DNA of 44,148 nucleotides from Chthoniobacteraceae bacterium. Its GTDB lineage: Bacteria; Verrucomicrobiota; Verrucomicrobiia; Chthoniobacterales; Chthoniobacteraceae. Below the pieces are notes generated by a model, which saw nothing but the letters and a program-made list of their open reading frames with translations, was not told the DNA's origin and made no database searches. Of the stretch, positions 1-44,148 are shown one piece after another (the stretch's first letter is position 1; every line of letters starts with the position of its first letter). A program made the translations under genes and the position numbers. The DNA lies in the NCBI GenBank assembly GCA_947448395.1, contig CANFNA010000007.1:1-44148 (forward strand). Reading direction: 5' to 3'.

Positions 1-1492
1 GATGCACCCCGAAGGGCCTGCTCTGACGAATGGTGAGGTTCTTTATGGTAACACGGCGGACGTTCTGGAGCAGGATGACGCCGTGCGTGCCGAAGGCGGG
101 ATTGGCCTTCGAAGATAGGCCGAGGGTATTTCCGTTGTTGGCGACGGCGTTCGCCAGAGTCGTCCAGATCCCGCCTTCGATGGCGATGTCGGTGTCAAGC
201 GGCTGATCGGCCGGCACGGGCTTGGTGTTCAGTGTGACGACATGTTCGTTGCGCACCATGCAGGTGTTGCTTCCGGGTTTGAGGCGGATCTCGGCGGTCG
301 GGTCGGCGCTGAGTTTCTGGCCGGACTTCAAGACCAGCGGGCCGTCGATGTAGTAGGGCTGTGCGCTTGCGGGGATGTGCAGCGTGCCTTGGGCGTCGAG
401 CGAGGCCTGCATGGCCTGCGTCCAGACTTCGCCCGTCACCTCGCGTGTCTCGGCCTTGCCGGAAGCGTCCGGCCATTTCTCGGTCCACGACTCCTTACGG
501 ACGAGCGGCTGGAAGTCCGAAAGCTTCTTGGCTGCGAGCACTGGTGACTTGCCCGTCGGCTCGAGATAGCCGAGCGATACGAAGAAGGCGTCCAGTTCGC
601 GGATCGTTCGGTGGAAGCATCGGTTGGCTTCCTCGCGCGGCTCGCCTTGACCGCGGCCTGGATTGAAGAATCCGTGCGGCTGGCCTTCGTAGGCCTTGAG
701 CTCACAGCGATTGCCTGCGGCTTTCATGGCTTGGGCGAAGAGCTCCACCGTGGGGAATGGCACCGCCTCGTCTTTCGTTCCGTGGAAGAGGATGCTTGGA
801 GGCAAACCAGCGCGGATGAAATGATAGGGGGAGATCTCTCGTGGCCGGCCTTCGGTGCGAGCGCTGAGATTGGCGAGGCTTGCTTCTGAAAGCAACCCAG
901 GGTGGCCTTCCGCCGGCGATAGCAATACGGCGGGGTTAAACAACGCGAGGGCGTTGGGCATCGAGCTGGTTTCGGGATGCGCTCCCTCCTCGAAGCCTGG
1001 TACCAGCGCTACCGCCGCGGCGAGGTGTCCGCCGGCAGATTCGCCTCCGGCGACGATTCGGTTGGGGTCGATACCCAAGCGCGCAGCATTGGCGCGAGCC
1101 CAGCGTATCGCCGCCTTCGCATCGCGCAGGCAGTCCTGGGGGCTGATTCCATGGCGGCTCAGCACCCGGTAATCGCAGGGGATGGCGACCATGCCTCGCT
1201 GGGCTAGGTAGAGCGACTGTGGGAGCAGTTGTCCCGGAGTCCCGCCTTTCCAGCCACCACCGAAGAAGAACAGTACCGCCGGCCGACGATCCGATGCCTG
1301 ATGGTGCGGCGGGGTGAAGACGTAGGCGTTGAGCTTGATGCCATTCACCTCGCGATAGACCTCCACGCTCGCCCCCAGCATTTCGGGAGGATATTTCCAG
1401 CTCACCGGCGGTTCGGGAAGACCTTCGGCCGCCTGGAGCGAGACCAGGGGCGCCAGCAGCAGGGCGAAGAGGAGGGTGAGGAGGTGATGCAT
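1..1492 (-). CDS. Secreted alpha/beta hydrolase (esterase/lipase, BD-FAE/acetylxylan-esterase-like) fused to a right-handed beta-helix (GH28/polygalacturonase-like) domain; 3' end truncated by window edge
   Basis: Manual minus-strand translation from ATG at 1492 with no stop to the window edge: MHHLLTLLFALLLAPLVSLQAAEG (signal peptide) ... RRPAVLFFFGGGWKGG ... DCLRDAKAAIRWARANAARLGIDPNRIVAGGESAGGHLA ... ILFHGTKDEAVPF ... GQPHGFF (nucleophile GESAG, Asp, His); then TAEIRLKPGSNTCMVRNEH ... IAIEGGIWTTLANAVANNGNTLGLS ... NVRRVTIKNLTIRQSRPFGVH, typical of beta-helix polygalacturonase-like repeats. Not in the supplied ORF track. Confidence 0.85.
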   Translation of the reverse strand, partial: MHHLLTLLFALLLAPLVSLQAAEGLPEPPVSWKYPPEMLGASVEVYREVNGIKLNAYVFTPPHHQASDRRPAVLFFFGGGWKGGTPGQLLPQSLYLAQRGMVAIPCDYRVLSRHGISPQDCLRDAKAAIRWARANAARLGIDPNRIVAGGESAGGHLAAAVALVPGFEEGAHPETSSMPNALALFNPAVLLSPAEGHPGLLSEASLANLSARTEGRPREISPYHFIRAGLPPSILFHGTKDEAVPFPTVELFAQAMKAAGNRCELKAYEGQPHGFFNPGRGQGEPREEANRCFHRTIRELDAFFVSLGYLEPTGKSPVLAAKKLSDFQPLVRKESWTEKWPDASGKAETREVTGEVWTQAMQASLDAQGTLHIPASAQPYYIDGPLVLKSGQKLSADPTAEIRLKPGSNTCMVRNEHVVTLNTKPVPADQPLDTDIAIEGGIWTTLANAVANNGNTLGLSSKANPAFGTHGVILLQNVRRVTIKNLTIRQSRPFGVH

Positions 1493-1507
1493 CGTCTGAC
1501 GGTTATT

Positions 1508-1550
1508 GGTAAGCATTGGCTTTTTGCCCCGCTTCCGCAACTCGCGCGCG
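1508..1550 (-). repeat. Dispersed intergenic repeat, copy A
   Basis: GGTAAGCATTGGCTTTTTGCCCCGCTTCCGCAACTCGCGCGCG; matches copies C, D and E. Confidence 0.65.
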
Positions 1551-1778
1551 CTGTCAGCACCGGTTCTCACTCCGCCGGGATGCCAGGCGTGTCGCCGGGG
1601 GAAATTCAGATGAACAGGCCCCACTTGTCCGCGTGTTGGTAGGTGGCGGGAACGATGAGCTGAAACTCCTCCGTGGCGATGTCCAGCGCCTCGGGGTACA
1701 GGAGGGGAGAGTGACTAGAGTGTTTTCACAAACACCCTCCTTCACTCCTTGATTTGTTAATCGCTCTCACTGGGCTGC

Positions 1779-1813
1779 GGGTAGCATTTTGTATTTCCCA
1801 TCGCTACGGGCGG
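1779..1813 (-). repeat. Dispersed intergenic repeat, degenerate copy F
   Basis: GGGTAGCATTTTGTATTTCCCATCGCTACGGGCGG; closest to copy B. Confidence 0.4.
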
Positions 1814-1981
1814 AGGATGTGGGGATGTATTGTGTTGTCGTTAAGGACAGGGCGGGTGGGACGTATACCAGCCAGCGGGCTTAGGTGGAGTTGCTTGCTC
1901 CTGCGTGATCATGGGAGTTGGCTCGGCCTGATCACTCAGGGGGTGAATTCTCGTCGTGGGAGACGCTTCTCTAGGCAGTTG

Positions 1982-4900
1982 CTATTTTCCGAGGTCGAAA
2001 AGGTATTTGAAAAGATCCAGTTCCTCGGCCTCGCTGAGGGGCGACATCAGGCCCTCAGGCATCAGAGTTCCAGCATCTGTACGCGTGGCGATTTTGCTTT
2101 TGAGAATGGGTGCGGTGGGATTCCCGGACAGGTCCTTTAAAGTCAGAGTTTCAGCGGTTTCAGACGCCTTATAACCCTGCTGGATCGAACCTTCTTTTGT
2201 CGTGATTTGGGTGAGCATATAGCCTTCCTTCACCTGCCGCTTTGGCCAAAGCACGGACTCCACAATCATCTCCGGTGTCATGGCGCGTCCAATTGCGCTG
2301 AGATCTGGACCTAGAATGCCGCCTTCACTGCCGACTTTATGGCAGGCCGTACACGTGGATTGAGCGGCTTTGAATACCTTCTCGCCTTGAGCGGCATTGC
2401 CATTGGCCTGCGAGCGAGCAACCCACCGACTGACCAGCGATTCGCTGTACTGTGAATCTATCGCTTTAATGCCTGCCGCCGTGACCAACGAAGAACGCAG
2501 TGCAGGTTCATCATATCCACTTTGTGATAGCCACTGTAGTGAAAGCTTTGCTGACTCTGCCTGTAATCCCCCATTTTGAATGGCTTTCGCGAGCAAGGCA
2601 GAACCACTTTTTTGGGCGAGCAGAGGAGTGAGTAGTTCTGAAACTGCCTTGGTTGAAGACACCGTTCCAAGCAGCTTCGCACAACGCTCGGCAACGGCAT
2701 GGGTATCGAGTGGAGTGGCTGCTGAAAGGGCTCCCATCCGGAGAGTTGGATCGGGTGAATCCGAGAGGCGCAGAATTTCCTCCAAAGCGTCTTTTCCTCT
2801 GACTTTAGCGAGTGCTTTTAACGCTGCGCCGCGTTCCGCTGACGAGGCATTTGAATTCGCTAAAATTGAGGAAAGATTCTTTGCTGCTTCTGGCTTTTCA
2901 GATCCGACAGACGCAACAATCTGGCATCCCGCAATTCGTATTCCGGAGTGTACGCTCAGCAGCATCTCGAGTGTGACGTCGGAATAGCCTACTCCATTGG
3001 CTTTTCTGGCTGCATCTCGGATGGCATTGAGCACAGGTTGGGCGGTTTGTGCTTTCGCCAGCGCGTACGAGGCATCGCTAGGACCTCCTTCGTCGACGAT
3101 TGCCTTCAGCAGGAGGTCGCGATCGGAATCATTCAGTTTTCGGGAGTCGATCAAGTTACGAATCGTTGGGAAGAGACTGCTATCGGGGAGCGTGGTGAGC
3201 ACACGAACCAGTGCGTTGGTGCGACCTTCAAAATCGAGGCTCCCGGTTGCCAGTGCTGGTTTCCAAAATGGGGAAAGAGCGTGTATGCATTGCGTGAGGG
3301 CATGAGAGATGGCGGCGTCGGAGGATTGCTCCAGCGAGAGGGACGCTATTTTGAGAGCCTCGTTTGCGAGCGCTTCGGGCATCCATGCACAAGCGACAAT
3401 GGCCTCTAGTCGGACTCGTGGATGTTGGTCCGCCATGGCTTTTTTCAGAAGGGTTAAAGGGCTTTCTAATTTGTGGGCCCATATTCCAACGAGATGGGTT
3501 CCCCAGGCACGCTCGCGAAAATCCTCTGACGCCATTAGGCGCGCAACGATTTCAGGTGAGATCGCTTCATGGGCGGCAAACACGCCGCTCAGTTCGTAGA
3601 GGAACCGTGTGTTTAGGACGTTTTCGGGGATTTGCAGCGCGGCATTTGCAGCTGCAAGCACAAGCGTCGAATCCATTCGGTAAAGGGCAAACTTGGCAGC
3701 ATCGCGTTCCCAGCGTTCCGTAGCGCGGAGGCGCGAAACCAGTTCTTCAGGGCTTTTCTTAGCGAAATTTGGCTTCTGAACAAGGGGGCGTCCTTTCGCG
3801 GTGACGCGCCAAATGCGGCCGTGAGAGCGGTCTCGGCGTGGGTCGCGATAGCTTGCTTGGTAGTGGCCGATCACGGGATTCAACCAGTCACACACATAGA
3901 GTGCTCCATCTGGGCCGACACGCGTTTCAACGGGACGAAACTCGTTGCCGCCCGAGAGTAGGTCGCCCAGATCTTCGCTCACGAAGGTGGATTCAGAGTC
4001 CCGCAGGCGATAGAGCTGAATCTGGCTGGTGTAGTAGGTGCTCTTTAGAAGGACGCCCCGGAGGTCTTCTGGAAGATGACTGCTCTCTAGAATTTCGGGT
4101 TCCATGCTTTTGCCGCGTGAGGCGGCGATTCCCGTTGGGAGCAGTTGCGGATGGAGGGTGGGGATGAGCGCGGGAGTACTGTGCCAGATTTTTGTGTCTG
4201 CGCCGCTTCCGTGGAACATCTGGCCGAAGTTATCCCAAGCGGTGCCCCAGCAATTGAGGCCTGCGCCGCTTTCATTCAGGAAAGAATCAAGGCGGCAAGT
4301 GCGTGGGTTGTAGCGCCAGAGGCCGCTCCGATTGAGCTCTGAAAGACCGTGAGGCGTTTCCACATAAGACCAAATATGGTAGCCTTGAGAAAACCAGAGG
4401 CACCCATCCGGTCCCCATCGCAGCGAGTTGGCGTCTTGATGCGTGTCGCCTGTTCCAAACCCGCTGAGAATCACTTCGCGCCCATCCGCCTTGTCACGGC
4501 CAGCGAGGTCTGTGAGATGAACGAGTTGGGTGCTTTCACAGACATAGAGGCCACCCCCTACCGATTTCGGAGCAAACTCGAAGCCCATCGGCATGGTGAG
4601 GTTTTCCGCGAAGCGCCATGATTTGTCGGCGCGTCCATCGCCGTCGGTATCTTCAAGAACGAGGATGTAGTCATTGCCGTGTTCGCCGGGTTGCAGCTGT
4701 GGATATGCGGGAGTGCAGGCGACCCAGAGTCGACCGCGCTCGTCCCAACGGATCTGAATGGGACGAACCACTCCCAACTTTTCATCCGCGAACAAGTTGA
4801 CTTCGAACCCATCTCGGATTTTGAAGTTGCCGAGTTGTTCTTCCGGCGACGGGGCGGGAGGGTCAGCGCGATTGAGTTGAGGCTGCAAAGGTGCGGGTGC

Positions 4901-5950
4901 TTCCTTGCCAGAAGCGAGAGATTCGACCCTCGCGTCGTTGTAGGAGAGGAGCGGTTGAAACTTTTTGAGCTCGTCAGTTAAGGAGGGGTGATCAGCCGCA
5001 GGTTTTGCGAAAGACACTTGGACTCGGTCTCCATAGGCGAACGCCCAGTTCATACAGCGCCAAGTGTCAAACCAGAGGCGGTTCTTTTCTACCACAGCCT
5101 TTTGCAGGGCTTCGGAAGGGGTTACTGAAGCGCCGAGGGATTGAGCGATGATCTGTCCGACGACATTCCATCCCTTTTCCGTGTAGTGCATGCCGTTTCG
5201 AGTCAGCCCGTTTTCCTTCCGAGCAGCGAGCAAGCGAGCAAGGTCGACAAAAATGAATCCGCGAGATTGAGCGATTGCTTTGGCTGCTTCGCTAAACTCG
5301 GCGATGCGTTGATTTAAGCGAGTGTTGTCTGGAATGAGATTGCTGGACGGTTTCTCAAATGGAGCCGGACCGATGATCACAATCCTTGGGGTTTGCTTCG
5401 CAAATTCCTCCAGTAGCATCCCGTAGGCTTGGCTGAAATCTTTCACGGTTTTTGTGGAGTCCAGCGCCTCGACCTGTCCGAACCACGCGACAATAGCCGT
5501 GGCGCCAGCGGCCTGAAGATTTGTGGGCCAAGACCCGAACTGCATCATCCGGTTCTGTCTAAAGACCGTATCACCCTCCCAGCTCATGTGTCGGAATCGG
5601 GGAGTGGCGTCTTTCCATTGCATGGCCAAGCGAGATTCAAGAGCCCCGAGGTGTTGCTCTTGGACCATGTTTTCTGAACCCGTAAACACGACCACTTCAT
5701 CTTTATTAAGAATGAAATTGCCGTCGTCGAAAGGCTTCAGCGGCTTTTGAGGAGGGAGGTATTCGGTGAGACGAGCAGCAGGTCCTGTCGCCGGCTCTGC
5801 GGAGGGGTCGGTTGGAGCTGATGGCGGCGTGCTCACGGCAGTCGCCTGAAGGGCAATGGTAAGGGCCGTGGTCGTTTGGAGAATGAGTCTCGCGAGGAAG
5901 TGGAAGAACATGGGAGGGGGTGCGGGGGGCGGAAAGAGAGCTCTCGCCAC
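1982..5950 (-). CDS. SGNH/GDSL-like domain + PVC-type membrane-bound dehydrogenase propeller (TIGR02604) + HEAT-like repeats + C-terminal cytochrome c (TIGR02603, CTACHK)
   Basis: 1322 aa ORF; SGNH-like FRHMSWEGDT...NGMHYTEKGW; GFEVNLFADEKLGVVRPIQIRWDERGRLWVACTPAYPQ propeller signature; alpha-helical repeats; heme motif STCTACHKVGSEGGILGPDLSAIG. Likely translation start is internal Met at 5911 (MFFHFLARLILQTTTALTIALQATA signal peptide). Confidence 0.88.
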   Translation of the reverse strand: MARALFPPPAPPPMFFHFLARLILQTTTALTIALQATAVSTPPSAPTDPSAEPATGPAARLTEYLPPQKPLKPFDDGNFILNKDEVVVFTGSENMVQEQHLGALESRLAMQWKDATPRFRHMSWEGDTVFRQNRMMQFGSWPTNLQAAGATAIVAWFGQVEALDSTKTVKDFSQAYGMLLEEFAKQTPRIVIIGPAPFEKPSSNLIPDNTRLNQRIAEFSEAAKAIAQSRGFIFVDLARLLAARKENGLTRNGMHYTEKGWNVVGQIIAQSLGASVTPSEALQKAVVEKNRLWFDTWRCMNWAFAYGDRVQVSFAKPAADHPSLTDELKKFQPLLSYNDARVESLASGKEAPAPLQPQLNRADPPAPSPEEQLGNFKIRDGFEVNLFADEKLGVVRPIQIRWDERGRLWVACTPAYPQLQPGEHGNDYILVLEDTDGDGRADKSWRFAENLTMPMGFEFAPKSVGGGLYVCESTQLVHLTDLAGRDKADGREVILSGFGTGDTHQDANSLRWGPDGCLWFSQGYHIWSYVETPHGLSELNRSGLWRYNPRTCRLDSFLNESGAGLNCWGTAWDNFGQMFHGSGADTKIWHSTPALIPTLHPQLLPTGIAASRGKSMEPEILESSHLPEDLRGVLLKSTYYTSQIQLYRLRDSESTFVSEDLGDLLSGGNEFRPVETRVGPDGALYVCDWLNPVIGHYQASYRDPRRDRSHGRIWRVTAKGRPLVQKPNFAKKSPEELVSRLRATERWERDAAKFALYRMDSTLVLAAANAALQIPENVLNTRFLYELSGVFAAHEAISPEIVARLMASEDFRERAWGTHLVGIWAHKLESPLTLLKKAMADQHPRVRLEAIVACAWMPEALANEALKIASLSLEQSSDAAISHALTQCIHALSPFWKPALATGSLDFEGRTNALVRVLTTLPDSSLFPTIRNLIDSRKLNDSDRDLLLKAIVDEGGPSDASYALAKAQTAQPVLNAIRDAARKANGVGYSDVTLEMLLSVHSGIRIAGCQIVASVGSEKPEAAKNLSSILANSNASSAERGAALKALAKVRGKDALEEILRLSDSPDPTLRMGALSAATPLDTHAVAERCAKLLGTVSSTKAVSELLTPLLAQKSGSALLAKAIQNGGLQAESAKLSLQWLSQSGYDEPALRSSLVTAAGIKAIDSQYSESLVSRWVARSQANGNAAQGEKVFKAAQSTCTACHKVGSEGGILGPDLSAIGRAMTPEMIVESVLWPKRQVKEGYMLTQITTKEGSIQQGYKASETAETLTLKDLSGNPTAPILKSKIATRTDAGTLMPEGLMSPLSEAEELDLFKYLFDLGK

Positions 5951-5960
5951 AGAAAATGGA

Positions 5961-7403
5961 TCAAGCGAGCAGGTCTTTTACGACACGTGCAGGATCCACC
6001 CCTGTCAGGCGAAAATCGAGGCCTTGAGACTGAATGCTGAGCCTTTTGTGATCCAGGCCGAGTTGGTGCAGGATTGTTGCGTGAATGTCGTGAACATGCA
6101 CTGGGTTTTCGACGGGGCCGAAGCCGAACTCATCGGTCTTCCCATAGATGAGTCCGGGTTTGAATCCGCCCCCAGCAAACCACATCGTGAAGGCATCAAT
6201 GTGGTGATTGCGTCCCGTAGATTCACGAACTTCACCCATGGGAGTGCGTCCGAATTCGCCGCCCCAAATGACGAGGGTAGAGTCGAGGAGGCCGCGCTGT
6301 TTAAGGTCGCGCACGAGGGCGGCGCAGGCTTGGTCGATATCGCGGCATTTTTCGGGGAGATGTTTCTCGAGATTTTCGGTTGGGCCGCCGTGGTGATCCC
6401 AATTGGTGTCGTAGAGTTGGATAAAACGGACGCCGCGTTCGACGAGTCGGCGCGCAAGCAGACAATTGCGGGCGAAGGTGGTCTCTCGCACATCTTTGAT
6501 GCCGTATAAGTCGAGGGTTGCCTTGGATTCTCCTTGGATATCCATCAACTCGGGAGCGCTAGTTTGCATGCGGTACGCCATTTCGTAGGCGTTGATGCGC
6601 GTGGCGATTTCTTGGTCACCGGTTTCTACCAGGCGCCGGAGGTTTAGTTCGCTAACGGCATCGATGAGTTGGCGTTGTTGGGGCTCCGAGATGGTTTTTG
6701 GGGTGGAGAGGTTGACGATGGGGTCGCCTTGATTGCGGAGTGGCACGCCTTGGAAGGTGGTGGGGAGAACGCCGCTTCCCCATAAGACGGCTCCGCCGCG
6801 AGGGCCTCGCGGGCCACTTTGGAGGACGACAAAACCTGGAAGATTTTCACACTCGCTACCAAGGCCGTAGGTGACCCACGAGCCCATGCTGGGGCGTCCG
6901 AATAGGCCGCTTCCCGTGTTCATATAGAGCTTCGCTGGAGCGTGATTGAAGAGGTCCGTTTTGCAGCTGGTCACGAAGGTTAGGTCATCGACGATGCTGG
7001 ACGTGTGAGGAAGCAGGTTGCTCACCCAAGCTCCCGACTGGCCGTGTTGGGCGAAGTCGAATCTGGTTCCCAGCAGGTTTGAGCGATGGGAGCTATCCAT
7101 GAACGCGAAGCGTTTTCCGGCCGTGTAACTATCGGGGATAGGCTGCCCGTTGAGAGTGTTTAGTTGGGGCTTATGCTCGAACAGGTCCAACTGCGATGGG
7201 CCGCCCGCCATGAACAGAAAGATGACGTTCTTTGCTTTCGCCGGAAAGTGGGTCTTCTTGGGCTCCAACGGATTCTGCATTTTCGTTTTTTGCTGGGCGG
7301 CAGCGAGGCCGCGCTCGCTCAGCAGTGAGGACAGTGCGATGGATCCGAGTCCTACGGAACAACGACTGAAGAAATGTCGGCGGGTGAGGTCTTGGAGAGT
7401 CAT
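5961..7403 (-). CDS. DUF1501 family protein with twin-arginine signal
   Basis: 480 aa; MTLQDLTRRHFFSRCSVGLGSIAL; AKNVIFLFMAGGPSQLDLFEHKP; GGEFGRTPMGEVRESTGRNHH...HVHDIHATILHQLGLDH, canonical DUF1501 motifs. Confidence 0.93.
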   Translation of the reverse strand: MTLQDLTRRHFFSRCSVGLGSIALSSLLSERGLAAAQQKTKMQNPLEPKKTHFPAKAKNVIFLFMAGGPSQLDLFEHKPQLNTLNGQPIPDSYTAGKRFAFMDSSHRSNLLGTRFDFAQHGQSGAWVSNLLPHTSSIVDDLTFVTSCKTDLFNHAPAKLYMNTGSGLFGRPSMGSWVTYGLGSECENLPGFVVLQSGPRGPRGGAVLWGSGVLPTTFQGVPLRNQGDPIVNLSTPKTISEPQQRQLIDAVSELNLRRLVETGDQEIATRINAYEMAYRMQTSAPELMDIQGESKATLDLYGIKDVRETTFARNCLLARRLVERGVRFIQLYDTNWDHHGGPTENLEKHLPEKCRDIDQACAALVRDLKQRGLLDSTLVIWGGEFGRTPMGEVRESTGRNHHIDAFTMWFAGGGFKPGLIYGKTDEFGFGPVENPVHVHDIHATILHQLGLDHKRLSIQSQGLDFRLTGVDPARVVKDLLA

Positions 7404-7409
7404 GGGGAA

Positions 7410-9857
7410 TTATTCGCGGGTGACGGTCTCGTCCAGGTTGAGCAGGGTTCGTGCGGTGTTGATCGAGTCTAGGCGCTGAAGAATAGAGAGCTCTTCGGGT
7501 TGAGGTTTGCGACTCATGCAGCGGCGGAAGGCGGTTTCAAGGCCGTCGTTTTGGATGATTTTTTCTAGTGCCTCGGCGAACTCAAAGAAGCCGGTATCGT
7601 TCATCAATGTCAGAGCCTGAAGCGGCGTATTGCTGCGGATTCGTCGAGTGCAGGTGCTAAAGCCTTCCGGGGCATCGAAGACGGTCAGCGATGGAGGCGG
7701 CGATGCTCGGTAAATGAATGTATACAGGCCTCGGCGGTAGCGGTCGTCCCCTTTACTCACGCTCCAGACGCGTTTGACCTGACCTTGCCCCATCACTCCG
7801 TCGGGAATGGGGGGATAGACGGGAGGGCCGCCAATTTTTTGGGAGAGCAACCCGCAGGCAGAAAGTGCCACGTCACGGACCACTTCAGCATCCAGTCGAA
7901 GCCTCTGCTGTCGAGCGAGCAGGAGGTTATTTGGATCCTTCTCCCGCACATCATCGCGTTCTTTCGAGCTCTGGCGGTAGGTCTGTGAAGTGAGGATGGC
8001 GCGGTGGAGTTGCTTGAGGCTCCAACCTTTTTGGAGAAACTCGGTAGCCAGCCAATCCAGCAACTCTGGGTGGGAAGGTGGAGTGCCCTGCATTCCGAAG
8101 TCGTTCTCAGTTTCTACAATGCCCCGGCCGAAGTATTGCTGCCAGACTCGGTTGACGATGACGCGCGCTGTGAGCGGGTTCTTTGGATGCACGAGCCATC
8201 TTGCCAGATCGAGGCGTGTCGGCACTTCTGAGGATGCTTCCAGAGGATGCAAAACAGAGGGAGTGCCTGGCATGACTTCATCTGCAGGGCGTGTGAAGTC
8301 GCCTTTGACAAAGACGGTTGTCTTTCGTGGCTTTGGCAGTTCTTTCAGAACCAGCGTCGTTACACCCTGATTCAGAATCGTATCCAGCTCGTTGTAGCGA
8401 TCATTGGCTTCGCGGAATGGGCCGACACCACCGATGCCGCCAGCAAATAAAGAACGATTCTGTGCAAAAGAGCGCTTCGCTTTCGGCACTTCGAGAATTT
8501 TCAACAGCGTGCTCGAGATGCTTTTTTTGGCTCCCGGAGTCAGTTTGGCCTCCCAGTCATCCAAGTCAGCAGCGTGTTCGCTCATATAGGCTTTGAGCTT
8601 CTCCTCCATGCTTTTGAATTCCTGCGTCAAACTTGAAACGTCAACGGAGGGATTGAACACCTTCATGGTGGGTTCGTCCTGATTGTTCAGAAATGCGAAG
8701 AGCCGGTAGTATTCCTTTTGTTCGATGGGATCGAATTTGTGGTCGTGGCACTGGGCGCATCCAACGCTGAGTCCGAGCCAGACGGTGCCTGTGGTTGCGA
8801 CGCGGTCAAAAACGCTATCGATTCGGAACTGTTCGCGGTCAATTCCCCCCTCTTGATTAATCTGTGTATTGCGGTGGAATCCCGTGGCGATTTTTTGTGC
8901 GTCAGTCGACCCGGAGAGAAGGTCGCCAGCGAGTTGTTCGATAGTGAATTGATCAAATGGCATGTCCGCGTTAAGCGCCTGAACAACCCAGTCGCGGAAT
9001 TTCCAGATTTGGCGTGGGGCATCAATGGAATACCCGTTGCTATCGGCGTACCGCGCTTGATCCAGCCACCAACGGCCCCATCGTTCGCCGTAGTGGGGGC
9101 TTGAAAGCAGCCTTTCGAGAAGGTCTTGGTAGGCCAACTCAGGATCCTTGGAGAAAGAGGTTAGGAAGGTATCGACCTCCTGCGGAGTTGGGGGCAGACC
9201 GGTTAAATCAAGGCAAACTCTACGCATGAGCGTAGTTGGATCTGCGAGCGGAGAAGGCTGGAGTTGGTGGGTAGCGAGTGTGGACTGGATGAACCGGTCT
9301 ATAGGATGTGAAGCGGCAGAGGATGAGGGGGGCTCTGTCCGAGTTGGGGGAACAAAGGACCAATGTTTTTCATAACGCGCTCCGTTTTGAATCCAACGCT
9401 TCAATAAGTCGCGTTGGCGCTCGGTGAGAGGCGTTTTGTGGGCCTTTGGAGGCGGCATGACCTCGTCTGGATCAGTGCTCAGGATCCGCTTCCATGCCTC
9501 GGACTTGGAAAGGTCTCCGGGGACGATCGCGCGGGTCCCATCGTGTTCGGCCGTGGCTCCTTCAAAGGTATCCAATCGGACTCCTGCCTCTCGGTGTTTT
9601 GGATCGAAGCCGTGGCAGGATAAACATTTGTCCGAGAGGATGGGGCGAATATCGCGGTTGAACTGGATGTCCGCCGCGCTCGCGGCGTCGGTTGGGCTGG
9701 GCGCGCCAAATAAAACAAGGGCGGCTATTAGCCTGCAGAGCCGTGGGATGCCTTTTAGGATCGGCATTTTCGAAGACATCGGACTCAGCAAATTGGTGAG
9801 CCGTGACCGGCAAAGATTCATGAGCTGGAGGGAAGGCGCGCGTAACATCAATTTCAA
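7410..9857 (-). CDS. PSCyt1 (planctomycete cytochrome C) - DUF1549 - DUF1553 protein
   Basis: 815 aa; IQFNRDIRPILSDKCLSCHGFDP; SPHYGERWGRWWLDQARYADSNGY; GLSVGCAQCHDHKFDPI; NPLTARVIVNRVWQQYFGRGIV; likely start at Met 9779 (MSSKMPILKGIPRLCRLIAALVLFGAPSPTDA). Confidence 0.93.
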   Translation of the reverse strand: MKLMLRAPSLQLMNLCRSRLTNLLSPMSSKMPILKGIPRLCRLIAALVLFGAPSPTDAASAADIQFNRDIRPILSDKCLSCHGFDPKHREAGVRLDTFEGATAEHDGTRAIVPGDLSKSEAWKRILSTDPDEVMPPPKAHKTPLTERQRDLLKRWIQNGARYEKHWSFVPPTRTEPPSSSAASHPIDRFIQSTLATHQLQPSPLADPTTLMRRVCLDLTGLPPTPQEVDTFLTSFSKDPELAYQDLLERLLSSPHYGERWGRWWLDQARYADSNGYSIDAPRQIWKFRDWVVQALNADMPFDQFTIEQLAGDLLSGSTDAQKIATGFHRNTQINQEGGIDREQFRIDSVFDRVATTGTVWLGLSVGCAQCHDHKFDPIEQKEYYRLFAFLNNQDEPTMKVFNPSVDVSSLTQEFKSMEEKLKAYMSEHAADLDDWEAKLTPGAKKSISSTLLKILEVPKAKRSFAQNRSLFAGGIGGVGPFREANDRYNELDTILNQGVTTLVLKELPKPRKTTVFVKGDFTRPADEVMPGTPSVLHPLEASSEVPTRLDLARWLVHPKNPLTARVIVNRVWQQYFGRGIVETENDFGMQGTPPSHPELLDWLATEFLQKGWSLKQLHRAILTSQTYRQSSKERDDVREKDPNNLLLARQQRLRLDAEVVRDVALSACGLLSQKIGGPPVYPPIPDGVMGQGQVKRVWSVSKGDDRYRRGLYTFIYRASPPPSLTVFDAPEGFSTCTRRIRSNTPLQALTLMNDTGFFEFAEALEKIIQNDGLETAFRRCMSRKPQPEELSILQRLDSINTARTLLNLDETVTRE

Positions 9858-10278
9858 TTTCTTAGCGAATGGGGGCTTCGTCGTTGAGCTAACCTAGAAA
9901 TCCACGCGCCTCTTAGCCTTAAGGTGCGAGTGTCTTTGAATGTGCCCGAGTGAGGTGCAAAGGGGTATCCAATTTTTAGGCATCGAAGCTCCGATTTTTA
10001 AGGGCACTCAGGATTAGTGGAAAAGTATGACGGGAAAGGATTAAGCGTGTCGCTGAAAAGATGCGGCTCAACGGGCTTCGGAAGGGTGTTCCTGGGCTTT
10101 CTTGATGTTTCCGCAAGAACTTCTGAGTGAGTTTTACAGGTCCACTTTTTGCCGTGAGGGATGAGGTGTCTGCAATTCAGAGTCTGAGCTGTGGAAAACT
10201 CAAGTATGCCGGTGTAATCTTTGAAGCCGGCGGCGCGTCTTGTGCCGTTCGTTCTAACCCCTCCCCGAAACTGTCTCG

Positions 10279-11511
10279 ATGCGAATGTCCTCATTCCTCC
10301 CCAAACGTGATTGCCAATCCATGTGCCATTTCTTGCGACGAATGGGCCGTTTACTCCTTGTTGTTTTTGCGGGGAGCCTTCTTTGGGGAGGTTCAGTGCG
10401 TGCTGTGGATCTGACTCCTGAGGAATTAGGAGGCATCCTGAAAGAGTCGGCGCTTAAGAACTCGTGGTGCATGTACTCGACTCGCGATGGGAGCAGTTAC
10501 ACGTGCCAATTTCTGAAGGACGGTTCTGTGGTGGAATGTGATCCGACTTTCGCTGACACGCATCGGTTTGGGCTTGGATCAAATACGAAGACGATGACAG
10601 CGGTGATGATAATTCAAGCGGTGGAAGAGGGGCGCTTGAGTTTGTCTTCTACCATCGAAGAACTTGCCCGACAGATCGAAAAAGCGGACGAAAAAGCGCG
10701 TCGTCCGAAGCGGCCTATTGAGGTGCACGCTGGGTTCAAAGACATCACGTTGATGAACGTATTGACGCACCATGCCGGGTTCCCTGGGGTGGACACGACG
10801 GACTTTATCTCTCCCAAGAAAGGTGGGCGTGATGCATTGATGAGGAAGATCCTGAAGCAAGGGCCTGTGGGGTATCGGCAGGACGCGAAGGATGCTCAGT
10901 ATATGTTTCAGTATTCCAATGAGGGGTACGCCTTTCTTGGAGAATTGTTGGAGCGTATCTCGGATCCGGTTGAGTCGTACGAAACCTTATTGCGAAAGAA
11001 GATTTTCGAACCGTTGGGGTTGGAGCGAGCGCGCCTTCTCTCGAAGAAGGTGGCCATTCAAGAGGCGCAGAAGCAGGGACTCGGAAAGCCTGTGGCCAAA
11101 GAGTTGGATCCGATGATTGCGCCTTCGGCGGCGGCTTCCTGCACTTTGCGCGAATGGATGTATTTCATACGCCACTTGATGTCTGGGATTAATGGCAATC
11201 CGACCTCCGACGCGATCCTACGCCGGCCTGAATCTTTCAAGATCTTGAAGGAAACCCAGGAGAACTGTTTCTACGGAGCCGGCGCGCTCATGCTCTCTAA
11301 GAAACCAAGTGCGGCCTATCATTTTGGTGCTAACGGAATTCACAGCACGCTGGTTTGGTTTGAGGTCGGCGATTTGGAAAAAGGAATGGGAACCTCGGTG
11401 ATCATTGTGAGCACAGATCCATTTCACGATGTGTCGAAACAGTTCTATTATCTGGCTCAAATGATTCACGAGAAGACGAGTCCTTCCGGAGAGGATCTCA
11501 AGAAGCCGTAG
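10279..11511 (+). CDS. Secreted serine hydrolase, beta-lactamase/class C family
   Basis: 410 aa; SxxK (GLGSNTKTMTA), YxN (QYSNEGYAFLGELLERI), HFGANG third motif; signal MGRLLLVVFAGSLLWGGSVRA from possible start at 10342. Confidence 0.85.
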   Translation: MRMSSFLPKRDCQSMCHFLRRMGRLLLVVFAGSLLWGGSVRAVDLTPEELGGILKESALKNSWCMYSTRDGSSYTCQFLKDGSVVECDPTFADTHRFGLGSNTKTMTAVMIIQAVEEGRLSLSSTIEELARQIEKADEKARRPKRPIEVHAGFKDITLMNVLTHHAGFPGVDTTDFISPKKGGRDALMRKILKQGPVGYRQDAKDAQYMFQYSNEGYAFLGELLERISDPVESYETLLRKKIFEPLGLERARLLSKKVAIQEAQKQGLGKPVAKELDPMIAPSAAASCTLREWMYFIRHLMSGINGNPTSDAILRRPESFKILKETQENCFYGAGALMLSKKPSAAYHFGANGIHSTLVWFEVGDLEKGMGTSVIIVSTDPFHDVSKQFYYLAQMIHEKTSPSGEDLKKP

Positions 11512-11556
11512 AGCCAAAGTGAATCGGCGCGAAGACGCGCGCAGAAAGGAAGGATT

Positions 11557-12888
11557 TTAGACTTCTTCCAGCATGGATTGTGCATCGCCAAAGGTCTTTG
11601 GGCGGACGTCCATTTTGTCCATGAGCGACAGGAAGAGTCGGCAGAGTTGGCGCTCTGACTTGTCCTTGTAATCAACGACTCGGCCTCCGTTCAAACGCCC
11701 GCCAGCCCCTCCGAGAAGGAGGACTGGGAGTTGATCGTTATCGTGTTTTGCCCCAGCCATCATACTTGAGCAGTGTAGGAGCATCGTGTTTTCGAGTAGG
11801 GTTCTTGGGCCTTCCTGAATGGCTTGCATTTTGCGTGAGATGTACGCGGTTTGCTCCATGAAAAACTGGTTCACTTTCAGCCAGTCATCTCCGTCAGAAT
11901 GCGAGAGAAGGTGATGAATCATGTAATCGATTCCATTGCCTGCTTGCTGTACGCTCGGAAGATTCGGGAACCGCAGAGCGCTATGGTCGTTGTTGAGTTT
12001 GAGGGTTGTGATCCGAGTGGTGTCCGTCTGAAAACCCAAAACGAGAATGTCACACATGAGGCGCATATGTTCCGCAATATCTTGGGGGATTCCGTCCGCT
12101 GGACGCAGGATGTTTGGCTTCTCCAATGAGGGGCGCCATCCCTGCAATTCGCCTCGTTTCGCAGCATTCTCGATGCGCCTTTCCACATCGCGAACCGATT
12201 CCAAGTATTCGTCGAGTTTCTGTTGGTCTGCCCTACTGATGTCTCTGCGAAGGTGGTTGGCGTCTGCAAGGACTGCGTCGAGAACGCTTTTGTCGGCCGC
12301 AGAAACTTCGTTTTTGAAAAGACGGTCGAAGGCAAGGGCAGGATAAACCTCGAGCGGGGTCGGTGTGGTTGGCGAGCTCCACGAGATGTGTGAGCTGTAG
12401 AGCATCGAGTAGTTCTTGTGCACCGATGGATTTGCTATTTCGCATCCCAACACCAAGCTCGGCACTTTGGTGGAACGCCCATAGGTCTGTGCGAGAAGTT
12501 GGTCGAAGCTGGTTCCGGAACGGATGTCGCCGCCGGATGCAATGGGGGCGCCTGAGAGCATGTTGCCGGTTTGCGAACTGTGGATATTCCCCTTTCTGGC
12601 TTCCTCATGGTAGAGGCCACGGATGAACACCATCTTTTCTCTAAAATCCGTCAATGGCTGGAGGACCTGCCCCAGTTCCATGGATTTTCCATGACCCTTT
12701 GCCCACCACTCTTTGGAGTGGAATCCATTCCCTGAGAAGAGCACCGCGAGGCGCACAGGAGCTTCGCTTGAGGCTCGATTCCGAACCGGTTCGTCGCCCC
12801 AGACATTGTAAGACTCAAGCCAAGGCAAAGCCATGCTAACGCCAAGGCCACGCAGAAAAGCGCGTCGGGAGAAGTGGTGTGTTTGCAT
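11557..12888 (-). CDS. DUF1552 family protein (Tat signal), copy 1
   Basis: 443 aa; MQTHHFSRRAFLRGLGVSMALPWLES; FSGNGFHSKEWWAKG...GTSFDQLLAQTYG; terminal LSLMDKMDVRPKTFGDAQSMLEEV. Confidence 0.92.
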   Translation of the reverse strand: MQTHHFSRRAFLRGLGVSMALPWLESYNVWGDEPVRNRASSEAPVRLAVLFSGNGFHSKEWWAKGHGKSMELGQVLQPLTDFREKMVFIRGLYHEEARKGNIHSSQTGNMLSGAPIASGGDIRSGTSFDQLLAQTYGRSTKVPSLVLGCEIANPSVHKNYSMLYSSHISWSSPTTPTPLEVYPALAFDRLFKNEVSAADKSVLDAVLADANHLRRDISRADQQKLDEYLESVRDVERRIENAAKRGELQGWRPSLEKPNILRPADGIPQDIAEHMRLMCDILVLGFQTDTTRITTLKLNNDHSALRFPNLPSVQQAGNGIDYMIHHLLSHSDGDDWLKVNQFFMEQTAYISRKMQAIQEGPRTLLENTMLLHCSSMMAGAKHDNDQLPVLLLGGAGGRLNGGRVVDYKDKSERQLCRLFLSLMDKMDVRPKTFGDAQSMLEEV

Positions 12889-12910
12889 TATGAGGAGGGA
12901 TGGATGGAGG

Positions 12911-15900
12911 TTATTTCGTGGAGAGGATCTCGAAATCTTTGCCGCGGACTTGTCGGAATTGGGGGCTTTTTACGATGAGTTCCAATGCGCTCCAAACCCT
13001 GTGATCATTTCTTTTTAGATTTGTAACCATCGCATCGATGAGGGGTCTGTCCGAAAGCTGAATGCTGCGACCGAGGGCGTATCCGAGGAGTTTTCGGCAG
13101 AATTGGCGTTCGAAGTCTTCGGATCGTTTATTTAAAAGGGCTTTGCGGAGCCCTGAAAGGCCTTCGATGGGTGTGCCATCTGGAAGGGTTGTGGTCGTAT
13201 CGATGAGAAGGCCCGTTGAATCTTTTGTCCTCGAGCGGCCGATCGCGTCGAACCCTTCGAGGGCAAAGCCGAAAGGGTCAATGCGCTTATGGCATTTTGC
13301 GCAGACAGGGTCCGAGCTGTGTTTCTCGATGAGTTGGCGTTCTGTAGATCCTTCTGGAGCTTCTTCGGGAAGAATGGGAACGCCCTTTGGGGGACGTGGC
13401 AGCTTCTCGCCAAGAATGACCTCGCTCAGCCAGTTGCCCCGGAGAATCGGACTGGTGCGTGAGGCTCCGCTTTGTTTGGCAAGCGTGCTGCCAAATCCCA
13501 GAATACCGCCGCGTCCTTGATTTCGAAGACCGTCAACACGTCGCCAGCCGTCGCCTTCGAATTCCAGACCATAGTGCGTGGCAAGAGGTCGGTTGAGGAA
13601 GGAGTGATCGGCATCCAATAGCGACAGGACGGAACGGTTTTCAGCAAAGAAATCCATGAAGAAGAGAACGACTTCCTCCTGCAGGTCGCTGCGGATCGCA
13701 TTAAAGGTTGGAAAATGGCGTTCGCTCTTTTCGTCCAGCGTTGCCACATCGCGGACGTGGAGCCATTGGCATCCAAACTCCGTCGCTAATCGACGGGTCC
13801 GTGCATCTTTAATCATGCGTTTTGTTTGCGTAACGAGTGCAGAGTCGTTTCTCAGCGCGCCTGCTTTTGCCTCTGCCAACAACGCATCGTCGGGCGGGCC
13901 GGCCCAAAGAAAGTAACTGAGCCGAGTGGCTAACTCCCAGTCGCTAACAGGGGTTCCGGTTGATCCAGAACCTGGGCGTTCGCCGCGGTACAGAAATGCC
14001 GGAGCAATGAGGGTGCGAGTGATCAACATTCGGATGGATTCGGTATGCGGCAATTCTTTCCGTCGGAGTTCCTGATAGAGCGCGCGGAGCTCCGATTCCT
14101 CAGCATTGGTCAGCGGACGTCGCCAAGCGCGGGCCGCGAACCGAATCGCTTCTTGCAAATGTTGTGGTTCGACTTCCAGGAGCCGCTTTTTGAAACGCTC
14201 GGCGCCTTTGAGGATTGGCTCACGGAGTGGGGCAAGTCGACGGTCTCCGTTTGGTTTATCGGGTCCGTCCTGACTTGAATATTGCCACAGTTGCTCGAAG
14301 GCATCGACGAGAGTGAGCGCGTCTTGGCTGACAAAGTGCAGTTGCTCCCACAGGAGGTCGAGTTCCTCTCTCTCTCGATCTTCAAGCATCAATCGCGAGA
14401 GAACCTCATCTTCGCGATGGAACAAGGTCAGCGTCACCACCTCATCGGAGGGAACAATTTGAGTGTAACAGAGCGCTGTCGGAAACAACTGGCGGAAGTC
14501 TTCAAAAGAAGACTCGAAGCGTTTGCGCGCGGCACTGCCATCGTGGACAAGGATTGGCGTGTTGAAAGCAACGGAGGTCTTGCTGGAGGTCCAAGCTCCA
14601 CTTTCTGTCTTCGTGGAGGAGCCACTCGATTGGAGGCCCTCTGGAGTGGAGGGCTTTGTGGTGCTTGCCTGCAGTTGAATGCTCGCTTCGCCACCGGTTG
14701 CGGGGTGAAGGCGTCCAGTCGCCACAAACTCCGCGCCGGCAACCAGCTCCGCTGGAAGCTTAATAGACAAGAGATGAGGAGCCTGAAGGCAGAGGAGGTG
14801 CGGCGCCACTGGGGTTCCCTTGGGATGCTTTCCAAATAGCGAGGGATCTAATCCGTAAGCGGAGGGAGTTCCATCATCGATCATCTTTCCAGAACGGAGT
14901 ACGGAACCCAGGAGTGGGCCGTTTAGTGCGAGGATCTGAGCGTGTAGTGTACGCTCTGGAGTATCTCCATCAAGGGATTGGATGTCTTTTTGGAGAAGCT
15001 GTTGCAGCTGTTTCGCAATCTCCGTTCTCGCGGACAGCTGCTTTGAATGACGCCATTTGGCTAAGATCGAATCCTTCGGAATCGGTGGAGCCGTTGCCGA
15101 GGACTCGGGTTCTCCGAAGAAATGCCATACGTCCTTGTGCCCATGTGCATCTGCATGGGGATTTCCGGCGAGGATGTCGGGTGAGAGCTCCTTTGCCGCA
15201 TTCCACTCTGTGACGCCATCGCTCACCACGAGGTCAATGGCCGTGAGGTCGCATGTGTGATCGCCGTTCTTTGCGCCGATCACAATCGCGATGACATCAC
15301 CCTGGGTCACTTTCACTGCGTTATGCGTTCCCATTGGGATGATTTTGCCGCCATCGCTGTGGCCGTTTGCGAGCGTCTCTGAGGTGTTTCCTCGCCGTAA
15401 TTGTAAGGCCCAGCTGATGCCGTTTCCTCCAGGATTGTGAATGTCTTGGATGCTGCCAGAAATCCGGAGTGAGGAGTCAACTGGGCTTTTCCACGCGATC
15501 ACTGAAGCTAGTTTCGGTGAAGGATGCATCGCGATGCTGTGCGGCTTCATCGCGCCCGGAATACGGACTGTTTGATCGGAGGAATTGGCGAGCACACTAA
15601 GGTCAGTCTCTCCCGTCCATCCTTTGATGAAGGGATAGTCAGCAGCGCTTTCCCTCTTTTTTTCCAGAAGAGGACCGAGTTTTACTCCTGCTGTTGAGCC
15701 GATCCCGAGGTAGCTCAACCAGTCCTGAAGGATGGGTGCCGAAACAGAGTACTTGCGAGCGAGGTTCGTGATGTCGGCGGGTTGATCAGCCATCTCCGCT
15801 TCATGGGCAGCGGCGAGGCATTGCGGAGTGGATGCAATGACTTCTTTGCGTCTATTGGCGAGGTGTTGGATGGCCGCACGAACGTGCATGAGATGGAGGT

Positions 15901-17083
15901 CTGGCCGGCCTTCAAAAACGAGGCGGGCGTTTTCCCAAACTGCGAAGTCCTCGGTGTGCCCGTCGCCAGCATCGCCGGTGGTGAGGTAAAGGGTGAGGTC
16001 GCTTCCATCGGCTGGTGGAGTCAGTTTGAGTTTGATTTCATGCTCGGCGGTTAGCGGCGTCACCGGCTCCATCCACGATTTTGGGCCGTCTATTTTTCCG
16101 AGATGTCCGATACTGTTTAGTTTCCAGAGAGACTGCTGCCAGGGCTCAATGTCAGCGGCCGTTAAGGTTCCGACTGCGTACTTGGCGCGGAGGGGTTCGA
16201 GCAGTTGAGATGGGTGAGTTGAGGTAAGGGCGGTGCGTAGGATTTTGAGATATTTGGGACTGAGGCCCTCCGCGTTTTCTTTGCCCTGAAGGCACGCGAG
16301 ATATTTGGCGATTGGGAGGCGGCCTCCTGCGCCTGTATTCATTTTGATACTCTGCTGGATGACCTCGGTCGGATTCCCTTCAGACGAATACTTTGTGTAA
16401 ATGGCTCGGATCTTCGTGAGGATTTCGTTGGTCCAATCCCGAGAGGAGGTGTTTTCAGAAAACCAAAACCCTTGGGATGTGAGAACGGCGTGAGAAGCAA
16501 TGAGTTTTGCTGCATCCAGATACTTTCCGAGAAGGGATGGCGACATCACCAGAGCGGCGCCGGCGTTGGTAAAGCCTTCTCCGGCGGCTCCGTCGACAGG
16601 GAACTCTTTTGCGGGATCTAGCGAGACGACTCCAGTGAGGTCGCGTACGGAATAGGTGTATTCCATATTGGAGAGGCGCCGAAGAACGACCGGCCCGGGA
16701 TCACCCGCGTTTTTGAGAGCGATCTCATCGAGGGTTGTGTGCATCCAAGTCGTTAGACGGTGCAACTGCTCTGGAGAAGGCTTTGGTTTGTCCTTTGGCG
16801 GCATTTCTCCGTCACGGATTTGTTCCAAAGAGTGCTCCCAAACTGACGGGTCGCGTTTGATTTCTTCGAGTGACTTGAAGCGTTCCAGATCCAGATCACC
16901 CTTTTGTTTTTCCGTGGAGTGGCACGGGATGCAGAACTCCTTGATCAGAGGCTGAATTGTATTTGCGAACGCCTCCTCCTGAGGCGCTGTTGTTCCGTTT
17001 ACGCGAAGGGCATGTAAAGCAAAGGTCGTTGCGATGGAGAAAAGCCATCTGAGGAAAATCGAGCGGGATCTGTCGGAGCTCAT
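12911..17083 (-). CDS. PSCyt1 - DUF1587/DUF1592/DUF1588/DUF1585 cytochrome protein with a large internal insertion, copy 1
   Basis: Track ORF extends to 17326 (1471 aa) but the signal-peptide Met is at 17083 (MSSDRSRSIFLRWLFSIATTFALHALRVNG). CIPCHSTEKQKGDLDLERF; WRRPLTNAEESELRALY; LSYFLWAGPPDDALLAEA; CAKCHKRIDPFGFALEGFDAIGR. Confidence 0.92.
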   Translation of the reverse strand: MSSDRSRSIFLRWLFSIATTFALHALRVNGTTAPQEEAFANTIQPLIKEFCIPCHSTEKQKGDLDLERFKSLEEIKRDPSVWEHSLEQIRDGEMPPKDKPKPSPEQLHRLTTWMHTTLDEIALKNAGDPGPVVLRRLSNMEYTYSVRDLTGVVSLDPAKEFPVDGAAGEGFTNAGAALVMSPSLLGKYLDAAKLIASHAVLTSQGFWFSENTSSRDWTNEILTKIRAIYTKYSSEGNPTEVIQQSIKMNTGAGGRLPIAKYLACLQGKENAEGLSPKYLKILRTALTSTHPSQLLEPLRAKYAVGTLTAADIEPWQQSLWKLNSIGHLGKIDGPKSWMEPVTPLTAEHEIKLKLTPPADGSDLTLYLTTGDAGDGHTEDFAVWENARLVFEGRPDLHLMHVRAAIQHLANRRKEVIASTPQCLAAAHEAEMADQPADITNLARKYSVSAPILQDWLSYLGIGSTAGVKLGPLLEKKRESAADYPFIKGWTGETDLSVLANSSDQTVRIPGAMKPHSIAMHPSPKLASVIAWKSPVDSSLRISGSIQDIHNPGGNGISWALQLRRGNTSETLANGHSDGGKIIPMGTHNAVKVTQGDVIAIVIGAKNGDHTCDLTAIDLVVSDGVTEWNAAKELSPDILAGNPHADAHGHKDVWHFFGEPESSATAPPIPKDSILAKWRHSKQLSARTEIAKQLQQLLQKDIQSLDGDTPERTLHAQILALNGPLLGSVLRSGKMIDDGTPSAYGLDPSLFGKHPKGTPVAPHLLCLQAPHLLSIKLPAELVAGAEFVATGRLHPATGGEASIQLQASTTKPSTPEGLQSSGSSTKTESGAWTSSKTSVAFNTPILVHDGSAARKRFESSFEDFRQLFPTALCYTQIVPSDEVVTLTLFHREDEVLSRLMLEDREREELDLLWEQLHFVSQDALTLVDAFEQLWQYSSQDGPDKPNGDRRLAPLREPILKGAERFKKRLLEVEPQHLQEAIRFAARAWRRPLTNAEESELRALYQELRRKELPHTESIRMLITRTLIAPAFLYRGERPGSGSTGTPVSDWELATRLSYFLWAGPPDDALLAEAKAGALRNDSALVTQTKRMIKDARTRRLATEFGCQWLHVRDVATLDEKSERHFPTFNAIRSDLQEEVVLFFMDFFAENRSVLSLLDADHSFLNRPLATHYGLEFEGDGWRRVDGLRNQGRGGILGFGSTLAKQSGASRTSPILRGNWLSEVILGEKLPRPPKGVPILPEEAPEGSTERQLIEKHSSDPVCAKCHKRIDPFGFALEGFDAIGRSRTKDSTGLLIDTTTTLPDGTPIEGLSGLRKALLNKRSEDFERQFCRKLLGYALGRSIQLSDRPLIDAMVTNLKRNDHRVWSALELIVKSPQFRQVRGKDFEILSTK

Positions 17084-17364
17084 GGCGCGAGAGATTGGAA
17101 GCCGTTTGGTGTGGGGATGGCGTTTGCTGGCGGAACGTACCCAATGGGATCCCATTCGAGAATGCTTTCGATGTGTGCGGCCATTGATCGTGCCGCGATC
17201 TCGGGTTTTTGGGAGGCGTGCAGCGAAGCTCGAGTGGGGAGATTGGGCATGGGGGATCTGGGCTTTAAAGTGTCGACACTTTATATGATCCGCAAGGGTT
17301 GCGCGCCTTAGTGCAATCTTTGGCATTTGGGTGGGGTGCGTGAAGCGGTCGTAGGGAATGAGGC

Positions 17365-17390
17365 GCCTCTGTCATTGGGCAGAGGCTTTT
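17365..17390 (+). terminator. Terminator-like hairpin with short T-tract
   Basis: GCCTCTG TCATTGGG CAGAGGC TTTT; perfect 7-bp stem then TTTT on the plus strand. Confidence 0.5.
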
Positions 17391-17433
17391 CGGAACGGGG
17401 TGTTCACCCCATGGCACGGGCCCGTGTGCCTCG

Positions 17434-17478
17434 GCTAAACTGGCTTCAACAAGACGCCACTCCTTCTTCCAGTTTAGC
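17434..17478 (+). promoter_or_regulatory. Long stem-loop in leader of the DUF3309-like gene
   Basis: Perfect 10-bp inverted repeat GCTAAACTGG (17434-17443) / CCAGTTTAGC (17469-17478). Confidence 0.5.
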
Positions 17479-17501
17479 AAACAACCAAAGCAAACAACCA
17501 A
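17476..17501. repeat. 13-bp perfect tandem repeat immediately upstream of the GTG start
   Basis: AGCAAACAACCAA at 17476-17488 and 17489-17501. Confidence 0.9.
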
Positions 17502-17506
17502 ACATC

Positions 17507-17650
17507 GTGAACATTCTCGTTATTCTCCTTATCCTGCTGCTTTTAGGCGGTGGTGGTTACGGCTTTCGCTCCGGCAATCATTACATTGGTGGCGGTGCCA
17601 GCCTTCTTCTGATTATCCTGATTGTGCTGCTGCTGACGGGACGGATTTGA
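17507..17650 (+). CDS. DUF3309-like 47 aa hydrophobic micro-protein (GTG start proposed)
   Basis: VNILVILLILLLLGGGGYGFRSGNHYIGGGASLLLIILIVLLLTGRI; two hydrophobic segments around a Gly-rich loop, terminal LLLTGRI. Upstream in-frame alternatives at 17327 and ATG 17411 give a non-hydrophobic, low-complexity N-terminus. Confidence 0.7.
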   Translation: MNILVILLILLLLGGGGYGFRSGNHYIGGGASLLLIILIVLLLTGRI

Positions 17651-17752
17651 TCAATCCCGAGGGTCCTTGGAGACGGGTTCAGCCCATTGCTCGAGAAGTG
17701 GATGGGTTTTCGGGTGGCCGGCCTCTTGCCTGAAATCTTTTAGGATGAGTCG

Positions 17753-19372
17753 CTAGGGAGCACCCGGTTGGATCATGCCTTGAGTTTCGAGGAGGCGTCG
17801 AAATTCTGGAGTATAGAGGGAAACGGCAGGAAGCCAGGTGCCGACTCTTTCTCGGGTCCACCAAGAGTGGTCGGGACTGCCGATGGGCGTAAACTTGTAG
17901 CGATACAAGCTTGCGCGCACGTATTTTGGGGGAGCTTGAGGGAAGGGGTTGTGGGCCAACAAGCTCAGCGTGGCGGGATGATTGTGTAGAAGTTTCCAGA
18001 TAAAATGAGCGACCCAAGGGTAGTGTTGCACGGTGGGCAGGGAGCGCACGTCGTAGGGCACACCCGGGATGGCAGCAAACCAGATCTGCCAGTCGAGACG
18101 GTAGTGATAAGGGGTGATGATGGGCGGGCGCTGACGAGGGTCGCTCGGTTTTGCTTTGAATTCATACTCGCGCCAAAGGGAGGAATCTGTGGCGAGAAAT
18201 TCATCGGTCCCTTCAAAGACGATCTCATAGCGTTCGCGACCGACCGTCCCGAAAGCGCCGTAGGTATTTACGAGATGAAGCGGGTCAAACGAGGCGTTCA
18301 TGCTCTGGTTTGAGGAGATCAGGTTTTTCACTGGGTTAATGCTCAGCCAAGCCACTGCGAGCGCGAATCCTGCGCTGGCAATCATCATCAGGCGCGACGG
18401 AGTCTTGTGGGCCTCTGCGCGTTCTGATTGGCGCACTAAGAAAGCGGGCAGGATGCATCGCCACAGGGAGTCATCGAGACACGCGAGGCAGGGGATGATG
18501 GTTAGCCAGTTTAGGAACGACAGATTTCCGGATAGAATCACCAGCCCCATAAAACTGGCCATGAGGATGCCAGATACGTGTCGGACCTTGCGCGGCCAGA
18601 ATGCAAACCAAGGAGCGAGAAGCTCGATGGCATGGTTCCAAAGGACGCCAAATTTGTGAAACCAAGCGGGGGCGAAGTGGAAAAGTCGGCTCAGCGGGCT
18701 GGGGACGGGCTGTGTTTCGTAGTGATAAAACAGGGCGCTTAGATCACGCCAGCAAGCATCCCCGCGGAGTTTGATGAGGCCTGCACCGAGCATAATTCTA
18801 AAAATCAGCCAGCGGTAAACCCACACCACGGCGATGGGGGGGGCGGTGCGGGGGAAAGGACGCAGGTCCAACAGAGGGCAAAAGAAAACGGCAATCAAAC
18901 CGGTTTCTAAAAGCTGTGTTTCCCAACCGTAGGAGTACCAAAGTTGTCCTACGTGGATGAAAGACATGTAAAGTGCCCACAGGACCAGAAGGAGGAGAGA
19001 ATTTGCGTAGCCGCAAAGAACGACGACTGACAGAGCGACTCCGAGCCATGCGCATTGGAGGAGAAAAGCGTCTGAGACATTCCACCAGAACAGGCTTGGT
19101 AAGTGCCAAAACGCTTCCTTGGTGGAGCCGAAGTGATGGGCGACACGCTTGAGGAAAACCTCCGCGGGAAGAATGCCATCCTGACCGATAAGGGGGATCG
19201 CTTGATGGGCGGCGACCAAAAAGGCGATTAAGTAGACAAATCCGAGCAGTCGCAGCAGGACGAAACGGGTCAGCCAATAGGTGGGAGCGTACGTTGAGGG
19301 AGCGACGGGGGGAGGCGTGGGTGTGCTCGAAGCACTTGAGGATGGGCAGGTGGAGGGTTCACCAGCGTTCAT
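17753..19372 (-). CDS. Lipase maturation factor family (LMF1/2-like) multi-pass membrane protein
   Basis: 539 aa; TYWLTRFVLLRLLGFVYLIAFLVAAHQAIPLIGQDGILPAEVFLKRV; LIKLRGDACWRDLSALFYHYETQPVPSPLSRLFHFAPAWFHKFGV; FVNTYGAFGTVGRERYEIVFEGT; DWQIWFAAI. Confidence 0.9.
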   Translation of the reverse strand: MNAGEPSTCPSSSASSTPTPPPVAPSTYAPTYWLTRFVLLRLLGFVYLIAFLVAAHQAIPLIGQDGILPAEVFLKRVAHHFGSTKEAFWHLPSLFWWNVSDAFLLQCAWLGVALSVVVLCGYANSLLLLVLWALYMSFIHVGQLWYSYGWETQLLETGLIAVFFCPLLDLRPFPRTAPPIAVVWVYRWLIFRIMLGAGLIKLRGDACWRDLSALFYHYETQPVPSPLSRLFHFAPAWFHKFGVLWNHAIELLAPWFAFWPRKVRHVSGILMASFMGLVILSGNLSFLNWLTIIPCLACLDDSLWRCILPAFLVRQSERAEAHKTPSRLMMIASAGFALAVAWLSINPVKNLISSNQSMNASFDPLHLVNTYGAFGTVGRERYEIVFEGTDEFLATDSSLWREYEFKAKPSDPRQRPPIITPYHYRLDWQIWFAAIPGVPYDVRSLPTVQHYPWVAHFIWKLLHNHPATLSLLAHNPFPQAPPKYVRASLYRYKFTPIGSPDHSWWTRERVGTWLPAVSLYTPEFRRLLETQGMIQPGAP

Positions 19373-19750
19373 GGGACGAGGATGCAGAGGGTGCGGTTAG
19401 GGTGATGGAGTTTACCTTATTGCTGAGTTACCCACCATAAACTGATTTATGGGCTCGGGGTAGTCGTTGGGCTGGGATGATCGGAGCGATTCATCCGCCG
19501 TCGTGCGAAACTGGGGTGCGCGCTTTTGCTCTGTCATCAACGATAACATCAGCGTGACTCAAAGATCTTTATGGCGGTTCCACTCGAATGAAAACACAGG
19601 TGACTTTGGGCTCAGTTTACGGGCTGCGCGATGTGGGTTGCTTGAGCCTTTTGGAATGAGTCCGCTGATTTGGAGAGGCTTCTCGGAGGTTGTTGTCTGA
19701 ACAGTTGCTGGAATCTCCGATTGAAGCCGGAGCGGAAGGATTTATTTCTG

Positions 19751-20749
19751 ATGAAAGCGGAGGCGCTAGTGACCGTCGTGATTCCTGCATACAACGTGGC
19801 AGGGACACTTGATGAGACTCTTCGAAGCGTGCGTTCGCAGACCCATCAAGCGCTTGAAATCTTGGTTATTGATGACGGTTCAAGTGACGGGACTGCAGCG
19901 GTCGCCATGGAGCATTCTGCGGCTGACTCTCGTGTTTCGCTGATCTCGCAAAAGAACGCGGGACTTGCTGCTGCGCGGAATGCGGGGTGGAAAAGTGCGA
20001 AATCTGAGCTGATCGCGTTCGTGGATGCGGATGATTTGTGGTCTCCCACAAAGATCGAAAGACAAGTTCAAGCTCTGGATGCGGGTGGAGAAGGTGTTGG
20101 ATTGGTTTATTGCTGGTATGTTCCGATTGATGTGTTCGGAAATATTATCCATTCGTGGGAAGGCAGTCGGGTTGACGGACGTGCATTGCCAACGCTTCTG
20201 GAAGTGAACTTTGTGGGCAATGGGAGTTCCGCGATGTTTCGGCGGCAGGCGCTGGTCGATGCGAATGGGTTCGAAGGGAAACTGCGAAACGCAGGGGCGG
20301 AGGGCTGCGAAGATTGGCTGATTTGCTGTCGAGTTGCGGAGCGGTATGACTATGCGGTGGTGCCGGAACATCTGGTGGGGTACCGCATGCTTCCGAATAA
20401 CATGTCTAGCAACCGTCCCCGGATGCTCAGATCTTGGCTGCTAGCGCACGACGAGTTGCTTGCCCGGCACCCTTCTTATCGGAAGCCGCTGAGAGTTGGG
20501 GTTCGCAACTATGCCTACTACCTTCTGCAAGGAGCCTTTAATTTGGGACATGAACAAGTTCCAGCGATTCTTGCTTTATTGTTTCGGCGGTATCCAATCA
20601 TTGGATATGAGCTGCTTTTAAGGGAGGTTCCGAAGGCCCTTATAAGGAAGCTTCTGGCTAAATTGCGCCGCCGGCTTTTCTGGCATGCGAGATCGCACAG
20701 TGTTCAGTCCACAAGGCGTTTTGAGATCGGGTCTGTGAATTCGCGTTAA
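19751..20749 (+). CDS. Family 2 glycosyltransferase
   Basis: VTVVIPAYNVAGTLDETLRSVRSQTHQALEILVIDDGSSDGTAAVA...AFVDADDLWSPTKIERQ...EDWLICCRVAERYDYAVVPE. Track ORF begins at 19670; Met at 19751 (MKAEALVTVVIPAYN) fits the GT2 N-terminus. Confidence 0.92.
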   Translation: MKAEALVTVVIPAYNVAGTLDETLRSVRSQTHQALEILVIDDGSSDGTAAVAMEHSAADSRVSLISQKNAGLAAARNAGWKSAKSELIAFVDADDLWSPTKIERQVQALDAGGEGVGLVYCWYVPIDVFGNIIHSWEGSRVDGRALPTLLEVNFVGNGSSAMFRRQALVDANGFEGKLRNAGAEGCEDWLICCRVAERYDYAVVPEHLVGYRMLPNNMSSNRPRMLRSWLLAHDELLARHPSYRKPLRVGVRNYAYYLLQGAFNLGHEQVPAILALLFRRYPIIGYELLLREVPKALIRKLLAKLRRRLFWHARSHSVQSTRRFEIGSVNSR

Positions 20750-21017
20750 TGGACGAATTCGGGTCGCACAGTCTTCGGTTTTGCTGGGGACGAAGAAGGC
20801 AAATTTAGCTGGAACCAGAGGCGAGTAGGGAGATCGGCAATAAACAGAGTGGCGTTCGCTCTATTTCCTCAGATCACGAGACGCAGAGAGCCGCTGGGGT
20901 CCGCGAATTCATACGCGCTGGAGGAACTCAAAATTCGATATTCGTTCACGCGAGCGCTTGAGAGTTGGTCCTGAGGCATGCGCCGCAACTTGCAAATGCG
21001 TTCTTTGATCCTGTCGT

Positions 21018-21254
21018 ATGAAAATCACTCAAATCAAACAGCTGAGCGGTCTTTGTTTTATTCTCGGCTTTGCGTCGATCGCAGGCTCCATCGCCATTTG
21101 GGTTATGACAGGCGGCCAACAACCTGAATCCCAAGCGCACGCAGAGCGATTCGGGATTTTTGTGGGCCTGTGGGCTCCGACATTTCTGATTTTATCGAAC
21201 CGCTTGGCGCGTTTCGCTGAAGAAGACAAGGGTGGGCCGCGGGAGGTTCGCTAA
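21018..21254 (+). CDS. Hypothetical small membrane protein (two predicted TM segments)
   Basis: 78 aa; MKITQIKQLSGLCFILGFASIAGSIAIWVMTGG...FGIFVGLWAPTFLILSNRLARFAEED. Confidence 0.6.
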   Translation: MKITQIKQLSGLCFILGFASIAGSIAIWVMTGGQQPESQAHAERFGIFVGLWAPTFLILSNRLARFAEEDKGGPREVR

Positions 21255-21383
21255 CCAGCAGTGGGACACTGGGAACTTCCAAGCGAGGGATTTCGCGCTC
21301 GCAGCATCACTCGGCGATGCTGGAGTGAGAGGGGAGATTGCATCAGCAGAGGCCGTGTTGCATGAATTCTCGGAGAGGCGCAA

Positions 21384-21788
21384 TCAGCGGCTGAAAAAAT
21401 AAAAGGCCAGCGCGAGTCCGATGACGGTCAGCAATCGTAACACTCGGTAATAGGTCCTCCACCGTTCGGCTTTTGCGGAAATGGTACTTTCAGTCGATGG
21501 ATTCCGGCTGGATGAGGCATCTGTGGGCAGCCGCTTCAGAACCGCCTCGGCCTCTTTGTGCTGCTCCTTGAAGACCGTGATTCGCCATCTATATCCCCTG
21601 CCCATGGAAGGGGCGCATGGCATTTCCAAACTAGCCCCGGATTTTGTGAATTCGACGATGAAATGGGGGATGCCGGCCTCCGCTAGAGCGTCGTCTAGCA
21701 ATCTCATGGCGAGATCGTTTTCAGTTTCCAGAATAAGGATTTGTTCACTCACGGAAGTGATGGGTGCGCTGGGAAATCGGCGATCCAA
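21384..21788 (-). CDS. DUF2007-like small protein with C-terminal TM helix
   Basis: 134 aa; EQILILETENDLAMRLLDDALAEAGIPHFIVEF; C-terminal VLRLLTVIGLALAFYFFSR. Confidence 0.6.
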   Translation of the reverse strand: MDRRFPSAPITSVSEQILILETENDLAMRLLDDALAEAGIPHFIVEFTKSGASLEMPCAPSMGRGYRWRITVFKEQHKEAEAVLKRLPTDASSSRNPSTESTISAKAERWRTYYRVLRLLTVIGLALAFYFFSR

Positions 21789-21993
21789 AATTGGTTGATG
21801 GCATGAGGCTGATGAGGGGCGCGAGACCCCGCGATCTTAAACCTTATGGAAACATCCACCACTTCCAATTAGGAGAGCCAGAAGCGAGCCGTAGTTGGTG
21901 CTCATCGCTGCCGGAGTTGGCGGCATGGCGGTTGGCGAGAGCAAAAGGATCGCATGGCTCTGTAATTTGTGAGATGCCACGAGGAATTCCCCC

Positions 21994-23184
21994 ATGAGTT
22001 CCTCCTCTGAATCTCCCGCTGTTTCTGAACGTTTGGTTTCTTTGGATGCCTATCGCGGCTTCACGATGCTCTTCATGGCCTCGTCTGGATTGGGCGTTTC
22101 GCAGATTGCCAAGGAGCATCCGAACTCGCCTATATGGCAATTTTTGAAATACCATACGACACACGTGGCGTGGATGGGGGGAGGCGCATGGGACATGATA
22201 CAGCCGTCGTTTATGTTCATGGTCGGCATGGCCGTTCCCTTCTCGAAGTCGCGTCGTTCGGCGGAGGGGCAGGACAAAAGGAGTCAGCTTTTGCATTTGG
22301 TTTGGCGAGCCTTTGTGCTTGTCGCCCTTGGGGTTTTTTTGACCACCGGCAGCAACAAGCAGCCGGTGTTCGGATTTCATAATGTATTGGCTCAGATTGG
22401 GCTTGGTTACGTGTTTTTGACGTTTCTCGCGGGGCGCACCCCAAGGGTCCAAATCTTGGCCCTTTTGGGGATCTGCGTTGCCTCGTGGGCGGCCTTCGCT
22501 GTCACACCCATTGCAGGGCCTGGGACCGATTACGCCGCCCTGGGCGTTTCCGCCGAACAGGCCAAGGAGGCTGTGCTCTCAGGTTTCTGGGGGCATTGGA
22601 ACATGAATGCAAACTTCGCCGCCCACTTTGACCAATGGTTTTTGAACCTGTTTCCAAGGGAAAAACCCTTCGTCTTCGATAAGGGCGGCTACCAGACCCT
22701 CAACTTTGTACCCGCCTTGATTACCATGATTCTGGGGTTGATGGCGGGTGAATCCCTTCGCAGCGAGCGGGCCCCCGGCGAGAAGCTTCGCTGGTTGCTG
22801 AAGGCCGGCGCTATTTGTCTGCTGCTGGCTATTACGACGGGCACGACAATCTGTCCGGTGATTAAAAAACTTTGGACGCCCTCGTGGGCTTTTTACAGCG
22901 GCGCCGTGGTGCTTTGGGTATTCGCTCTTTTTTATTGGTTCATTGATATTCGCGGATACCAGCGGTGGAGTTTCCCACTAGTGGTCGTGGGGATGAACTC
23001 GATAGCAATCTATATGGCCTACCAACTCACCGGTAGCTGGATCCGCTCGACAGGCCGTACATGGCTTGGGAACACGCTTTTTGAGGGTCCCTATGGGGGG
23101 TTAATGCAGAGCCTTTTTGTTGTCGGAGTGCTTTGGTCTTTCTGCTTCTGGCTCTACCGGCGGAAGATCTTTTTAAAAATCTAA
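21994..23184 (+). CDS. COG4299/DUF5009-type acyltransferase (heparan-alpha-glucosaminide N-acetyltransferase-like) membrane protein
   Basis: 396 aa; ERLVSLDAYRGFTMLFMASSGLGVSQIAKEHPNSPIWQFLKYHTTHVAWMGGGAWDMIQPSFMFMVGMAVPFS; multiple TM segments. Confidence 0.9.
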   Translation: MSSSSESPAVSERLVSLDAYRGFTMLFMASSGLGVSQIAKEHPNSPIWQFLKYHTTHVAWMGGGAWDMIQPSFMFMVGMAVPFSKSRRSAEGQDKRSQLLHLVWRAFVLVALGVFLTTGSNKQPVFGFHNVLAQIGLGYVFLTFLAGRTPRVQILALLGICVASWAAFAVTPIAGPGTDYAALGVSAEQAKEAVLSGFWGHWNMNANFAAHFDQWFLNLFPREKPFVFDKGGYQTLNFVPALITMILGLMAGESLRSERAPGEKLRWLLKAGAICLLLAITTGTTICPVIKKLWTPSWAFYSGAVVLWVFALFYWFIDIRGYQRWSFPLVVVGMNSIAIYMAYQLTGSWIRSTGRTWLGNTLFEGPYGGLMQSLFVVGVLWSFCFWLYRRKIFLKI

Positions 23185-23338
23185 AGTCCCGCGCTTTTCC
23201 CGGAGCACACCTTGGATGGCAATAGCGCTCAAAAAGTTGCTCCTCCTCCCGGTCCTTGACGATAGCCAGCGGGAAGCGGCGGAAAACGGCCTTCGCTTAA
23301 GTTATTAAAATCGGCCTGCGTTCGGAGGGGGCGGCTAT

Positions 23339-23388
23339 TGGTAGCATTTGGTTTTCGCTCCATTCCTACGGCTCGCGCGCGGGCGGGG
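23339..23388 (-). repeat. Dispersed intergenic repeat, copy B
   Basis: TGGTAGCATTTGGTTTTCGCTCCATTCCTACGGCTCGCGCGCGGGCGGGG, between convergent genes. Confidence 0.55.
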
Positions 23389-23425
23389 AGATCTGCAAGC
23401 TTTGCCCACCGCGCGCCTGCCCTTG

Positions 23426-25873
23426 CTACTCATAAAGAAACTCCGCGCTGGCCTTGGTCGCGATGTTGCTCACCAAACGGACCCATGCCGCGGAAAAAAA
23501 TTCTGGGAAGGGATGCCGATAGGTCTCACCCGCTTTCACGGTGAACTCCTGGTAGGGAAGCCATGTGCCGTCGCCCGTTGGGTCGACTTCCACGCGGAAT
23601 GTGACGGGGCTACCGGAGTGATGGGAAAGGGTCAGGCTTTTGCGATCGTAGCCGTGTATCAGGTAGGCGTCGCTCGGGGTGTTGGCTTGGATTTCCGTGT
23701 CGTGCCAGGGACCGCCGTGGCCGCGAGGTTTGCCTAGAGCCCACAGGTCATCGATGGCTCCCAGCCACAGGGCGCATCCGCCGTCTTCGGATCGTACGAC
23801 GTGGGAGTCCGCTTTAGCGTCGGGTTTGAGTCCGCTGAGTACGAGCATTCCGCGGTAGGAGGCGTAATCGTGGATGCGCAGGTTGTGGGTGGCCACGGGA
23901 CGAATTTTGGCGAAGCCGCCCGCGTTTTCGGCCGGCAGCTCATAAAAGGTGCCATGCATGTTAAACAGGTCGCGTTCGGTAGACACCTCGCGGCAAATTC
24001 GTTCCTTTCCAAAGGGACTGGGTTTTTCCATCTCGGCGTTGCCTTTCGGAAGGCGCCAACGTTTTTTGCCGTCCTCGTACACAACGGATGCTGCATCGGT
24101 GGAGATCACGCCCTCGGGTATGGCGGTGGCTTTAGAAATTTCATCCAATGCGCTGGGATCGGCGACTGGTTGGAATTGGAGGTTCCCATCCAGCTCGTAG
24201 CACAAGGGGGTGCCGGCTTTGTTTTTGGTCAAAACACGGAGTTTGCGCGTGTCTTTGCCCGTGGTCAGTAGAAGGCCGCCGAAGTCGCAGGAACCGCTGT
24301 CTTGCGCGATGGGAGCGAATTGGGGGGCGTTGGTTTGCGGGCGCGTGTCTGCGTTCCGGTACACAAAGGAGGCGCTAACGGATTTGGCCTCCGATTCCGG
24401 GCGCAGGCGGATCCAGGCCGCAGATTCTTTCGGGTCCAAGGGAATGGTGAGAGAGCCCGAGGCCGGCAGTTCTAGGGTTTTGAGTGGGGTCCAATGGTTC
24501 GAACCATCGCGATCAACCTCGAGGCTGAAGCGAACGGGGTAAGAGGATTGGTGGGAGAGGAAGAGACAACGATGGGAGTAGCCATTAAAGAGATAGGGGT
24601 CGGAGGGCTGGTTCGCTGGAATGGATTCATTGGCCCAGACGGTGCCGCGTCCCACCACAGGGCCGAGGTGGTCGAGTTGATCGGGTGCAACAAACCACAA
24701 ATTCGACTGGGACTGGCCCGGGGCGGCGAGATCGCCCTTGAGTTTGCGTTTGTTCAGGAACTCGCTTTTGGCGGTGTCGTCGCAGCCGAAGACGATGCGG
24801 TCATTCCAGCGCGCGAAATCGCCGATGACCTTGAGGTAGTTGGAGCGCGGCGTGATCCCCCCAGAGTGGGTGGAGTCGAATGTTTTTGGGAAGTGCCAGA
24901 ACGCACCGTGCATCGTCATCAGCAGGTTGGTTTCGCCGATGTCGCGGATTCTGGGCCACTCGGTGTTCCAGCCATGGGCGCCGTCGTAGGAGTTACTGGA
25001 TTTAGGGAGGCGGAAGGTCTGCCACTCCCCTTTTTCCAAAAGCATGAGGAGAAGCGATTTGGAGTCCCAGCCTACGGTCCAGATGGGGTCCGTTTCGGGG
25101 GAGGAAGAACCGAAGATGCCTCCCGGACCAGTGACCTCGGTGAACTGGTTGCGGCGGACGAGGGTCCATTCGCCCGCGCCCTTCCATTCCCCGAGGGCGC
25201 CGCTTGGGATGGTGGGATCGATCCGGGCGAGTGGAGAATTTTCGCCGTTGTTGGCATACACGACCCGGCCTTGGCCGGAGTAGAGGCCTTTCCCATGGTA
25301 GCCGGGGAGGGTGGAGGAGACGGGGGCCGGATGGTCTTCGGCGGTGGAGACGCTTTTGGGAACGGGGTTGCCGTCTTTGATGAGGCCACGAACTTGGAGG
25401 GTATGCACATCCACCTCGTACAAGGCTTCCTCCATGGTGGCGTAGTAGAGCTTGTTAGCGGGATCGGTGAGATGGCGCGCGGAGCCAGTGAGGCGGCCAG
25501 GCATTTTTTGCCAAGGAATCACGCGCACCTTGCCTGCGGAGTCGATGAGGTAAGGACCGATAGCGAGTTGGTTGGATTCCTTGTGGATCATCCGGTTGGC
25601 GGGGGTGCCTCCGATACTTTCGGGACGAATGATTTGGGTGAGGTCCGAGGTGATTTCGTAGAGTTTATCGGAGGAGCCGAAGGGGAGGTGCGGTCCGTAG
25701 GTGATGACCCAGAGGCGGCCGGCCCAAGGTACGACTGCGCCAGTGCCGCACTCGCCCTCTTTGTTGAACATGGCGAGGCTTGGATAAATCCCGGAGACCG
25801 ATCGTGGCGGTGGCTCGGCGTGAGAAAAAGAGAAAGAAAAAAAGAGGGGAAGTAAGAGGAAGAATGCTTTCAT
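23426..25873 (-). CDS. Large secreted protein of unknown function with two tandem homologous C-terminal modules
   Basis: 815 aa; signal MKAFFLLLPLFFSFSFSHA; two related modules ending in SAAWIRLRPESEAKSVSASFVYR and SAAWVRLVSNIATKASAEFLYE. Confidence 0.8.
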   Translation of the reverse strand: MKAFFLLLPLFFSFSFSHAEPPPRSVSGIYPSLAMFNKEGECGTGAVVPWAGRLWVITYGPHLPFGSSDKLYEITSDLTQIIRPESIGGTPANRMIHKESNQLAIGPYLIDSAGKVRVIPWQKMPGRLTGSARHLTDPANKLYYATMEEALYEVDVHTLQVRGLIKDGNPVPKSVSTAEDHPAPVSSTLPGYHGKGLYSGQGRVVYANNGENSPLARIDPTIPSGALGEWKGAGEWTLVRRNQFTEVTGPGGIFGSSSPETDPIWTVGWDSKSLLLMLLEKGEWQTFRLPKSSNSYDGAHGWNTEWPRIRDIGETNLLMTMHGAFWHFPKTFDSTHSGGITPRSNYLKVIGDFARWNDRIVFGCDDTAKSEFLNKRKLKGDLAAPGQSQSNLWFVAPDQLDHLGPVVGRGTVWANESIPANQPSDPYLFNGYSHRCLFLSHQSSYPVRFSLEVDRDGSNHWTPLKTLELPASGSLTIPLDPKESAAWIRLRPESEAKSVSASFVYRNADTRPQTNAPQFAPIAQDSGSCDFGGLLLTTGKDTRKLRVLTKNKAGTPLCYELDGNLQFQPVADPSALDEISKATAIPEGVISTDAASVVYEDGKKRWRLPKGNAEMEKPSPFGKERICREVSTERDLFNMHGTFYELPAENAGGFAKIRPVATHNLRIHDYASYRGMLVLSGLKPDAKADSHVVRSEDGGCALWLGAIDDLWALGKPRGHGGPWHDTEIQANTPSDAYLIHGYDRKSLTLSHHSGSPVTFRVEVDPTGDGTWLPYQEFTVKAGETYRHPFPEFFSAAWVRLVSNIATKASAEFLYE

Positions 25874-25939
25874 GACTGAGGGGGCATTTAAGAAGATTCG
25901 ATGAAGGTTTTATGGAGTTTGAGAAAAGGCCGCCGCCCA

Positions 25940-27175
25940 TCAGGTCGCGAGTCCCTTTAGTGAACCCGTGCTTGTCGCAAACTTGTCCGTTTCGACGCCA
26001 AGCCGCTGGAGCATGCTAACGTACAAGTTGGCCAGAGGCGTGTTGTTTGCCGGGTCGAATACAAGGTGCTGTCCGTGGCGGAACCCGCCGCCAGCGAGGA
26101 TCAGGGGGAGGTTCTGATTGCTGTGCGAGTTGGCGTTGCCAAGGCAGCTGCCGTAGAGAACTTGCGTGGTTTCCAGAAGCGTGCCTCCCGATTCTTGGAC
26201 CGCTTGTAGTGCACTGAGCATCTCTCCAAATAGGGTCATCTGAGCCAGCTCGATTTTTTGAAGTTCAGCGATCTTCTCGGGCTCGTTGCCGTGATGCGTG
26301 AGACTGTGGGTTTCGCTTTTAACTCCCGGCAGGTGTGGCACGACTGAGAAAGTGCTGAGTGTAAGCGTGACTACGCGCGTGCTATCGGTCTGTAGTGCGA
26401 GACGAATCAAGTCGAACATCAGGCGCGAGCGCGCTATGACCTCGTTTGCGTCGGCGATGTCCTTTGGTTGCGGATAGTCAACCTCTGGCTTAGGGCGGTT
26501 CTCCCATTCAATGCTGCGTTGAAGTCGGCCTTCGAGTTCTCGGATGCTTTGGAAGTACTGATCGAGGCGGCTTCGGTCCGTGGAGTCATAGCTCTTCGCC
26601 AAGCGTTTGGATTTATCAAGAAGAAGGTCGAGCACGCTGCCGCCAGACTCGATGCGCCGCATCGTAGCGGCTTTTTCGTCCGGTGTGCCGGCGACAAATA
26701 GACGCCTGTACATAGTTTCGGCGCTGCTCTCCGCCGGTAAAACGACGCCTGAGCGGGACACCGCGACGGAGTCGATGTATTGCTCGTTTTTGCGCACCGA
26801 CAGCGCAAGCGACGGATAGCGCGTATCGGCTCCGATGTTTTCCGCCGCGAGCTGATCGAGCGAAACGGTGTTGCGGAAAGTGGGCTGGCCCGGATGGGGC
26901 GCGCCTGATAAAAAACACTGGCCCGCATGATGGTTGCCGTCGACGCCCGGATGGGACAGTCCGGCAAAGGTGGTGAATTGGCCTCGGTGCGGCGCAAGAG
27001 CATCCAAGTACGGGCTGGAGCGTTCGCCATTCTTGGGAAAGAAAAAGTCTGGCATCATGCCCAGTGGCACGTGAATGGCGAGCAGCCGCCGGGGTGGTTG
27101 CTTTTCCGCGGCCCTTCCGTGGAAGGGAAGAGCGATGCAGGCTCCAGCGGCCAAAAGAAAATCACGACGATTCAT
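25940..27175 (-). CDS. DUF1552 family protein (Tat signal), copy 2
   Basis: 411 aa; MNRRDFLLAAGACIALPFHGRAA; RRLLAIHVPLGMMPDFFFPKNG; NTVSLDQLAAENIG; DSTRVVTLTLSTFS. Confidence 0.92.
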   Translation of the reverse strand: MNRRDFLLAAGACIALPFHGRAAEKQPPRRLLAIHVPLGMMPDFFFPKNGERSSPYLDALAPHRGQFTTFAGLSHPGVDGNHHAGQCFLSGAPHPGQPTFRNTVSLDQLAAENIGADTRYPSLALSVRKNEQYIDSVAVSRSGVVLPAESSAETMYRRLFVAGTPDEKAATMRRIESGGSVLDLLLDKSKRLAKSYDSTDRSRLDQYFQSIRELEGRLQRSIEWENRPKPEVDYPQPKDIADANEVIARSRLMFDLIRLALQTDSTRVVTLTLSTFSVVPHLPGVKSETHSLTHHGNEPEKIAELQKIELAQMTLFGEMLSALQAVQESGGTLLETTQVLYGSCLGNANSHSNQNLPLILAGGGFRHGQHLVFDPANNTPLANLYVSMLQRLGVETDKFATSTGSLKGLAT

Positions 27176-29856
27176 TTCAATGCGGGGTTAAGGGGGTTAA
27201 ATAAAGGGCTCTGAGCCAGAGCATGAATCATCGAGCGAAGGCCGTAACCAGTGGTTTTTGTACCGTCGACAATGCTTTGGATTTTTGAACGGTCGGAGTA
27301 GTTCACCTCAGTACCGGTGGCGTAGCGTGAAAGATGGGCGACGAACGCGCGGGCGAGTTTCTCCTCATCGTGTGCGAGCAATGAAACAAACTCTGCGGTG
27401 CTGCTGAAGGGGCGTCCGTCGCGCAGCCTTCCACTCGGATCAACCTGCGGACCGAGCTTGTACTGCACTCGCCAAGCAGTGGTTCCCTTTTCGGGTGGTA
27501 CCTCTCCTTTGCCATTGGAGCGGTAGCGTTCGCGAAGACCACCCACCGGATCAAATGCTTCGAGGGCGAAGCCTGGGGCGTCGATTTTTGCATGACACGC
27601 CGCGCAGCTTGGATCGCTGCGGTGTCGATCCAGCTGTTCACGCACCGTTGTGGCGCCGCGAGTGTCGGGGTCAATCGCCGAAATGCCGGGGGGCGGCGGC
27701 GGCGCCGGATCGTTGAGCAGACGGTCGGACACCCACACGCCGCGTTTAACTGGGGAAGTGGTGGTGCCGTTTGCCGTGAGTTTGAGGATGGCCGCCTGAC
27801 CGAGCAGGCCGCCCCGGAGGCTCTCGGGCGGCACCGCCACCTTGCGGAGCTCCACACCTTCCACCCCAGGAATTCCGTAATGCTCGGCGAGACGCTGGGT
27901 GAGCATGGCGAATCCTGGCTTGAGCAGCGCGCGGACTGGCAGGTCGTTCGTGATCAATTCACGCAGGAAAGCGGGGGTCTCGGCGGCCAAACCCTCGTGC
28001 AGCAGGAAACGGTACTCAGGGTAAAGCAAAGGGTCCGGCGTGGTCTCCTCGAGTCTGCTCAGCTCAAGCCATTGGCGTGCGAAATCCTCGTAGAACGCCT
28101 GACTGCGGGGGTCCGCAAGAAGACGATCAATCTGGGTTCTGAGCACTTCGGGTTTGCAGAGCGAGCGGGTGCGGGCCTCGGCAAGGAGTGCCTCGTCTGG
28201 CGGTCCGTTCCAGAGCCAGTAAGAGAGGCGGGAAGCGAGGGCGAAGTTTTCATTGTTAGCAAAAAAGTCTGTTTCGTCTTTTGCATCGCCCGCGAGAAAA
28301 AGAAATTCCGGCGAGGTGAGTGCCGCACCATAAACCCGGCGCATGGCGTCCTCAAAACAATCGCCGTCCCTAAGACGTCTCTGGAGCAATTCTAGATACG
28401 GCTCGATTTCCGCCTCCCTGACATCCCGGCGGAAGGCGCGTGGGAGGAAACTGGCAAGCAAACGGCTGGCATCCTTGACGGGGTTGTCCGAATAAACCGT
28501 CTCCAGCGGAGGGGTACGGTCTTTGGGAGGAAGGTCTGTTGTGTAATTGGGAAGATAGCCGCCGACACTCCGGATTTTTTCGCGTCGGGGTGGGGTAACA
28601 CCGGTTCCCGCTGAAAAGGGCTTAATGGGCAGGTCTGCAAAGACGCGCTGGTGACTGGAGGGGGGCCATTGCGCGTTCAGCGGTCCTTCGATCTCAAACC
28701 AATCGAGCGCCACTCCCGGCCCAACGTGTTTCTGTGCCCGGCCCGCAATCTGGCCGATCCGCAGTCCGTTCCAAGGGAGAGACACTGGGTCGAAAACGAT
28801 GGACTCGTGGGCATCCAGCCAAGTGAGGATTTCGCCTTCTTTGGATTGCATCGACGGGGCGGTGAATGTTGAAAGCACGCGACCGCCCTCCTGCTGTTTG
28901 CCTTCTTCATGAGCGCGAAGCACGGCGGCCTGAGGCGCGGCGCAAGGATTGGGGCGAGCGTCCTTCCATTGGAACCCCCAGATGGACACCTTCAAGCGGT
29001 ACATTCCAGGGTAGATCGCTGAGACGTTCATGCCTGCCTCGTAACCCCCGAGATTAGGATTAAGCAGGCCAACTGCGCCCTGGTCCTGGCTGACCTTGAG
29101 TTCCTTGACCAGCTGCTTGCGTTCTGGAAGGTCCGCGCCTTCGAATCCTACATGGCCTTGTTTATCGTCCTCCCCGCCTCGCACGGGCAGAGTGGGGTCC
29201 GGCGCCTTGTCTTTGAGAAGGACGTACTGACCGTGCTCAAGATTGGCTCCGAACTTAAAGAGCCCCGCGGGATAGATCCGCTTTTGGTAGACGGGTGGAG
29301 GCGTGCTTCGAGTGGCGATGGCCGCATCCAGGGCCTTCTCAATGGCCTCCTGATAGGCCGCGAGATGGCCGGGCGAGAGGTCAAGACCACCCGCTATTTT
29401 GTCGTATCCGGCCACTCGCCCGTCTGCTGGAAGAAGGTGGGTGATTTCGAGCCGAGGCAAAGCGAGGAGGTCCTGCAGGGAATTCTGGAACTCTTTTCGG
29501 GTGAGCCGCCGCAGCTGGGTGCGGATCGGACGGACTTTTGAGGCGGCTTCTTTTAGGTGAGCATCCAGTTCCGAGAGGAAGACCGTTTGCTCTTCAACTT
29601 GCGGGCGGACCTTTTTCTTGGCGGGCGGCATCTCCCCGCCGGCGACGACGTCGTGAATGCGGATCCAACGATCCAATTCCTGTTGCTCGGAGCCGAGCGC
29701 CGTGAGGTTAAAGCCGCCTTTTTTGGTGTCCTCGTCATGGCACTCGGAGCAGTGCTTTTCCAAAAAGGCGCGCGGTTGTGCCGCCGTTAGAACGGACTGC
29801 AAGGAAAAGACGACCATGCAAACGGCAAAAAATTTAGCGGGCGGTAGTTTCAGCAT
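27172..29856 (-). CDS. PSCyt1 - DUF1587/DUF1592/DUF1588/DUF1585 cytochrome protein, copy 2
   Basis: Track ORF to 30228 (1018 aa), but signal-peptide Met at 29856 (MLKLPPAKFFAVCMVVFSLQSVLTAAQ) directly precedes FLEKHCSECHDEDTKKGGFNLTAL; LSYWLWNGPPDEALLAEART; CAACHAKIDAPGFALEAFDPVGG. Confidence 0.92.
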   Translation of the reverse strand: MLKLPPAKFFAVCMVVFSLQSVLTAAQPRAFLEKHCSECHDEDTKKGGFNLTALGSEQQELDRWIRIHDVVAGGEMPPAKKKVRPQVEEQTVFLSELDAHLKEAASKVRPIRTQLRRLTRKEFQNSLQDLLALPRLEITHLLPADGRVAGYDKIAGGLDLSPGHLAAYQEAIEKALDAAIATRSTPPPVYQKRIYPAGLFKFGANLEHGQYVLLKDKAPDPTLPVRGGEDDKQGHVGFEGADLPERKQLVKELKVSQDQGAVGLLNPNLGGYEAGMNVSAIYPGMYRLKVSIWGFQWKDARPNPCAAPQAAVLRAHEEGKQQEGGRVLSTFTAPSMQSKEGEILTWLDAHESIVFDPVSLPWNGLRIGQIAGRAQKHVGPGVALDWFEIEGPLNAQWPPSSHQRVFADLPIKPFSAGTGVTPPRREKIRSVGGYLPNYTTDLPPKDRTPPLETVYSDNPVKDASRLLASFLPRAFRRDVREAEIEPYLELLQRRLRDGDCFEDAMRRVYGAALTSPEFLFLAGDAKDETDFFANNENFALASRLSYWLWNGPPDEALLAEARTRSLCKPEVLRTQIDRLLADPRSQAFYEDFARQWLELSRLEETTPDPLLYPEYRFLLHEGLAAETPAFLRELITNDLPVRALLKPGFAMLTQRLAEHYGIPGVEGVELRKVAVPPESLRGGLLGQAAILKLTANGTTTSPVKRGVWVSDRLLNDPAPPPPPGISAIDPDTRGATTVREQLDRHRSDPSCAACHAKIDAPGFALEAFDPVGGLRERYRSNGKGEVPPEKGTTAWRVQYKLGPQVDPSGRLRDGRPFSSTAEFVSLLAHDEEKLARAFVAHLSRYATGTEVNYSDRSKIQSIVDGTKTTGYGLRSMIHALAQSPLFNPLNPALK

Positions 29857-30146
29857 GAGAGGGATGGGTGTGAAGCGTGAGCCGGATGTCGGTTGCAAAC
29901 TGCTCGCCGAGTTGTGGGGAGTGTTGGTCTGAGCGCCCGGCACTGCCGGCGCCGATCTGCACAACAAGAAAGCCAGCAGAGTGCGGCAGCACGCACCGGG
30001 GGCTGACGGTTTTCCAACCGGAGGTTGCCCGTTGTGTGCTGAGGTAAAATTGGGCGCCGCTCCCGATGGGTTGATCCGTCGCCGGTGGCCAGGATTCGGC
30101 AACACTGGTCGGCTTACCTTCAAAAACGTAGACTTTGCACATGAAT

Positions 30147-30310
30147 CGAATCGGGGCTTCTTCCCGTGCGCCAGCTTCTCGGAAGCTGGCACCGAGTTCA
30201 ACAAACGCCTCGCGATTTCTTTGGGCATGTTGCGCTAGGTAGTAGCGCTGGCAGATCAGTTCCAACGCTTTTGGTGCTAGCCTTCCCAGGCAGTCCTTGA
30301 GCGCGGCACA
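30147..30310 (-). pseudogene. Possible frameshifted remnant of a sigma-70 (ECF/TIGR02989-like) region 4
   Basis: Minus-strand peptide CAALKDCLGRLAPKALELICQRYYLAQ continues after a one-base frame change as MPKEIARRLLNSVPASEKLAHGKK, together resembling sigma region 4 helix-turn-helix; no intact ORF spans it. Confidence 0.35.
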
Positions 30311-30485
30311 CCCGCGCGCCCTCCGTTTCATTGAGGCCGCCGGCGAACCAAACGTGCAACAGTCCGCGCCAGCCCTTGGATGGACACCCAATTCCGTACG
30401 CGGCATTGTATGGGGGCGCTAAAGGCCGTCGCGTTCGACGAAGGCGTGGGCTTGGTTTTGGGTTTAAGTCCGTCCGATTAGCCCT

Positions 30486-30839
30486 ATGTTTTCCGATCAA
30501 ATGGAGGTCTTTCTGCATCTGCTGCTCTTGTTCGTCGCCTTGGCCCTGAACGGAGTGCTTATCCATGCGATCTTCTGGGGAATCACCTTCACCGTTGACG
30601 AAGCCCATGTGCGGGTGCGCGTCTATGGGTGGACCGTGCGCAAGGTCGCGTTGAGTGACATCGAGTGGGCCGCGTATGATTGGGTGTTCTGGAACGAGCA
30701 TTGGACCAACACCCTGAACCCGAGAAAGATGGTCCTGCTGCGCCGACGCACCGGCCTATTCAAGAATTTCCAAATCAGCCCGCCCTCGCCGCCGGATTTT
30801 CTCAAGGAACTCGCAGCCCACGGGGTGACGGTACGGTGA
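30486..30839 (+). CDS. Hypothetical small membrane-anchored protein (PH-like beta-rich domain possible)
   Basis: 117 aa; MFSDQMEVFLHLLLLFVALALNGVLIHAIFWGITFTVDEAHVRVRVYGWTVRKVALSDIEWAAYDW. Confidence 0.6.
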   Translation: MFSDQMEVFLHLLLLFVALALNGVLIHAIFWGITFTVDEAHVRVRVYGWTVRKVALSDIEWAAYDWVFWNEHWTNTLNPRKMVLLRRRTGLFKNFQISPPSPPDFLKELAAHGVTVR

Positions 30840-31066
30840 GCCATGCATTCACTCTTCGCATGCGTAGTCTCCCTCGCCGCTCCCTTTTCTCGACCCGAAT
30901 TTGGGAGTGGTGCTGGGACTTAAAAAGGAGCTTTGCCTCCTACCGTTGGTCTGTGGTGGGAGTCGGGACGACCCAAGGTAGTTATCGTGTCCTGCCGCGG
31001 CGCGGCGGCGGAATCGTCAACCGCTACTTGAGCATCGTGTTTCGTCTAGCCTGCAGTTCTTGGCAA

Positions 31067-31099
31067 TGAATCCGAAGCTCCGGTCTAATTTCGGATTCA
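31067..31099. terminator. Candidate bidirectional hairpin between convergent genes
   Basis: TGAATCCGAA ... TTCGGATTCA, perfect 10-bp inverted repeat with 13-nt loop, between the ends of 30486-30839 (+) and 31142-36232 (-); no strong T-tract. Confidence 0.4.
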
Positions 31100-31141
31100 G
31101 GTAGCGGCAAGAGAGCGGCGTTGAGCAAGCCAAACGGCGCT

Positions 31142-34100
31142 CTATTTGCCAGACACCCATTGCACCGCGTTGCGGATCAAAGCGCGATACGCAGGGTTCA
31201 TGTGCGCCTCTTCTCCGTGGCCAAGGCCGATCCCCACGATCCGCGCCTTTGGGTCTTTCACCACCCAAACAGACGGGTAGGGCAGTTGCGTCTGCGTCTC
31301 TGGTTCCGTCTCCGCGAGGACTTCGACCTCGGCATCGGGTTCGAGGATAATGCGGTAATGTTCATCAACGATTTTGAAATCCGAAGGGACGCCTGCCATC
31401 ACCGGGTGTTTCGGTTGTTTGTTAAACACCGCAAACTGGCCCTTGCCGTGCCCGCGCGCGCCGCCCGCCACAAAGCGGTGATTGTACCCTGACACGGGTG
31501 CCCAGTTGTACCATGAGCCCGCATGCACCACGACGATACCGTGGCCGCCATCGGCAAACAGGTTGAGGGGTTTTTGAAATTCCGGCGTTCCGAAAGATTT
31601 ATGATTGGCACTCAGGACAATCACATCGGCGTTTGGCATGAGTGCGACCGCCTCTTGGGCGTTTGACGTGTATGCAGTCAGGATCTTTCCACCTTCCTGA
31701 AGGGTTGCTGCATCCGCTTGGTGGAAGAAGCGTTCGAAGTCGTGGGAGCTGCCTCCGCCAATGAGCAATGCGCGAATGAGACCGGGTGAGGCCTTTGCGG
31801 GCAGAGTCTCGCCGGATTTCGGCAGATCCGCTGGCGGCGCAGCGACTGGGGCAGGCGTAGGAGCCGCTGGTTTGGCTTCTGCTTTCTCACGGGGTTTTGG
31901 GGTATCCGTGTCAGCGGTGATGGCCAACGTCGTCGGGGCCATGCCGTTTTTATAGCTCTCAAGCACGATCCTGCGGATCGTTGAGCGGTTGGAAACTGGG
32001 AGGGAGAAGTACCTGACGTGATGCCTCTTCAGAAGACCGGTTACGCGCTTGGAGCCAGGGACCTCGAGGCTGGAGTTGTAGTCGATGAAGATGTCTCCGG
32101 AGTAAAGCTCTTCGACCTGTGCTGGCCCGTCGTTGTGTTCGATGGTCACTTTCATCGCAGGTTTGTGCATTTCGGGCGTTCCGCCCCAGCCCGCAATACC
32201 ACTCAGGAAATGCAGGTTTCCCGCAGCGAATCCGACCGGAATTTCGACCCGTTGTGGCAGCGTCGATGCATACGAATTGCCATCACTGTTTTTGAGGACA
32301 ATGACGTTCCCTCCATTTTGTGTGGTGCTGGGGTCTGGGAGCGAGAAGGGCACGTTTTCCGCCGTCACCACTCCAAATTTGAGGGGGCGCACACTGTCGT
32401 CCTTGGCGGCGCGGGATGCGTAGAGACCGCCGCCTTCGGTATCGGTGGTGAAGGCGTTGCCGAGATTCAGGGCGCGAAATTTGGAGTTGCCTCCGCTCAG
32501 ATACGCAAAGATGTCGCGCAATCCATCGGCTCCAAGGGCTTCGAATCCCTCTGGCATCAGAGATTGCGGGACTTCCTGCCGCAGCTTGATGTCTGAGAGA
32601 ACGATATCCTGGGTGACACCTCCTGCCATTTTCAGAAGCAGGGAACGGTCGTTTTCACGTGCGATGATCCCAGTGGCGAAGTTGCCGTTTTTAAGCGCAA
32701 TGTTCCACGTCCTATGCTCATTATCGACGACCCGGCTGGGGTCTGCCACATGGATGAGCAACTCGTGGATTCCATGCACGCCGATACCATCAAGGACCGG
32801 GCCCACTTCCATGCCCACGTTGTTAAACTTGTGGCAGGTCGCACAGGCTGCGCTAAAGAGCTCCCGGCCCTTTTGTGGGTTCCCCGTCTTGGCCGTAATC
32901 TCGGGCTCTAGCCTTGCGATGATCTCGTCCTTGGCGGGGTTCGTTCCGCTGCCGAGTGTGCTGATTACCTGCGTTGCCCGTTTGGAGGTGGTGGCATCCG
33001 GATGCAGGCGCAATTTACTCAGACGAGTGGGGCCCAAAAGTGTGACTTTCAGTGTTTTAGCCTCCAGAGCGTCCAGCACCGCGTTCGCCCAAACGACCCG
33101 TCCTGTGAGTGCATCAAACAAAGCGCTTTGAGCAATGGGGGACAGGGTTGGAAGCAAGGGAATCAGACGTTTGCCCAAATCCGCGTCCTCATCCGAGGAC
33201 AGCGCGCGCACCATCTCCACCGCGAGTGTGTCCTCGGGTTTTGTGTCGAGGAGCGCCAGCATCCGATCCAGAATCCGGGGGTCGCTCTTGCGAACGCCGA
33301 GGAGACCGCGGACGGCAGAGGCGCGGAGCGGGGCGGAAGATTGGGGGTCTTCTGCGAGTTTGAGAGCGGCTTCAATGGCGGCCGTGATTTCGCTCGTGAA
33401 TTCCCCCTTTGTCCAAGCTGCGGCAATGGGCATTGCAGTGGCTGAGAGTGACGGGTTGGAGGAGGTAAGGAGGGATTTGAGGGCGGCGCGGACGGGTGAG
33501 AGGTCTGCGGGGGCGGTTGTTTTAAGCGAGGCCAGTGCGTCGAGAACCGTGCGGGCAAGCGCCTCTGAGTGAGTTGGCGTTTTTGCCGCTGCATTTACGA
33601 TACCCACGAGCGCCTCGGGCTGATTTGCTTCCGCGAGGGAGCGTGCCAGGGAGTGTGCCAAGTCAAGCAGGGCGTTACTTGGTGCCATGGCTGAGGCGAG
33701 GGCCGCTTCGAGGATGGGGCGTGGGTTTGAGGACGCGGCTGCAATTGCGGCGCTTCGTGACCAGGGGTCAGAAAGTTTGGGAAGCGTTGAGAGAAGCGCC
33801 TTTGCGCCTTCTTCATTCAGCGGACTGGAAGCCATCGCTCGCAGCGCTGTGAGGCGCACTCGCGCGTCAGCGTCATCAAGTAACGACGCAATGTTTGCGG
33901 CATTCTTTGCGCCTAGGGATTCGACAACCAGCAGGGCGGATTTGCGGACGCCGGCGTTCTCACTCCGGAGCGCGAGTTGAAGGGTTTCGGGCGTGAGATG
34001 GTCCAGACGCTTTAAGGCCCAGAGTGCAAGGATGCGTGCGGGAGCAAATTTCTCGCCCTCGGCCATTGCGGTTAAGGCGGGAACAGCCTGCCCAGCGTCT

Positions 34101-36232
34101 GCCCGGTCCAAAAGGAGGCGGTGTGCGGTGAACCGTGTCCAGCGGTTGGGGTGCGTGAACTGGGCGACGAGGGCTAAGGTGTCCGCCTGCTCCAGATTGG
34201 GGCGTGTGAGTGGTTTGGCTGCGTCGTGTTGGATTCGGTAAATGCGTCCGAAATAGTGTTCACGGTCCGGGCGGATGCTAGCTCCGGCGCGGCTGTGTTG
34301 CGGTCCGCGGGTGTCGCTGTGCGCAACGATGGGGTTATAAAAATCGAGCACATACATGGCGCCGTCGGGGCCGAATTGCACGTCGACAGGGAAGAACCAG
34401 AAGTCTTTGGCGCGAATGAACTCGGTGTTGGGGTTGAGCATTTCACCGGTGAAGGTGGCATCTTTTTGGACCAGTCTTTCGTGGTGGATGATGTCAAGGA
34501 TGGGTTCCGTGCAGAAAATTCCCTGATTCCATTCCGCCGGCCATGCGCCGCCTTCGTTCACGGTACTCGCACAGGAGGAACTATAGCCACCGACGACGTC
34601 GATTTGCATGAAAGGACCGCGCTCGGGCATGTCAGACCGGACGACCTTGCGCTGTTCGATCACACTTTGCGCGCCGGTTTTCAGATCGCTTGAGGCGCCT
34701 TTTGCCAGGATCCACTCAGGGAGTCCAACGTGCTGGACTGGGTTGCCGCTGGTGGCCTGATTAAAAAACAGTTCTCCGTCGCTTGTGACATCCGCTCCGA
34801 ACCCATTGCCTCCCTTGGAGGAAACCTGCTGGATGGCAGAGCCGTCTGGCTTAAAGCGAAACATTCCCGAGCTGAGCTGGGCCTTGATTTCAGGGTGCGT
34901 GACCGACTCAACAGCCGAACCGCTTCCCGTGTCTGCGTAAATCCAGCCGTCCGGCGCGACAATAAAATGATTGGCGACAAAGTGGGTGTCTCCGGGTTTG
35001 AACCCTGTGTAAAGTCGTTCGACGCGTTGCTTCTCTCCCTGTCCGTGGATGAAGACGATGTCGGGCTGGCCGACCGCAATCACGCCATCTCCATACAGGC
35101 AGAAACCAGTGACGAGCTCGAGTCCTTCATGGAAGACCGTCTTTTTTGTGAAGACCCCGCTCGCATCGGGATCGCTCAGAATGCTGATGCGGTCCGTGGC
35201 AGGGCGATCGTAGTTGCCGGGTTTGAGGACGCCCGTTTCCTTCCAGTCTTCTGCGGTCGAGGGGCGGCGCCCATTGGGGTATTCGGGAGTTTCAGCGACC
35301 CAAAGACGCCCCTGGCCATCCCACTGCATGGCGATGGGCTTGTTGATGAGCGGTTCGCTCGCCACCACGGAGGCCTTGAATCCGGGTTGAAGCTCCAGCG
35401 ATTTGACCGTGTCGGCCGCAGTGCGTGCCCCGTCCTTGGGGTAGCGCAGGGAAGCGAGATCCGCTGTCGCGCAGAAAGCATCGGCGTTTTCCTGTTTGGC
35501 GGCCCAGGCGATTCCGCGCAGCACAAAGCTGCGGATACTCGCGTGGTGGAAGGCGTTTTCCTTCTCCTGCATCAGCACGACGGCGCGATGGGAGTCGGGG
35601 GCTTCGTAGGTCCAAAGTTGGGGCTGCAAATCGTAAACATTCGCCCGGTCGAGTTTTTCTGGGGCACGCGGGTCCACCTTTTTGGAAGTCACTTTTGGGG
35701 TGAACGCTGAGGCAAGCACCTTGATGGCGGGGTCGGTCGAAAGATCGTACCACGTCTCGTCGTCGAGATCGAAGGCGGAGGCGTTGCGTGTGAGCGGATG
35801 CGCATCCGTCACCGGCATAAACATGAGTTTGTTACTGAACTTGCGGCTCTGTGGAGTCGACGCTCCGCCCACGATGCCCTTCATCCAGTCCCCTGCACCA
35901 AGCGCGCTTCCTATCGCGACGACGCCGCCCCCGCGGCGCGCAAACTTTTCGAGCGCGACTTGAGCCTCATTGCCAAACGCCTTGAAATCGGAACCCGCGA
36001 GGACGACGACATCCGCTTTCTGGAGCTGAGCATCCGAGGGGAAGCCGTCCAGAGGCTCAAAGGTGGCGCCGTTTTGAGTCAGAAGGGGGCCGATTTCGAG
36101 GGCGAGTTTACTCGCGCCGGGCGTGTTTGCGCCTGGGAGGAGGACACGCACGGGCGCCCCCAAAGCCGGGCTTTGGGTTGCGCAAAGGGTGCCGAATCCG
36201 AGGGCTACGAGGAGATAGGGAAAGGGACGCAT
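31142..36232 (-). CDS. ThuA-like - TIGR02604 propeller - HEAT repeats - cytochrome c (CATCHK) - beta-sandwich - ThuA multidomain secreted protein
   Basis: 1696 aa; N-term VRVLLPGANTPGASKLALEIGPLLTQNG (ThuA-like); LELQPGFKASVVASEPLINKPIAMQWDGQGRLWVAETPEYPNG; GRELFSAACATCHKFNNVGMEVGPVLDGIG; C-term ALLIGGGSSHDFERFFHQADAATL...YRALIRNAVQWVSGK (ThuA). Confidence 0.88.
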   Translation of the reverse strand: MRPFPYLLVALGFGTLCATQSPALGAPVRVLLPGANTPGASKLALEIGPLLTQNGATFEPLDGFPSDAQLQKADVVVLAGSDFKAFGNEAQVALEKFARRGGGVVAIGSALGAGDWMKGIVGGASTPQSRKFSNKLMFMPVTDAHPLTRNASAFDLDDETWYDLSTDPAIKVLASAFTPKVTSKKVDPRAPEKLDRANVYDLQPQLWTYEAPDSHRAVVLMQEKENAFHHASIRSFVLRGIAWAAKQENADAFCATADLASLRYPKDGARTAADTVKSLELQPGFKASVVASEPLINKPIAMQWDGQGRLWVAETPEYPNGRRPSTAEDWKETGVLKPGNYDRPATDRISILSDPDASGVFTKKTVFHEGLELVTGFCLYGDGVIAVGQPDIVFIHGQGEKQRVERLYTGFKPGDTHFVANHFIVAPDGWIYADTGSGSAVESVTHPEIKAQLSSGMFRFKPDGSAIQQVSSKGGNGFGADVTSDGELFFNQATSGNPVQHVGLPEWILAKGASSDLKTGAQSVIEQRKVVRSDMPERGPFMQIDVVGGYSSSCASTVNEGGAWPAEWNQGIFCTEPILDIIHHERLVQKDATFTGEMLNPNTEFIRAKDFWFFPVDVQFGPDGAMYVLDFYNPIVAHSDTRGPQHSRAGASIRPDREHYFGRIYRIQHDAAKPLTRPNLEQADTLALVAQFTHPNRWTRFTAHRLLLDRADAGQAVPALTAMAEGEKFAPARILALWALKRLDHLTPETLQLALRSENAGVRKSALLVVESLGAKNAANIASLLDDADARVRLTALRAMASSPLNEEGAKALLSTLPKLSDPWSRSAAIAAASSNPRPILEAALASAMAPSNALLDLAHSLARSLAEANQPEALVGIVNAAAKTPTHSEALARTVLDALASLKTTAPADLSPVRAALKSLLTSSNPSLSATAMPIAAAWTKGEFTSEITAAIEAALKLAEDPQSSAPLRASAVRGLLGVRKSDPRILDRMLALLDTKPEDTLAVEMVRALSSDEDADLGKRLIPLLPTLSPIAQSALFDALTGRVVWANAVLDALEAKTLKVTLLGPTRLSKLRLHPDATTSKRATQVISTLGSGTNPAKDEIIARLEPEITAKTGNPQKGRELFSAACATCHKFNNVGMEVGPVLDGIGVHGIHELLIHVADPSRVVDNEHRTWNIALKNGNFATGIIARENDRSLLLKMAGGVTQDIVLSDIKLRQEVPQSLMPEGFEALGADGLRDIFAYLSGGNSKFRALNLGNAFTTDTEGGGLYASRAAKDDSVRPLKFGVVTAENVPFSLPDPSTTQNGGNVIVLKNSDGNSYASTLPQRVEIPVGFAAGNLHFLSGIAGWGGTPEMHKPAMKVTIEHNDGPAQVEELYSGDIFIDYNSSLEVPGSKRVTGLLKRHHVRYFSLPVSNRSTIRRIVLESYKNGMAPTTLAITADTDTPKPREKAEAKPAAPTPAPVAAPPADLPKSGETLPAKASPGLIRALLIGGGSSHDFERFFHQADAATLQEGGKILTAYTSNAQEAVALMPNADVIVLSANHKSFGTPEFQKPLNLFADGGHGIVVVHAGSWYNWAPVSGYNHRFVAGGARGHGKGQFAVFNKQPKHPVMAGVPSDFKIVDEHYRIILEPDAEVEVLAETEPETQTQLPYPSVWVVKDPKARIVGIGLGHGEEAHMNPAYRALIRNAVQWVSGK

Positions 36233-36405
36233 CGGGGAGGAGGAGGTAGTGATGGATGGGTTGCGGGCAGTGTAGAGTTAACCACACATCCTCGGATTCA
36301 CTTGCAGGAAGCGGATGTGAGGGAGGCACGTGAATCTATCCAAAAACCACATTTTCAAGGTGCGCTCGGGGGCGGCATGGCTTTTGGATGGCGTTCAGGA
36401 AGCGG

Positions 36406-36465
36406 TTTTTTCTTTTCGCCCCGTCTCCTCATCTCGCGCGCGGTATCAGCGCGGGGCGCGCTAAA
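36406..36465 (-). repeat. Dispersed intergenic repeat, copy C
   Basis: TTTTTTCTTTTCGCCCCGTCTCCTCATCTCGCGCGCGGTATCAGCGCGGGGCGCGCTAAA (approximate bounds); last 24 bp match copy E at 23/24. Confidence 0.8.
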
Positions 36466-36533
36466 AATGAGGCGTTGGTTCCCGCCGATACGGTTTTCTT
36501 CGATAACCCAGAGCGCATCCGCACCTCATCCGC

Positions 36534-38504
36534 CTACCACGTGTCTGTGCGGAACGGAGATGCAGGCAGTCCGGCGCCGTTGAAAAGATTGCATCCCTCG
36601 GGGTTCTCGGCCCACGCATAGCGGACTGCGGCCGGCTTAAGAACCTGCGGACTGCTGACGACGACGGAATCGCCTTCGATCCGCGCATTTGCCCAGACGA
36701 ACTTTCGATCCTCTCCCGCGATTGCGAAGCGGCGGAGCTCCCCGCCTTTCGCCTGCAATCCGCCAGCATGGCTGAAGGCGAGGCGCACCTCCGAACCGGC
36801 GACCTTCATCTCAAGGTAGCGCGGCCCACTGGATTCAACGGCCTGACCATACGTCTTCTGCAAGGCTACGAGCGCGAGACGGCGGCCGACATCCTGCTTA
36901 TTCTCGGGGTGAATCGTGTACCGACTCCCAAGCTCTATACCGACCGCGATCCCCACATGGGGCACCTCATCGGCAACACGCACCTGGGCCTCGCGCAGAT
37001 AGGGCCAGCTATCACGCGGCCGATCAGCCTCTTCGTAGGGAAGTCCATTATTCACCAGTTGCTGCAGGACGAATGGAAAATCGCCCTGGCCCCACTGTGC
37101 CCGCCAATCCTGAATCATGGCCGTGAGCAACTTGCGGTACTCGGCATGGCGGGGCGCATTGCTCTCGCCTTGATACCAGATCACGCCTCGCAATCCATAG
37201 GGCACAAGTGGAGCGATCATCCCGGTGTAAAGCGAGGCCGGCACAGTCCGCATCGCCATCCGACTTGGTTTAGGACGCGCTGCCAAGGCTTCTGGGGTCA
37301 GCGGAGCGAAAGCACTCTCCTGTCGCAAAAGCCATTCGTCGCCCACCTTGCCGACATCCTCCACAGGCAACCCGAGCTGATGCCCGGAAACCCAAGGGCC
37401 GGCCTTCTCCGTCGCCGAGACAATGCGCACCGCAATGACGTTACGGCCCGCCTTCACGAGCCTTCCCGGCACCTGATACCGCCGCTGCTGCGTATAGAAT
37501 TCGGGCGGCAGATCAGCGGCGTGGCCGATTTCCTCACCATTCCAATAAGTCGTATCATACTGCTCCGAGATCCAGACTAGACTCAGCCCGAATGGCTTGC
37601 CAGCGGCCGCTTCGGGCAGTTCGACCTCCTTGCGGATCCAAAACACGCCGCCGGATTTGAAGCCTTGTTGTCCCCATTGAGCAGGGAGGCGGACCTTCTT
37701 CCAATCCGTGGTATCAGCAGAAAAGTCCGCCCAGCCTTTGACGGATTCCGCGATGGCCGGCGGCCGCACGGCGTGCTTCTCCTCCCAAGCCGCGCGGGCG
37801 GCCGGAAAGAGTCGAACCATTTCCGGTTGGGCTATCATCTCGGCGATTTCGGCATCCGACCTATCCGCAACGGCGGGAATGCCGTGAAGCACCTCGAGCC
37901 GCGTCCACGCCTCAATCGGCGTACCGCCGACGGAAGAATGAATCAGGCCCACCGGGACTCTCAGCTCCTCCTGCAACTTCCTGCCGAAATAATAGGCGGC
38001 GGCGGAAAACGGCCGAATGCTCTTCGGGGCACAGAGCGACCACTCCCCTTTGACATCCGCCACCGGCTTCAGCGCAGGATTGGCTGCCACCGTAAAAAGG
38101 CGGATCAACGGGTGATCCGCTGCGGCCACCTCCCTTTCGGCATCGGCACTTTCGCCCACCGACATTCCCATGTTGGACTGACCTGAGCATAACCAAACCT
38201 CGCCGACAAGGACGTCGTGGAAGGACAGTGGGCCGACTTTTAATGTGCTCGGCTCCGCACGCTCCGGCATGGCATCGATCATCACTTTCCATCGTCCCTC
38301 GGCGTCGGCCGTCGTGGACTTCACCTGCCCTGCAAATTCCACGGTGACGCTCTCTCCGACATCGGCCTGTCCCCAGACCGGTATGGCTTGATTGCGCTGC
38401 AGGACCATGTGGTTGGAAAAAACAGCCGGCAGTCTCGGCTCGGCCAAAGCGAGAGAACTAAAGGCGAGCGAACCGAACAAGATTGAGGATAAATTGCGGA
38501 GCAT
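36534..38504 (-). CDS. Sialate O-acetylesterase (SGNH/SASA family)
   Basis: 656 aa; LPAVFSNHMVLQRNQAIPVWGQADVGESVTVEFAGQ; VWLCSGQSNMGMSVGES; LRGVIWYQGESNA; signal peptide. Confidence 0.93.
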   Translation of the reverse strand: MLRNLSSILFGSLAFSSLALAEPRLPAVFSNHMVLQRNQAIPVWGQADVGESVTVEFAGQVKSTTADAEGRWKVMIDAMPERAEPSTLKVGPLSFHDVLVGEVWLCSGQSNMGMSVGESADAEREVAAADHPLIRLFTVAANPALKPVADVKGEWSLCAPKSIRPFSAAAYYFGRKLQEELRVPVGLIHSSVGGTPIEAWTRLEVLHGIPAVADRSDAEIAEMIAQPEMVRLFPAARAAWEEKHAVRPPAIAESVKGWADFSADTTDWKKVRLPAQWGQQGFKSGGVFWIRKEVELPEAAAGKPFGLSLVWISEQYDTTYWNGEEIGHAADLPPEFYTQQRRYQVPGRLVKAGRNVIAVRIVSATEKAGPWVSGHQLGLPVEDVGKVGDEWLLRQESAFAPLTPEALAARPKPSRMAMRTVPASLYTGMIAPLVPYGLRGVIWYQGESNAPRHAEYRKLLTAMIQDWRAQWGQGDFPFVLQQLVNNGLPYEEADRPRDSWPYLREAQVRVADEVPHVGIAVGIELGSRYTIHPENKQDVGRRLALVALQKTYGQAVESSGPRYLEMKVAGSEVRLAFSHAGGLQAKGGELRRFAIAGEDRKFVWANARIEGDSVVVSSPQVLKPAAVRYAWAENPEGCNLFNGAGLPASPFRTDTW

Positions 38505-38597
38505 CTGAATGGGAATGAGCTAGTTTAAGAGAGAAAGAGTATCGATACCATGAGGGTTTCGGTTTGCGTGAGGGCCCGCAACGATTGAACGCGTAGT

Positions 38598-38665
38598 GAT
38601 AAGAAAATGCTTTTGCCCCGTTTCCGTAGTTCGCGTGCGGGGTGTCGTCCTGGGGCGCGCTAAAG
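38598..38665 (-). repeat. Dispersed intergenic repeat, copy D
   Basis: GATAAGAAAATGCTTTTGCCCCGTTTCCGTAGTTCGCGTGCGG...GGGGCGCGCTAAAG. Confidence 0.8.
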
Positions 38666-38917
38666 TTTGCCCGCCGTTTTGCAGACCGCTCCGTGACCAA
38701 CCCGCAGATCGTTTTTTTCGGAATCACTGGAGGACTTATTTCCTGTCCCGCCGCTTTAACGGTTTCGGGCAATAATGGTGCACCGTGCGCCGTATCTGTC
38801 CGGCGTTCACCTTTTCATTCTGGCCGCCGCCATGGCCTGGCACGGCTGGCAGAACCTCCACCGGCATTAGTTTCCCCATTCCTCGCAGGAAAAGCGGCAT
38901 TTCCCCCGAGAACCTCG

Positions 38918-39688
38918 CTACTCGAGGGGCGCAAACTGCACGTCATCAAACCACGTTTGCATGACCCCCGCGTTGCTCCGTCCACCGGCAAGCCCAATGC
39001 TAGTCTTGGGCACATCGCCACAGAGGGTTGTGTACGTCAGCGCCTTTTGGCCGTCCACGAAGCCGGTCATTTCCTTGCCTCGGAGCTCAATGACGAGTTC
39101 GTGCCAAACGTCCGGCGCAATTTCGCGTTTCTCGGTCTTCGCGATGAAGAATTTCCGGTTCCAATCTCCCTTTTCCTTCATGGCTGTGGCCTCGGGGGAG
39201 TCCTTGGGATGCAGTACATCATTTTCCGCAGCGGCCACCGAATCGGTATGGATGCGGAACACCGCGATATGGAAGTTGCGTTCCACAATCGGATTGTTAC
39301 CGCGAATGGTGAATTGGCCCATGCCGTCCTTCGGGAGTTTGATGCGGCAACTCAGGCGAATATTCGAACCGGAGGCGAGGTGGGTGATGCCTGCCGGATG
39401 CTTCTCCTCGGGGAAATTCTGACAAAGGAGCGCGCCATCGACGATTTGCCACCAATCGGGGCGCACCTTTGCGCCAGAGACGTTCGTGCCGAGGGGGTGT
39501 TTGGCATCAATCCCCGAGGCAAGAAATCCGTAGGGCGTCCAAGCTTTCTGGAATGCTTCCAGATCTGAAAAATCCTCTCGCCACGCAGCCTGAGCCGCCG
39601 TGCCAGAGCTCGCCGGAGCCTGGGCGTGCAGGTGCTGGCAGGGGATCAAGGCAAGGGCAAGCAGAGCGAGTCTGACGGGGTTTTTCAT
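38918..39688 (-). CDS. DUF1080/LamG-like (ConA-fold) secreted protein
   Basis: Met at 39688 gives signal peptide MKNPVRLALLALALIPCQHLHAQ; DFSDLEAFQKAWTPYG...DWWQIVDGALLCQNFPEEKHPAGI...VDGQKALTYTT...KTSIGLAGG. The track ORF extension to 39781 runs through an intergenic repeat. Confidence 0.78.
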   Translation of the reverse strand: MKNPVRLALLALALIPCQHLHAQAPASSGTAAQAAWREDFSDLEAFQKAWTPYGFLASGIDAKHPLGTNVSGAKVRPDWWQIVDGALLCQNFPEEKHPAGITHLASGSNIRLSCRIKLPKDGMGQFTIRGNNPIVERNFHIAVFRIHTDSVAAAENDVLHPKDSPEATAMKEKGDWNRKFFIAKTEKREIAPDVWHELVIELRGKEMTGFVDGQKALTYTTLCGDVPKTSIGLAGGRSNAGVMQTWFDDVQFAPLE

Positions 39689-39710
39689 GGAGGGTTGAAA
39701 TGCGAAAAAA

Positions 39711-39816
39711 TGATAAGCAAATGCCTTTAGCTTTTCGTCCGCTTTTCGAAGTTCGCGCGCAAGGTAGCAAGTCGCGCGCAAGGTAGCAAGGTATCGGCGC
39801 GGGGCGCGCTAAAGGC
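39711..39816 (-). repeat. Dispersed intergenic repeat, copy E, with perfect 9-bp terminal inverted repeats
   Basis: GCCTTTAGC (39723-39731) ... GCTAAAGGC (39808-39816); internal GTTCGCGCGC and GGTATCGGCGCGGGGCGCGCTAAA (39790-39813). Confidence 0.85.
39753..39790. repeat. Perfect 19-bp tandem duplication inside repeat copy E
   Basis: TCGCGCGCAAGGTAGCAAG at 39753-39771 and 39772-39790. Confidence 0.95.
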
Positions 39817-40063
39817 AGCAAGAGGGCGGCCACGAGGGGTAGGCGTGCGGGGTGCAACAAGCGGACTTACGCGTTTGTCCAGATGCTATGAAGTCAAAAC
39901 AACGGATTTACACGGTGCCTCACAAAACCCCCATGGCTAACGTTTTATCGAGAAGCATTGCGAACTCCTTCTTCAATTAGGCAGTTCATAAACATACTCG
40001 TTTTCCAAAGCGCCTCCTAAGTCCGCCTGACCCGCCGGATAATGCTTAGGTCGCTTCCGTCCC

Positions 40064-41353
40064 ATGAAACCATCCTCACTCTCGCGCCGTCATTTTTTAC
40101 GGAGCACCGCGGGCTCCCTCATCGCATTGCCCTTTCTTCCCTCTTTGGGCTTCCGCGCTTTCGCGCAGGAAAAGTCGACCACGCCTCCAAAACGAATGGT
40201 CTTTCTAGGATTCGGCTATGGCGTCACGAATGAGACGTGGTTTCCGGACCTCACACAAACCGGATCTGCTTACACCCTTCCTTTGGGGCTAGCCCCGCTG
40301 GAACGCCACCAGAAAGACTTCACAGTCGTCCAAGGGTGCACGAACAAATTCGCTAACGAGGCGCATTGGGGCAGCACATTCTGGCTCACCGGCGCCAACC
40401 GTTACGCGGAGCCGGGCCAGAGTTTTCACAATTCCATTTCTGCGGATCAGGTAGCCGCAGGCCTTCTCGGGAACGATACACGCTATGCCTCCATTCAACT
40501 CAACACCCCGGACGTCCAAAATTCCGGTCACGGACCGGGGCTCTCGCTGGCCTGGGATCAACGAGGCAAACCCGTCGCTGGTCTTGATAATCCTGTAGTC
40601 GCCTATCACCGGCTGTTCTCCGACGACACGCTCCCCCTTGAACAACGGCAGGCCGCCCTCAAGCAAAAACGCAGCGTACTCGATACCGTCCTCGAGGACG
40701 CCCGACGCGTCCAACGGGGACTGAGCAGGTCCGATACTGACAAATTGGACGAATATTTCCAAAGCATCCGCGACATCGAAACACGTCTAGGCAAAGACGA
40801 GCAATGGTTGACGGTTCCGAAAGCAAAAGCGCCGATGCCAGAGCCCAAACCAGGACTCGCAGGCCGTGAGGAAATTAAAGTGATGTACGACCTGATCGTG
40901 GCCGCACTTCAAACCGATGCCACGCGAGTAATCACATACCGCCAGCCCGTTCAGACCCTTCTGGCAAGCCTCGGGTCCAAAGTCGCGTCCCACGACATGA
41001 GTCACTACACACCCGGGGAGCGAACAGAGGCTTCGCAAAAACGGGACGCCGCCCAGAGCGAACTGTTGGCCGGACTTTTCGATAAACTCAAAGCGGTTAA
41101 GGAAGCAGATGGATCTTCTTTATTTGACCACAGCTGCATTGCCTACGGCAGCAACATTCGCTCAATCCATTATCTGGACAACTGCCCAACTGTCCTTGCC
41201 GGCGGGGCCGCGAGCCTCAAGCTCGGCCAACACATCGTCCTGCCCAAAAACACGCCCCTCGCCAATGTCTGGCTGACGTTACTACGCGGCATCGGAGTGC
41301 CGGCAGAACGCCACGGAGACAGCACCGGAGTAGCGAAGGAACTACTGGCCTAA
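40064..41353 (+). CDS. DUF1552 family protein (strong Tat signal), copy 3
   Basis: 429 aa; MKPSSLSRRHFLRSTAGSLIALPFLPSLGFRAFA; DQVAAGLLGNDTRYASIQL; LDTVLEDARRVQRGLSRSDTDKLDEYFQSIRDIETRL. Confidence 0.93.
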   Translation: MKPSSLSRRHFLRSTAGSLIALPFLPSLGFRAFAQEKSTTPPKRMVFLGFGYGVTNETWFPDLTQTGSAYTLPLGLAPLERHQKDFTVVQGCTNKFANEAHWGSTFWLTGANRYAEPGQSFHNSISADQVAAGLLGNDTRYASIQLNTPDVQNSGHGPGLSLAWDQRGKPVAGLDNPVVAYHRLFSDDTLPLEQRQAALKQKRSVLDTVLEDARRVQRGLSRSDTDKLDEYFQSIRDIETRLGKDEQWLTVPKAKAPMPEPKPGLAGREEIKVMYDLIVAALQTDATRVITYRQPVQTLLASLGSKVASHDMSHYTPGERTEASQKRDAAQSELLAGLFDKLKAVKEADGSSLFDHSCIAYGSNIRSIHYLDNCPTVLAGGAASLKLGQHIVLPKNTPLANVWLTLLRGIGVPAERHGDSTGVAKELLA

Positions 41354-41380
41354 GACCTCCACTCCCGATCCACCCAGACG

Positions 41381-43966
41381 ATGAAACGCGCTTCTTGGTT
41401 TGCGGCCTCTTTGCTGGCCGCCACACCGGCCTTTCCTGCGAATGAAGCAGTCGTTCCAGAAAAACACCGTCAGTTCTTCGAGAGCTACTGCACCGAGTGT
41501 CACAATGCCGATAAACAAAAAGGAAAACTGCGCCTCGACAACGTTTCGCTAAAGCTCGACTCCGTCGAAAGTGCCGAGCGTTGGCAGAAAATTCTAAACC
41601 AGATCAATTCCGGAGAAATGCCTCCGGATGACTCCAAACAACCAGAAAAAGGAGCGAAAACCGAATTCCTCGACTCCGTTGCCAACACCCTCGTGGTCGC
41701 CCGGAAAACACTCAGCGATCAACACGGCAACATTACGATGCGCCGCCTGAACCAGCGGGAATACAGAAACACAATTCGCGAACTACTGGGCGTCGAAATC
41801 GATGTTCATGATCTGCCAAAGGACGGCGGATCCGGAGCCTTCGACACGGTGGGGGCCGCGCTGTTTATGTCATCCGATCAGTTCGAACAATACCTGGCAC
41901 TGGGCCGCCGAGCGGTCGATGACAGCTTTGCTCGCGCACTCGGGGGGGCAGCCCAACCAAAGGAATCCCCACCCAGAACGATCACAGAGCGCCGCGAGGT
42001 CGAGTTACACGCCAACGCAAAGGTTGGTGGCACCTACAACGGCTATTACAAAGGTGGGTACAGTGTTGCAAAAGCCTACCTCGACAGCGACCGGAGCAAG
42101 CCGCCCAGCGCTTTTGGCAAAGGCATCGCCGATGAGGTAGAAGCAAAGTTCCGGGTAAGAGTCTTCGACGAACACGGGCCGTCCTTTGAGCGCTATTTAA
42201 ACGATCCTCTCACGCAGAAAGGTGCGTACCTCACCATTTTCAACGTCAACACCGAGGAAGCAATCACGCTACCTCCTGATCAACCTTCGGGCTGGCTCAA
42301 AACAAAACATGTAGTCGAAAACGTCGAGCCTGGCAGATACAAACTGCGCTTCCGAATCGGTGCTGTGAAAGGCACTCCGGAAGAGAGGCATTTTGTCGCC
42401 CTCGGAAGCCGGTCCCCTGGAACAGAGGATTTCAGCTTGATGCACACCTTTCAGATCAGCGGAACAATCGAAGAACCGCAGATCATCGAAGTCCCAGTAA
42501 ACATCACCGGGAACGGCCCGCGCACTTTTGTGGTCCGCGAAAAACGCGATGTGAAGCTCGACCAAGAAATCTACACCGCTGCGCGTAAGGCCACTGGTGT
42601 CGGCCCTGAGCCTGCGCTCTGGATTGATTGGGTGGAATGGGAGGGGCCACTCGCGGAGCCCAACCCTCCGGCGATTGCCGAGTTGTTCGCGGCGCAGAAT
42701 CCGGAAACGCCAGAGAATCAGACCGCGCGAGCCATACTCGAGCGCTTCGCCGTTCGCGCCTTCCGTGATCTCAAGCCGGAACCCGCATACATGGACCGGC
42801 TGATTGAGTTGTTTCAGGTCCAGCGCAAAACTGGAAACTCGTTTCGTGATGCGCTGAAAGAGCCCCTGAGCGTTGTCCTCGCCTCTCCCGGATTTTTGTA
42901 TCTTGCCGAACCGAGTTCGGGCCCAACCCGTCGCCGCCTCACACAACGCGAATTCGCAAGCCGTCTCGCGTATTTCATCTGGAGCGCTCCACCGGATGCG
43001 GAGTTACTGGCCCTCAGCCGAAAGGGAGACCTGGCTAAACCCGAGATCCTCTCGAAACAACTCGACCGGCTGATAGAAGACCCGCGGAGCTCGGCTTTTG
43101 TGAACGCCTTTGTTCACCAGTGGCTCGGTCTGGACCGTCTCGACTTCTTCCAGTTTGATACGAAAGTACACCGCGCTTTTGACGAGGGCACCAAAGCTGC
43201 CGCTCGGACGGAGGTATACGAGACTTTTGCGTCTCTTTTGCAGAACCACAAAAGCCTGAAACACCTGCTCAAGTCCGACTTTGTGGTCATCAACGGACTG
43301 CTGGCGAATTATTATGGCATCCCAGATGTCAGCGGGGACGCCTTCAGGCCTGTAAAATTAGCTCCGGACTCCCCTCGTGGCGGGCTCCTCGGAATGGCCG
43401 CGATCCAAGCGATGGGCAGCAACGGCAAGGAATCCAGCCCAGTCGAACGGGGAGCGTGGGTCCTTCGGAAACTCCTGCACGAGCCCCCGCCTCCTGCTCC
43501 GCCGAATGTGCCGCAACTTTCGCGCCTCGAGGGAAAACTCCTCACCACGCGTGAGCGCCTGACGGCGCATCAGGAACAGCCACAGTGCGCCTCTTGTCAC
43601 CGCAAAATTGACCCCATCGGTTTCGGTTTGGAAAATTTCGACGCCGTCGGCAAGTGGCGGACAGAAGACGGATACGAAAAGAAGGGCGTGGGAAATAAAA
43701 AGTGGCCCATCGAACCCGCGGGTGCGTTTCACAACGGGCCTGCCTTTAAGGATTACTTCGAACTGCGGGATTTGATCGCTGCGAAACCGGAGCGGATCGC
43801 AAGAGGGCTCACCGAGGCGCTGATCGAGTTTGGATTGGGACGCCCCTTTGGGTTCTCCGACGAAGACCTCGCTGTTCGGATTTTGGAACAATCCCAGAAG
43901 CAAGATTTCGACGTCAGAACCTTCCTTCACGCCTTGGTAGAAAGCCCCGATTTCCAGATGAAATAA
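41381..43966 (+). CDS. PSCyt1 - DUF1587/DUF1592/DUF1588/DUF1585 cytochrome protein, copy 3
   Basis: 861 aa; FFESYCTECHNADKQKGKLRLDNVSL; MRRLNQREYRNTIRELLGV; LAYFIWSAPPDAELLALS; CASCHRKIDPIGFGLENFDAVGKW. Confidence 0.94.
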   Translation: MKRASWFAASLLAATPAFPANEAVVPEKHRQFFESYCTECHNADKQKGKLRLDNVSLKLDSVESAERWQKILNQINSGEMPPDDSKQPEKGAKTEFLDSVANTLVVARKTLSDQHGNITMRRLNQREYRNTIRELLGVEIDVHDLPKDGGSGAFDTVGAALFMSSDQFEQYLALGRRAVDDSFARALGGAAQPKESPPRTITERREVELHANAKVGGTYNGYYKGGYSVAKAYLDSDRSKPPSAFGKGIADEVEAKFRVRVFDEHGPSFERYLNDPLTQKGAYLTIFNVNTEEAITLPPDQPSGWLKTKHVVENVEPGRYKLRFRIGAVKGTPEERHFVALGSRSPGTEDFSLMHTFQISGTIEEPQIIEVPVNITGNGPRTFVVREKRDVKLDQEIYTAARKATGVGPEPALWIDWVEWEGPLAEPNPPAIAELFAAQNPETPENQTARAILERFAVRAFRDLKPEPAYMDRLIELFQVQRKTGNSFRDALKEPLSVVLASPGFLYLAEPSSGPTRRRLTQREFASRLAYFIWSAPPDAELLALSRKGDLAKPEILSKQLDRLIEDPRSSAFVNAFVHQWLGLDRLDFFQFDTKVHRAFDEGTKAAARTEVYETFASLLQNHKSLKHLLKSDFVVINGLLANYYGIPDVSGDAFRPVKLAPDSPRGGLLGMAAIQAMGSNGKESSPVERGAWVLRKLLHEPPPPAPPNVPQLSRLEGKLLTTRERLTAHQEQPQCASCHRKIDPIGFGLENFDAVGKWRTEDGYEKKGVGNKKWPIEPAGAFHNGPAFKDYFELRDLIAAKPERIARGLTEALIEFGLGRPFGFSDEDLAVRILEQSQKQDFDVRTFLHALVESPDFQMK

Positions 43967-43971
43967 CCCCG

Positions 43972-44148
43972 ATGCACAAAACAACGCCACTCCTTCTCAC
44001 GCTTACCCTGCTCACGACAAGTGTAATGGCGCAAAGCGCGGCCAAAGGAACTGTTCTTGTGAAAGCTGATTTCAGCAACGATGTCGTCGATAAAGCGATG
44101 TTTGGAATCTCTTCCTGGAACATCCCGGAGACGTGGGAACTCAGGGAC
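43972..44148 (+). CDS. 5' end of a secreted protein, truncated at window edge
   Basis: Open frame from ATG 43972, five bases after the preceding stop: MHKTTPLLLTLTLLTTSVMAQSAAKGTVLVKADFSNDVVDKAMFGISSWNIPETWELRD; clear signal peptide. Not in the supplied ORF track. Confidence 0.7.
   Translation, partial: MHKTTPLLLTLTLLTTSVMAQSAAKGTVLVKADFSNDVVDKAMFGISSWNIPETWELRD

Follow-up and report, generated by a model that had tools for sequence, protein, structure and literature searches.

Rolling-circle transposons of the IS91 type are thought to mobilise neighbouring genes, resistance genes (ISCR) among them, and they insert beside a tetranucleotide target of the GAAC/CAAG type with no target duplication. 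A hairpin immediately before the cleavage site is expected for HUH origins and for the 3' ends of Helitrons. Elements of the IS91 family require an origin at their right end (PMC3189936, PMC6218425). In the IS801 derivatives of Pseudomonas syringae this right end is essential, right-end fragments are mobile without a transposase gene and adjacent upstream gene fragments are picked up; the fragments measure 229, 360 and 679 nt, have their left ends at target-like tetranucleotides and occur in few copies (PMC3189936). Natural IS801 fragments were ascribed mostly to reorganisation by Bardaji et al. 2011 (PMC3189936). A single-ended mobilisation model has been put forward for ISCR1, where oriIS lies downstream of the transposase gene and has variable DNA beside it (PMC6218425). 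Helitrons follow a rolling-circle HUH logic, with a short hairpin before the terminus, captured gene fragments and many non-autonomous copies (PMC4778049), and REP sequences are small dispersed intergenic hairpin repeats tied to an HUH enzyme, the RAYT (PMC6006769).

We analysed a window of 44,148 nt, the whole of contig C7 from a 3.18-Mb MAG (G000, completeness 82%) of a Chthoniobacteraceae bacterium, in which dispersed intergenic repeats had been noticed. Sequence comparison indicates that these repeats are very probably the solo right termini (presumed oriIS) of a rolling-circle transposon that belongs to the IS91 family and resides in freshwater Chthoniobacteraceae-like Verrucomicrobiota. 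Their closest precedent would be the one-ended transposition of IS801, with which they share right-end pieces that move without a transposase gene and the uptake of adjacent upstream gene fragments; they differ from it in their length of 60-71 nt, a single fixed left end, tens of copies per genome and another phylum. The features of ISCR1 listed above recur here too, whereas sharp-ended solo oriIS families are not described in PMC6218425 and oriIS promoters are demonstrated there, not here. The likeness to Helitrons likewise extends to each of the traits named, but CTRR ends and RepHel are absent here, where the enzyme is of the Y2_Tnp/Zn_Tnp_IS91 type and the terminal sequence is another. REP-like in appearance, the repeats go with an IS91-type and not a Y1 enzyme, and we saw neither a GTAG foot nor inverted REPIN pairs (PMC6006769). 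None of the IS91-type literature cases compared offers many clean, recent origin-end copies in natural genomes.

Results

Copies were found with an iterated profile and counted genome-wide at E<=1e-3. Read on the minus strand of the window, the unit is 71 nt long, TTTAGCGCGCCCCGCGACGATACC-(GC-rich)-GGAAACGGGGCnAAAAGCnnTTTCTTATCAnT, or in full, 5' to 3', TTTAGCGCGCCCCGCGACGATACCGCGCGCGCGAGCTGCGGAAACGGGGCnAAAAGCnATTTCTTATCAnT. It starts at TTTAGC, runs through a GC-rich imperfect palindrome and a short hairpin, and ends in YTTATCAnT. The relevant features of the window are:

1507..1553, minus strand: copy A, model positions 23-69, right two thirds only (E 4e-9), 15 nt from the esterase start (1492, minus strand)
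1772..1995, minus strand: 224-bp segment, 88% identical to C23:3303-3525 (L016) of the same genome, holding the former copy F
23343..23381, minus strand: copy B, model positions 26-64, a weak, degenerate remnant (E 5e-4)
36408..36465, minus strand: copy C, model positions 1-60, solo, left end intact, right end replaced (E 5e-13)
38597..38664, minus strand: copy D, model positions 1-69, solo, full-length (E 2e-15), between the DUF1080-like and sialate O-acetylesterase genes
39711..39813, minus strand: copy E, full-length (E 2e-10), sitting about 13 codons into a 3-keto-disaccharide hydrolase (DUF1080) gene, which it breaks
39816..44148, no strand: block left of E with a DUF1552 gene and the next genes, common to G004, G009, G006 and G005

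The repeat family described in the first-pass annotation is real as far as A, C, D and E are concerned, which are significant and all on the minus strand, but B is weak and F is no copy. B fell below threshold with a second profile, and the gene downstream of it is on the plus strand and ends towards it. F (1779-1813), formerly listed as a weaker copy, has no profile match and is a gene-end remnant within the duplicated 224-bp segment. This segment is present twice in the genome and consists of a DUF7133 gene tail and the 3' end of a PATR/Ig gene; its C23 occurrence lies directly right of an element copy. The match between C and E reported by the annotation was reproduced, with 23/24 positions (96%) over GGTATCrGCGCGGGGCGCGCTAAA; E (39711-39813) additionally carries a 19-nt tandem duplication, TCGCGCGCAAGGTAGCAAG x2, within the GC-rich palindrome. 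The positions given for A, C, D and E relative to minus-strand start codons were also correct, the distances being 15, 176, 93 and 23 nt. The genome-wide profile search that had been suggested revealed further copies outside the window, 22 in the whole genome, a number far above what chance would give. The unit is present in 11 of the 12 genomes of the genus, this one included, the other 11 holding 41, 54, 28, 27, 11, 55, 10, 1, 17, 5 and 0 copies; at the family level a few genomes have 1 to 6.

On contig C5 of the same genome the unit forms the 3' end of a transposase locus. The 445-aa transposase (G000:C5:44274-45608) matches PF04986 Y2_Tnp (1e-26) and PF14319 Zn_Tnp_IS91 (4e-18), both above the Pfam cut-offs, a pair of domains that characterises the IS91 family. 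As also expected for that family, the origin end lies 3' of the transposase gene and the left end is different: the IS begins with CCGACTCTTCTCGCCG..., unrelated to the right end TTTAGC...TTATCAnT, and has no terminal inverted repeats. Homology of the IS among G000, G006, G002, G001 and G004 stops just beyond the right end of the unit, and the right flank of the copies displays an nT(t) preference alone. The transposase had no match at E<=1e-10 in G003 and G004, which hold many copies each, perhaps because these MAGs are incomplete. Searching with the transposase led to relatives that are lake MAGs titled Chthoniobacteraceae and other Verrucomicrobiota; some of the titles, 'Akkermansia muciniphila' for one, seem to have been assigned wrongly by an automatic procedure.

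The boundaries of the unit were examined on the 109 copies whose left end is intact. Twenty of them are preceded by a conserved IS tail ending in AAAAGCAATTCTCCC, in which most of the positions -15 to -2 carry 1.0-1.6 bits. The remaining 89 are solo copies, whose left flank is random (0-0.11 bits per position over 25 nt) up to the first base of TTTAGC, where information rises to 0.96-1.89 bits per position for the element's first 12 nt. On the right, information ends after TATCAnT(t). The random left flanks, the sharp TTTAGC and the stop at TATCAnT(t) indicate a unit with two sharp boundaries. Solo copies are identical to the end of a resident IS in at least two genomes. In G000, two copies on C5 (45837 and 46635) lie 798 nt apart and are identical over 70 nt with unrelated flanks, the first being the IS end; in G006 the copy on C97 is identical to two copies on C163 and to the one on C172, solo and IS-linked copies being represented. 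TTTAGC and TATCAnT, the two termini, do not form inverted repeats and the flanks have no consistent duplication, so that the unit is not a MITE in the strict sense.

Three further right ends, 60-70 nt long, follow this IS tail as well; their middles differ, but they share the edges TTwA... and AAGN...TTCYTATC. Since one IS tail is joined to several ends of shared architecture, the end module appears to be part of the IS and not a chance target. The type-2 right end, TTAACGCTCCCGCGTCCAGGCTGAAGAAATCGTGCCGGGGGGCAAAAAGCAAATGCCTATCC (62 nt), found behind this tail, is present in 43 copies in G002 (at least 18 of them identical), 41 in G005, 29 in G009 and 18 in G001; none was found in G000. It also forms head-to-tail tandem pairs 64 nt apart (examples of the type are L043:32-88, L048:92-146 and the left flank of L069). 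These identical and tandem copies indicate that the modules multiplied recently.

In the 15-nt stretch whose last base is the first T of TATCA, the stem averaged 3.26 pairs compared to 2.54 in shuffled sequences, a value reached in 0/500 shuffles, a count that is not a probability because the sequences are related. Folding of the whole module, as DNA or RNA, was not better than in shuffles (z -0.25 as DNA), and RNAalifold returned only 5 pairs. No Rfam family matched in the window.

In an empty-site search, the flanks of 26 copies were joined without the element and compared with 16-18 genomes. No contiguous empty site was recovered (0/26), with no match across a junction and no clean 71-nt empty site. 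One flank was matched in relatives for 14 of the 26 copies, within about 30 nt of the junction for 12 and within 8 nt for 10. The block left of E is 95.8% identical to G004:C8, and synteny ends 3 nt from the TTTAGC of copy E. The DUF1080 gene broken by E is intact in three relatives (G004, G002 and G005); in the window about 35 nt of it are left before the copy, a different DUF1080-like gene lies beyond, and the missing half was not found in G000, which is 82% complete. The second copy on G000:C5 has the first half of a PSCyt1/PSD3 gene on one side and the opening part of an oxidoreductase gene on the other, and in G009 a gene fragment with its element adjoins DNA that has a 99% identical counterpart in G002, in which the IS tail runs on instead. 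Copies thus sit at junctions that read as chimeric and mark cut-and-rejoined genes. These cases would fit carriage of left-side DNA by copying past the stop, and recombination between copies would look alike.

Toxin-antitoxin modules are frequent at the right edge of copies. HigBA-like, UPF0175/VapC-like and nucleotidyltransferase-type modules were seen there (L217:799-1617, L227:15259-16050 and L043/L051/L054), and in relatives they turn up again, sharply bounded and with different neighbours. The right-flank blocks had been considered as a second transposon, a candidate that was rejected, as they are toxin-antitoxin modules with varied neighbours. The esterase gene (window 1-1492) has orthologues in six relatives with other upstream DNA and no element. 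The upstream neighbour differs in each of them (L267-L271, L277), and homology sets in close to the start codon. These genomes have had their gene order reshuffled one gene at a time, whether the element is present or not.

Discussion

A shared regulatory role had been proposed for the repeats, either as a regulon site or as a promoter-supplying repeat driving the downstream carbohydrate and cytochrome genes. Four window copies do lie 15-176 nt upstream of co-directional genes, and several copies in relatives stand 9-60 nt before the starts of secreted-protein genes. The oriIS regions of ISCR1 carry outward promoters (PMC6218425), which leaves room for a side effect of this kind on single genes here. 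Among 127 non-redundant copies the 3' neighbour gene was however co-directional in 67 cases and opposed in 44. Within 300 bp the counts were 54 and 39 (p=0.15), and within 60 bp they were 23 and 18. The 5' neighbour read in the same direction in the larger share of cases (71:42, with a nominal p of about 0.008), and only nine classified copies lay inside a called gene. Promoter-like matches in the region occurred in the number expected by chance, the sole match found not overlapping an element; orthologous genes in relatives do without the element; and the 3' neighbours in the window's own genome are mixed by Pfam (PSCyt/PSD, C11 peptidase, GT17, PATR/Ig, S1 ribosomal protein, esterase and small unknowns). 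From this family-wide lack of gene orientation and the mixed neighbours, the arrangement of the four window copies is best read as a local coincidence, and a regulatory element is unlikely. The fixed orientation upstream of genes described in the first-pass annotation therefore holds for these four copies but not for the family, and the pattern that it named as speaking against its own reading, copies scattered without orientation or gene-class bias, is largely what we observed for orientation relative to genes. Its notion of a 'promoter-supplying MITE' survives in part: the repeat is mobile and non-autonomous, with a parent that can be named (the right end of an IS91-family element), but the promoter and regulatory part is unsupported. 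Such repeats upstream of genes are easily misread as regulons.

The excess of solo over IS-linked copies (89:20) would also be expected if the 71-mer were an independent repeat beside which the IS91-type transposon merely inserts by target preference. Each genuine IS tail found, however, leads into one of four end types of shared architecture, an IS91-family origin is needed at exactly this end (PMC3189936, PMC6218425), and the mobility of the repeat itself would be left without an enzyme. Because all genuine IS tails carry an end module, a target of this kind is improbable, if slightly less so than a regulatory element. Two further systems resemble the repeats in layout and are both very improbable. 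Copies that share an orientation and have single genes or toxin-antitoxin modules between them recall the attC sites of an integron gene-cassette array (CALIN), and one genus genome, G004, has an IntI gene, but the R''/R' core pair RYYYAAC...GTTRRRY occurs in 0/109 copies, genes are truncated at elements, and IntI is above cut-off in none of the other 11 genus genomes, including G002 and G006 with their 54-55 copies. The IntI matches of G004 are at contig ends (C3:3-824, C8:3-467), and decayed pieces are present in G001 and G005. In size, hairpin and dispersed intergenic location the units look like REP sequences moved by RAYT, a Y1 HUH transposase (PMC6006769); yet Y1_Tnp is absent from G000, G004, G008, G009 and G010, which carry 22, 27, 1, 17 and 5 copies, no palindromic REPIN pairs were seen, and the transposase to which copies are joined is of the IS91 type.

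We therefore return to the right terminus of an IS91-family transposon. The HUH transposase would nick beside TTATCA, and the strand would then be copied leftwards. A stop at TTTAGC would yield the mini-unit, while copying past TTTAGC into flanking DNA would carry gene fragments along, and recombination between copies may add further rearrangements. The right end is intact and the left end fixed at TTTAGC in the 89 solo copies; with the high copy number, this fixed left end appears to go beyond plain one-ended transposition. On sequence grounds, the unit seems to work like an IS91 one-ended product without being classed as a plain member of that group. A broader reading is put forward only tentatively, as a possibility somewhat less favoured than its opposite: 60-71-nt IS91-type origin modules of at least 4 sequence types might multiply as complete mini-elements, drag along gene fragments and toxin-antitoxin modules and create many accessory-genome junctions in lake Verrucomicrobiota, a bacterial counterpart of Helitron-like shuffling. 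With its tens of copies in each genome, its identical copies, of which one type has 18 or more, and an enzyme paired with its end, the genus makes the minimum mobile origin, the copying stop and the capture of gene fragments testable.

Neighbouring copies within a contig share their orientation in 56 cases and are opposed in 9 (66 contigs). Where third-position GC skew exceeds 0.1, the unit is on the C-rich strand in 25/31 contigs (p=0.0009), the skew and strand-bias tests being exploratory, with several thresholds tried. Co-orientation within contigs is real and tracks the skew strand of the contig, not start codons. Strand-biased insertion during replication is known for other HUH elements (PMC6006769). 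Co-orientation would fit such a bias and might arise because insertions at the replication fork enter a single strand. In the window contig, the minus strand holds most genes and all copies. The G002 contig C124 (L051) spans the left end of the window and the left end of G000:C23; as it bridges both contigs, C23 is probably the continuation of C7. On the C23 side of this bridge lie two further element copies, with the reading direction unchanged.
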